This document shows positions 1 to 42,998 of a stretch of DNA of 42,998 nt, piece by piece. Location of the stretch: positions 1-42,998 of the IMG/VR virus record IMGVR_UViG_3300008450_000091, one strand, 5' to 3'. The position numbers and the translations under genes were made by a program. The notes beneath the pieces are model-generated. The model saw only the letters and a list, made by a program, of their open reading frames with translations, ran no database searches and was not told where the DNA came from. Each line of letters starts with the position of its first letter. Position 1 is the stretch's first letter. Source of the stretch: a virus.

Positions 1-306
1 CGTGTTAACGCCATCGACGGTGTTACGCTCGCCCTTGTCGAACGCGGGTGTGGGCAACACGTAGGACTGCAACGCTTTGTAACCGGAAGCGTCGTCTTCG
101 AGCTGCGTATCCTTGTTCAGATTGCATTCGTACCAGCGGCCAAGATCGAAGCCGCGAGCATCGACGCATACGCCAGTCTCAGCAGCGTACATGATGATGT
201 AAGCGAGGGTCTGAACGCCGCTGGATGACTGCGCTTCGCCTTTTGTGATGGCGTCGAAGGCAGAGAGCTTGAGCGTGTCGAGGTTAACGCCAGTGTTAGA
301 AGTCAT
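1..306 (-). CDS. Hypothetical protein, 3' end cut by window edge
   Basis: The frame is open from an ATG at 306 to the first base, giving 102 residues that begin MTSNTGVNLDTLKLSAF and run off the left edge. A good ribosome site (GGAG, 8 bases before the ATG) fixes the start. Codons are rich in G/C-ending forms, unlike most neighbours but like the SSB-like gene at 33278-33691 and the capsid gene, which suggests strong expression. I do not recognise the family, and no catalytic motif, signal peptide or membrane segment is visible. It lies downstream of the small gene at 398-580, probably in the same leftward transcript. Joining the window ends in a circle would extend the frame 44 codons through a promoter-like region, so the true C-terminus is not known. 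Confidence 0.75.
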   Translation of the reverse strand, partial: MTSNTGVNLDTLKLSAFDAITKGEAQSSSGVQTLAYIIMYAAETGVCVDARGFDLGRWYECNLNKDTQLEDDASGYKALQSYVLPTPAFDKGERNTVDGVNT

Positions 307-369
307 GTTCGTTACTCCATATCGGATAGATGCGGTACTGCCCATCGTCAGGCATGACGTAATCATGCG

Positions 370-389
370 ACGCGCATTGTGTTGCGCGT
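370..389. other. Intergenic hairpin
   Basis: ACGCGCA and TGCGCGT form a 7-bp stem with a 6-base loop between the genes at 1-306 and 398-580. The loop side contains TTGTGTTGCGC, an 11-base word that recurs at 648-658 in another dyad. It could be an operator or an RNA processing or pausing structure; there is no T-run, so a simple terminator is less likely. Confidence 0.4.
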
Positions 390-397
390 TTCGGGCT

Positions 398-580
398 TCA
401 TGCACGATTGATCCAGATATCAAGCCGTTGTCTCTGCTTTACTGCCTCAATCGAGCGACGCAAGTAGTCATCCGCTAATCTACGAAAACCACGCTCCTCA
501 AAGCGCGTCGCTGCGCTGCGCAACAAACGTGCTTTTAGCGTTAGCTGGTCAGAATGCCGCATCATCTCTTCTTTATCCAT
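398..580 (-). CDS. Small basic hypothetical protein
   Basis: A 60-residue protein, MDKEEMMRHSDQ..., rich in Arg, Leu and Ala and predicted mostly helical. The ATG at 580 is chosen over a GTG at 589 because a perfect AGGAGG lies 8 bases before it, while the GTG abuts the Shine-Dalgarno sequence. It is the first gene leftward of the large non-coding region, about 20 bases from a candidate promoter start at 606-649, so it may be among the first expressed. The size and charge would fit a small nucleic-acid-binding or host-takeover protein, but no family is recognised and that role is only a guess. Confidence 0.7.
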   Translation of the reverse strand: MDKEEMMRHSDQLTLKARLLRSAATRFEERGFRRLADDYLRRSIEAVKQRQRLDIWINRA

Positions 581-605
581 GTCACCCACCTCCTATCTAG
601 GTATT

Positions 606-649
606 AACATAACATGAAAGCATGTCATGTGTCTTCGTGTTAGCGCGTT
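606..649 (-). promoter_or_regulatory. Candidate early leftward promoter (class with AACGCG box)
   Basis: Read leftward: AACGCG (644-649), 8 bases, AAGACA (630-635), 18 bases, then TATGTT (606-611) as -10. The predicted start near 599 is about 20 bases before the ATG at 580. The same AACGCG-N8-AAGACA arrangement occurs at 39308-39327 and 42907-42926, which makes chance unlikely. This copy has the weakest -10 of the three. Confidence 0.55.
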
Positions 650-666
650 GTGTTGCGCTAATCACG
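636..666. other. Dyad overlapping early promoter
   Basis: TTAGCGC (640-646) and GCGCTAA (655-661) make a 7-bp stem with an 8-base loop, and flanking CGTG/CACG extends it with one bulge. It covers the AACGCG box of the promoter at 606-649, so it may be an operator. It shares TTGTGTTGCGC (648-658) with the hairpin at 370-389. Confidence 0.4.
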
Positions 667-712
667 TCTACATAACAGCACATAACACAGCGTAATGTCA
701 TTGCGTTGTTTG

Positions 713-1366
713 TGCATGTTTTGTAATTACATATCGTGCGAGCGGACGATACGGCAATTATATTGCGCAACATGATGCAACTTATGCGTAAGCTACACAA
801 CTATGCATGCATTGTTTCCACCAAGCTGTTCTAGTTATGTACACAACATGTTCATTGCATGTTCGATTACACATAAAACATGTATCTATCTGTATCGCGT
901 TTAAATGGGCGCTGAATGCACGCAACGCAAATTGCATGTGTAGGTACATGACATGCTGCTAACACGCATGAGCGAGCATTTTAGTTTTCACTTAAATACA
1001 CCATCACACATGTTACGATGCATGTGGCATGTAATGTGTATTACGCTATATAGGTACTATCTACACAGATATACCGCACTCATACTATATCACATACTAC
1101 TGTGTTCAATCAGTTGCACTCTCATGTAATTGCATCTATGCCTAAGAATATGCAGGTGCATGTACATGATGGTGATGTAGCTGAACACTTGGTGTCGGCG
1201 CGCTCGCAGCAACAACGCAGCATTGTCATACGAGTGCGGGGCGAAGCGACATGTCTATGTGTTATTGCATCGCAGTTGCATGTTCATACGCAGCAGATGC
1301 ATGCACAAATACGTAACTGCAATTACATGCCATGTTTTTACAACACGATGTATGACACTTGCATGC
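713..1366. repeat. Dispersed TGCATGT/TGCATGC word cluster
   Basis: TGCATGT occurs at 713, 856, 933, 1019, 1157 and 1277, and TGCATGC at 804, 1298 and 1360. Near-forms are AGCATGT at 619 and GGCATGT at 1026. Nine copies in about 650 bases is many times the chance expectation for a 7-base word. Spacing is irregular (roughly 60 to 140 bases), so this is not a tandem array. It could be a set of protein-binding sites for origin or regulatory use. Confidence 0.6.
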
Positions 1367-1438
1367 GCATTGCAGTTGATATGCACTCGCGTGTGTAGAT
1401 TTAACCCCCCGTATCCCCCGGTTGATTTCCCAAAAGGG

Positions 1439-1460
1439 GGTATTATAGATATGTGGCCGC
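1439..1460 (-). promoter_or_regulatory. Candidate leftward promoter, GGCC-type element
   Basis: Read leftward this 22-base stretch has GCGGCCAC, then CATATC, then a perfect TATAAT (1442-1447) and ACC. A near-identical element lies at 33729-33750 just upstream of the SSB-like gene, differing at only three positions. No TTGACA-like -35 is evident in either, so the GGCC block may be an activator or special recognition site. The nearest leftward gene starts 860 bases away at 580, which implies a long leader or a non-coding RNA. Confidence 0.5.
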
Positions 1461-1593
1461 GTGTAGTTACAACTACAACACAGAAAAATATCACTGTTAC
1501 AACATCGACATCATTCGTGTTCACCTTAACTTACTTACATATATTACATACAACATATATACAGGCTTTAGCGACATGTCTTTGTGCTGTTAC

Positions 1594-1745
1594 TACGTTG
1601 TATATGTAGTTGCAATATATAATCGCAGTTGTTGTATATGCAGTTAACATAAATGCAACTGCTATATATGTAATTACATGTTATACAAGTTACATCAACT
1701 GCAATTACGCTGCTGCAAATACGTTGTATATGTAGTGTAGTTGCA
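1594..1745. repeat. GTTGTATATG-type repeats
   Basis: TACGTTGTATATGTAGTTGCA-like copies lie at 1594-1614, 1631-1649 (GTTGTATATGCAGTTAACA) and 1720-1745 (with an inserted GTGTA-like step). An inverted relative lies around 1654-1675. A further TATATGTAGT is found near 33790, upstream of the SSB-like gene. Possible iterons or binding sites; the surrounding DNA is A/T-rich. Confidence 0.45.
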
Positions 1746-1984
1746 GTGTTAGTGCATGACAACAACACTGCCATCGTCAACATTAGCAGTGATGGAAAGG
1801 GCGTTCGCAAGCTCACGCCCCCGTATAAGCACTCCGTAACACGCAATTGCAGCACACTAATCATACATTGCACACACTGCTGCATCACTGTGTTTGGTGG
1901 AAAATATGTCCAATGTTCCTCTGATGTTCTATATATAATTGACTAGTTATATACGTATCATGATATAGTTGTAACGATTGTATC

Positions 1985-2041
1985 TTGACACGTTGTCGTG
2001 ACACATGCTACACGTCAGTACAATGGGTGGGCGGTTGGTGG
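1985..2041 (+). promoter_or_regulatory. Weak upstream promoter-like sequence and G-rich tract
   Basis: A perfect TTGACA lies at 1985-1990, but the hexamer 17 bases on (CTACAC) is a poor -10. A G-rich stretch at 2025-2041 has five G-runs of two or three and could form a two-layer quadruplex. Both sit ahead of the late operon; function is not established. Confidence 0.25.
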
Positions 2042-2124
2042 TCGTGAGGATCGCCAGAGAGTACAGCTAAAAACAGCACTGCAACGACACATGCAGTACA
2101 CTAACAGCACAATGCACCATTAGG

Positions 2125-2155
2125 CACCACTTCCACCAATTCACCACTTCCACCA
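2125..2155. repeat. Two direct copies of CACCACTTCCACCA
   Basis: Exact 14-base copies at 2125-2138 and 2142-2155, a 17-base period, end 16 bases before the candidate late -35 at 2171. That location is typical for an activator site, so the pair may be where a late regulator binds. Confidence 0.5.
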
Positions 2156-2170
2156 CACCGCGTTCCCTCA

Positions 2171-2199
2171 TTGACGAACGCATCGATCTCACGTACAAC
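2171..2199 (+). promoter_or_regulatory. Candidate late rightward promoter
   Basis: TTGACG (2171-2176), a 17-base spacer, then TACAAC (2194-2199). The predicted start near 2206 gives a short leader to the ATG at 2229. It is the only site with acceptable -35, spacing and -10 immediately ahead of the late block. Confidence 0.5.
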
Positions 2200-2228
2200 A
2201 GATACACTGTATATAAGGAGTCATCACA

Positions 2229-2648
2229 ATGGCCGTTGCATCATTCACTATGGGTTCTGGTACATGGTCGTTGTTCTGGGGGACGACTCCTGGTGCATAC
2301 TCCATGCTCGGTGTTGAGTCACCTGTTGAACGTGGTATCTCTCGTGTGTTTGCACGACAGAACGAACGTGTTGCGAAGCGCATCATCTACACGCTGCTTG
2401 GTGCGTCTGTCGGCGGGACCGCTACCGAGACATTTGCACAGATCTCTGCACCGACTGGTTTGACACAGTCTGCTGCACTCGGTGGGCTGCGCACTGTTGA
2501 TACAGTTACTGCTGTCAACCGTGCTACTACTGCTGCTGATCTGACATACATGCAGTCGATGATCACGCGTATGATCAACACGCCAACAATTGCTAACTAC
2601 GCTACTGATGCATCTGGCAATGGCGGTGGCGGCAAGGCTGGTCGGTAA
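2229..2648 (+). CDS. Hypothetical late protein, probably virion-associated
   Basis: A 139-residue protein that opens the late operon. AAGGAG 8 bases before the ATG gives a strong start. It has a hydrophobic, Gly/Ala/Thr-rich middle (around residues 50-75), a short helical segment near residue 100, and ends in a Gly-rich, basic tail. There is no recognisable family. The position ahead of the terminase genes, and a TAATG overlap with the next gene, suggest a structural or head-assembly accessory role, but that is inferred from context only. Confidence 0.7.
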   Translation: MAVASFTMGSGTWSLFWGTTPGAYSMLGVESPVERGISRVFARQNERVAKRIIYTLLGASVGGTATETFAQISAPTGLTQSAALGGLRTVDTVTAVNRATTAADLTYMQSMITRMINTPTIANYATDASGNGGGGKAGR

Positions 2649-2845
2649 TGCAACAGCGCGAACTGCTATCTCGTACTGAGGTGCTTCGTGCATTAGATGC
2701 GCAGTGTGATCTTATTGTAGAAGACACCAACACTGGTGAAGTGTACGCAACACTCACTGATGCTGCTGGTCATATGCATAAGGTCATGCTGCGCTCTGTT
2801 GCAAACAAATCACCTACACACTCAATGCCGCATGTGGAGAATTGA
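2648..2845 (+). CDS. Small hypothetical late protein
   Basis: A 65-residue protein starting at an ATG that overlaps the previous stop (TAATG), so translation is probably coupled. The middle (about residues 20-50, around DLIVEDTNTGEVYATLTD) has the alternating pattern of a small beta-fold. No family is recognised. It lies between two unknown late genes upstream of the terminase. Confidence 0.65.
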   Translation: MQQRELLSRTEVLRALDAQCDLIVEDTNTGEVYATLTDAAGHMHKVMLRSVANKSPTHSMPHVEN

Positions 2846-2847
2846 TC

Positions 2848-3603
2848 ATGCAGTTACCTACTGACGGATCGTCTGATCAATCTCTGCATGTGCGCGCTGC
2901 TCGTGCGTTGCAGGCTACTGGCGCACCTATGACAGCAGATAACCTCAATGCAATGATGGATCGCATGGCGAATGCGCAACCGTCAATGGATGAAGGTGTA
3001 ACGCAGAATAGCCAAGATGAGCTGCTTGCTACATTGATGGAACGCACAGACGCTCCGCCGAAGCAAGCTGCTGCACCGATGCGTCAAGCTCCTGCTGCTC
3101 AAGCTGCTCCTGCGCAACCGACTGCTGCAACAACTGCACAACAGCCTGCACAAGCTGCTGCACCTGCGAAGTCTAATGGCTTCAAGACAGATGATCTGTT
3201 GAAGGAACTTGCAATCCTTGGTGTTGCTGGTGCAGCTACAGCAGTGATTGCACCGAAGTTGCTTAAGGCCGGCATTGACACTCCTGAAAAGCTTCGTGCT
3301 GATCCTGAAGCGCTGAAGATGGTCAAGGAAGCTGCAACACCTGCACCTGCATCTGCGATCGACAAGTTTGCTGCACAGACCGGCATGGCAACTGATCCAA
3401 TGGGCAATGTGCAAGGTGGCGCTGCTGCACCTGAAACTGCGAACATGCCACCTGCGCCGCAAGATACATACGGTCCGCATCAACCAGGCAAGCAGCCGCC
3501 AACTGAGGCGCACAACATGCCCGAAGAGCCGAAACCCGCTGCATCTAAGGGCAAAGATCTCAAAGGTGAACTTGCGAAGAGGTTGAAGCGTGTCGCAAAG
3601 TAA
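2848..3603 (+). CDS. Ala/Pro/Gln-rich late protein
   Basis: A 251-residue protein. The ATG at 2848 is used because GGAG lies 8 bases upstream, rather than the in-frame TTG at 2842. Residues 1-70 look helical, 71-110 form a low-complexity Ala/Pro/Gln linker, and 117-140 form a hydrophobic helix (LLKELAILGVAGAATAVIA) that could insert in a membrane or pack in the virion. The C-terminus is Lys-rich. Composition resembles minor virion or ejection-type proteins, but no named family is recognised. The gene overlaps the small terminase candidate by 14 bases. Confidence 0.7.
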   Translation: MQLPTDGSSDQSLHVRAARALQATGAPMTADNLNAMMDRMANAQPSMDEGVTQNSQDELLATLMERTDAPPKQAAAPMRQAPAAQAAPAQPTAATTAQQPAQAAAPAKSNGFKTDDLLKELAILGVAGAATAVIAPKLLKAGIDTPEKLRADPEALKMVKEAATPAPASAIDKFAAQTGMATDPMGNVQGGAAAPETANMPPAPQDTYGPHQPGKQPPTEAHNMPEEPKPAASKGKDLKGELAKRLKRVAK

Positions 3604-4219
3604 TCTCGCTGAAGCAGTTGACGACAACGTAATCATCTTAGCCGACGGCACGCGCATTCGTCCTGATGGCACGATCGATGGTGAGATTGTTGCACCTGTT
3701 AAGCGTCTGCCAAAGATCGCCCGCAACGAACATCTGACAGATAAGCCATTCTTCGTTCGGCAACGCAAGTTCATCGGTGATCTACCTGCACCACCGAAGA
3801 CGATGAATGCAATCAATGTCGTACTCATGTACACGATGTTCGGACTCGGTGATGATCAGATTGCAGAAGCTACAGGTTTGCGCGGTGGTCAAGTCGCTGA
3901 TCTGCGCACTAGCGAAGCATACATGCAGATGCAGAATGCAATGGTCAAGGCGGTTGCAGAGTGTGAGCAGGGAAGTGTACGAAGTATTATCTCGCAGTAC
4001 GCGATAGATGCAGCGCACAAGATCGGTGAACTGTCGCAGTCTGAGAATGCTGCAATCTCACTTCATGCATCTAAAGACATACTCGATCGTGCTGGGCATC
4101 GTCCTGCTGATGTTGTGCAGCACAATATGATGATGGATCAAGTACTCCGCATCGAGATCATCGAGAAGACGCGCACAGAGCCTGATCATCAACTCATTGA
4201 CATAACACCAGGAGAATAA
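3590..4219 (+). CDS. terS: Probable small terminase subunit
   Basis: A 209-residue protein beginning at GTG (GAGG 7 bases before it). A helix-turn-helix is visible at about residues 78-107 (MYTMFGLGDDQIAEATGL...), followed by long helices, as expected for a DNA-recognising, oligomerising small terminase subunit. Its position two genes before the large subunit supports the call. The role would be to bind packaging-site DNA and load the TerL motor. It could instead be another HTH protein, since the families diverge quickly; there is one intervening gene between it and TerL. Confidence 0.65.
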   Translation: MSQSNLAEAVDDNVIILADGTRIRPDGTIDGEIVAPVKRLPKIARNEHLTDKPFFVRQRKFIGDLPAPPKTMNAINVVLMYTMFGLGDDQIAEATGLRGGQVADLRTSEAYMQMQNAMVKAVAECEQGSVRSIISQYAIDAAHKIGELSQSENAAISLHASKDILDRAGHRPADVVQHNMMMDQVLRIEIIEKTRTEPDHQLIDITPGE

Positions 4220-4220
4220 C

Positions 4221-4592
4221 ATGGCATTCTCACCGCTTATCGGCACAGGTGCTGCGACAATTGTTACTGCATCGACAACTGCACAGACGATCTTGCGTCC
4301 GGCTGTTGCGACAGTCAGTGATCTTGCGGGCATTGGTCCTGGCGCTAACAACGTCGGTACAGCTAACATCGCACGCTGCGTTTACGTTGCGAATGCGTCT
4401 GCCACAATCGGTGTGTCGATCAACATTGGTAACTCGTCTACCATTGTAACTGCATCATCGTCTGTTGGTACAGTTGTGCCGCCGATGGGCTTCATGGTGT
4501 TCCACTTGACGCCCGATGAAGATCGCATCTCTCTAGCGTCTCTGTCGAGCACTGCAATTACTGGTGTCTCATGGGGCAATGAAATCCTTTAA
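4221..4592 (+). CDS. Hypothetical structural protein, beta-rich
   Basis: A 123-residue protein rich in Ala, Thr, Ser, Val and Ile, with repeated beta-strand-like stretches and almost no charged residues until the end. AGGAG lies just before the ATG. This composition is common in phage decoration or accessory head proteins. The stop overlaps the ATG of the large terminase (TAATG), and since that gene lacks its own ribosome site, translation of this gene probably drives terminase synthesis. Exact role unknown. Confidence 0.65.
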   Translation: MAFSPLIGTGAATIVTASTTAQTILRPAVATVSDLAGIGPGANNVGTANIARCVYVANASATIGVSINIGNSSTIVTASSSVGTVVPPMGFMVFHLTPDEDRISLASLSSTAITGVSWGNEIL

Positions 4593-6133
4593 TGGCTAAG
4601 CAACGCTCATACCGACTGCTGCGCGGCACGGCTGCTGAAGGATTTCAGTGCAGTCGTGCTAAAGTGCAACTTATGGCAGGCGGCTTTGCTAACGGTAAGA
4701 CTACCGCTCTTTGCATCAAAGCAATCATGGTTGCTCGCGATTACCCAGGCAGTAATATGCTGCTTGCGCGTTCTACGTATCCTAAGCTGAACGACACGCT
4801 ACGCAAAGAGTTCATCAAGTGGTGTCCTCAAGCGTACATCAAACGCAACTTGACCAGCAAAGAGAACATGGTAGAGCTAATCAACGGCTCCGTCATCAAC
4901 TTCCGTTACGTCGCACAGCAAGGTACGAAGAATGAAGCGAGCACTAGCAATCTTCTGTCTGCTAACTTCGATTTCATTGGCGTCGACCAGATTGAAGATC
5001 CTGAGATAACGCACAAGGACTTCCTCGATCTGCTTGGTCGATTGCGCGGCTCTGCTGAGTACGCAGGTGCTGATACAACAATGCCATCGAGCGGTCCTCG
5101 GTGGTTTTGTATTACAGCGAACCCGACACGCAACTGGGTGTATCACCGACTTGTTAAGCCGCTAGACTTGTACAATCGCACAGGTAAGATTACACCTGAT
5201 CTGCTGATCGACAAGTCAACAGGTGAAGTGTTGATCGACATCTTCAATGGATCTACGTACGAGAACGCAGAGAACATTCCTGCTGACTATCTTGCAACGC
5301 TCGAAAGCACTTACGATGGTGTGATGAAGGAGCGGTTTGTTGAAGGTAAGTGGGGCGGTTACGATGGTCTTATCTATCCTGAGTTTGATGATCTCGAACA
5401 TGGACTAGAGGCGTCTGAACTCGAACAGATCTTGTGGGACACGCGCGCAAGTGGCTTCGAGCCGCAGTGGTATGAGGCGTATGACCACGGTCTTAGCGAA
5501 CCATCGTGCTACATGCTTGCGTTCACTGACAAACTCGGCCGCATCTTCATCGTCGATGGCTTCTACAAGCGTGAACAGCCGTATGATGTAAGTGCAGATC
5601 GCATTAAGGCAATCCGTGAACGCTGGGGCTGTCCTGGTACATCGATCTTTGCTGATCCTGCGGTGTTTAATCGACACACATCTGGCAAAGGTGGTGTAGT
5701 TGGTGAACGCGTTGCAGATCTGTTTGCAGAAGCTGACATCATGATGCAGCGTGGTAACAATGACATCGGCAACGGTATTGTCAAAGTGCAACAGTTGTTA
5801 CGACTGCGACAGTTTCAGCCACATCCTATCACTAACAATGGTAGTTCGCCTTCCTTGTTCATCAATCGTGACCTTGAGTGGTTCGGTGATGAAATCGGCA
5901 ACTACCATTGGCTGAAAGATAAATCAGGCGAGCATCTAGATGTTCCTTCCGACAAAGACAATCACGCGATGGATACGGTACGCTATCTTATCACTGATCG
6001 TCCTGCACCTGCTGGCATGGCTCCTGTCGTGAAGCGCAAGTGGCTGAAGACATCTAGAGCATGGACTGAACAAGAGTTACCTGACAACTACATCGGCGGT
6101 AATACGTCGCTTGGTCGTTACGCGAGGGTATAA
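4592..6133 (+). CDS. terL: Large terminase subunit (packaging ATPase/nuclease)
   Basis: A 513-residue protein of typical TerL length. Walker A GGFANGKTT is at residues 30-38, Walker B FDFIGVDQIED at 126-136, and the coupling motif TANPT at 175-179. The C-terminal RNase H-like nuclease shows YDHG near 297-300 (first Asp), FADPA around 353-357, and a late Asp in HAMDTVRYL. It cuts concatemeric DNA and pumps it through the portal encoded next door. Walker B has Gln after the Asp, with the catalytic acid probably the following ED pair. Start coupled to the preceding stop (TAATG). Confidence 0.93.
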   Translation: MAKQRSYRLLRGTAAEGFQCSRAKVQLMAGGFANGKTTALCIKAIMVARDYPGSNMLLARSTYPKLNDTLRKEFIKWCPQAYIKRNLTSKENMVELINGSVINFRYVAQQGTKNEASTSNLLSANFDFIGVDQIEDPEITHKDFLDLLGRLRGSAEYAGADTTMPSSGPRWFCITANPTRNWVYHRLVKPLDLYNRTGKITPDLLIDKSTGEVLIDIFNGSTYENAENIPADYLATLESTYDGVMKERFVEGKWGGYDGLIYPEFDDLEHGLEASELEQILWDTRASGFEPQWYEAYDHGLSEPSCYMLAFTDKLGRIFIVDGFYKREQPYDVSADRIKAIRERWGCPGTSIFADPAVFNRHTSGKGGVVGERVADLFAEADIMMQRGNNDIGNGIVKVQQLLRLRQFQPHPITNNGSSPSLFINRDLEWFGDEIGNYHWLKDKSGEHLDVPSDKDNHAMDTVRYLITDRPAPAGMAPVVKRKWLKTSRAWTEQELPDNYIGGNTSLGRYARV

Positions 6134-8349
6134 TGGCACGCATTCCGCAGATCGTTGACAAAGTCATTGCGCAAACATCGTCTGATATTGCGCTTGAGCC
6201 TGATGAACTAGAGACTGCGAGCGCTGCGGCTGAAGAAGCTGCGCCGGCGTATCGAGTGTTCAAGGACTCGAAAGTTCCTGTATCCAAGAAGCGCGGCATT
6301 CTGTGGAAGGGTCGCAAGGATCAGGGCGTGTCGCGCATGGCTGATCTGCACAAGGCGTGGGACGAAGCAATTCGTTACTTCACCATGGATCAGATGAACC
6401 ATCGTCGCGCACGGCACAATGCATCTGGCAACAGTGGTGTAGCACAACAGCGCAATCAGCAGTGGTCTGAGACTGAGAACATTGTGTTTGCAAATGTGTG
6501 CTCGATGGTTCCTGTGTTGTACAGCAAGAACCCTGAAGCTACGTTTACTGCGTTCGGCAAGATGAATGAAGCGTCTGACGAACTTGCTGAGTATTCACAG
6601 CAGTTGGTCAACGTGCTTGCGTCGATGAAGTATGCTCCTGGCATCAACATCAAGCCGAAGATTACGCAGTCAATTGTCAATGTGCAGTTGACTAATTTTG
6701 CAGTTATTGAAGTTGGTTACAACAAGAAGAACGACGCTGACGAAGCTGCGCAGCAAGAACTCGTGCGCATTGGCGAAGATCTTGCAACAGCGAAGGACAT
6801 GAAGAAGATCAAGGAACTCGAAGGGCAATTGATGGCACTTGAAGAGCAAGTGTCGTTTATTAACCCTCCTGGTCCTACAGTGCAGGTTGTACCATCGCAT
6901 GACATAATCATTGATCCTGATGCAAGTGCGCCTGACAAGAGCGACGCTATGTGGATCATGAAGCGCATGTACATTCGCACGAATTATCTCAATGCGCGGT
7001 ACGGCATGAAGGATGCTGACACAGGTCAAGTGAAGTCTGTGTATGAGCCGACACATATCCTCGTAGGCAATGACGAAAGTGTTGATGACCAGATCAATAA
7101 CTTCAAGTTACTGTCTGACGACCGCCGTCCGCAGCAGTTTGGCTACAACACCAAAGATGCAATGCGTGAAGCTGAACGCACAATGTGTTGGGTTGTATGG
7201 GACAAAGCTACACGACGTCTAGAGATGTACGCGGATAACAACTGGCAGTTTCCTATTTGGGTCTGGGATGATCCGTACGGACTGCCTAACTTCTACCCGT
7301 TCCACTTCTTGCAGTTTCACACTGCTCCTGTTGGTGCATGGGCCAAAGGTGAAGTGTCGTACTATCTCGATCAGCAAGATGCGATCAATGAAATCAACGA
7401 TGCGTCACGTCGTGCAATCGAAGCGCTGAAGCGTGGACCTATCTACAACGTCAACAAAGTGTCGCGCACAGAAGTAGAGAACTACATTCGTAGTACTGCT
7501 GACAACACTGCAATGGGTGTCAAGGTTCCTGAAGGGCAATCGATCGGTGACATCCTTGAGTATCCTATTCCTGCGTTTGCAAAGGCGCAGATCGTCTTCA
7601 ACAAAGATGACAAGCTGAAAGCAATCGATCGTATTTCGTCTGTGTCTGACACAATGCGTGGCGCACAGTTCAAGACTAACACGACGAACAAGGCGATCGA
7701 AGACTACAGTGCAACAACGAACCTTCGTATCGATGAAAAGATCGACGCGATTGAAGACTTCGTTGGCGACATCTTTGCAGACGTAGGCTTCCTGTGCGCA
7801 CGTTTCATGCCTGTTGACATGGTTGCGCAACTGCTTGGCAAAGAGAGCAGCACACTCAACTGGCCGAACCCACCTGCTGAAGAACTAAAGTATCGCTTTG
7901 CAATGCGTGTTGTCGGTGGATCTACACAGAAGCCTACATCGCAGGGCAAGAAGAAAGAAGCAATCGAAGTCGGCAAGATCCTTGGACAGTTCGTCAACAC
8001 TGCACCACTTGCTGTACTTACTGCGATGCTGAAGCTGTTCGAGAAAGCGTTCACCGATATTACCCTGACTGAAGAGGACTGGGAAAACATTGGCAAAGAA
8101 GCGCAGCAGCAAATGCAGAACAAAGTCGGTGGAGCACCAGGACAAGGCGCGCCGACAGATGACGCAGGCACGCCGCAGCAATCACAGGGTCAACCTGATG
8201 CGGCAGCTATACTACAACAAGTGTCGCAGATTGTAGAAGGTCTACCGGATGCTGCACGTGTTGCACTTGGGCGTGCTATTGAGCAAGGCATTCCTATCGA
8301 AACCGCTGTCCAAAGCATTATGCAAGCTATGCAAGGGCAGTCTGCTTAA
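6133..8349 (+). CDS. Portal protein
   Basis: A 738-residue protein directly after TerL, with GAGGGTATA before the ATG. It has the mixed alpha/beta profile of large podoviral portals, an aromatic segment around residues 370-400 (WVWDDPYGLPNFYPFHFLQF), long central helices, and a Gln/Ala/Gly-rich C-terminal tail of about 70 residues. It would form the dodecameric ring at the capsid vertex through which DNA enters and leaves. The call rests on size, gene order and sequence texture rather than on a short motif. Confidence 0.85.
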   Translation: MARIPQIVDKVIAQTSSDIALEPDELETASAAAEEAAPAYRVFKDSKVPVSKKRGILWKGRKDQGVSRMADLHKAWDEAIRYFTMDQMNHRRARHNASGNSGVAQQRNQQWSETENIVFANVCSMVPVLYSKNPEATFTAFGKMNEASDELAEYSQQLVNVLASMKYAPGINIKPKITQSIVNVQLTNFAVIEVGYNKKNDADEAAQQELVRIGEDLATAKDMKKIKELEGQLMALEEQVSFINPPGPTVQVVPSHDIIIDPDASAPDKSDAMWIMKRMYIRTNYLNARYGMKDADTGQVKSVYEPTHILVGNDESVDDQINNFKLLSDDRRPQQFGYNTKDAMREAERTMCWVVWDKATRRLEMYADNNWQFPIWVWDDPYGLPNFYPFHFLQFHTAPVGAWAKGEVSYYLDQQDAINEINDASRRAIEALKRGPIYNVNKVSRTEVENYIRSTADNTAMGVKVPEGQSIGDILEYPIPAFAKAQIVFNKDDKLKAIDRISSVSDTMRGAQFKTNTTNKAIEDYSATTNLRIDEKIDAIEDFVGDIFADVGFLCARFMPVDMVAQLLGKESSTLNWPNPPAEELKYRFAMRVVGGSTQKPTSQGKKKEAIEVGKILGQFVNTAPLAVLTAMLKLFEKAFTDITLTEEDWENIGKEAQQQMQNKVGGAPGQGAPTDDAGTPQQSQGQPDAAAILQQVSQIVEGLPDAARVALGRAIEQGIPIETAVQSIMQAMQGQSA

Positions 8350-8368
8350 CAACTAGTGGAGACTAATC

Positions 8369-9427
8369 ATGGATGAAGATGCGCTGTTAGATAAGTTCAT
8401 TGCGAAGACAGATGGTACAGAAGATACATCTGTCGATACGTCAACTGATGACACGAGTGCAGGCACGGATGCTGCGGGCGGGGGTGAGCCGAGTGTTGCA
8501 ACCGCACAGGTCGCTAAAGCCCCGTCGCAGACTGCTGCAACAGATGCAAGCTCTGCTACTACGGCTACAACTGCTGAACTCGGTCCGACTGAAGCGCCGC
8601 AGGGACGTGTCACAAGTAACGCAAAAGGCGATCTTGTTGATGCCGCTGGTCGCGTAGTTGCCACTGCTGGCCGCGAGCGTCGTTACTACGAGTCGATGCA
8701 GCGTGGCATGCGTGCGACGAATGAAGAGCGTCAACGCGCTGAAACACTTGCGGCACAGGTTGCGCAGAAAGATCAAGAGATTGCCACATGGCGACAGGCT
8801 GCATCTGCTGCAACACAACTTGGTTTGAATGCAAATGAAGCGCTCGAAGGTCAGCGCATTATTGCTGCGTACAAGAAGGACCCATTAGGGACCATCAAGT
8901 ACATCCTTGACGAAGCCGCTAAAGCAGGGCATGATATCACTGCGATTACTTCGGGTGGAGGCGTATCACCTGCTGCAATCAAGGCAATGGTTGAGCAAGC
9001 AATTGCACCGATCTTGTCTGATCGACAGCAGTATGTAAATCAGCAGCAGTCATCTGCACAAGTTGATCAAGAGTACAACAACTTCATCGATGAAAATCCT
9101 GAAGCTGTGCATCACGAAGACGCAATTGTCGTACTGATGCAGAACAATCCTGATCTCACTGTGCACACTGCATATGCTGCTGTATTGAAGTACGCTGCAA
9201 TTAACCGCCTAGACATTAATCAACCGCTAGGGCCACAGATGCAGGCTCGTAGCAGTGCAACAGCATCGAACCCGCAGGCTCAATCAGCGCCGCTACCTAA
9301 TGGTCGTGGTACTGTAGGATCAAGCGCTGCGGCGTCATCGAAACCTGTCACAAACACACCATCGGCTGAAGCTGACATGAAACAGATTGTTCGTGCAGCT
9401 ATGCTTGAGCATGGTATGTCTGTGTAA
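8369..9427 (+). CDS. Probable scaffolding protein
   Basis: A 352-residue protein between portal and major capsid genes, the classical scaffold position. The N-terminal 80 residues are acidic and Thr/Ser/Ala-rich, the middle (about 100-150) is a charged helical/coiled-coil segment, and the rest is helical with a Gln/Ser/Ala-rich low-complexity C-terminal region ending in a short helix. That acidic-helical pattern is usual for proteins that template procapsid assembly and then leave. GGAG lies 7 bases before the ATG. Confidence 0.75.
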   Translation: MDEDALLDKFIAKTDGTEDTSVDTSTDDTSAGTDAAGGGEPSVATAQVAKAPSQTAATDASSATTATTAELGPTEAPQGRVTSNAKGDLVDAAGRVVATAGRERRYYESMQRGMRATNEERQRAETLAAQVAQKDQEIATWRQAASAATQLGLNANEALEGQRIIAAYKKDPLGTIKYILDEAAKAGHDITAITSGGGVSPAAIKAMVEQAIAPILSDRQQYVNQQQSSAQVDQEYNNFIDENPEAVHHEDAIVVLMQNNPDLTVHTAYAAVLKYAAINRLDINQPLGPQMQARSSATASNPQAQSAPLPNGRGTVGSSAAASSKPVTNTPSAEADMKQIVRAAMLEHGMSV

Positions 9428-9447
9428 CACACTGTAACGAGGCTTAA

Positions 9448-10437
9448 ATGGCTGCAAACACTGCATACACTGCGAGTGGTACACTAAATACCATCATCGC
9501 TGCGTCACTTGACAAGTCGCGCAAGAAGCTGATCATGGCTTCTATCAAGTCTAACGCTTTTATGGCGTGGGCTTTCGCGAATGAGCGAGTTGAGACTGAG
9601 GATGGTGGTGCTAACATCACTAATCCTATCACTCTTGGCCGTAACCCCAACATTGCGTCGTACCAGTATTACGACACGCTGCCTGTTGCGCAGACTAACG
9701 AGTTCGACACCGTTGGTTATGGCTGGTCGCGTGTTGCTGGTTCGTTGATCTTCTCCGATCAGGAAGCTGACGAAAATCGTGGCGAGTCCATGATCTTTAA
9801 GCTGCTGACTGCGAAGATGAATGCGCTTGAAGAGTCGATCAAGGAAAAGTTCAGCAGCTATCTGTATGCTGTTGGCTCTGGCACTGACCCGAATGGCTTG
9901 GGCAACGTCATCCCTGATGATCCGACTACCGGCACACTCGGTAATCTCAGCCGTGCTACTGAAACACAGTGGCGTACGTCTGCGTATCAGTTCAGCGGTA
10001 ACCTCGACAGCACGAACATTGAAGAAGCCTTCGATGACGTGTTGCTTGATCTTACACTGAAGGGTGAAGCGCCGGATCTGATCCTGATGGGTCGTAACAT
10101 TCGTCGTCTGTATAACCAGTCTGTGCGTGCGAAGATCGTCATTCCGCTGTCCGAGACTAAGCAGGGCAAGCAGATGTACGACCTTGGGTTCAAGGGCACT
10201 ACGCACGGCGGCACTACCATGCTGTATGACGAAGACTGCGGTGTGAACCGTTGCTACTTCATCAATAGCAAGTACATGCGTATGCACATTCTGCAAGGCG
10301 TTAACATGAAGACGAAAGATCTCGTCGCTCCGTGGAACGTCGATGCGATTGGCAAGCGCGTTGTTTGGCAGGGCCAGCTTTGCACTTGGCGCAACTTCCG
10401 CACACACGCTGTTGTGCGCAACGGGACGACCGGCTAA
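9448..10437 (+). CDS. Major capsid protein
   Basis: A 329-residue protein following the scaffold gene. The length, the N-terminal helical region, the long central helix (SMIFKLLTAKMNALEESIKE around residues 112-131) and the mixed beta segments with LYNQSVRAKIVIP fit an HK97-fold capsid subunit. Codon choice leans to C/G endings more than in flanking genes, consistent with high expression. The gene is immediately followed by a small coupled gene and a beta-rich decoration-type gene. GAGG precedes the ATG by 5 bases. Confidence 0.85.
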   Translation: MAANTAYTASGTLNTIIAASLDKSRKKLIMASIKSNAFMAWAFANERVETEDGGANITNPITLGRNPNIASYQYYDTLPVAQTNEFDTVGYGWSRVAGSLIFSDQEADENRGESMIFKLLTAKMNALEESIKEKFSSYLYAVGSGTDPNGLGNVIPDDPTTGTLGNLSRATETQWRTSAYQFSGNLDSTNIEEAFDDVLLDLTLKGEAPDLILMGRNIRRLYNQSVRAKIVIPLSETKQGKQMYDLGFKGTTHGGTTMLYDEDCGVNRCYFINSKYMRMHILQGVNMKTKDLVAPWNVDAIGKRVVWQGQLCTWRNFRTHAVVRNGTTG

Positions 10438-10817
10438 TGGCTACAGTTCGTCAGATCTTTGAAGTTCATCGTGTGCCGAGGCGCATGATGGAACAAACTG
10501 TGCCTGAGATCTCTGTTGAAGAGATTGAAGGGCGCAAAGTGAAACGCATCACAGGGTTCAAGAAGGAAACTGTCGAAGTCAAAGGCGGCTTCATGGTTTA
10601 CTTTCCTCGTGGCCATTCGATCTTTGTTGAGAACGAAGGCGGTCTTGCGACATTCGGTTTGCTGAATGCCGATGGATCTGTTCGTACTGGCAAGGTTGAC
10701 ATGGAGACAGGTGAACCTATTGAAGATCAGACGCCTGTGTCACTCAAGGACTCACTTGAGCGCAAACAGGCTTCTCGCAAGCAGGTCACGCTTGATGACC
10801 TTGCTGCTGATGAATAA
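10437..10817 (+). CDS. Hypothetical protein after capsid gene
   Basis: A 126-residue protein. The ATG at 10437 overlaps the capsid stop (TAATG) and is preferred over upstream in-frame starts that would run deep into the capsid gene. It contains a compact beta-like centre (residues 20-85, with VKGGFMVYFPRGHSIFVE) and a charged helical C-terminus. No family recognised. A head-completion or capsid-associated role is suggested by position only. Confidence 0.7.
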   Translation: MATVRQIFEVHRVPRRMMEQTVPEISVEEIEGRKVKRITGFKKETVEVKGGFMVYFPRGHSIFVENEGGLATFGLLNADGSVRTGKVDMETGEPIEDQTPVSLKDSLERKQASRKQVTLDDLAADE

Positions 10818-10829
10818 GGAGTAACTTAC

Positions 10830-11522
10830 ATGGCAAATCGTGTTGCTACATTCTTCCCTGATCGACTGAGTAGCTTTGTGCCCTTCATGGCGTACGATGC
10901 TGCTGGTCTTGGGCTTGCTAATGCTGGCGCGTTTCGCGTTGAGCTTGGTAACCCGACTGCGATTAGCACTACGCTGATTGCTTCGGCTACGTCGATCGCC
11001 GCCACTGGCCCGATGACTCTTGCGTCTACTGCGCCGATCACCATTGGCACACCTACTGCTGCTCCGTACGGTCGTGCGTTGCAGCTTGTGCTGTCTGGTG
11101 CTGGTACACCTGTGATCGAAATCAAGGGTGTTGACTATCTGCGCCAGCCGGTGACAGAGCGTATTACTGGTTCTGGTACTACACCTGTGTTCGGCAAGAA
11201 GGCGTTCATGCAGGTGTTCTCTGCATCCGTCATCTCCGGCACAGTTGCTACTGGTACAGCGGTTGCCAGCATTGGTAACTCCGATATCCTCGGGTTGCCG
11301 TTCGCTGCGCAGTTGCTGGTTGGCTCACTCATCGATAACGCGACTGCTACAGCGTTCACCTTTGCCGCTCGTGACATTACAACTGTCTCTGCGACCACTG
11401 GTGACACGCGCGGTACGGTGCTTCCTGGCACTGCTACTAACGGCACGCGCGTATTCGCTGCGTTGCTTGAGCTTGACAAGAGTTCCACAGTCGGCTTGCA
11501 CGGTCTGCGGCACTTCAGCTAA
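10830..11522 (+). CDS. Probable capsid decoration or structural protein
   Basis: A 230-residue protein with a strong AAGGAG site 8 bases before the ATG. Nearly the whole sequence is Thr/Ala/Ser/Val/Gly-rich with alternating hydrophobic residues, typical of a beta-sandwich virion surface protein. It ends the capsid gene group and is followed by a strong hairpin at 11536-11566. I do not recognise the exact family; major alternatives are a head fibre or a second capsid-lattice protein. Confidence 0.65.
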   Translation: MANRVATFFPDRLSSFVPFMAYDAAGLGLANAGAFRVELGNPTAISTTLIASATSIAATGPMTLASTAPITIGTPTAAPYGRALQLVLSGAGTPVIEIKGVDYLRQPVTERITGSGTTPVFGKKAFMQVFSASVISGTVATGTAVASIGNSDILGLPFAAQLLVGSLIDNATATAFTFAARDITTVSATTGDTRGTVLPGTATNGTRVFAALLELDKSSTVGLHGLRHFS

Positions 11523-11535
11523 GGCAACAAGGGAG

Positions 11536-11566
11536 CGGTGCGTATGCTGGTCTCCCATACGCACCG
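11536..11566 (+). terminator. Hairpin terminator after the capsid module
   Basis: An 11-bp perfect stem (CGGTGCGTATG paired with CATACGCACCG) with a 9-base loop, extended by ACAAG/CTTGT on the outside (11527-11572). Only a short TCTT follows, so termination may be partial. It would lower transcription from capsid into tail genes. Confidence 0.7.
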
Positions 11567-11583
11567 TCTTGTGAGGATCTAGA

Positions 11584-12288
11584 ATGCCCTATCAGACTAC
11601 AGCAACACTTGTGCCGCGCATTATTCGTCGATTGACGCAGGTTGTCGGCACAGGTACGCAAATCTACGCTGAAGATCGTATTCTAGAGATACTTCAAGAA
11701 GTGTATCGTCAAGCTGCGCGTGCATACTGGTGGCCAGACCTTATGCAGCGCTTTGATGTTAATGTTGATTTGACATCTGGCATTGTAACTAGTGACTTAA
11801 TTAATCCCTCTCGCACAGCACGTGTTGAGAGTTTTGGTGATATACGAAGTGTGTTCTACAACGACTATCCTCGTCCGTTGGCACAGCTTCCTGGCAATAT
11901 CTCAACTAACGCACTGCTCACAGGTATTCCTGGTTACGTTGCACCGCTGGCATATGGCGAAGATCCAACAGGTTATCGTTGGTTCAAGCTTGTTCCAGTG
12001 CCGTCTGGCGATGTAAATCTGCATGTGTTAGCGCGCATTACGCCGATCAACATCTTCACTGATGTAGACGTGTTAGTGCCGATTGATGAATTCGTGCTGA
12101 TCAACGGTGTGTGCTACAAGTATTGCATCGAAGACGGCAACAATCCTGCAATGGCAGAACAGTTTCGCAATACGTACGAGAGTGAGTTGCAAGGCGAGAT
12201 TGACTCTTACGACAATCAGCCTATTCCGCTCGACACACGTGTTGGCAGTATCCCTGGAACATTCATGGACCCGGATCTATACCTCTAA
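11584..12288 (+). CDS. Head-tail adaptor protein
   Basis: A 234-residue protein. The N-terminus reads as an adaptor-type helical bundle (LVPRIIRRLTQVV, then a helix around residues 30-48 ending AYWWPDL), followed by a beta-rich part. Podoviral adaptors placed between capsid and nozzle genes look like this, joining the portal ring to the tail. GAGG lies 7 bases before the ATG. The stop overlaps the next gene's ATG (TAATG). No diagnostic motif; the call is from gene order and sequence type. Confidence 0.65.
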   Translation: MPYQTTATLVPRIIRRLTQVVGTGTQIYAEDRILEILQEVYRQAARAYWWPDLMQRFDVNVDLTSGIVTSDLINPSRTARVESFGDIRSVFYNDYPRPLAQLPGNISTNALLTGIPGYVAPLAYGEDPTGYRWFKLVPVPSGDVNLHVLARITPINIFTDVDVLVPIDEFVLINGVCYKYCIEDGNNPAMAEQFRNTYESELQGEIDSYDNQPIPLDTRVGSIPGTFMDPDLYL

Positions 12289-14060
12289 TGGTACGTCCTG
12301 CATTCACCAAACCGATCAAGCAACAGCCGCGTGGAGGGCCAACGGTTGCTGCGACTCTGCGTGAATTTGGGGGTGGATGGAATGTTGCAGACAGCGATCT
12401 AAATCTTGCGCCGCGCTTTGCGAAGAAACAGATCAATCTAATGCGCTCGCTTGACGGATCTATACAGGTCCGTTGGGGCACAAAGCTGCTGAAGGATCTG
12501 TCTGGTGCATCACTACTGAACGGCGGCACGATTGTTGACTGCTTCTACTTCAATGGACGCATTGTAACAGTCGGTACGAACGGCAAAGTGCTGATCACTG
12601 CGGCTGATGGTACATCAACTGTGCAGAGCACTGCATGGGGTGCTACGACGTTTGTGTCGTTCACACTGTTCAACAATGAGTTGATCATCTGTAACGGTGT
12701 CAACAAGCCGCTGCTGATGAAGTCTGACTACACAACAGACTTTCTAGTAGATCTTGCGACAGTCAGTAACGTCAATACGCCGATCGGCCTGTATTGCACG
12801 ACACATAATCAGTACATGGTAATTGCTGGTGATCCGTCGAATGTGTCGCGACTGTACATCAGTAACAAAGCTACAAGTGGCACGTTTGCTGGTGACCCTG
12901 CACCGAATGATGCAATCAACTTTGAACTCGGTTCATTCATCAATGAAGGCGATGCAATCATTACCGGTCTTGGATCGTTCCGTGATCAGTTAGTTGTGTC
13001 TACACGTGATGCAATTGTGCTGATCACACTTGGTCTGTACGATGGTGCAACACATGTGCCAAAGGTGAATGACGTAATTCCTGCAAATGGTGCTGTGTGT
13101 CATCGCACGATTACAGGACTAGGACAAGATATGCACTTTGCTGATATCATCGGCATTGCTGCAATCAGTCGTGCGTTGTTCACTGGACAGATACAGCCTG
13201 ATCGTGTGTCACGACTGGTTGATCCTGCGTTCCAGAAGACGATTAATCCACTCGGCAACACGACGCTGTCTACACGGATATTCTCTGTGTACAATCGTCG
13301 TGATAGTCAAGTGATGCACTTCTTGCCGAACAACGATGTTGCAGCAAGCACTACTGAGACTCGTGGCTTTGTGCATACGTACAACAAGTCACAGAAGATC
13401 AGCGCATTTCACGACTTCCGTAACTGGAATTGGGTTGCTGCTTGCCGGACGAGTGAAGGACGTGTTGTCTTTGCGACGACAACAAAGCTGTACTTCTATG
13501 GCAACACAGATAATCCGTACAACGGTGATTACACAGGTGAGTACGAAGGCTTCTCTGACGACACGATGTTTACAGATGGCACAGGGTTGTCACCTGCAAG
13601 CAGTGCGAATGTTGGATTGCCTATTCCGTTCATCTGGGAGTTTCCGTGGGCAGACATGAAGTCGCGTACGTCTAGCAAGATGGCACGTGGTATTGGGTTT
13701 GACACAACTGGTATGGGCAGGTTCACCTGTGCGATGTTTGTTGACAACTTGGTGTACAACTACAGCCTCGATGCGACGTACTACTACGATGGACTAGAAA
13801 TGCTCGATGGCTATGGCGACACAAGTGCGCAGATGCAGCCGTCAGCACAGATGGCATTTATCGGTGGCGACTATCGTGGCTTTGGTGTCAATGCACTAAC
13901 ACAGTGGTTCGGTGACGCACGGCCTACACGAGACGAACGCTTGTATGTGTGGAACTCGAAGTACAACATCATGAAGTTGCGGCTGTCTGGCACGACAAGT
14001 AAGCAGCTAAAGTTCGTTACAATCAAGTTCCACTATGAACTCGGCACGGTGATGAGGTAA
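12288..14060 (+). CDS. Tail nozzle-like / tail tubular protein
   Basis: A 590-residue beta-rich protein after the adaptor. It begins with a short leader and a GGGWNVADSDLNLAP stretch, often seen at the start of podoviral nozzle or tail-hub proteins, then a series of repeating beta blades (FNGRIVTVG..., FNNELIICNG..., FRDQLVVSTRDAIVLI) compatible with a beta-propeller. The C-terminal 100 residues are aromatic-rich. It would close the short tail and carry the fibres. Family assignment is by texture and order. Confidence 0.65.
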   Translation: MVRPAFTKPIKQQPRGGPTVAATLREFGGGWNVADSDLNLAPRFAKKQINLMRSLDGSIQVRWGTKLLKDLSGASLLNGGTIVDCFYFNGRIVTVGTNGKVLITAADGTSTVQSTAWGATTFVSFTLFNNELIICNGVNKPLLMKSDYTTDFLVDLATVSNVNTPIGLYCTTHNQYMVIAGDPSNVSRLYISNKATSGTFAGDPAPNDAINFELGSFINEGDAIITGLGSFRDQLVVSTRDAIVLITLGLYDGATHVPKVNDVIPANGAVCHRTITGLGQDMHFADIIGIAAISRALFTGQIQPDRVSRLVDPAFQKTINPLGNTTLSTRIFSVYNRRDSQVMHFLPNNDVAASTTETRGFVHTYNKSQKISAFHDFRNWNWVAACRTSEGRVVFATTTKLYFYGNTDNPYNGDYTGEYEGFSDDTMFTDGTGLSPASSANVGLPIPFIWEFPWADMKSRTSSKMARGIGFDTTGMGRFTCAMFVDNLVYNYSLDATYYYDGLEMLDGYGDTSAQMQPSAQMAFIGGDYRGFGVNALTQWFGDARPTRDERLYVWNSKYNIMKLRLSGTTSKQLKFVTIKFHYELGTVMR

Positions 14061-14062
14061 TT

Positions 14063-14248
14063 ATGGCATCTTCGATTGACGCAACGAAACCTGCTGACAA
14101 TGTGCAAGCAATGAAGAGTGATCTGCGCGCTAACTTCTTGGCTGCGAAGAATGAGATCACTGCGTTGCAGGCTGATGTTGCTGCTATTCAGCCAAAGGTG
14201 TCATTTGCACGGCAGATTGCATTTAGCTCTAGCCCGATGGGGACGTAA
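14063..14248 (+). CDS. Short tail-associated peptide
   Basis: A 61-residue protein starting MASSIDATKPADNVQAMK, with GAGG 5 bases before the ATG. This opening, followed by a short helical heptad stretch (LRANFLAAKNEITALQADVAAIQ), resembles the N-terminal element found on many phage tail fibre or trimerising proteins. Here it stands alone. It may be a small fibre adaptor that trimerises and connects nozzle to fibre, but that is inference. Confidence 0.65.
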   Translation: MASSIDATKPADNVQAMKSDLRANFLAAKNEITALQADVAAIQPKVSFARQIAFSSSPMGT

Positions 14249-14623
14249 ATGTCTGATAAACTTGGTAAACTTGCACAGAGCACGTCCACTACGAGCGCTA
14301 CTGTCTATACAGTTGGTGCAGCGAAGTGTGCAAAGCATCGACTGATGTGGCGAGCTACGTTTGCTGGTGGAGCGACGTTTGAGATCTTTGTCAACGAGAC
14401 GAAGATCATGACTGCGACGACGCTAACTGGTGAATACTTCAGCACGTTCGATACGCTGATCACAGGTCCATCTACACCGAGTGGTGCATCCGATGCGACT
14501 ACTGTGGCTCCGTACGAACGTGAGTATTTCAGCAGCACAACTGATGTGATCCGCTTTGCGATCTCTGTCGGCACGTGCTCTGCCATGTCGTTTCAAGTCG
14601 TCGGCGCTGAACTGGATGTGTAA
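14249..14623 (+). CDS. Hypothetical tail protein, beta-rich
   Basis: A 124-residue protein directly abutting the previous stop. It is dominated by Thr, Ala, Ser and Val with aromatic spacing typical of a small beta-sandwich, and the stop overlaps the next start (TAATG). No recognised family. In the middle of fibre genes, so probably a virion surface or fibre-associated component. Confidence 0.6.
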   Translation: MSDKLGKLAQSTSTTSATVYTVGAAKCAKHRLMWRATFAGGATFEIFVNETKIMTATTLTGEYFSTFDTLITGPSTPSGASDATTVAPYEREYFSSTTDVIRFAISVGTCSAMSFQVVGAELDV

Positions 14624-15468
14624 TGACAACTTATACACCTAAGCTGCTGCTGCCACTTCCTGCTTTCGATAGCACGCTGTGGCAAGATCAGTACTACCAA
14701 GCTATGCGCATTATCGACGCAGCTATTGGGCTGTTTACGTCGTTGCCTGGCTTTCGTGGTATTTGGACGAATAGCACTGCGTATGCTGTTGACGACATGG
14801 CGCTAGATAGTGCATCGGCACAGATCTATGTTAGTCGCGTTGCACATACATCTGCATCGTCTGGCACGTTTGCTGACGCGCGCACTGCGAACCCTGAATA
14901 CTGGCGCATCTTCAACCCTGCCGCTGCTAATCGTGGTGACTGGACTCCATCGACTGCGTACTTAGTCAACGACTTCGTGCTTGCGCAAGGCTCTACAGGC
15001 TCTGTGTATGCAGTCTGTGCGATTGCTCATACATCTGGCGCAGTGTTTGCGGATGATCTTGCTGCTGGATATTGGGACGTACTGATTGACTTCGGTGCTT
15101 CGCTGACATGGGGCGGTACGCAAGACTTCACTGGCGCAACGCTGAATGTCGATACGCCTGCAACGGATGATGAAGCTGCAAACAAGCTGTATGTTGACAA
15201 CGCGATTGCTACGATCACTACGTTGTTGACTGGCTATGCGCTGCTGTCTGGTGCGACGTTTACAGGCATTGTCAAAGGCATTACACCTGTATCGCCTGAA
15301 GACTTGACGACCAAAGAGTACGTCGATGCTGCTGCGTTTGAAGGTGCGTTGCCAGGACAAGTAGGTAACGCTGGGCTGTCTGTCACAACTGATGGCACGA
15401 CGACAGGCGCACGTTGGGGACTCGCGTTTACGTTTGATCAATATCGCAATGCTGGCGGAGTAATGTAA
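14623..15468 (+). CDS. Tail fibre protein with duplicated carbohydrate-binding-type module
   Basis: A 281-residue protein. Two related segments (about residues 46-97 and 105-154) each run G-x-W-(T)-x-STAY-x-V-x-D, then a Y-V/A...AHTS stretch, then a final YW. This pattern resembles chitin/cellulose-binding (CBM5/12-like) modules. The C-terminal half has two fibre-type motifs, ANKLYVDNAI and LTTKEYVDAA, typical of trimeric tail fibres. It probably contacts a host surface glycan. The N-terminal 45 residues would anchor it to the tail. Confidence 0.75.
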   Translation: MTTYTPKLLLPLPAFDSTLWQDQYYQAMRIIDAAIGLFTSLPGFRGIWTNSTAYAVDDMALDSASAQIYVSRVAHTSASSGTFADARTANPEYWRIFNPAAANRGDWTPSTAYLVNDFVLAQGSTGSVYAVCAIAHTSGAVFADDLAAGYWDVLIDFGASLTWGGTQDFTGATLNVDTPATDDEAANKLYVDNAIATITTLLTGYALLSGATFTGIVKGITPVSPEDLTTKEYVDAAAFEGALPGQVGNAGLSVTTDGTTTGARWGLAFTFDQYRNAGGVM

Positions 15469-15469
15469 C

Positions 15470-15955
15470 ATGGCTAAGACTTGGGCTGCACCTTTTCCTC
15501 AAGTCCCGGATCTTGGCTCTCCGGGTGTGCGACTGACGACTGCAATGGCGACTACAACTGCGTGGGATGGCACTACTGCGGTTGGTACTGCAATGGCGCT
15601 GATCGACACAGTTAGTGCGACTGACGGTGCGTGGCTTGATAGCATTCGTGCGAAGATCACGAGCACTGCTGGTGGCGCTCCGTCAGGTACGACGAATGAC
15701 AACATCGTGCGCGTGTGGGCTAACAATGGTTCAGCTAACACGACCGCGACGAATAACATTCATCTGGGCGATATCGCTATTCCGCAGCTGGACGTAAACA
15801 CGATGATCAGCACGAATGCTCCATCGCAGGAATACCGCCTTGATCGCTTTCATCCTGTGCCTGCTGGATATCGCATCTATGCAGGTCTCGTGAATGCAGT
15901 CGGTGGCACAAACTGCGCTGTGCATGTCTATGCTGTCATGGCACAGTACTCGTAA
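15470..15955 (+). CDS. Hypothetical tail/virion protein
   Basis: A 161-residue protein with GGAG 9 bases before the ATG. It is Thr/Ala/Asn-rich in the first two thirds and ends in a compact aromatic beta segment (RLDRFHPVPAGYRIYAGLVN...). It looks like a beta-sandwich receptor-contact or fibre-tip accessory protein. Not matched to a named family. Confidence 0.6.
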   Translation: MAKTWAAPFPQVPDLGSPGVRLTTAMATTTAWDGTTAVGTAMALIDTVSATDGAWLDSIRAKITSTAGGAPSGTTNDNIVRVWANNGSANTTATNNIHLGDIAIPQLDVNTMISTNAPSQEYRLDRFHPVPAGYRIYAGLVNAVGGTNCAVHVYAVMAQYS

Positions 15956-15967
15956 GGAGCAAGTAGC

Positions 15968-17644
15968 ATGGTTATGGATTACCGCGCACAGTTGATTGCT
16001 CCTGCGGGCGCGAACAACACTAATCTGCCTAACACTGGCATGAACACAACGATCCCTGATGGCGCTGTGTGGGGGCTTGCTGCATCTTCACAACAGTTAA
16101 TTCAGGTAAACGACGGTGTTGTTGCTACGGAAGCTGCTACGGTGTTGCCGATTGATATCAATTGGGGCACTGCGCTGAGTAACAACAATACTGCTGGTGC
16201 ATCTGTGCTACTTGCGTCTGCTGTTGCTGCGGCGTCAACCAACTATCAGCAAGACAGCTCGGCGCCGATCTCAATTGGTCAAGGACAGATCGCACGCATA
16301 CACTCCGGCAATGGCACAACTGCTACGACTGGAGTAGTTTTACAGATCAGTAGCACAAGTGGCGCAAACAGCATTACACCTGTGACGGTTACATCTGATA
16401 CAGGTATTCTGTTTAGCAGTGTGCAGTTGCTGGCGAGTCGGCGTATCCTGGTTGTGTGGGTCAACGGCTCAAACGTTGTCAAGTTTGCGATCCATAACGC
16501 TGATGGCAGCGTGTTCCTTGCTGCTACAACTGTGGCTACAGCAGCTTCATCGCTTGGTGCTGGCAGCTTTGGCGTCGCAGTGCTTGCAGGCGGTAACTTC
16601 GTCATCTGTTACCAGAAGGTTACGTCACTAAATGCGTCTGCAACCATCTACTCAAGTGCAGGTGTGATTGTTGGCAGTGAGGTAACTGTTGAAGCTGGCG
16701 CAACACCTACGTCTGGTGCAGTGATTGCGTGTGCTAATGGCGATTGGGTGTGGCACTATTATCGTTCTGCTGCGACAACTGGACAGAAGATCGCGCGCTT
16801 CAATAGCACTGGTACAGTAGTTACTGCTGCGACAGTTGTTGTCGCGACAAGCAGTCAGCTTAATGCTAGTTCGCAGTTCAATGCAAACAGCATCGTAGAA
16901 TTGCCGAACGGTAACTTTGCGTTGCTGGCTGCTGCGAGTGGATCGACTCAGCCAACAGTCTACACTGTGTCGTCTTCTCTTGCGCTTGTTGCTACGTACA
17001 ACATTGCTGCTGCTAATGGCACAACTGCACAGCTTCCTGCAATCGATCGTACACCGAATGGCGGATTTGCTGTTGTTACGCAGCTTGCGGCAGGCAGCTT
17101 TGCGTGGCTGATGACATTCGATAGCTCTGGTCGCTTGCTTATTGGCCCTGTGTCATTCGCACTGACAACTGCTGGATCGACAGGCGGCAACATGTCAGGA
17201 CGGCTGTTCTCGATCGGCTCTGCGGGCTTCGTGTACGCATGTTGCAACTACGATGGCGCGACAAATAGCGTGATGCAAGTAGTTACGATCAGTGCTGTCG
17301 GTGTGATCAAGGGATCGCTAGTTGTTGTGCTCACGTCTGCATTCTCTACTGGCCCGTATCGTTGGTCTGCCGCACTGATCAACAACAGCTTCTTGCATAT
17401 CCTGTTTGCTGATGCATCTGTCAACGTTCGTCAAGCGATGTACAAGGTAATGCTGTCGTCGTTCCTTGGTGTTGCGATCACTCAAGGTTCTACACAAGTG
17501 CCTGCGCTGATTTCGACCAAAGGCAGTTACCGTATTAACCAGAATGTCACTGCTGGCGGCGCTGTAGATGGTCGATCTAACACTGTTGCAGGTACACGCG
17601 GTGTTATTGCTGGCCCCTCTGTTTACATGGCAGGACTCATCTAA
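15968..17644 (+). CDS. Large repeat-containing tail adhesin-like protein
   Basis: A 558-residue protein with a perfect AAGGAG site. Several stretches repeat a pattern of LxNGNFxxxxx followed by a strand and a turn (for example LAGGNFVICYQ, LPNGNFALLAA, TPNGGFAVVTQ, roughly 50 residues apart), as in beta-propeller-like adhesins. It is poor in charged residues and very rich in Ala, Thr, Ser, Val. It is probably exposed on the virion for host attachment. The C-terminal 60 residues differ and may trimerise. Exact fold is inferred. Confidence 0.65.
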   Translation: MVMDYRAQLIAPAGANNTNLPNTGMNTTIPDGAVWGLAASSQQLIQVNDGVVATEAATVLPIDINWGTALSNNNTAGASVLLASAVAAASTNYQQDSSAPISIGQGQIARIHSGNGTTATTGVVLQISSTSGANSITPVTVTSDTGILFSSVQLLASRRILVVWVNGSNVVKFAIHNADGSVFLAATTVATAASSLGAGSFGVAVLAGGNFVICYQKVTSLNASATIYSSAGVIVGSEVTVEAGATPTSGAVIACANGDWVWHYYRSAATTGQKIARFNSTGTVVTAATVVVATSSQLNASSQFNANSIVELPNGNFALLAAASGSTQPTVYTVSSSLALVATYNIAAANGTTAQLPAIDRTPNGGFAVVTQLAAGSFAWLMTFDSSGRLLIGPVSFALTTAGSTGGNMSGRLFSIGSAGFVYACCNYDGATNSVMQVVTISAVGVIKGSLVVVLTSAFSTGPYRWSAALINNSFLHILFADASVNVRQAMYKVMLSSFLGVAITQGSTQVPALISTKGSYRINQNVTAGGAVDGRSNTVAGTRGVIAGPSVYMAGLI

Positions 17645-18006
17645 TGAACAAGCTCTACAATGGTGCATCGTTGCTTGCCATCAATGCTGTGTGGAGCGAT
17701 GAGCAGCAAGGTTGGTTGATCAACGAAGGTAAGGTTGCGTTGCATGATCCGCAGCGCAACTACACGCTCAAAGTGATCCCTGACACGGTAACACCGCGAC
17801 AGGCTAAGACTGCTTTGCTCGCTGCTGGACTGCTGGACACAGTGGAAACACTAATGGAGTCGCAGTCACGCGAAGTGCAGTTGAAGTGGACAGAGGCGAT
17901 TGAGTTCGTTCGATCTGATCCTGTGTTTGAGGCGCTGAAGACTGCTCTTGGGTTGACGACAGAGGAAGTCGATGACCTGTTTATTGCGGCGGGAGAGATC
18001 GAATGA
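17644..18006 (+). CDS. Tail-fibre accessory protein
   Basis: A 120-residue protein whose start overlaps the adhesin stop (TAATG). A beta N-terminus leads to a helical C-terminus with VTPRQAKTALLAAGLLDTVE and a final LGLTTEEVDDLFIAA segment. This is a recurring small protein after phage tail fibre genes, often taken to be a fibre chaperone or attachment factor. The function is not proven here. The last 4 bases overlap the next gene (ATGA). Confidence 0.65.
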   Translation: MNKLYNGASLLAINAVWSDEQQGWLINEGKVALHDPQRNYTLKVIPDTVTPRQAKTALLAAGLLDTVETLMESQSREVQLKWTEAIEFVRSDPVFEALKTALGLTTEEVDDLFIAAGEIE

Positions 18007-18245
18007 GTCAGGAGGCTGAAGTTGCCACAATAAAAGCGGATCTTGCGCACTTGACTAAGATCGTTACAGATCTAGTTGAGTCGCACAAGGTGCAAGATGG
18101 TAAACTTGATGAAATCATCACTAAGTTTACCCTCGGTCGCAGCATTGCGTCGTTTCTTGTGAAAGTCTGCATCGGCATTGGCACAGTTGCATCTGCACTT
18201 GTGTTCTTTGTCAAAGAGATCCTTCCTCATATCATTCTGAAGTAG
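18003..18245 (+). CDS. Small coiled-coil membrane protein, lysis-cassette candidate
   Basis: An 80-residue protein. Residues 4-40 are a charged helix with heptad-like spacing, and residues 49-71 are one clear membrane segment (ASFLVKVCIGIGTVASALVFF). The layout recalls small XhlA-like/holin-partner proteins. It lies immediately before an endolysin-type gene and a multi-TM holin-type gene, so membrane permeabilisation or its control is a likely role. GGGAG precedes the start. Confidence 0.7.
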   Translation: MSQEAEVATIKADLAHLTKIVTDLVESHKVQDGKLDEIITKFTLGRSIASFLVKVCIGIGTVASALVFFVKEILPHIILK

Positions 18246-18252
18246 GTGTTAG

Positions 18253-18756
18253 ATGACCGATTTACCGCGCGGCTGGAGAAACAACAATCCTGGTAACATG
18301 CGCCCGTTGCACAACGATACGTGGCGCGGCGAAATTCCGCCAGACACCGGACAGACGCCTGACCCAAACGACGAAATGGGTAGCTATAGTCGCTTTGAGT
18401 CCCCTGTTTGGGGGATCCGCGCGATGATCCGAGACTGCCGAAAAAAGCGTCGGCGAGGACTTAACACTATCCGCAAAATTAAGGAGGTGTACGCTCCCGC
18501 AGCAGATGGAAACGATGTTGCAGCATATGCGCGGGTAGTTGCAAACACAATGAGCCGCATTTTAGGATTTAAAATTGGTCCTGACGATGCGCTGCCGCCC
18601 GACACTGTAGAGGTGCGCATTGCAATGGCTAAAGCAATGGTATTGGTAGAACTTGGTAATCCGTACAACTTCTGGCGCATCAACAATGCGATCGTCATGC
18701 CGTATTGGTATAGCGATACAATGTATCTTGAAGCTGCTGAGTTGGAGATGAAATGA
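18253..18756 (+). CDS. Endolysin / muralytic enzyme
   Basis: A 167-residue protein beginning with RGWRNNNPGNMR (residues 6-17), the signature start of a phage muralytic domain also found in virion lysozyme-like proteins, followed by FESPVWGIRAM (48-58) and VYAPAADGND (79-88). It should cut peptidoglycan glycan strands at lysis. No signal peptide is visible, so it probably depends on the neighbouring holin. It overlaps the following holin-type gene by 4 bases (ATGA). Confidence 0.8.
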   Translation: MTDLPRGWRNNNPGNMRPLHNDTWRGEIPPDTGQTPDPNDEMGSYSRFESPVWGIRAMIRDCRKKRRRGLNTIRKIKEVYAPAADGNDVAAYARVVANTMSRILGFKIGPDDALPPDTVEVRIAMAKAMVLVELGNPYNFWRINNAIVMPYWYSDTMYLEAAELEMK

Positions 18757-19277
18757 GCTTCCTAGATGATCTTGGCAAAGCTGCTGGTGATATCATACGA
18801 GGTGCAGCACCTGGATTAGCTGCGGCACTTGGTGGACCGTTTGCAGGACTTGCTGCACAGGCATTGATCGACAATGTGCTTCCTGGCGGAGACGTAGCTA
18901 CCGTTGGCGCTAAGATTGCTGCAATGTCGCCTGCTGATATTGCGATGCTGAAAAAAGTAGAGAATGATTTTATCGTTGCGATGGAGCAAGCAGGCATTGA
19001 TCGAACTAAGTTAGTCTATGCCGATATTGCCAATGCGCGTGATCGTGAGAAAACGCTACGTGATTGGGTTCCTGCGACACTTGGCTTGATGATTACGTTC
19101 GGCTTCTTCGGTATTGTCGCATACATGTGTCTTCGTGCATTGCCTTCTGCAAATGAGCAGGTCCTGACGTACATGTTAGGCAGTTTAAACACTGCATGGA
19201 TTAGTGTTGTAGCTTATTACTACGGCTCGTCGCGTGGCAGTGACAAGAAGACGGAACTATTAGGGACCACTAAGTGA
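18753..19277 (+). CDS. Holin-like membrane protein
   Basis: A 174-residue protein. A Gly/Ala-rich amphipathic or membrane segment lies at about 20-40. Two strong membrane helices follow, at about 106-128 (VPATLGLMITFGFFGIVAYM) and 137-157 (ending WISVVAYYYGSS). The ANARDREKTLRDWVPA lead-in is typical of the three-TM phage holin family. It would open the inner membrane to let the endolysin out. Confidence 0.75.
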   Translation: MSFLDDLGKAAGDIIRGAAPGLAAALGGPFAGLAAQALIDNVLPGGDVATVGAKIAAMSPADIAMLKKVENDFIVAMEQAGIDRTKLVYADIANARDREKTLRDWVPATLGLMITFGFFGIVAYMCLRALPSANEQVLTYMLGSLNTAWISVVAYYYGSSRGSDKKTELLGTTK

Positions 19278-19301
19278 CCCTAGACCATAAGGTATAGACG
19301 A

Positions 19302-19829
19302 ATGCCCCTTGACAATAATTACGCCGTGAGTAAAATGCGGTATCCGCCGCTAGAGAGGAACGTCGCAGACGTGATAATTCGGCCTTTTCGTAAGTCAACT
19401 GATGAGCAATCTGCGTTAGAGTTATGCAAATATGCGCACGCTACAACGAAGTATGCGAATGAAGAGTTTGATGACTCGCGTGTGTTGTTACATGGCACAG
19501 AGGTTGACGAAGGTGTGAGAGACGTTTGTGGCTTTGTTGCTGTTGAAGGTAACAAAGTCGTTGGACTGATCTTTGGTTACAGGATTTACAACTTTATCAA
19601 CATCAACAGCATAGCAATCGATCGCGCGCTATATGTGCTGCCTGAATATCGATCTGTTGGTACGTTTGATAAGTTACTCACTGCGTTTGAACAGTGGGCC
19701 GCTGAAGATGCTTGGTGCAAACAGGCGATCATCAGTGTGACAGAGATGGACCGTTGCGCGTCGGTACATCGACTGCTACGAACACGCGGCTACACACTCA
19801 AATACAGACAGTTTGGTAAGGAGTTGTAA
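19302..19829 (+). CDS. GNAT-family acetyltransferase
   Basis: A 175-residue protein. After an N-terminal arm it shows the GNAT order: VCGFVAVEGNKVVGLIFG (beta strands), then the acetyl-CoA loop region in LYVLPEYRSVGTFDKLLTAF (about 109-128), where Arg-x-x-Gly replaces the usual RxxGxG/A more loosely, and a final YTLKYRQFGKEL strand. The substrate is unknown. Its place between lysis and internal virion genes is unusual but such enzymes do appear in podoviral late blocks. AAGG 9 bases upstream supports the ATG at 19302; an ATG at 19335 is possible. Confidence 0.75.
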   Translation: MPLDNNYAVSKMRYPPLERNVADVIIRPFRKSTDEQSALELCKYAHATTKYANEEFDDSRVLLHGTEVDEGVRDVCGFVAVEGNKVVGLIFGYRIYNFININSIAIDRALYVLPEYRSVGTFDKLLTAFEQWAAEDAWCKQAIISVTEMDRCASVHRLLRTRGYTLKYRQFGKEL

Positions 19830-19831
19830 TC

Positions 19832-20824
19832 ATGGGTGGAGGGGCTCCGTCTGCACCGCCGGATAATTCGCTTGAGATCGAGCGTATGCGGCAAGAGCGC
19901 GAAGACAAAGCTGCGGCTGCGGCAAAGCTTGAAGCTGACTCGAATAAGACGAAAGCTTTAGAGACTGCTCGCAAGAATAAGGCTACGTCTCGCACGACCG
20001 CATTAGCGCAGCTTGATGATCTGTTGAGTAACAGCGGATTACCGAGTTCAAACCCATCATTTGTGCCGATTAAAACGAAGTTGCAACAGCAGCTTGATGA
20101 GCAGTACAATGCTCTTGGCGACGATGATGCAGATCAGATCTCTAAGGGCCTTGCTGGGCTAGATCCGAAGAAGCTTGCACAAAATGCAATTGATACGGAT
20201 CTGACAAAGCAGCGTCGCGGTTCATTGATGGACCTTGAGAAGTATTACAACGACTCAACTGCAACTTCTCGTATCGGTGACACACTTGATGATCCGTATA
20301 TTGATGAAGTGCTGAATGAGAAGTATGCGCAGTACGCAACGCAGCTTGAGAATAGCAAGAAGCGTGGCACACTGGTTGGCCCTGGCTACGAGAAGGCACT
20401 CGCTGCACTAAATCAACAGCGTGAAGCTGGTCGCGCGACGTATCAAGAACTTGGTAGCTCTGTGCTGAACGAAGGGCGCGAGCGGATCAACAAGATCGGT
20501 GCAAGTGCGCGTGATGCTGCCAACACTGCTGACTACACGAAGGTTTTTACACCTGCTACGTATGAAAAGCAGTTGAACGACTACTTCAATGAGTTCAGTG
20601 GCGGACTTGGTGGACGCATTAAAGGCACGGTGTCCGCTGTCGATCCGTTTGACTTCGGTGAAGCGCTGGTTGCTGGCGGCATTGCGCAAGGTCCGCAGGC
20701 TAAGGGCACGAGTGGTGTGAACCTGATCAATCCGCAGTCAGTGCTTGCTGGCGGCGGTGAAGATGGTGCTACATCTGCTAACAAGAAAGACAAGCGTGGG
20801 CTAGACTCACAGGGGACTTTCTAA
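19832..20824 (+). CDS. Internal virion / ejection-type protein
   Basis: A 330-residue protein starting MGGGAPSAPPDNS, followed by a long charged helix (about 15-60), Gln/Lys/Asp-rich helical middle and a Gly-rich C-terminus. GGAG is 8 bases before the ATG. The same kind of Gly/Pro leader followed by helices is common in podoviral internal proteins that precede larger ejection proteins, as here. The protein probably lies inside the capsid and leaves with the DNA; that is inferred from order and composition. Confidence 0.6.
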   Translation: MGGGAPSAPPDNSLEIERMRQEREDKAAAAAKLEADSNKTKALETARKNKATSRTTALAQLDDLLSNSGLPSSNPSFVPIKTKLQQQLDEQYNALGDDDADQISKGLAGLDPKKLAQNAIDTDLTKQRRGSLMDLEKYYNDSTATSRIGDTLDDPYIDEVLNEKYAQYATQLENSKKRGTLVGPGYEKALAALNQQREAGRATYQELGSSVLNEGRERINKIGASARDAANTADYTKVFTPATYEKQLNDYFNEFSGGLGGRIKGTVSAVDPFDFGEALVAGGIAQGPQAKGTSGVNLINPQSVLAGGGEDGATSANKKDKRGLDSQGTF

Positions 20825-21744
20825 TGTCGTATTTATCGCTGATCCCTGCTGGCGTGTCCATGATCGGTGGCATCATGGGCAGTAATGCGCAGTCGCAAGC
20901 TGCTTCGTTGCAGGCACTGATGCAGCAGCGACAGTATGAAGCGCAATTGCGTGCACAGAATGAGGCAGGGTTTAAGGCTCTTGCAGGTCGTAACACAGTT
21001 GATGGACTGTCGTACTACGACCCTGCAACTAACCAGGTGCGCGAGTCGCTGAGTGCTGGTGGAACCATCCGTAAAGGCATGAGTGATGCTAATACGGAAC
21101 GTGCGCTGACGACTGGTGCGCAGCGTAATGAGCGTGTTGCATCTGCGAACGAGAAAGACTTTGAGACAGGTCGTGCAGATGCGAATAAGTTCTATCAGGA
21201 TCTGCGTACAGGTTATCGACCGAGCGATGATTACATTGCTGGACAAGATACGTTAGCAAATCTGCAAGATGGCAAAGAGGCAATGAAAGCTGTAGGCACG
21301 CAGATGCTGCGTAGTCCTGCGGCGAGTAATGCTGGTCCGCTGTTAGAGTTGCTGCGCGGTGTTGGTAACAGCGGTGCGCGGTCTACGATTGCTCGTGGTA
21401 AACTGGCTGGCCTTGGTCAAGGTGCAAACATTCGTAATGCAATGAATGCATCTGCGTTGTCTACTGCTGCGGGGCTAACACGTCGTGAAGGTCCGCAAGG
21501 TGCTGTGCCAACTATTGGTACACCTGATATCGGTGGTGTGAGCCCTGTTGCGGCATCACAGGCTATGCGCGGTGTGCAAGGGCAGACACCGTTGCGCCAA
21601 CAGCCGTTTCAGTTCGGTGCTGCGGCGAACGGCCTTAGTTCAATGCTGCAAGACTTCTTGGCATCACGTGAAGCACAGCCTAAAGTTACTCCAAAAGGCT
21701 CAGGTGCTGATTGGAAGTATGAGTCTGGGCAAGGTTGGGAGTAA
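20824..21744 (+). CDS. Internal virion protein, ejection channel candidate
   Basis: A 306-residue protein overlapping the previous stop (TAATG). Its N-terminus (SLIPAGVSMIGGIMGSNAQ) is a small-residue hydrophobic segment with Gly spacing like that of T7 gp14-type proteins that enter the outer membrane. A long Gln/Ala/Arg helix follows (about 22-50). The rest is helical, then Gly/Ala/Pro-rich. It may form part of the trans-envelope DNA channel with the two downstream proteins. Confidence 0.6.
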   Translation: MSYLSLIPAGVSMIGGIMGSNAQSQAASLQALMQQRQYEAQLRAQNEAGFKALAGRNTVDGLSYYDPATNQVRESLSAGGTIRKGMSDANTERALTTGAQRNERVASANEKDFETGRADANKFYQDLRTGYRPSDDYIAGQDTLANLQDGKEAMKAVGTQMLRSPAASNAGPLLELLRGVGNSGARSTIARGKLAGLGQGANIRNAMNASALSTAAGLTRREGPQGAVPTIGTPDIGGVSPVAASQAMRGVQGQTPLRQQPFQFGAAANGLSSMLQDFLASREAQPKVTPKGSGADWKYESGQGWE

Positions 21745-21749
21745 CAACG

Positions 21750-22628
21750 ATGGCACAGCCGACAAGCATGTTGCAGCGTCTTGATCCACGTATGTTAGAT
21801 CCTGATGCGCTTGAGCAAGTTACTACACAGGCGATGGTTGCACCTGGACAGGATGACGCGACACGAGGGTTTGTCGGTGCGACGTTGCCGTATCTCACGA
21901 AGATGCGCCAACAGCGCGCGGCTGACTACACGCAGCAGATTGGCGAGACAAATCAGTTGCAGATGTTGATGCAGCAGCGTGCGCAACAGGCAATGATGGA
22001 CAAAGCTGCGCTTGACTTCGATCAGTCGAATACGAAGGAAGGCTTTGCACCTGGAACAACTGATGTCGGCCGGCGTATGCTGACTCCTGGCGCATTAGCT
22101 GGGCTTAATCGTGTGCAGACGAACCGTGAGCAGATGCAGCGTGGCACAGCGTTCAAGGATGCTGGTGCTGGTGCGGCGAGCTTTGCAAACAGCAATCTTG
22201 ATGTTAAGCCTGATGAGCTTGAAGCGCAGACAGGTATTCGTGCTGTTGACGGAACACCTGTGCGACTTGAAGCTGCACGTATTGCTGCTGCGGCAAAAGG
22301 TGGTGGCACGAACAATGTGACTATTCAAACGACTGCTGTAGACAACAACGGTAATCCTGTTGTGATTACCAACAAAGGCCCTGCCGCACCGCAAACGTAT
22401 GCTGGCGCTAATGTGCAACCTCCTGCATCTGGTGGCAGCGCACCTGCAATTCCTATGTCGCCGAAAGCGTCTGCTGCAATTGATCAAATCAACGCAACTC
22501 GCACTGCTGCTGGTTTGCCGCCTATTCGCAAGAACGCATTCGTGCAGCAGCCTAACGGATCATACGTTGCACAGGGTAACGGCAAGATGATGATCATTGA
22601 TCAGTTTGGCAAAGTAACGGAGAAGTAG
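21750..22628 (+). CDS. Internal virion protein
   Basis: A 292-residue protein. The ATG at 21750 has GGAG 8 bases upstream, so it is chosen over an in-frame TTG at 21735. An extended Met/Gln/Arg-rich helix covers about residues 45-85, then Gly/Pro/Ala-rich flexible stretches alternate with short strands. It is the third of four consecutive genes with ejection-protein character. No named family can be assigned. Confidence 0.6.
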   Translation: MAQPTSMLQRLDPRMLDPDALEQVTTQAMVAPGQDDATRGFVGATLPYLTKMRQQRAADYTQQIGETNQLQMLMQQRAQQAMMDKAALDFDQSNTKEGFAPGTTDVGRRMLTPGALAGLNRVQTNREQMQRGTAFKDAGAGAASFANSNLDVKPDELEAQTGIRAVDGTPVRLEAARIAAAAKGGGTNNVTIQTTAVDNNGNPVVITNKGPAAPQTYAGANVQPPASGGSAPAIPMSPKASAAIDQINATRTAAGLPPIRKNAFVQQPNGSYVAQGNGKMMIIDQFGKVTEK

Positions 22629-22631
22629 CAC

Positions 22632-25600
22632 ATGGGCATGCTCGCTGATTACTTGGCTAAGATCAAGCAGCCGTTTATCGATGCAGAAAATCGCCTGTCG
22701 CCAGATCAGCGTGCTGCTATGTCTGCTGTTGGCGGACCGACACTTGGTGATTATGCGGAAACAGGCAAGCGTGTTGCTGCTGGTGCAATTGCGTCGCCTA
22801 TCACGTTGCCATCTGCAATCATTACTGCACCGAATGACATCACTAAGCTAGTTGATGCAGGTACGGCTATTGCGGCTGATAAAGGCATGATGAAGGAAGG
22901 TACGCAATGGAATGCTGCGTTGCCTGATACACCGTTTGTCAAACCTGTAGACGAGTTCTCTGATACTGCGCAGCACTTTGTTGATCGACAACTTGGTCTC
23001 GGTACTGCGACAACACCACAGGACATTGCTGCTGAAGTTGCAGGACAGATGTTGCTGAACCCTTCTGCGATTGTGAAGGGATTGGGCAAGGTCCCTGGTG
23101 CGCTGACTAAGACTGCTGATGTGGTTACAGGAACGCCAAATAGCGCTGCTGGTAAAGGTGCTGTCGTCACACTCGCTGGCGGTGCTGCGGCTGGTGCAGA
23201 TGCATTGATGAACGATGCAAATGCTGATCCGTACGCATCGCTTGTAGAGTTGCCTGCAAACAGTGCGCAAACTGCAACACAAGCTGGTGCGGCTGAAGCT
23301 GCTAAAGCTGTTGCAGATCCGTATGCTGGTCTAACGGAGGTAAGCGAACCAGCTGTAACCCCTTTCACTGGTGAAGCTGAGCGACGTAAGGCACAAGATG
23401 ATGTCGATCTTGTGGGCATGTTCACTGACAACTGGGGCAAGTTTGCGACTGCTGCGGCTGTAACTGCTGGTGGGCTAGTTGCGTGGCGCGCGATGAAAGC
23501 AAAGCCTGCACTTGATGCGTTGTATGAGGCGTCGAGCGCACTTGGTCACAATACACCTGTGCAATACACGAGTGATGCAGTCAAAGTGAAGGCTGGCTTG
23601 CTCGATGGAAACATGCGTGTGCAGGAGATTGTCGATAAGACGCTTGGGCTAAATGACAAGATTGCTGCGCAGACGATTGCAGATGAAATCTCACGTGTTG
23701 GATCGCCACTTGGTGCGCAAGAGCGTGCTATGTTTGTGCTTGACACAGGTAAGTTGCCTGATAGTGCGATTGAAATGCCTGCGTTTCGTACGTTTGCAAA
23801 CTCTGTCGAAGCTGCACAACGTGATGCACCTGATGCATTAGCTCGTTACACACGTGGTGCGCTTGCTGCTGATGAACTTGAAGCGCGCGCGTTGGGCAAG
23901 ATTTCGCCTGACATGGGTACGATGGATGACCTGAAGTTACAGGTTGCAGCTATGCGTACAGACCCTGTTGCACTCGCGTTGCACGATCGGCAGAAGAGCA
24001 TGATGAACGCAATGCTTGATTGGCATCGTGAGCGCGGCTCTATTAGTGCCGAGAAATACAACGAGTTGCGCATGACGCAGCCGAGCTATATTCCTCGTAT
24101 GCAAGCTGACAAAGCGACAGAGATTAAGCTGACTGATCCATCGTCGATCTCTAAGCGCGCTGCTGAGATATTCTCTGGTGATCCGCTCAACGATGCTGGT
24201 GGACAGAAACTTGCATCGCTGTTTGAGCGTGAAGGTCGTGCTGTCGGTGAGAAGATCATTGATCCTGTTACAGCGATGGAACAGTATATTGCGCGCTCTG
24301 TGCGATATGTCGAAGTCAACAAGATCCGTGATGACGTGATCCGTGCTGTTGAAGAGACAGTGAAAGTTGACAAAGACAACATCTACAAGACGCTGTTTAC
24401 GAAAGAGAAAGCACCGAGCGATAACACTGTCACAGTGCGTCGTGATGGGCACGAGATGCACTATCGCGTAGATGATGCAGCTATCCATTCAGCCATGCTG
24501 TTTACGCCTAAGATCGTGCTTCCACTGATGAATGCACAGCGTAAAATCATGTCTACTGGCACGACAGGTTTACTCGCGCCGCTGCAAGCACTTACGTCAT
24601 TCATGTATGATGCAGGTGTTGCTGGCACAATGGCTCCCAAACAGTTTAAACACTCTTTCTTTGGCGCACCAATCAATGACGGAATTAGTGGCTATATCCA
24701 TGGCGCACGTGGGCTGGTGTATGGCATTGCTGGAGACATGTCGCGTGCTGCTGCAAATGCACTTGAAAAGTCATACATGGCAGATGGCTTACTAGCAGAT
24801 ATGGTGAAAGCTGTTGGGTTAGATCCAGTTGATCTTGCTCGACGCGGTGCAGAGGGTTACACGAATGGTGTGTTAGGCATGTTCCGTGAAGCGGGGCTGT
24901 CTGGCGCAGGACGATTTGACAAAGATGCACAGTTGCTGATGGTGCAGTCTGCAATGAACCAACTTGCGCCTGCTGTGAAGAACGGAGCACTGAAGACTCC
25001 TGCGATCAAGATGTACAATGCGTACACGGCATTACATGAAGCGTTCAACTCTGCACAGCGGCTGTCGTTCTTTGCGATGAACCTCAAAGATGGCATGACG
25101 AAGCCGGAACTGAATGCGCTGATTAAGGCTACTGCGGAGTTGACAGGTGACTTCCGTAAGCGTGGTGACTCGACTAACAAGTTGATCGCTGGTGTGCGTG
25201 AAGCAATGCCGTATGGCAACGTGACGCTGCAAGCACTGGGGCAGATGGCTAAGATGTCACGCGATCAGCCATTGCGCACGATCTCAGGGTATGTCATGGG
25301 TGGCATGGTGCCGGCGTTGGCTACGCTGACTGCTGCGTACTACGCTGGCCCTGAAGCAATGGATCATCTATTGTTCCAGTTGTCGCCAGGACAGAGGTCA
25401 AGTCGTGCGCCTATCTATATGCCGGGGGAAGATCCTACGCAAGCAGTGCTGGTGCCTGTAGATCCGTTGCAGCGTATTCCGTACAGCATGATGTTGCATG
25501 TCATGGCACCGCTGTTTAGTCATGCAGCTAATGCAGAGAGCGGAATTGGTGACAGTTTCGTTGATGCAATCTACAGCTACATCACTGATCTGACAAATGA

Positions 25601-26486
25601 CGACAGTGCAGCAGCGCAAGACATGAAATCTGCTGTCATGGGTAACATTGTGCCAGGAGTGCCGCCAATTGTTGGTGCTGTCGCTGCGCTGAGTGGTCGA
25701 TCCGTACGACTCGATGAACCGCAGGACATGTTTAAGCCGCTCGCTGACTCAAATATGACAGGTGAGAAGGGCTTGACTGCACCGTTACCTGCAAATGCGA
25801 CGTATCTTGAGCGCAAGTTGTACGATGCAAACATTCAAGCGATGTTGAGTGCGCAGTTTGGTGTGATTGCACAGACAACGATGGCTGGAATACAGGAATT
25901 GCATCGTGGTTTGACGAATGGTAAGCCGATCAGCGACAGTTTTGCCAATGCTGGCTCTGTTGCACTGAATGAGCAGTCGCGTACTGGCATGCTGTCGCCA
26001 TTGTTGGGCTACGGCACACGCATGTCTACGCAGAATGCAGAAGGTAAGCAGTTGAGCGGCACATTGTCTGCGATCAAAGAGAACATGACAATGTTTGCGT
26101 CGAATAACCAAGGGGAGTTGCCGACTATCGGTAATAAAGCGCAGGCTGCGTTCACAGATGTGCCTAAAGGCATCGCAGATCCGCGACTTGTTCCTGCATA
26201 TCAAGCAATGGCACAGACTTACAAGGTGTTGTCTACGCCACTTGGCCCATTAGCCAGCTTGAAGAAGTTACAGAGTGAAATGGAGAGTGCAAGTGTGCGG
26301 CCGTCACTTGACCCTGAAGCGCGTGCTCGTGTGCGCAATGAATATGTGCAGAAAATACAACTTGTGCAGCGACAGGTGTTAAATCAGATCCTGCAAGCTG
26401 AGAGTCAAGTGTCGCAACGGTATGGTGTACCGATTGAGTTCAAGAAGTTGAACAGACAAGCGACACTTGACGATTTTGCTCAGTAA
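22632..26486 (+). CDS. Giant internal virion protein
   Basis: A 1284-residue protein, the largest in the window and last late gene. GGAG lies 9 bases before the ATG. It is mostly helical, with a small-residue membrane-type segment near residues 265-283 (KFATAAAVTAGGLVAWRAM) and another hydrophobic stretch around 890-910 (YVMGGMVPALATLTAAYYA). Such giant proteins at the end of podoviral late operons travel with the DNA and build the ejection conduit. I saw no lytic transglycosylase signature at the N-terminus, unlike T7 gp16. It may include a polyvalent-protein-type domain around residues 600-700. Confidence 0.75.
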   Translation: MGMLADYLAKIKQPFIDAENRLSPDQRAAMSAVGGPTLGDYAETGKRVAAGAIASPITLPSAIITAPNDITKLVDAGTAIAADKGMMKEGTQWNAALPDTPFVKPVDEFSDTAQHFVDRQLGLGTATTPQDIAAEVAGQMLLNPSAIVKGLGKVPGALTKTADVVTGTPNSAAGKGAVVTLAGGAAAGADALMNDANADPYASLVELPANSAQTATQAGAAEAAKAVADPYAGLTEVSEPAVTPFTGEAERRKAQDDVDLVGMFTDNWGKFATAAAVTAGGLVAWRAMKAKPALDALYEASSALGHNTPVQYTSDAVKVKAGLLDGNMRVQEIVDKTLGLNDKIAAQTIADEISRVGSPLGAQERAMFVLDTGKLPDSAIEMPAFRTFANSVEAAQRDAPDALARYTRGALAADELEARALGKISPDMGTMDDLKLQVAAMRTDPVALALHDRQKSMMNAMLDWHRERGSISAEKYNELRMTQPSYIPRMQADKATEIKLTDPSSISKRAAEIFSGDPLNDAGGQKLASLFEREGRAVGEKIIDPVTAMEQYIARSVRYVEVNKIRDDVIRAVEETVKVDKDNIYKTLFTKEKAPSDNTVTVRRDGHEMHYRVDDAAIHSAMLFTPKIVLPLMNAQRKIMSTGTTGLLAPLQALTSFMYDAGVAGTMAPKQFKHSFFGAPINDGISGYIHGARGLVYGIAGDMSRAAANALEKSYMADGLLADMVKAVGLDPVDLARRGAEGYTNGVLGMFREAGLSGAGRFDKDAQLLMVQSAMNQLAPAVKNGALKTPAIKMYNAYTALHEAFNSAQRLSFFAMNLKDGMTKPELNALIKATAELTGDFRKRGDSTNKLIAGVREAMPYGNVTLQALGQMAKMSRDQPLRTISGYVMGGMVPALATLTAAYYAGPEAMDHLLFQLSPGQRSSRAPIYMPGEDPTQAVLVPVDPLQRIPYSMMLHVMAPLFSHAANAESGIGDSFVDAIYSYITDLTNDDSAAAQDMKSAVMGNIVPGVPPIVGAVAALSGRSVRLDEPQDMFKPLADSNMTGEKGLTAPLPANATYLERKLYDANIQAMLSAQFGVIAQTTMAGIQELHRGLTNGKPISDSFANAGSVALNEQSRTGMLSPLLGYGTRMSTQNAEGKQLSGTLSAIKENMTMFASNNQGELPTIGNKAQAAFTDVPKGIADPRLVPAYQAMAQTYKVLSTPLGPLASLKKLQSEMESASVRPSLDPEARARVRNEYVQKIQLVQRQVLNQILQAESQVSQRYGVPIEFKKLNRQATLDDFAQ

Positions 26487-26534
26487 AACCAGAAGCGTTT
26501 GATCTCGCGTCGATCGACGAACGATACAACACGG

Positions 26535-26570
26535 CAAACGTGGATCGCTAACAAATGCGGTCCACGTTTG
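26535..26570. terminator. Hairpin between convergent gene blocks
   Basis: CAAACGTGGA (26535-26544) pairs with TCCACGTTTG (26561-26570); four further pairs inside (one G-T) leave an 8-base loop. It sits between the last late gene and the last leftward gene, where a bidirectional terminator is expected. There is no strong T-run on either side. Confidence 0.65.
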
Positions 26571-26600
26571 TACGATGCATACATGCGATTGTGATAGGTT

Positions 26601-26969
26601 TCAATTAGCACTCGATGCGGTCGAGGCTGCGTTATCAGTAGCTCCGTCGTCACCTGTTCCACGTTGCATCACCTCGATAAACAAGAGTGTTTGTCGTAAC
26701 TTCTCAGACATAATGCCAACATCTTCTGGCAGCACGGAACTAAAGCGTTTCAGTGCAGTCATTGTGATGTCATGTGCATCTGTGCGTGCTTGCTCTTCAC
26801 CGATGATCGTTGGCCGACCGTCAACAATCATGGCGACGAGAATGCCGACTAGCACTTCAGCGCCTCGCATCATGCCGAGAGTAAATAGCTCAGCGTAATG
26901 CGCTTTGTCCGGTGTCCAGCCAAGTGCTTCTAGAGCAATTGCTGGCTCAACTTCAAGATCTGCGTTCAT
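26601..26969 (-). CDS. Hypothetical protein, paralogue of the preceding gene
   Basis: A 122-residue helical protein. Residues 16-50 run GWTPDKAHYAELFTLGMMRG..., closely patterned on GWDPRNRPLAEIFGVAVNYG in the neighbouring 26966-27319 product, so the two look like a tandem duplication. It is the last gene of the leftward block, overlapping its neighbour by ATGA. No function recognised. Confidence 0.7.
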   Translation of the reverse strand: MNADLEVEPAIALEALGWTPDKAHYAELFTLGMMRGAEVLVGILVAMIVDGRPTIIGEEQARTDAHDITMTALKRFSSVLPEDVGIMSEKLRQTLLFIEVMQRGTGDDGATDNAASTASSAN

Positions 26970-27319
26970 TGTAGTGTCTCTCCATATCCTGTCGCACGAA
27001 AGTCTTCGGTGATTGCAGACATGAACAGTTCAGCCTGTGCCATCTGGATCTCTTGCGGGATCGGCACCTGTGGCATCCGCGCACCAATCGCATCGATTAC
27101 CTGTTGCAGAACACTGTTGTCTACACCAAGCTCTCGCAGCTTCATTAGTGCAGCATTGCCAGCAGTTTGGCATCCGTAGTTCACTGCAACACCGAAGATC
27201 TCTGCAAGCGGACGATTGCGTGGATCCCAGCCAGCTTCAGCGAGCTTGCCTTTCGTGTACGCAATTACCTCTTCGATATCTTCAGCAGATGTAACACCTG
27301 TGAGATTGTTATCTGTCAT
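26966..27319 (-). CDS. Hypothetical protein, paralogue of the following gene
   Basis: A 117-residue protein starting MTDNNLTGVTSAEDIEEV. The ATG at 27319 is chosen because AAGG lies 8 bases before it; an in-frame GTG is just upstream. Shared elements with the 26601-26969 product (GWxP, AE-x-F, small-residue helix) suggest common ancestry. Helical, acidic, no catalytic motif seen. It overlaps the MazG-like gene by 11 bases. Confidence 0.7.
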   Translation of the reverse strand: MTDNNLTGVTSAEDIEEVIAYTKGKLAEAGWDPRNRPLAEIFGVAVNYGCQTAGNAALMKLRELGVDNSVLQQVIDAIGARMPQVPIPQEIQMAQAELFMSAITEDFRATGYGETLQ

Positions 27320-27668
27320 CACCTGAACCTTTCAGTTTACCGCGTAACTCACGATCTGCGAGCTTCTTTGCGTTGCCAATAAGTACATCACTTGGTGCAG
27401 TGCCCATGGCTTGACATAACTGCGTGAGATACCAGAACACATCACCGAGTTCCTTGACTACGGCAACAGGATCAAGTTCACCGTCTCTGATGAACTTCTT
27501 GATTTTCTCCGCAACCTCGCCCGCCTCGCCAGACAAGCCAAGTGCCAAATATGCAAGTTCGCCTGCACTACCTGTGCCGACACCAGGATACACTGCGTAG
27601 CGATGTACGTGCTGAGCGTAAGCATCGATGTCCTTTCCGTCGATACCTGTGTTGTTGCCTCTTGTCAT
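27309..27668 (-). CDS. MazG-like nucleotide pyrophosphohydrolase
   Basis: A 119-residue protein with the all-alpha NTP pyrophosphohydrolase motif: LSGEAGEVAEKIKKFI (residues 45-60, acids at 48, 51 and 54) and ELGDVFWYL (73-81, acids 73 and 76). These acids hold Mg2+ and hydrolyse NTPs to NMP and PPi. In phages such proteins are thought to alter nucleotide or alarmone pools. It starts with no gap after the DNA polymerase gene and has GGAG 6 bases before its ATG. Confidence 0.88.
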   Translation of the reverse strand: MTRGNNTGIDGKDIDAYAQHVHRYAVYPGVGTGSAGELAYLALGLSGEAGEVAEKIKKFIRDGELDPVAVVKELGDVFWYLTQLCQAMGTAPSDVLIGNAKKLADRELRGKLKGSGDDR

Positions 27669-30125
27669 CTAGATCTCCACTGTTACAGGTTTCATCTTCT
27701 CGTCCCAATGATGCACACCGCGTTCATCAGGCACGCTGATCTTGCAATCCGCAGGGATGATTAACTTATCACCACGGATATACAGCGGCTCTTCTGCGTA
27801 ACGCTTCATGACTTGCAGCGCACGCATTGCTTTGTCTTCACGGCACAGTGCGATTAGCGCATCATGCACATTTAGCAAGATGCGTGAGTGCGACGGCCAT
27901 TTGTCGTCTTCGTGTGACTGTGCAATAACCTTAGCAACCTTGTCTCCAATTGTGGATTGAGGGTAGAAGGCGACAATGGACTCAAGTTGGCCTTCGTTGT
28001 ATGGGTCCAATCGACCGAGCAAGGGGAGTGGACGTCCGAAGGCGTTGTAGAGTACGCGATTGGTGGTGTACTCTTCTTCTGTTCGCTTCCACCAACGCTT
28101 AACCTCTGGCGACGTGCGATGATAGAGTACATACGCTTTCTCCGCTTCTTGCACTGACAGACCTGTAACTTCAGCAAGTCTATTCGGTGCCATACGATAG
28201 TTCAATCCGTGTCGGCAACGCTTGGCGATGTACCTTTGCGTAAAGTTGCCATCTTGATCCACATCTTTCTTAGGGACACTTTCGTAGTCAAGGTGCCACA
28301 TTTCAGCAGCGAGGGCGCGATGACAGTCATAGTCACCAGTAAGGCGCGCCCGCTCGAATTGCTCTTTCCACTTAGGAATATCCGCAATATAGGCAACGAC
28401 TCTGGCTTCTGCCTGCGACAAGTCGAAGTACACAAACACGTATCCAGGGTCAGCGATGAACATAGGTCTTGCGCGTGGCGGCTGGTTTTGCAGGTTTGTA
28501 CCAGTACCCCACATGACACCAGTTGAGCTAAGACGGCCTGGAGCGGTGATGGTGCCGAACTGTTTGTACTCGGTACGACATCTGTTGTCATTGTCGATCT
28601 CCATCTCTACATATGTTGACAGAAACTTGCGCTCTTTACGATATGCACGCAGAGCTTTGACAACTTGTTTCTGTTCGTCGGTTGTACGGATCGATTGTAA
28701 GATGTGATCCATGTTTGTCTTGTCAACTTTGGTGCCGACGCCACTAACTCGCATCTTGTCGAAGAAGAGTTTCTTCATCTGTGGTGCAGAGTTAGGGTTA
28801 GGTGAGTAGTCGCCACCTTCGCTAGTCGCAACACGCGCAGCTTGATAGAACTCACTTAGCAAACGCTCGACATCGTTACTGACTTCTGTATGCAGGCGCG
28901 ACTTCATCTCTGTGTCAACGAGTACACCGTGTACTGTTGCAGCAGTCAGATGAGGTTGTATACGCATCACATGAGTGTAGAAGAACTCGTCAAGTTTGCG
29001 TTGCACTAACTCACGATGCGTTGCTTGCGAGATGCGCAGCGTCAGACACACATCCTTGACATTGTAGATCCAACGTGTTGACACATCTTGGCCATCTTTC
29101 CACAACATGATCTCGTCTTTGTAGTACGGATGTGTTGTGTACTGCGCAACGAGAAAGCCGAGGTTGTGTGGCAAGATGGGGTACAGTGTGTGATGCGCAA
29201 GTAGCGTATCGTGATAGAAGCTGTGGATCTTCAGTCGGTCTTTGTACCAGAGCCAGTAGGCATCGAAGTTGCAGTTTTGTCCGATGAACTTGATCCGCTT
29301 GTCGGCGAAGAGTTTCTGCAAGCGAAGTCGTACAGCGCGCTCTTCTTCATGTGAGTAGCGGTCATTAGCGTGGTCAAGGAAGTTGATGCACATACCTTCG
29401 TCGACGGAGTTGGTGAGTCCGATACAGTCGGTTTCATAGTTACCTCTGAACTCGATGTCTACTGCTACAGGAGTCTCAGGAGTATCTTGTAGTCGGTCAA
29501 TCCACTTAATAGCCTCTTCAGGTGATGGATCGAAGTGCGGTACAATATTGCAAGATGCATACTCTCCCCGCCGCACCATTGCGAGTTTAGCGATGTCCAA
29601 GGCGAGGATGGTTGCAAGGTGCGGCTTGTGAAACACGATTGCAGGATTGTAGGTACAACAATAGTACACTCCGTTGACTTCGGTAACGGTGCCGCGCCAC
29701 TTCTCGATACCAGTGTGACCAGTGAGGGCCTTGAGCGCAGCGTTTCCAAGAACAAGGACGTATTTAAGTCTGGGAAGACAACCAAGTTCCCATCGTAAGA
29801 GTTCTGCATAGTGCGCCTCTTCATTTGTGTTGATGTTGTCACCGACTACGCGACGCTTGATGGTGTTGGTTACATACACATCGGTACGACCTACACCGAT
29901 GCGGCGCAATGCCTCGAACAATACCTTACCTGTGTTACCAGATAGCGGTATCTTGTTGTTACACTCTGTTTCACCAGGACTCTCTGCAACGATCGCAATC
30001 TCTGTATTGAAGTTGCCGTGACCGCCACAATGCAGTTGCAGTGATGCAGTGCGTGCGCGTTTAGCAAGCTCTTGTGCCAGTAGTTGGCCGTTTGTAGGTG
30101 ACTCGTTTTCTACTAGCTCGTTCAT
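27669..30125 (-). CDS. DNA polymerase I with N-terminal uracil-DNA-glycosylase-like domain
   Basis: An 818-residue replicative polymerase. Residues about 30-185 resemble a family 4-type UDG: AESPGETE (48-55), VTNTIKRR (85-92), VLGNAALKALTG (125-136), and CTYNPAIVF (157-165), where Asn160 stands at the place of the usual catalytic His. The 3'-5' exonuclease has VAVDIEF (220-226; D223, E225), NCNFD (D288) and Y354...D358. The family A polymerase core has GRLSS (530-534), motif A FDLSQAEAR (567-575), motif B around R631-Y643, and motif C NVHDAL (752-757). SPO1-type phage polymerases are known to have a similar UDG-plus-PolA layout. It overlaps the upstream HTH gene by 65 bases. Confidence 0.93.
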   Translation of the reverse strand: MNELVENESPTNGQLLAQELAKRARTASLQLHCGGHGNFNTEIAIVAESPGETECNNKIPLSGNTGKVLFEALRRIGVGRTDVYVTNTIKRRVVGDNINTNEEAHYAELLRWELGCLPRLKYVLVLGNAALKALTGHTGIEKWRGTVTEVNGVYYCCTYNPAIVFHKPHLATILALDIAKLAMVRRGEYASCNIVPHFDPSPEEAIKWIDRLQDTPETPVAVDIEFRGNYETDCIGLTNSVDEGMCINFLDHANDRYSHEEERAVRLRLQKLFADKRIKFIGQNCNFDAYWLWYKDRLKIHSFYHDTLLAHHTLYPILPHNLGFLVAQYTTHPYYKDEIMLWKDGQDVSTRWIYNVKDVCLTLRISQATHRELVQRKLDEFFYTHVMRIQPHLTAATVHGVLVDTEMKSRLHTEVSNDVERLLSEFYQAARVATSEGGDYSPNPNSAPQMKKLFFDKMRVSGVGTKVDKTNMDHILQSIRTTDEQKQVVKALRAYRKERKFLSTYVEMEIDNDNRCRTEYKQFGTITAPGRLSSTGVMWGTGTNLQNQPPRARPMFIADPGYVFVYFDLSQAEARVVAYIADIPKWKEQFERARLTGDYDCHRALAAEMWHLDYESVPKKDVDQDGNFTQRYIAKRCRHGLNYRMAPNRLAEVTGLSVQEAEKAYVLYHRTSPEVKRWWKRTEEEYTTNRVLYNAFGRPLPLLGRLDPYNEGQLESIVAFYPQSTIGDKVAKVIAQSHEDDKWPSHSRILLNVHDALIALCREDKAMRALQVMKRYAEEPLYIRGDKLIIPADCKISVPDERGVHHWDEKMKPVTVEI

Positions 30126-30330
30126 CTGCTAGTGCCTCTCCGATCTTTTCAGGAAACGCTTCGTAGTATCGCAGTGCAAGCTCTACTACAAACGTCATCT
30201 TCGCGTAGTTGCGTAGATTTGGTCTCTCGACATTCTCTACCCAACCTTGACTACGCTTAAGTATAACAGCTAAGTCAGGTTGACTCAAGTTATACTTTGC
30301 ACGAAACTCTCGAAGTCTGTCAGGTGTCAT
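30061..30330 (-). CDS. XRE-type helix-turn-helix regulator
   Basis: An 89-residue protein. The helix-turn-helix covers about residues 6-37 (LREFRAKYNLSQPDLAVILK then SQGWVENVER), a standard XRE/Cro type fold. The C-terminus is basic. It probably binds DNA to control early or middle genes. It ends 65 bases inside the polymerase gene in a different frame, so expression of the two is tied. A 9-bp inverted repeat lies within its own coding DNA (30259-30297). Confidence 0.8.
   Translation of the reverse strand: MTPDRLREFRAKYNLSQPDLAVILKRSQGWVENVERPNLRNYAKMTFVVELALRYYEAFPEKIGEALADERASRKRVTYKRPTTGTRAC
30259..30297. repeat. 9-bp inverted repeat inside the HTH gene
   Basis: AAGTATAAC (30259-30267) and GTTATACTT (30289-30297) are exact inverted copies separated by 21 bases, about three helical turns centre to centre. 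It could be an autoregulatory operator or chance within coding DNA. Confidence 0.3.
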
Positions 30331-30331
30331 G

Positions 30332-30922
30332 TCACGCTCTCTCTATACGTAACCAGTCCTCAACTGCTCGTTCGATCTGCGCATAGAACATGTCTTGTTC
30401 GTAACAGTTGTTGATCAAGACAGTTTTGCATGGAGCGCTAATATCACTACGACTATCCCCCACGTAACTATGACCAGGGCGTGATAGAGTAATGAGCAGA
30501 CAGTTTCGACGGTCGAGAGCCTCCATGATGGGAACAAGCTCTTCAGCAAAACCGCAATCGGTGAAGACATGTATGTTCCCCCAGTTCTTCTTGAGGATAG
30601 AGTTGCACGCGATGTGACCAAAGAAGTCAGGACGATACACTTGTTTCACGAACGTCTCTGACATGTCGATGTAAGCTTTGCGATATGTCAGACCTGGAAA
30701 CAGTGTTGCATCGATCTCTGTATCCTTCAGCCCTTTGCGATCGATTGTATCAGGACCATCTTCAGCAGGTAGATCGAAGAGTGCATGAACTGCCTTCTTC
30801 AGCGGATCAGCGAACTTGTGTAACACAACCTTGTGTGGTGCGTGACTGAAGCGTTGCTGCAAGATGCGTCCTGCTGTGTCTTTGCCGGAACCAGGAGGAC
30901 CGTTAAGGAAGATTGCTTTCAT
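30332..30922 (-). CDS. Deoxynucleoside monophosphate kinase-like
   Basis: A 196-residue P-loop protein. Walker A GPPGSGKD is at residues 8-15 at the end of a beta strand (MKAIFLN). The length, the Tyr/Asp-rich middle and the FTDCGFAEELVPI strand region fit phage T4 gene 1-type dNMP kinases, which phosphorylate dNMPs to dNDPs. It would feed the polymerase two genes on. Start overlaps the upstream stop (ATGA). Confidence 0.8.
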   Translation of the reverse strand: MKAIFLNGPPGSGKDTAGRILQQRFSHAPHKVVLHKFADPLKKAVHALFDLPAEDGPDTIDRKGLKDTEIDATLFPGLTYRKAYIDMSETFVKQVYRPDFFGHIACNSILKKNWGNIHVFTDCGFAEELVPIMEALDRRNCLLITLSRPGHSYVGDSRSDISAPCKTVLINNCYEQDMFYAQIERAVEDWLRIERA

Positions 30923-31113
30923 ACAAGTGTCCTCTGTGCAGTGATACCTTCTTCGCTGATAGCATACATAACATTGTTGCTGAAACTGTTGCGGCCTTCA
31001 CGAATAAGCTGCTCGATGTAAGCAGGATCTTTGCGCGCAACCTCTATCACTGGATCACCTGCGTAGCGTCCTTCGATGAACAGATCGTTGTCTTGTAGTG
31101 GTCGGTTTGTCAT
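30919..31113 (-). CDS. Small hypothetical protein
   Basis: A 64-residue protein, MTNRPLQDNDLFIEGRYAGDP.... The ATG at 31113 is preferred to the upstream in-frame start, which would overlap the helicase gene by 38 bases. It looks like a small alpha/beta protein; no family recognised. It is packed between helicase and dNMP kinase genes, so it is probably expressed with them. Confidence 0.7.
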   Translation of the reverse strand: MTNRPLQDNDLFIEGRYAGDPVIEVARKDPAYIEQLIREGRNSFSNNVMYAISEEGITAQRTLV

Positions 31114-31117
31114 GATC

Positions 31118-32410
31118 CTACTTCCCAAAGTACGGCTGTGTATTTGCAACAGCACGGCTGATTGACTTCATATCAGTGATGACATGCACACGCTTCATCG
31201 CACGACTAATACCAGTGTAGAAGTTGCTGCGATAGAGCATAGCTTGCACTGACTTGTTCATGATATACACGACGTGATCGTACTGAGATCCTTGGACCTT
31301 GTGTGTAGTAAGTGCATAAGCCAGATACACTGACTTACGAGGATCGATAGTGCGTACGCTTCCATCCGGGAATACGATTTCTTGCAAAGGTGGGACGATA
31401 AGGACGCGGTCACCCATGTCCACCATGATTTCATCGAAGTCGCCAAACTCTTTGACATGTCCGACTTCTCCATTGAATACTCCTTTGCCACCTTGGTCAT
31501 CAAGGATATCGTAGTTGTTCTTCGTGAAGATTACCTTGTCACCAACTGTCAGCTGCAGCGGCTCCTTGACCCATGTGTCACGAGGAATGTCACGGAAGTC
31601 TACATCAAGTCCTTGCCAGCGATGCGTCTGCAACGTAGCATTCAACTGTGATGTACCGATCCATGATTTATTCATCGGTGTGATGATCTGATTGTCAAGT
31701 GACGCGAAGTCAATGCCATCTGCATCACATGCGTCCCAGTAGTCGATCATCGCATTGACAGGTTGTTCAGTAACCTTGATCGTGAACTCATGTGACTGCG
31801 TTGGCGTGAAGCCTTTGAGGATACGAACACCGTTAGTCACGATTGTAGAGCCGTCACCCTGACGATAGATCTTCTCAAGTCGCACAGATGGAAACTTGTC
31901 GAGGATGCGTGCAAACTCTGACGGCAATGCAGCTTGTCGCTTGTCTTCTTCGATAGGTGGAAGCTGATTAAGATCGCCGTATGCACGCAATGCAGATCCT
32001 GGCTTCATCGCAGCATACAGATCACGGAACAACTCTTGGTTCACGGTTTGCGCTTCATCGACGAACACGACATCGAAGTCAAGTGGCCGTTGTCTGTCGC
32101 GTGTCGGGAACGATCGACCGCTTGGCTTACCTGTTTTAGGATCAGGATCACCAGGAGAAGTAAACTCCAACATCTTGTGGATGGTAAGAGCTTCATGGCC
32201 CGTCGCCTGAGTGATGCGCCGAGCACCTTTGCCCATAAAAGCACAAAGGCCAACGGAGTAACCCTTGGCCTTTAGCTCATCGATCGCTGCTTGCATGAGA
32301 GTTGTCTTACCAGTGCCAGCAGGACCTGTTACACCGATAAGACGCTTGCTCAAGTCGAGACTAAGGTTGACTGCCTCAGCCTGTGTTTCATCCATTTGCT
32401 CCAACAGCAT
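31118..32410 (-). CDS. Dda/RecD-like SF1 DNA helicase
   Basis: A 430-residue helicase. Motif I GPAGTGKTT is at 29-37, motif II VDEAQ at 117-121, motif III GDLNQLPPI at 145-153, motif V in ALTTHKVQGSQYDHV and motif VI in YTGISRAMKRVHVI near the C-terminus, the pattern of SF1B helicases such as T4 Dda and RecD. It moves 5'-3' on single-stranded DNA in the family. The ATG at 32410 is chosen (GGGAG 9 bases before) because the longer frame would run through the upstream gene. It overlaps that gene by 23 bases. Confidence 0.9.
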   Translation of the reverse strand: MLLEQMDETQAEAVNLSLDLSKRLIGVTGPAGTGKTTLMQAAIDELKAKGYSVGLCAFMGKGARRITQATGHEALTIHKMLEFTSPGDPDPKTGKPSGRSFPTRDRQRPLDFDVVFVDEAQTVNQELFRDLYAAMKPGSALRAYGDLNQLPPIEEDKRQAALPSEFARILDKFPSVRLEKIYRQGDGSTIVTNGVRILKGFTPTQSHEFTIKVTEQPVNAMIDYWDACDADGIDFASLDNQIITPMNKSWIGTSQLNATLQTHRWQGLDVDFRDIPRDTWVKEPLQLTVGDKVIFTKNNYDILDDQGGKGVFNGEVGHVKEFGDFDEIMVDMGDRVLIVPPLQEIVFPDGSVRTIDPRKSVYLAYALTTHKVQGSQYDHVVYIMNKSVQAMLYRSNFYTGISRAMKRVHVITDMKSISRAVANTQPYFGK

Positions 32411-32585
32411 TACTGTAAACTCCCTTAGAGATTGCGTCGATAAAAGCAGCCTCAGCATTGCTGAACCACTCTGTCTTGTACGACTTGAGCCACAGATCAT
32501 TGATGCGCTGTAAGATTGACTGATCCTTGATCTCGCGCATAGCAATCTTACGAGCGCGTTCAACTTCCTGGATTGAGATTGTCAT
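32388..32585 (-). CDS. Small helical hypothetical protein
   Basis: A 65-residue protein, MTISIQEVERARKIAMREIKD..., with AAGGA 7 bases before the ATG at 32585. It is charged and helical in the first 45 residues. It overlaps both neighbours, as is usual in this block. No function recognised; a helicase accessory role is possible because of position. Confidence 0.65.
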   Translation of the reverse strand: MTISIQEVERARKIAMREIKDQSILQRINDLWLKSYKTEWFSNAEAAFIDAISKGVYSNAVGANG

Positions 32586-32862
32586 CGTCATGTCCTTCTC
32601 GCTCTCTGTGCAATGCATGAGCCATAGCTAATGCACTCCACCTAACAAACGCTGAGAATGATAAACCAAGTTGGTCGGCTTCGCTAGTGATTGCAGTGCG
32701 TTCTGGTTCAGTCAGTCTGATCTTGACCATGTGACTGTCATCTGTAGTACTATCACGTCCGTACACTCGTGGCAATAGAGTAGGCGTCTTGACTGGCAAT
32801 GTTGCTGGTGGGTTCCACTGGCGGTCTAGGCGCTTCAAGAGTCTGCGTTGAGTGCGCGGCAT
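32560..32862 (-). CDS. Ribbon-helix-helix type DNA-binding protein
   Basis: A 100-residue protein. A very basic N-terminal region (MPRTQRRLLKRLDRQW) leads to a putative ribbon-helix-helix at about 45-85: MVKIRLTEPERTAITSEADQ followed by LGLSFSAFVRWSALAMAH. CopG/MobC-type proteins have this layout and bind operator DNA as dimers. It might regulate phage promoters. The ATG at 32862 has GGAG 6 bases upstream, better than the ATG at 32874. Confidence 0.7.
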   Translation of the reverse strand: MPRTQRRLLKRLDRQWNPPATLPVKTPTLLPRVYGRDSTTDDSHMVKIRLTEPERTAITSEADQLGLSFSAFVRWSALAMAHALHREREGHDDDNLNPGS

Positions 32863-32889
32863 GAAATACTCCATGATGCAGATACGACA

Positions 32890-32923
32890 ACGGCGGCACC
32901 ACTGTAGCGAATGGTGCCGCCGT
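32890..32923 (-). terminator. Strong hairpin terminator
   Basis: A perfect 12-bp GC-rich stem (ACGGCGGCACCA with TGGTGCCGCCGT) and a 10-base loop. It follows the stop of the 32962-33204 gene in the leftward direction, closing a two-gene unit that starts at the promoter near 33729. There is no long T-run, so read-through to the helicase genes is probable. Confidence 0.7.
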
Positions 32924-32961
32924 CTAAGCGTAACTTTGTGTACGGTGTACGTTACACTAGG

Positions 32962-33204
32962 TTACGCCTTCGGAGCCGCACGACGCTGCGCAGGGATTTC
33001 CTTCTTGGTGTAGGAAGCCGCGCCAGCCGCCTTGTCAAGAGCATCGAGCGCCGACTTGCCGTCGAAGCCGAGGTAATCGAACGTGACCTTCACGCCCGTG
33101 ACGGGATTGCCGTCGGCGTCAACAACGCGATAGACGGCAAGGGCTTCCTTCGGACCCTGCGGGGCACGAGTAACGGTACGCTTCGGCTTGGTAACTTCGG
33201 TCAT
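32962..33204 (-). CDS. Basic hypothetical protein, SSB-like gene partner
   Basis: An 80-residue protein, MTEVTKPKRTVTRAPQGPKEA..., very basic at both ends with a beta-like middle (VYRVVDADGNPVTGVKVTFD). The ATG at 33204 has GGAG 9 bases upstream; a longer form from 33270 would add a Thr-rich leader without a ribosome site. Codons end in G/C far more than in flanking genes. Together with the SSB-like gene it lies between a promoter and a terminator, so both are probably abundant. A DNA-binding role is a guess. Confidence 0.65.
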   Translation of the reverse strand: MTEVTKPKRTVTRAPQGPKEALAVYRVVDADGNPVTGVKVTFDYLGFDGKSALDALDKAAGAASYTKKEIPAQRRAAPKA

Positions 33205-33277
33205 AGGTTTGGTCTCCGGTTGTGTTGAAGTAGTAGTGGTCGTCTTGGTTGGCTTCTTCATGCCTGACATCTATATA

Positions 33278-33691
33278 TCAGGACTTGGTAACGCGGTCAA
33301 TCTCCGCGCGCTTCACACCTTCATATTCTGAGTGCTTCACGGTGAGCTTGGCTTCCTGGCCGATCCACGAGAGAAGGTCAATAGCCTTGCCCATGGGGGC
33401 GTCGATAGCCTCACAGAAGCGACGGATGGCGAAGCGGCTACGAGCGTCGTCTTTCAGGACAACACGATTGTAGGCCAGCGTAATGCCGTCCGGGGGACCG
33501 TCAGTGAAGTCAACCGGGTACTGGTCAGGGGAAATGTGGAAGCTGACAGAGGCGTAGCGATTGCCCTTGGAGCTATCCTTGGCTTCGACTTCCTTGATCA
33601 CACCGATGTAGTCACCGGGCGGGAGAGGTGCAGGAGCTTCCGCATCTGCAATGTTTTCACTGAACTCATAAACACTTGGCATGTCGGACAT
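33278..33691 (-). CDS. Single-stranded DNA-binding-like protein
   Basis: A 137-residue protein. The pattern LPPGDYIGVIKEVEAKDSSK then RYASVSFHI is like the phage proteins (DUF669/SSB type) that accompany Sak4-like ATPases and Cas4-like nucleases, both of which are the next genes upstream here. It would coat single strands in replication and recombination. High G/C-ending codon use suggests strong expression. The start at 33691 is about 34 bases from a candidate transcription start. Confidence 0.65.
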   Translation of the reverse strand: MSDMPSVYEFSENIADAEAPAPLPPGDYIGVIKEVEAKDSSKGNRYASVSFHISPDQYPVDFTDGPPDGITLAYNRVVLKDDARSRFAIRRFCEAIDAPMGKAIDLLSWIGQEAKLTVKHSEYEGVKRAEIDRVTKS

Positions 33692-33728
33692 GTAATGGTC
33701 TCACTGTTTGTTGCAACAAGGGGCTGAA

Positions 33729-33750
33729 GGTATCATAGATATGCGGCCAC
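33729..33750 (-). promoter_or_regulatory. Candidate promoter for the SSB-like unit, GGCC-type element
   Basis: Read leftward: GTGGCCGC, CATATC, TATGAT (33732-33737), ACC. It matches the element at 1439-1460 at all but three positions. The predicted start is about 34 bases before the ATG at 33691. No clear -35 is present. Confidence 0.6.
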
Positions 33751-33801
33751 TGCAAGCCACCATATACAGTGCGCATATACGAGGACATACTATATGTAGT
33801 C

Positions 33802-34641
33802 CTACGTTGGTAGAGCGATCTTCGAGTGGTGATTTGCACACCATTGTTCGTACAGATCGCTAATCTTAATGCCGTTGTCGGTTTCGGGATCGTAGTTCCA
33901 CTGAAAGCTGACACCTTTCTTGGTATCGAACATACGTGTACGCATCGGTGAACGCACGCCATGCGGACGCACTGTTACAATGCGTTTACCGTACGTGTCA
34001 GCCATGTGCCAGATCTCACTGATGTTGAGGGCAAAGGGATCGATGACGCCGCCAGACAGCATGAGTGTGATTGAGGACACTTTGCCATCGTCATCAGACA
34101 CATCCTTCTCATGACAAATGTAGATCATGTGACACTTGTGCTTAGCAGTTACACGAGACATCACACGTGTCATCTGCACGAGACGACTGTTGCGCGCTGT
34201 GTACGCAGACTGCCCTGGCTGTTCAAGTGTGATGTTCTTGCCATGCTTACCTGAGTTAACTGCGTCGACAAGTGCAAGAGTTGAGAACTGCGTCACGCTG
34301 TCAAACACAACTGTGTTGATGCCAGGATCTTCAGATAACATCTTGTCAATTTGGCGCTCAGCTATTCCACCGTCACGAAAGTTGTCTACAACGGATGCTG
34401 GATCAGCAGAGAAGTCAACGACCTTGATCTTAGTTTCTCCATCAGGACGATTAGCAAGTGCGTTGGTGCCACCGTCATCGAATAGTACCCACAGGATCTT
34501 ACCAGGAGCAGTTGCAGCGAGCTCGGTTTTACCACAGCCACTGCGTCCCCAGATCAACATCGTCATGCGATTGATTGCTGCGGATGGTGCGGTGACGTCA
34601 CGTTTGAGTAGCTGAAGCTTTAGTTCTGGTTCGTCACTCAT
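33802..34641 (-). CDS. Sak4-like RecA-family ATPase
   Basis: A 279-residue protein. Walker A GRSGCGKT is at 32-39 and Walker B VVFDSVTQ at 111-118, within an AAA/RecA-type core like that of phage Sak4 single-strand annealing ATPases. The long N-terminal extension of the open frame is ignored since a small membrane-protein gene occupies it, and the ATG at 34641 overlaps that gene's stop (ATGA). It should act with the SSB-like protein and the Cas4-like nuclease in recombination. Confidence 0.85.
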   Translation of the reverse strand: MSDEPELKLQLLKRDVTAPSAAINRMTMLIWGRSGCGKTELAATAPGKILWVLFDDGGTNALANRPDGETKIKVVDFSADPASVVDNFRDGGIAERQIDKMLSEDPGINTVVFDSVTQFSTLALVDAVNSGKHGKNITLEQPGQSAYTARNSRLVQMTRVMSRVTAKHKCHMIYICHEKDVSDDDGKVSSITLMLSGGVIDPFALNISEIWHMADTYGKRIVTVRPHGVRSPMRTRMFDTKKGVSFQWNYDPETDNGIKISDLYEQWCANHHSKIALPT

Positions 34642-34748
34642 GCGAATACATACCTCCACAATAGTACCGGAATTGCGACAACTGTTGCGATAAAGCTGGC
34701 AACCATTAGCCATGCGAACAGTGTTGTGATAGCATCTTCTAACGTCAT
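34638..34748 (-). CDS. Small membrane protein
   Basis: A 36-residue protein, MTLEDAITTL followed by a hydrophobic helix (residues 11-31, with WLMVASFIATVVAIPVLL) and WRYVFA. AGGA lies 6 bases before the ATG and the stop overlaps the Sak4-like start (ATGA). Such precise fit on both sides argues for a real gene. One membrane span, N-terminus probably cytoplasmic or periplasmic undetermined. Role unknown; superinfection exclusion or membrane control are possibilities. Confidence 0.6.
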   Translation of the reverse strand: MTLEDAITTLFAWLMVASFIATVVAIPVLLWRYVFA

Positions 34749-34816
34749 CACAGATCCTTTCGATTACACCAGCCAAGGAAAATCATGATTACAATCATGG
34801 CAACTAAGTACCACAC
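34748..34816 (-). CDS. Possible 22-residue membrane peptide
   Basis: GTG-initiated frame MWYLVAMIVIMIFLGWC then NRKDL. It fits exactly between the Cas4-like stop and the next small membrane protein (TGATG overlap), and is almost wholly hydrophobic. The ribosome site is weak (GAGTAACC before GTG). It may be a real tiny gene or just spacer. Confidence 0.35.
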   Translation of the reverse strand: MWYLVAMIVIMIFLGWCNRKDL

Positions 34817-34818
34817 GG

Positions 34819-35898
34819 TTACTCAAGTCCGCCATCTTCATGCAAGGGCGACCATTCCAGCACTTCCATCTGCTCTAGTGTATGACGCTTTTCATCATCA
34901 TCACCATAGCAGTACGGGATCATGCTGCACGGTCTGAAATAGCGATTACATGAGTGTGTGTACATGGGTAGATCGAGCAGGTTACCATCGAAGCGACGCA
35001 TCATGGTCACTGTGTGATACACCCACTGCATCCACTTGGCGAAGTGATTGCTCTCACGGAACACAGGTTCGTACACTACACCATCAGTATGCATACGTGG
35101 TAGCGGGATCTGCATACCAATGATCACTCCTTGCGATACAGGTTGACCACTGAACAACTGTCCACCGAACATGTAACCTGTTGGTTGGTGCGATGTAGTA
35201 AAGCTCTCACGCCATGCGTTGTCTAGTCGTCCTGCTGTCTTGTTCTCGTGTACAACCAACTCACCACCAGGGCCGTCAGTATGCATCCCGTCCATGCGGC
35301 CACTATAGCGTAATGCCAACAGGACATTGTTGTCTGCATCCTTGTATTCGAGGACGATGTTGACAGGAATTTCTACGCCTACATGATTGCCGTCTGCACT
35401 AACCCACACAGGGTAGCGTTCCATGTCCCATCGATTGATGTAATGGATCAGCGATAACTCGATGTTGGCATACGTGCGACGGTTATCATACGGATCATCG
35501 TAGAAGCCAGATGTCTCGAATGCTTTGAGTGCGAAGACAGTTGCGTTGTGCTCAGCAGTGTTGGTGCTGCTCCACGTGGTAAGCATTTCATTGTACCGCG
35601 CGCGACCAAACACCTCGCAGCCACGGCGTGCAGCAATTAGCGTCTCACCTTGAACATGGTCAAGTTGCCACAGCCGCAATGCCGCATACGCTTCATGACA
35701 TGCCTTGCCAGCTTCGAGCGCCATCGCACGCCCGCCACCCGGCATGTGCTTGTGCTCTCGATATCTAATACCTCCCCATGTAGGACAGGTGTTGCAGGCT
35801 GTGAGCTTTGTGTAATCCCACGCCTCTAGATGTGCATCATCTGCTGTAGCAAGACGAGCACTGACATGTGTGTAGGGGAAGGGATTAGTCAGTTGCAT
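34819..35898 (-). CDS. Cas4/RecB-like PD-(D/E)XK nuclease
   Basis: A 359-residue nuclease. RecB-type His69 in GKACHEAY, Asp203 in YSGRMDG and Glu218/Lys220 in HENK form the catalytic set. Cys35 and Cys38 (CNTC) plus Cys317, Cys324 and Cys330 resemble the iron-sulphur cluster ligands of Cas4/AddB proteins. Start at 35898 has AGGA 8 bases upstream and a 14-base overlap with the previous gene; longer starts would run through that gene. It probably resects DNA ends for recombination with Sak4-like ATPase. Confidence 0.85.
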   Translation of the reverse strand: MQLTNPFPYTHVSARLATADDAHLEAWDYTKLTACNTCPTWGGIRYREHKHMPGGGRAMALEAGKACHEAYAALRLWQLDHVQGETLIAARRGCEVFGRARYNEMLTTWSSTNTAEHNATVFALKAFETSGFYDDPYDNRRTYANIELSLIHYINRWDMERYPVWVSADGNHVGVEIPVNIVLEYKDADNNVLLALRYSGRMDGMHTDGPGGELVVHENKTAGRLDNAWRESFTTSHQPTGYMFGGQLFSGQPVSQGVIIGMQIPLPRMHTDGVVYEPVFRESNHFAKWMQWVYHTVTMMRRFDGNLLDLPMYTHSCNRYFRPCSMIPYCYGDDDEKRHTLEQMEVLEWSPLHEDGGLE

Positions 35899-36181
35899 CA
35901 CCAATGTCCTCACTCGACACGCGGCCACTGTCACTGTATGCGTCGCGGATCTCTTGGTTCTTCTTTGTGATACCAATGGCAAGATCGAGACCAGTTTGAA
36001 TGTTACCGAATGCAGCAGTCTGCGTCATCAGTGCGTTAGCTACTGTATCGAGTAGCATGGCAAGCTGCGCGATCTGCTGCTTCTGGATACTCTGTTCCTC
36101 CGCAAGTGCAACAAGCACCTTACCGAGTCGAGGATCTACGACGTTGTGTAGAAGCTCTCTGATCTCACGTGCTTTCATCAT
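35885..36181 (-). CDS. Helical hypothetical protein
   Basis: A 98-residue protein. Residues 1-75 are predicted to be mostly helix with many Ala, Leu and Gln and an isolated coiled-coil-like stretch (LAEEQSIQKQQIAQLAMLLDT). The C-terminal tail is acidic. Two Met codons start it; AAGGATCT precedes the first. It is overlapped by genes on both sides. No family recognised. Confidence 0.7.
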   Translation of the reverse strand: MMKAREIRELLHNVVDPRLGKVLVALAEEQSIQKQQIAQLAMLLDTVANALMTQTAAFGNIQTGLDLAIGITKKNQEIRDAYSDSGRVSSEDIGDATD

Positions 36182-36452
36182 AGATCCTTACTGTGAATGT
36201 GATAAACATGCTTGCTGATGGCTTGCGATGCGGCAGACGAATGCCGGCGTCACCTGTCAAGTTGTGTGCAAGCCACTTCTCGTAGTAGTCAGTGACGCAG
36301 CAGCCACGACTGCGTAGGAACGCGATAGCCTCAGATGCAGTGCGATGCGTAGGATGCAAGTCACTGCTGATCAACTGCATCGTGCTGCTTTGCCGTGTTG
36401 GAAAGCCGTAGCATGTCTCAGTGATTGACCAGCGTCTGTTACGCCTCTTCAT
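36165..36452 (-). CDS. Hypothetical protein
   Basis: A 95-residue protein, MKRRNRRWSITETCYGFPT..., basic at the N-terminus with a helix containing ASEAIAFLRSRG and a beta-strand C-terminus. GGAG lies 7 bases before the ATG. The start overlaps the HNH gene by 14 bases. Not recognised. Confidence 0.7.
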   Translation of the reverse strand: MKRRNRRWSITETCYGFPTRQSSTMQLISSDLHPTHRTASEAIAFLRSRGCCVTDYYEKWLAHNLTGDAGIRLPHRKPSASMFITFTVRIYDEST

Positions 36453-36948
36453 CGCTTGACTCCATTAACTTGTTGCTTTGCAGACGTGCAAACTCCCCAC
36501 GCAACTCTAGCTTCTTTGCGTTCACAGCAATTAGCGCCTCTTCTTCTGTAGCAAATCTACCTAAATAGACTCGCTTATAGTTGTGTGTTAGAACCGCTTG
36601 AAATGGGAGCGGTGAATTAGGACGATCTTTGCTGCGATCGTGAATGCAGTAGCCATTCACATTTTTATTGTTGTCAGCCTGTGTACAGCATCGTAAATTA
36701 CTGCGGCTGTTATTAAGCGGATTGCCATCTATGTGGTCGACTGACATATCAGCTTCAGGTTTCATGATTTCGCGGTGCAGTACCCACGACTTAGATGGCT
36801 CACGTGTACCGTCTGGCAGAGTTGCGCCACCCTTTCTGGCTCTTACGTACCTGTCGAAAAACCAGTGCCGGGATTTACAGAGTTCGACATCCTCGTCGTC
36901 CACAAACGTTTCATAGCTGTTATAGGGACCAATTGTTAGCCAGGGCAT
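36439..36948 (-). CDS. HNH endonuclease with AP2-type DNA-binding domain
   Basis: A 169-residue protein. The HNH core is at residues about 55-97 (VLHREI, VDHIDGNPLNNSRSNLR, ADNNKN; acting residues around D71H72, N80 and N94). The C-terminal AP2-like part (about 115-155) reads KRVYLGRFATEEEALIAVNA. This combination is a free-standing homing-type endonuclease of phages. It may promote its own spread or act in packaging/recombination. AGGA lies 8 bases before the ATG. Confidence 0.9.
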   Translation of the reverse strand: MPWLTIGPYNSYETFVDDEDVELCKSRHWFFDRYVRARKGGATLPDGTREPSKSWVLHREIMKPEADMSVDHIDGNPLNNSRSNLRCCTQADNNKNVNGYCIHDRSKDRPNSPLPFQAVLTHNYKRVYLGRFATEEEALIAVNAKKLELRGEFARLQSNKLMESSDEEA

Positions 36949-37002
36949 GTATAGCTTCCTTCTATGTGCTAGAATTCCACTGTATCATACCTCTGGAAGT
37001 CT

Positions 37003-37347
37003 CTACAAGGATTCTTCTTCATCCCCATCTGCGGCATCCTCTATCTGTGGCATCGACTCAACCGTTGGTGAACCTGCTTGCATGCACAACACACGTATTG
37101 CAGTTACCATAGCGATTGCTTTGTCGTCATCCTTCTGCATCTTGGCAATGTGTTTCTGTAGCTTCTGCATCTCGTGTGCAATCTTGTCACGCATCTTTTC
37201 ATCGGATAAAACATTACGTGCACGAGTCGATTGCGTGTGGCGGACCCGTAGCATCGCACGACGTTCGCGTAACTGCGCAAGATGCAGATCGATTGCAGCA
37301 AGAGGAAGTTCGTCTATGCTGCGGTAGTGTGTTGGTGTATCAGTCAT
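37003..37347 (-). CDS. Hypothetical coiled-coil protein
   Basis: A 114-residue protein. Residues 15-75 form a charged, Arg/Lys/Glu/Gln-rich helix with heptad spacing, and the C-terminus is acidic (EDAADGDEEESL). It starts by ATGA overlap with the preceding gene. No family recognised. Confidence 0.7.
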   Translation of the reverse strand: MTDTPTHYRSIDELPLAAIDLHLAQLRERRAMLRVRHTQSTRARNVLSDEKMRDKIAHEMQKLQKHIAKMQKDDDKAIAMVTAIRVLCMQAGSPTVESMPQIEDAADGDEEESL

Positions 37348-37553
37348 AGCAGTTTATCGATATGCTTCTGTGCAGCTTTACTCGCACGATCTAACGTAGA
37401 TGCACGATCCTTATGCACAATGTTGACAGTCTGTGTAAACTCCCACTCCCATTCTTGTGATGACACTACGTATGTAATCGTGACAACGAAGCCACGATAC
37501 TTGAGTGTCGATGACTTAGATGGAATGGATTTGATGTTGACTACTTCGCCCAT
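37344..37553 (-). CDS. Hypothetical protein after the tRNAs
   Basis: A 69-residue protein, MGEVVNIKSIPSKSSTLKYRG.... The ATG at 37553 is used because earlier starts would fall in the tRNA-Thr gene. It looks like a small beta-sheet plus helix (VVTITYVVSSQEWEWEF then a C-terminal helix). The ribosome site is poor. No family recognised. Confidence 0.6.
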   Translation of the reverse strand: MGEVVNIKSIPSKSSTLKYRGFVVTITYVVSSQEWEWEFTQTVNIVHKDRASTLDRASKAAQKHIDKLL

Positions 37554-37569
37554 GCAATGATCCAAAGGT

Positions 37570-37644
37570 TGGTGCCGATGCAGTGAATTGAACACTGGTC
37601 TGACGCTTACAAGGCGACTGCATTAGCCACTATGCTACATCGGC
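37570..37644 (-). tRNA. tRNA-Thr (UGU)
   Basis: The 7-bp acceptor stem GCCGATG/CATCGGC, a 4-bp D stem, anticodon loop CTTGTAA (anticodon TGT, codon ACA), a T arm CAGTG-TTCAATT-CACTG and an encoded CCA are all visible. The anticodon stem has one T-T mismatch. Thr ACA is very frequent in the phage genes, so the tRNA probably supports their translation. Confidence 0.93.
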
Positions 37645-37656
37645 ATACGAATTAGA

Positions 37657-37739
37657 TGGTGAGTGGCACAGGACTCGAACCTGTACGCTTGCGCAGCGAA
37701 TTTTAAGTTCGCCATGTCTACCTATTCCATCAGCCACTC
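37657..37739 (-). tRNA. tRNA-Leu (UAA)
   Basis: Class II tRNA with acceptor stem GAGTGGC/GCCACTC, anticodon loop CTTAAAA (anticodon TAA, codon UUA), a variable arm (TGCGCAAGCG) and a T arm ACAGG-TTCGAGT-CCTGT. CCA is encoded. It lies 12 bases from the tRNA-Thr gene, so both are likely cut from one transcript. Confidence 0.95.
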
Positions 37740-37745
37740 AATGTG

Positions 37746-37774
37746 CGACATGCGTTGCTCTACCTCGCATGTCG
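37746..37774. other. Long perfect hairpin next to the tRNAs
   Basis: CGACATGCG (37746-37754) and CGCATGTCG (37766-37774) form a 9-bp stem with an 11-base loop (GGTAGAGC on the transcript strand, a tRNA D-loop-like word). It may be an RNA processing site or a terminator for the upstream gene or a tRNA remnant. Confidence 0.4.
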
Positions 37775-37847
37775 TCAAGCCAGTCCGGCGCAGGAGGAAC
37801 GCTGTAGAGAGCTAATCGTTTACTGCTGCAACTGCTGAGGTGAACAG

Positions 37848-38279
37848 CTATTGCGGTACAGTAAACGATCCGGTAAACCGCTTAGATCCAGCGCGTGGCT
37901 TAGATGACTGAGCGATAATCTTTTCTACTTCCTCCAGTGGGATACCACGCTTGACCAGTGTAGCAGTTAGCTTAGCTTTGTCAAGAGACGAAGAGCCGTT
38001 GGTGTATTGCAACTGCAGCGTACTGAACTGCGATGAATGCACAGTTGCAGTCTCACCTTCGTCAACCGTAGCGATTGTGCTGGCGAATGCAAGTTTCATT
38101 GCAGACTCCGCAGCTTCGAGCCGCATGTCAGCAGCTTTACTGATCGCCTTTGCGGCAACGTACTCGATCACTGCAAGATCATACGGATCGTTAGGCTTGT
38201 TGAAGCGCGTGCCGTTGGTGTGACCGATCTTAGCGATTACATCGGTGACCTTAGCGGCGAAGTCGTTGTTGTTATTCAT
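37848..38279 (-). CDS. Hypothetical protein
   Basis: A 143-residue protein. Residues 30-75 are helical (YDLAVIEYVAAKAISKAADM, RLEAAESAMKLAFAS), followed by a short strand region and another helix near VEKIIAQSSKP. GGAG lies 7 bases before the ATG. It is followed by about 290 bases with the tRNA pair. No family recognised. Confidence 0.7.
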   Translation of the reverse strand: MNNNNDFAAKVTDVIAKIGHTNGTRFNKPNDPYDLAVIEYVAAKAISKAADMRLEAAESAMKLAFASTIATVDEGETATVHSSQFSTLQLQYTNGSSSLDKAKLTATLVKRGIPLEEVEKIIAQSSKPRAGSKRFTGSFTVPQ

Positions 38280-38472
38280 CCTTGATCTCCACAGTTAGCG
38301 CAGCAATGACTGCCTCTGCATTCTTCACTAGCCAGTCAAAGTTTGTAATCTCTGTTGACGGCGGCCGCAATGCATATAGATTGTCGCATCGTTCAGTGAA
38401 CAGTGCGCGCTCAAGCGTATCGAACGATTGTCCATTGGTCGTGACATATCGTTTAATGTGGCGAATAGCCAT
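38272..38472 (-). CDS. Small hypothetical protein
   Basis: A 66-residue protein, MAIRHIKRYVTTNGQSFDTLE.... The ATG at 38472 has GGAGG 8 bases upstream and shares one base with the previous stop (TAATG). The earlier in-frame ATG would start on the ribosome site. It carries a strand-turn then helices; a similar kind of small protein occurs widely in phages but I cannot name it. Confidence 0.65.
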   Translation of the reverse strand: MAIRHIKRYVTTNGQSFDTLERALFTERCDNLYALRPPSTEITNFDWLVKNAEAVIAALTVEIKDE

Positions 38473-38684
38473 TACCCCACCCTCCATACACGTACAGTGC
38501 CAGGCTCAACTGTGCGTATCTCAATCGTGTAGCACAGTTCATTAGCACACTGCCTAATGTAGTCTTGCCAACTGCCGTTAATCTTGAAGCTGTCGCCGAC
38601 ACACATGAAGCGCATTGACTCAAACACTATCTCTCTGTCTGACGGAGGCGACGGAATGTCATGCTCGATAGTAATGTTAATCAT
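38472..38684 (-). CDS. Small hypothetical protein
   Basis: A 70-residue protein, beta-rich at both ends (MINITIEHDIPSPPS, then YTIEIRTVEPGTVRVWRVG). AGGTGATAC precedes the ATG at 38684. Follows the larger unknown gene after a short gap. No function recognised. Confidence 0.65.
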   Translation of the reverse strand: MINITIEHDIPSPPSDREIVFESMRFMCVGDSFKINGSWQDYIRQCANELCYTIEIRTVEPGTVRVWRVG

Positions 38685-38691
38685 GTATCAC

Positions 38692-39246
38692 CTATGCGCG
38701 AGGGAGACAGAGAGGAGACTGCGCTTTCTTGAACAGTTCATCATCGATGTACTTGTCCAAGATTGCGTTGAACGATTGTCCAGTAAGCGCACGACTGTAC
38801 GAGCCGATGCCCCAATCGATCGATGCGTCGCCGTGATTGAGATTGAAGTTAGCTTCGAGTGTGAACACAACGCGGCCACTCAATTCATCATACGTCTCCA
38901 TGTGCGCACGACTACGTTGCACAAGTACCTTGAACGCTTCCATCACGATCACATCAGCAGGCATGATCTTGAGTAGCTGCTCAAGTTGCTGTTCAGGTGT
39001 GCTGATTCCTTCACCTAGGGATGAAAGATCTGCATCGTACGTGTGTTCCGTGACGCTTACTACGGAGATCGCATCGTAATCGCTTTCCTCTGAGGTCGAG
39101 TAATACAGACCTTCTTCAGTCAGCGATCGATCGCTCTTCATGATCCACGGATATGCGTCATCATCGTATTCACTGCGGCGCACTACTTCGTCAATCTCAC
39201 CATTGCGTAACACAACCTTCACACCAACAGCTAATTCTAAACTCAT
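38692..39246 (-). CDS. Hypothetical protein under an early promoter
   Basis: A 184-residue acidic protein. The ATG at 39246 has AAGGAG 8 bases upstream. The N-terminal 65 residues have beta-like pattern (VGVKVVLRNGEIDEVVRRSE), and the rest is helical with a central Gln/Glu region. It is the first gene after a strong promoter candidate (39285-39327), suggesting early expression. No family recognised; unlike its tiny neighbours it is of moderate size. Confidence 0.7.
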   Translation of the reverse strand: MSLELAVGVKVVLRNGEIDEVVRRSEYDDDAYPWIMKSDRSLTEEGLYYSTSEESDYDAISVVSVTEHTYDADLSSLGEGISTPEQQLEQLLKIMPADVIVMEAFKVLVQRSRAHMETYDELSGRVVFTLEANFNLNHGDASIDWGIGSYSRALTGQSFNAILDKYIDDELFKKAQSPLCLPRA

Positions 39247-39284
39247 GTCACTCACTCCTTGTCAGATGTAACTGCACTATACAT

Positions 39285-39327
39285 ATAATAGCACAGTTGT
39301 TGCGTTTTGTCTTGATGTGTGCGCGTT
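39285..39327 (-). promoter_or_regulatory. Candidate early leftward promoter (AACGCG class)
   Basis: Read leftward: AACGCG (39322-39327), 8 bases, AAGACA (39308-39313), 17 bases, TATTAT (39285-39290). The spacer is largely conserved with the promoter at 42884-42926 (AACGCAA, TGTG). The predicted start is about 30 bases before the ATG at 39246. Confidence 0.75.
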
Positions 39328-39328
39328 G

Positions 39329-39529
39329 TTACGCAGATTGCTTGATCCTTGTCAGCATATCTGGTATGCGCTCGACGTAGTTACGCAGTGCATTGAACAC
39401 ATCAGGCTCTAGTGCGATCTTAGATCCATCTTCATACTGCACAGATGTTTCTAGCCACACTTGGTAACCGTCGAACGATGCATATACACCGTCACCCAAG
39501 TAACGCTTTGTTTTGTCTTGTTCAGTCAT
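39329..39529 (-). CDS. Small hypothetical phage protein
   Basis: A 66-residue protein, MTEQDKTKRYLGDGVYASFDG.... The motif GDGVYASFDGYQVWLETS followed by a helical IALEPDVFNALRNYVE tail occurs in a widespread small phage family of unknown function. The ATG at 39529 has GGAGG 6 bases upstream. It is separated from the next gene by a promoter, so it probably ends one transcript. Confidence 0.75.
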   Translation of the reverse strand: MTEQDKTKRYLGDGVYASFDGYQVWLETSVQYEDGSKIALEPDVFNALRNYVERIPDMLTRIKQSA

Positions 39530-39531
39530 CA

Positions 39532-39747
39532 CTATCCTCCATATGTAGATATGTCTTTGCTCCAGCTTCGCTCACTTTCAAGTTCACTGATGCGCTCCCG
39601 CAACCGCACAATCTCCGCCCTGTCTGCGGTGATCTGGGCGTCTAGGGCGTCGGCTCTGTTGCGGACGCTGGGCTCTCCTTCGCGAAGGATCACGTCTGGC
39701 AAACGTCGCCAATGCAAAATGTCGTCAACAAGCTCTCTCACAGTCAT
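39532..39747 (-). CDS. Small coiled-coil hypothetical protein
   Basis: A 71-residue protein with a heptad-rich helix over residues 30-60 (ADRAEIVRLRERISELESER). GAGG lies 7 bases before the ATG. It belongs to a G/C-rich set of four genes (39532-40582) that differs in composition from its flanks. No function recognised. Confidence 0.65.
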   Translation of the reverse strand: MTVRELVDDILHWRRLPDVILREGEPSVRNRADALDAQITADRAEIVRLRERISELESERSWSKDISTYGG

Positions 39748-39974
39748 GGCTTCACCTCGGGGGTTGTGGCGACGCGATTGTGGTCATAATCCCAATCCCA
39801 TTCTTGGATTAGAAAGCTGATGGCGCTCGTTTCCGCGTCGGTCAGTTCATGCTCAAGCGAAGGACGCAAGATAACGAAACGATCCTCGGCAAATCCTTTG
39901 GCTTTCAAGTACGCCCACACGGGACCATCCTCGATATCCCAGCGAGCGCGTAATTCATCAGTTGCTTGTGGCAT
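39744..39974 (-). CDS. Hypothetical protein
   Basis: A 76-residue acidic protein, MPQATDELRARWDIEDGPVW..., mixed helix and strand. GAGG lies 7 bases before the ATG, which overlaps the previous stop. It is overlapped by ATGA with the next gene. No family recognised. Confidence 0.65.
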   Translation of the reverse strand: MPQATDELRARWDIEDGPVWAYLKAKGFAEDRFVILRPSLEHELTDAETSAISFLIQEWDWDYDHNRVATTPEVKP

Positions 39975-40300
39975 TACTTCACCTCATCAGTCGGGGCGGT
40001 GATGTCGGAGACGGTAAGCAGGGTGTCAAAAGTGTAAGCGACAGTGGCTGACCAGTCTGCGATTTCTGAAGCTGCATAGACGCGGTTGGCAATTTTCCGC
40101 ACGCACTCCACCAATCGCCGGACCTTTTCGCGTTCGGCGGTAAGCCAAATGCATCCTTGTTTACGGTGGCGCTCAAGCTCATCCCGCTCTCGCGTCAGCG
40201 TCTCGACTTGGGCGCGGAGGGTGGTGAGTTCGGCGCGCTCTCGCTTTGAGATTTCCGCCAAGTCTGCGTAATCTTCGCGTAAGTGACTAATGTTGGTCAT
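39974..40300 (-). CDS. Coiled-coil hypothetical protein
   Basis: A 108-residue protein with a long charged coiled coil over residues 10-50 (ERAELTTLRAQVETLTRERD...) and a helical C-terminal half. AAGGAGG lies 8 bases before the ATG. Part of the G/C-rich block. Not recognised. Confidence 0.7.
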   Translation of the reverse strand: MTNISHLREDYADLAEISKRERAELTTLRAQVETLTRERDELERHRKQGCIWLTAEREKVRRLVECVRKIANRVYAASEIADWSATVAYTFDTLLTVSDITAPTDEVK

Positions 40301-40303
40301 CCC

Positions 40304-40582
40304 TCAGCCCTCCTTGATTGCGTAGGGAGAGGCGGCGAGCATGGCGCGGTAGACGCCGATGGCGTCGGCCGCTGACCACGCAGAAGAACACTTTCTGATC
40401 TGCGCCGCTCCAGGCTCCTTCGGACACGCCACCCACCCGTCAGGACGGGACGCTGCGGAGCGGTAGGCGGCGTTGAGGATGGCAAGCCATTCGTCAGCGC
40501 TTTCTGTCGTGCCGCGAGGGTGTTGAGCCACAGATTCTTTCCAAGCGGCTAGGGCGTCAGCTTCGGTGAAAGGTCCTTCCAT
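40304..40582 (-). CDS. Hypothetical protein in G/C-rich block
   Basis: A 92-residue protein, MEGPFTEADALAAWKESVAQ..., Ala/Trp-rich and helical, with an AGGAG site 9 bases before the ATG. It has the highest G/C content of its set, and its composition differs from neighbours, which fits recent acquisition. No family recognised. Confidence 0.7.
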   Translation of the reverse strand: MEGPFTEADALAAWKESVAQHPRGTTESADEWLAILNAAYRSAASRPDGWVACPKEPGAAQIRKCSSAWSAADAIGVYRAMLAASPYAIKEG

Positions 40583-40588
40583 GTTACA

Positions 40589-41077
40589 TCACTCCTGTTT
40601 TGGTTCTTCGGTTGCTACTACATCACGATAAGTTACACGATTAATCACATCACGTATTGTCTGCGGTGCAACGCCGTACAATTCACTCAGTTCGTCAGGT
40701 GACATTGAGCGTGGTGCATCCGCGAGCCTACGTATGTTAATGACCATATGATGTGACAGTGCGCCATGACGTTGACGCTTACGCATGTCTTGCATGTTCT
40801 CTTTATGCGTACCGATGCGCGTATGATGTGGGTTACAACATGCAGGCGTGTCGCACTGGTGCAACAGAAGTTGATCACTAGTGAGCGACACGCCATGCAG
40901 TAGTTCATATGTAATGCGGTAAGCTAACCGCTTCATGCCTACGCCGTGTTCGGAGTACTGGAAGTAAGGGAGTCCCTTGCCATTCAGTACACCTTTGAAC
41001 AGCCAGCATTTATCTTTGTCCCCGCCTTGCATGTCGAGGACTTTGAAGACGTCTACTTTGCGGTTAGCTACTGGCAT
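40589..41077 (-). CDS. HNH endonuclease with C-terminal HTH
   Basis: A 162-residue protein. CWLFKG (24-29), LLHQCD (71-76, His73), NPHH (82-85) and IGTHKENMQDM (88-98, His91, Asn94) form an HNH (HNH_3-type) nuclease core, with Cys75, 80 and 81 as possible metal ligands. A C-terminal HTH is at about 128-150 (DELSELYGVAPQTIRDVINR). Such stand-alone nucleases are common mobile genes in phages. It is the second HNH gene in the window. Confidence 0.88.
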   Translation of the reverse strand: MPVANRKVDVFKVLDMQGGDKDKCWLFKGVLNGKGLPYFQYSEHGVGMKRLAYRITYELLHGVSLTSDQLLLHQCDTPACCNPHHTRIGTHKENMQDMRKRQRHGALSHHMVINIRRLADAPRSMSPDELSELYGVAPQTIRDVINRVTYRDVVATEEPKQE

Positions 41078-41079
41078 GA

Positions 41080-41274
41080 CTAGACCTTTGGTGGAGTATA
41101 TACAACAGCACGAAAGCGCTCAGCAGAGAACGATGAGTTGAACTGCTTACATGTTCGCACAACAGCGTTTACTGCACGGTTGAAGCCGTCATGTCTGTTG
41201 CTGTCACCGCCAAGCTCGTTGCTATATACATAGTTCAACTGCTTTGCGAGTTCGTTGAAGTGGCGTGCCTGCAT
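41080..41274 (-). CDS. Small hypothetical protein
   Basis: A 64-residue basic, Asn/Arg-rich protein, MQARHFNELAKQLNYVYSNEL.... AGGA lies 8 bases before the ATG, which shares a base with the preceding stop. It is helical. No family recognised. Confidence 0.65.
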   Translation of the reverse strand: MQARHFNELAKQLNYVYSNELGGDSNRHDGFNRAVNAVVRTCKQFNSSFSAERFRAVVYTPPKV

Positions 41275-41501
41275 TAGATCATTCCTGCAAGGATCAGTGC
41301 TGACTTGACGGTGTTAGTGCCGCATTCATCGCACCATCCACGATCTTGGTCAGGTTCGTACTCGTATGTTGCGTCGCAGTGATCGTTCATGCATATGCCG
41401 GGAACAATGCTGTCAGTACAACACTGTTCGAGAAATACTGTCGGGCTATCGTAACCCTCAAGATCACGCAGCTTGCGTAACTTGTCACCATATCCAGCCA
41501 T
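41274..41501 (-). CDS. Small zinc-ribbon-like protein
   Basis: A 75-residue protein. ICMNDHC (Cys37, Cys42) and WCDECG (Cys57, Cys60) form a CxxxxC/CxxC pair that would bind one zinc, and the C-terminus GTNTVKSALILAGMI is highly typical of a small uncharacterised phage/plasmid family. AAGGAG is 8 bases before the ATG at 41501. Role unknown; nucleic acid or protein contact is likely. Confidence 0.78.
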   Translation of the reverse strand: MAGYGDKLRKLRDLEGYDSPTVFLEQCCTDSIVPGICMNDHCDATYEYEPDQDRGWCDECGTNTVKSALILAGMI

Positions 41502-41506
41502 GTTGG

Positions 41507-41668
41507 TCACTCCTTGTCGGTTAGATACTTAGGCAAGCGCTGCTTCGTCTGTGTCACCAGCACCTTACGAGCATCACGCTCTGCATTGCCGATCAACACG
41601 GCGTTGTCAGGATTTGCGTAGTATGCACGCATGAGTGTGAGTAATGCGTTGAATTGCGCTTCTGTCAT
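41507..41668 (-). CDS. Small hypothetical protein
   Basis: A 53-residue helical protein, MTEAQFNALLTLMRAYYANP.... The ATG at 41668 is selected because GAGGA lies 7 bases upstream and it makes an ATGA overlap with the previous gene. No family recognised. Confidence 0.68.
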   Translation of the reverse strand: MTEAQFNALLTLMRAYYANPDNAVLIGNAERDARKVLVTQTKQRLPKYLTDKE

Positions 41669-41826
41669 TCTTCGTTCCTCGTGATATAAAGCATCAGCCA
41701 TTCATACAACTGAATAGCTTCACCGATGCTGATTGTCGTGCCGTCGATCGGTGTTGATACATACACACGATCATCATTATCTGCAATGCGCACACCACTT
41801 GGTAAATACAGTTCTGGTTGCTTCAT
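41665..41826 (-). CDS. Small hypothetical protein
   Basis: A 53-residue protein, MKQPELYLPSGVRIADNDD..., beta-rich then a helix ending EWLMLYITRNEE. It begins with TGATG overlap and AAGGGG before the ATG. It is shorter than usual gene-finder cut-offs but its exact fit between neighbours makes it likely real. Function unknown. Confidence 0.65.
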   Translation of the reverse strand: MKQPELYLPSGVRIADNDDRVYVSTPIDGTTISIGEAIQLYEWLMLYITRNEE

Positions 41827-42011
41827 CACAGCCCCTTCTCTTCGATGTATGCAGTGAGCCAGTCACGCAGAGCAACGATGGCTGCGGCACCTTCGGGCTG
41901 CACATTGTCTCCCAAGGTATCCTGAAGAATGATCGTCAGCGGATAGTGGCCCTCGTATATTGTGATGCGTGCATTGTCGCTGCCAACACTTTTAATTGTT
42001 AAATCTTCCAT
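41826..42011 (-). CDS. Small hypothetical protein
   Basis: A 61-residue protein, MEDLTIKSVGSDNARITIYEG..., beta-rich in the first half then a helix (AAAIVALRDWLTAYIEEKGL). GGAGG 6 bases before the ATG at 42011 and a TGATG overlap decide the start. No function recognised. Confidence 0.68.
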   Translation of the reverse strand: MEDLTIKSVGSDNARITIYEGHYPLTIILQDTLGDNVQPEGAAAIVALRDWLTAYIEEKGL

Positions 42012-42229
42012 CACTTACCTCCTTCATAGACAACGAACACGTCGTCAGCTTCACCTTCACGCAGAGTTACACGCTCGCAACGGCCATTGTCATACAACAG
42101 CATCATCGTACCGAGTGTGTAATCTGGGTTATGCGCAGTCCACACGCACCAGTGATTTGCATGTCGCTCGATGCGTGTGGATGGTGTTGATATGCGCAGG
42201 GTTGGGAATAGAACTACTCCGTTGGACAT
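42011..42229 (-). CDS. Small hypothetical protein
   Basis: A 72-residue, beta-rich protein, MSNGVVLFPTLRISTPSTRIE.... The start lies 16 bases within the previous gene, and no clear ribosome site is seen, so it is likely coupled to upstream translation. No family recognised. Confidence 0.55.
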   Translation of the reverse strand: MSNGVVLFPTLRISTPSTRIERHANHWCVWTAHNPDYTLGTMMLLYDNGRCERVTLREGEADDVFVVYEGGK

Positions 42230-42441
42230 GGATCTACAGGAGGTACATCCGGTAGGCTTGGCGTAAGTGCATTGAGCATCTGCGTATCGTGATACAATGC
42301 ATCAACTGTGCTCTGTAATCCCTCAACGCTGTACGCATCATCCCACATATCGTTGTACACTTCAGTGATGATATCCTCAGCCTGACTGATCAGATCATTG
42401 TACTTTGCGAGTGCATAGTACAATCTACGAGACATAGTCAT
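42214..42441 (-). CDS. Small helical protein
   Basis: A 75-residue acidic, helical protein, MTMSRRLYYALAKYNDLISQ..., ending in a Pro-rich tail. GGAG lies 7 bases before the ATG at 42441, just after the upstream stop. Earlier in-frame starts would lie inside the upstream gene. No family recognised. Confidence 0.65.
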   Translation of the reverse strand: MTMSRRLYYALAKYNDLISQAEDIITEVYNDMWDDAYSVEGLQSTVDALYHDTQMLNALTPSLPDVPPVDPCPTE

Positions 42442-42442
42442 G

Positions 42443-42673
42443 TTACTTCTCCTGCTCCAGATGTTGTAACACTGCATGAGCAACACGGTGCCATCCCTTC
42501 ATGCCTACATCAGCATGATTGTTCACCCACTCAAGCATTGTAGGTGTTGGATTAGGCACATTATTCCACGCACATACGCACACCATAGCAAGCGCATGAT
42601 CATCGCTGCACACTTTAGGCGGATCTAATTGATACGCAGCAGCACGCAGCCAATTAGCTATTGTACTGCGCAT
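42443..42673 (-). CDS. Small hypothetical protein
   Basis: A 76-residue protein, MRSTIANWLRAAAYQLDPPK..., helical with two Cys (CVCAW). AAGGAG 9 bases before the ATG at 42673 fixes the start; the longer frame to 42805 overlaps the preceding gene entirely. No function recognised. Confidence 0.68.
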   Translation of the reverse strand: MRSTIANWLRAAAYQLDPPKVCSDDHALAMVCVCAWNNVPNPTPTMLEWVNNHADVGMKGWHRVAHAVLQHLEQEK

Positions 42674-42824
42674 CGTAACGCACTCCTTCAGCACGCATGA
42701 ACGTTCGCACGAACGCTTCATCAAGTTCATCTTCACGATACTCATGATACAGCGCGTCGATCTCGATCTCAGCACATGGATCTGTGCATAGGGTTTCGAT
42801 GTCACATGTGTTTGGTGACGACAT
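42654..42824 (-). CDS. Small acidic protein, first gene after early promoter
   Basis: A 56-residue acidic protein, MSSPNTCDIETLCTDPCAEI..., with AAGGAG 8 bases before the ATG at 42824. It is the first leftward gene after the promoter at 42884-42926, so it is probably expressed very early. The composition (Asp/Glu-rich) would suit a host-enzyme binder, but this is not shown by the sequence. Confidence 0.65.
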   Translation of the reverse strand: MSSPNTCDIETLCTDPCAEIEIDALYHEYREDELDEAFVRTFMRAEGVRYDAQYNS

Positions 42825-42998
42825 GTTGTGATCTCCTTGTTTGGATGTTGTTAAGTGATGAAGTCATCTCCTTAACTGTTTATATAATAACACACATATT
42901 GCGTTATGTCTTTGTATCTCCGCGTTTTGATGCGCTGCACACGTGTGACGAAGGCATTGGCATGGGGATTGCATTGGGAAATCATCGTGCACCGTCTC
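42825..42998. other. Upstream region at right edge
   Basis: Apart from the promoter and the ribosome site of the 42654-42824 gene, no gene is seen. If the window is a circle, the truncated gene at 1-306 would read 44 further codons here before a TGA, but the resulting peptide runs through the promoter and is unlike a normal protein end. This could mean the junction is not contiguous. Confidence 0.4.
42884..42926 (-). promoter_or_regulatory. Candidate early leftward promoter (AACGCG class)
   Basis: Read leftward: AACGCG (42921-42926), 8 bases, AAGACA (42907-42912), 17 bases, TATTAT (42884-42889). The predicted start is about 50 bases before the ATG at 42824. Spacer and -10 closely match 39285-39327. 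Confidence 0.75.

Follow-up and report, generated by a model that had tools for sequence, protein, structure and literature searches.

A TGCATG-rich divergent region of an uncultured tailed phage as the probable outcrop of a genome-wide sequence habit

The virus contig IMGVR_UViG_3300008450_000091, which comes from an uncultured tailed phage, was analysed over its full length of 42,998 bases (the window). Its leftward block encodes a DNA polymerase, a helicase, a Sak4-like annealing protein, MazG and HNH proteins, and others; its rightward block encodes the terminase, the portal, the major head protein and others. The 1.63 kb that separate the two blocks (Table 1) have no coding signal on either strand. 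All candidate open reading frames within them receive negative codon scores, as compared to +0.13 to +0.39 for the true genes of the window, which rules out a hidden gene and agrees with the sequence-only reading that this is the main non-coding region and that no gene is needed to explain it. (A small unconfirmed reading frame at 42443-42805 scores +0.03.) The only known RNAs are two tRNAs, both outside the region; these are genes for Thr-TGT and Leu-TAA in the leftward block (37570-37739, - strand). Among the scanned proteins no repressor or integrase gene was recognised, nor was an initiator gene. Against 50,697 phage records, neither the first 25 kb of the window nor the non-coding region itself gives a match at the DNA level, the same collection holds no isolate nearer than ~26% in the capsid protein, and a scan with the portal protein gave nothing useful.

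Table 1. Features of the divergent region and its flanks (window coordinates)
Feature	Positions	Strand	Remarks
Leftward block, upstream end	1-303	-	Gene cut by the window end; codon score 0.24; no family match
Non-coding divergent intergenic region	597-2228		Between leftward (replication/early) and rightward (virion/late) blocks
Left arm	597-1400		CATG/ACATG-rich; purine-pyrimidine alternation at 0.71 of steps
TGCATGY cluster	713-1366	+	Sites at 713, 804, 856, 933, 1019, 1157, 1277, 1298, 1360
Oriented C-run element	1405-1445	+	CCCCCCgtatCCCCCggttgatttCCCAAAAGGGGGTATTATAG; from pattern matches in relatives and alignment
AT-rich stretch of right arm	1470-1749		31-34% GC; GTTGTATATG at 1597, 1631, 1723
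Probable late promoter	2171-2199	+	TTGACG-N17-TACAAC; 58 bp before first rightward gene; weak match
First rightward gene	2229-2648	+	139 aa; C-terminus SGNGGGGK; family-conserved; anchor for comparing loci

All nine of the TGCATGY words that had been reported between 713 and 1366 are present on the + strand. The - strand of this stretch contains two, which are the same palindromes, TGCATGCA, at 804-811 and 1298-1305, and the remaining 42.3 kb of the window contain eight on the + strand and six on the - strand. TGCATG occurs at 13.7 per kb in 597-1400 versus 0.76 per kb beyond 2228, and CATG at 31 versus 5.6 per kb. When density is followed along the window, no other 654-bp stretch comes near the 11 TGCATG of 713-1366 (the next best has 5) or its 22 CATG (the next best has 12). 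In the left arm, all seven of the non-palindromic TGCATG words have the same orientation, and CATG is preceded by a purine in 23 of 25 cases and followed by a pyrimidine in 20 of 25. The spacing of the TGCATG sites is irregular (21-138 bp), and no helical phasing is seen among the sites of the cluster.

The sequence-only reading had also held that chance would give well under one copy. This is correct for base composition alone, which predicts 0.15 TGCATGY, but it is not correct once neighbouring letters are taken into account: the 11 observed TGCATG compare with 4.6 in shuffles that keep dinucleotides (20 of 2000 reach the observed count) and with 7.6 in shuffles that keep trinucleotides (107 of 1000; p ~0.1). 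For CATG the 22 observed compare with 11 (0 of 2000) and 17.3 (28 of 1000), respectively, and for ACATG, also 22, with 13.8 in trinucleotide shuffles (6 of 1000). When corrected for the choice of word and window, a 6-mer count of 11 is reached in 3 of 400 whole-region and 17 of 400 half-region shuffles and a 5-mer count of 22, that of ACATG, in 0-1 of 400; among 4-mers, CATG ranks first in the left arm (6 of 600 after correction). A moderate excess of CATG/ACATG remains after the shuffles (p 0.006-0.03). Within the region the steps CA/TG (1.66 times expectation), GC (1.52), AC/GT (1.37) and AT (1.24) are in excess, and CC/GG (0.52), GA/TC (0.59) and AG/CT (0.66) are depleted. (It should be noted that the count from a whole-genome shuffle, 25 observed and 47 expected, misleads as to the cluster, since the genes and the region differ in make-up.)

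The same letter pairs are preferred in the genes. Purines and pyrimidines alternate at 71% of neighbouring bases in 597-1400 versus 56.5% beyond 2228, and at the codon junctions of the window's genes alternation reaches 0.635, compared to 0.537 after synonymous-codon shuffling (z 26). In particular, such shuffles show that the genes over-use CATG (168 versus 118 expected, z 7.1), TGCATG (25 versus 17.8, z 2.0), TGCA (357 versus 219, z 16.5) and likewise ACATG. Codon junctions avoid TT (0.38), GG (0.45) and CC (0.47) and favour GT, TG, CA and GC. Since the same pressure acts on genes under synonymous shuffling, the non-coding region displays a habit of the whole genome, there free of coding constraint. 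Avoidance of dipyrimidines, as targets of UV, was rejected as the cause of the alternation: CT at codon junctions of the genes is not avoided (1.16), and only the homodinucleotides are strongly so. The alternation may instead reflect a host signature, a polymerase bias or selection. A search of the literature on purine-pyrimidine alternation or on TGCATG origins found nothing useful. GATC is also over-used in the genes (277 versus 185 under synonymous shuffling, z 9.3), yet it occurs only twice in the 1.6-kb non-coding region.

Relative loci were collected by means of the terminase, the major head protein and the first rightward gene, with the borders of their regions set by a simple codon score. 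An equivalent divergent non-coding region precedes the homologue of the first rightward gene in about 60 loci. The habit is seen in the synonymous codon choice of the window and of L098, L101, L107, L043, L036 and L115 (z 16-27); junction alternation is about as high as in the window in the first five of these relatives and absent or reversed in others such as L020 and L141. Pooled over 59 regions, the window included, CATG matches its dinucleotide expectation (368 observed versus 379), and with the window left out TGCATG is mildly over-represented (103 versus 79), shuffle tests over related sequences not being independent of one another. The top words differ from phage to phage and are often palindromic or alternating (TATACA, GTATAC, AGCTA), and word orientation is inconsistent among the relatives. 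In aligned pairs of relatives CATG is conserved at 0.535, below the 0.560 of 4-mers as a whole and the 0.574 of alternating ones, so that conservation above background was not found there; for the region of the window itself no relative close enough to align was found. What does recur is the position of the CATG-rich part. Of 24 non-redundant relatives, 19 have CATG denser to the left of the C-run element than to its right (p 0.0004), and the bias also holds relative to dinucleotide expectation (1.19 versus 0.75, p 0.013). Because CATG lies mostly to the left even after this correction, the left arm is a reproducible compositional domain.

The C-run element forms the right boundary of this arm and has the form CCCCC-n-CCCCCG-n(4-6)-TTCCCAAAA-n-GGGGG; in the nearer relatives TATNATAG often comes next. 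Of the non-redundant regions from 52 relatives, 46 match a loose pattern for it on the + strand, with 68 such matches and 6 on the - strand, compared to 6.1 expected from shuffles, and the density of the pattern inside these regions is ~27 times that outside; the pattern was devised after the same sequences had been viewed, making these counts descriptive, and the strong part of the evidence is the strand asymmetry together with the low shuffle count. Besides the copy in the window, instances lie at L176:60-110, L169:575-615, L141:1096-1125 and in many others, and in less alternating branches two copies are often found 63-66 bp apart; relatives with such a pair include L040, L047, L050 and L205. 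The element has no Rfam match. A DNA terminus at this place gains no support, as the contig ends of the relatives do not gather there. As judged by sequence comparison, the truly conserved part of the region is this element, which adjoins the cluster, together with the probable late promoter.

The right arm is TATA-rich and carries this probable promoter. In L061, L043, L055, L033, L041 and L036 the homologous gene has a TTGACA-type box 60-71 bp ahead of it, and TTGACA-16..18-TANNNT occurs 24 times across the regions versus 1.5 expected. By eye, a leftward promoter resembling TTGCAT-N16/17-TATACT seems to be common to L055:1117-1230, L061:4010-4140, L043:1070-1180 and L033:285-410; a hairpin and T-run come after it, perhaps marking a short leftward leader RNA. 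A terminator-like hairpin with a T-run is present at 2066-2099 of the window (- strand; fold z -2.7).

Taken together, these results suggest that the cluster is probably the most extreme outcrop of the genome-wide habit, situated in the only long stretch that is free of coding constraint. The habit comprises purine-pyrimidine alternation, avoidance of AA, TT, CC and GG, and preference for CA, TG, GC, AC and GT. The stretch itself is the divergent control region between leftward replication and rightward virion genes in a family of uncultured tailed phages, leading from an alternating, CATG-rich left arm through the C-run element to a TATA-rich right arm with the late promoter, and it is probably driven by host sigma-70-type promoters that fire both ways. 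That the TGCATG words are mainly compositional, rather than a dedicated binding array, is argued by the following: most of the excess disappears when di- or trinucleotides are kept in the shuffles; the genes prefer the same words under synonymous shuffling; among the relatives pooled CATG matches expectation, CATG sites are not specially kept and other alternating words dominate; and the cluster shows no phasing. Against this stand the residual ACATG/CATG excess, the left-arm bias of CATG in the relatives and the uniform orientation of the seven non-palindromic TGCATG. A control region is borne out by its conservation in more than 50 relatives, with divergent blocks and a conserved late promoter; the array of initiator sites or the origin that had been proposed is not. 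Divergent early/late control regions are known from tailed phages, as in the lambda immunity region and around the divergent promoters of small lytic siphoviruses. The present region resembles them in being non-coding, in lying between opposed transcription blocks and in having a promoter before the late block; unlike them, it is much longer (1.6 kb), encloses neither a repressor gene nor a recognisable operator set, and has a C-run element that Rfam does not match.

An alternative is a degenerate operator array, in which the left arm would contain numerous weak RCATGY half-sites that turn over fast and are bound by a phage-coded regulator or a nucleoid-type protein, serving to silence leftward and rightward transcription or to set their order. 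We consider this unlikely. The reproducible left-arm domain keeps the idea alive at low probability, as do the leftover CATG/ACATG excess, the purine and pyrimidine that flank most CATG, and TGCATG in the relatives' left arms (69 versus 46.5). However, the sites show no phasing, and among the relatives no extra conservation or consistent orientation, other words are more enriched in the relatives' left arms, AACATG is not enriched in the relatives (15 versus 15.4), and no repressor or integrase gene was recognised. The stoperators of mycobacteriophage L5 are longer sites, distributed genome-wide and aligned with transcription; the window is like that system in that a single phage genome contains numerous short sites resembling one another, and unlike it in that they are shorter and confined to one region. 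It is rather improbable that the C-run element and the CATG-rich arm to its left jointly form a phage master locus of a new type (a packaging start, an origin or a transcription switch), read by a family-private protein, with an array that persists in position and density although its individual sites turn over.

A replication origin of the iteron or DnaA type, in which an initiator would bind the words, is decidedly doubtful. The cluster lies upstream of the late block, and like iteron-type phage and plasmid origins the window has many copies of a short word beside AT-rich DNA, here a stretch with short repeats that might conceivably be an unwinding element; TTATCCACA boxes also occur in the corresponding region of L061, L043 and L041. 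Unlike iterons, though, the words lack regular spacing and constant orientation, and their density is mostly compositional; there are no tandem repeats and no family of regularly spaced direct repeats of ~17-22 bp, and no initiator gene was recognised. There is no exact DnaA box in 590-2228, and TTATNCACA is not enriched across the relatives' regions (5 versus 4.0). GC skew, which had been proposed as a check for an origin, follows gene direction and switches near 26.5 kb, where the blocks meet. A folded leader or single-strand structure formed by the palindromic words is extremely improbable: folded as single-stranded DNA, the left half does better than its 20 shuffled versions (z -2.85), but the last 600 bases of the left arm do not (z -0.03), the relatives' mean (z -1.2) is close to that of the right arms (-0.9), and the one hairpin of the left half that was folded individually does not outdo its shuffles.

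If the cluster is mainly compositional, a genome-wide letter-pair habit can mimic an array of binding sites where coding constraint is absent, and synonymous-codon shuffles combined with relatives offer a way to separate such a habit from a true array. The C-run element is strongly conserved, oriented and unexplained in a large phage family that has no isolate in the 50,697-record collection. One relative, the 44.5-kb contig L232 (58% in the major head protein), was binned with the assembly of an uncultured bacterium, which may help to trace the host.
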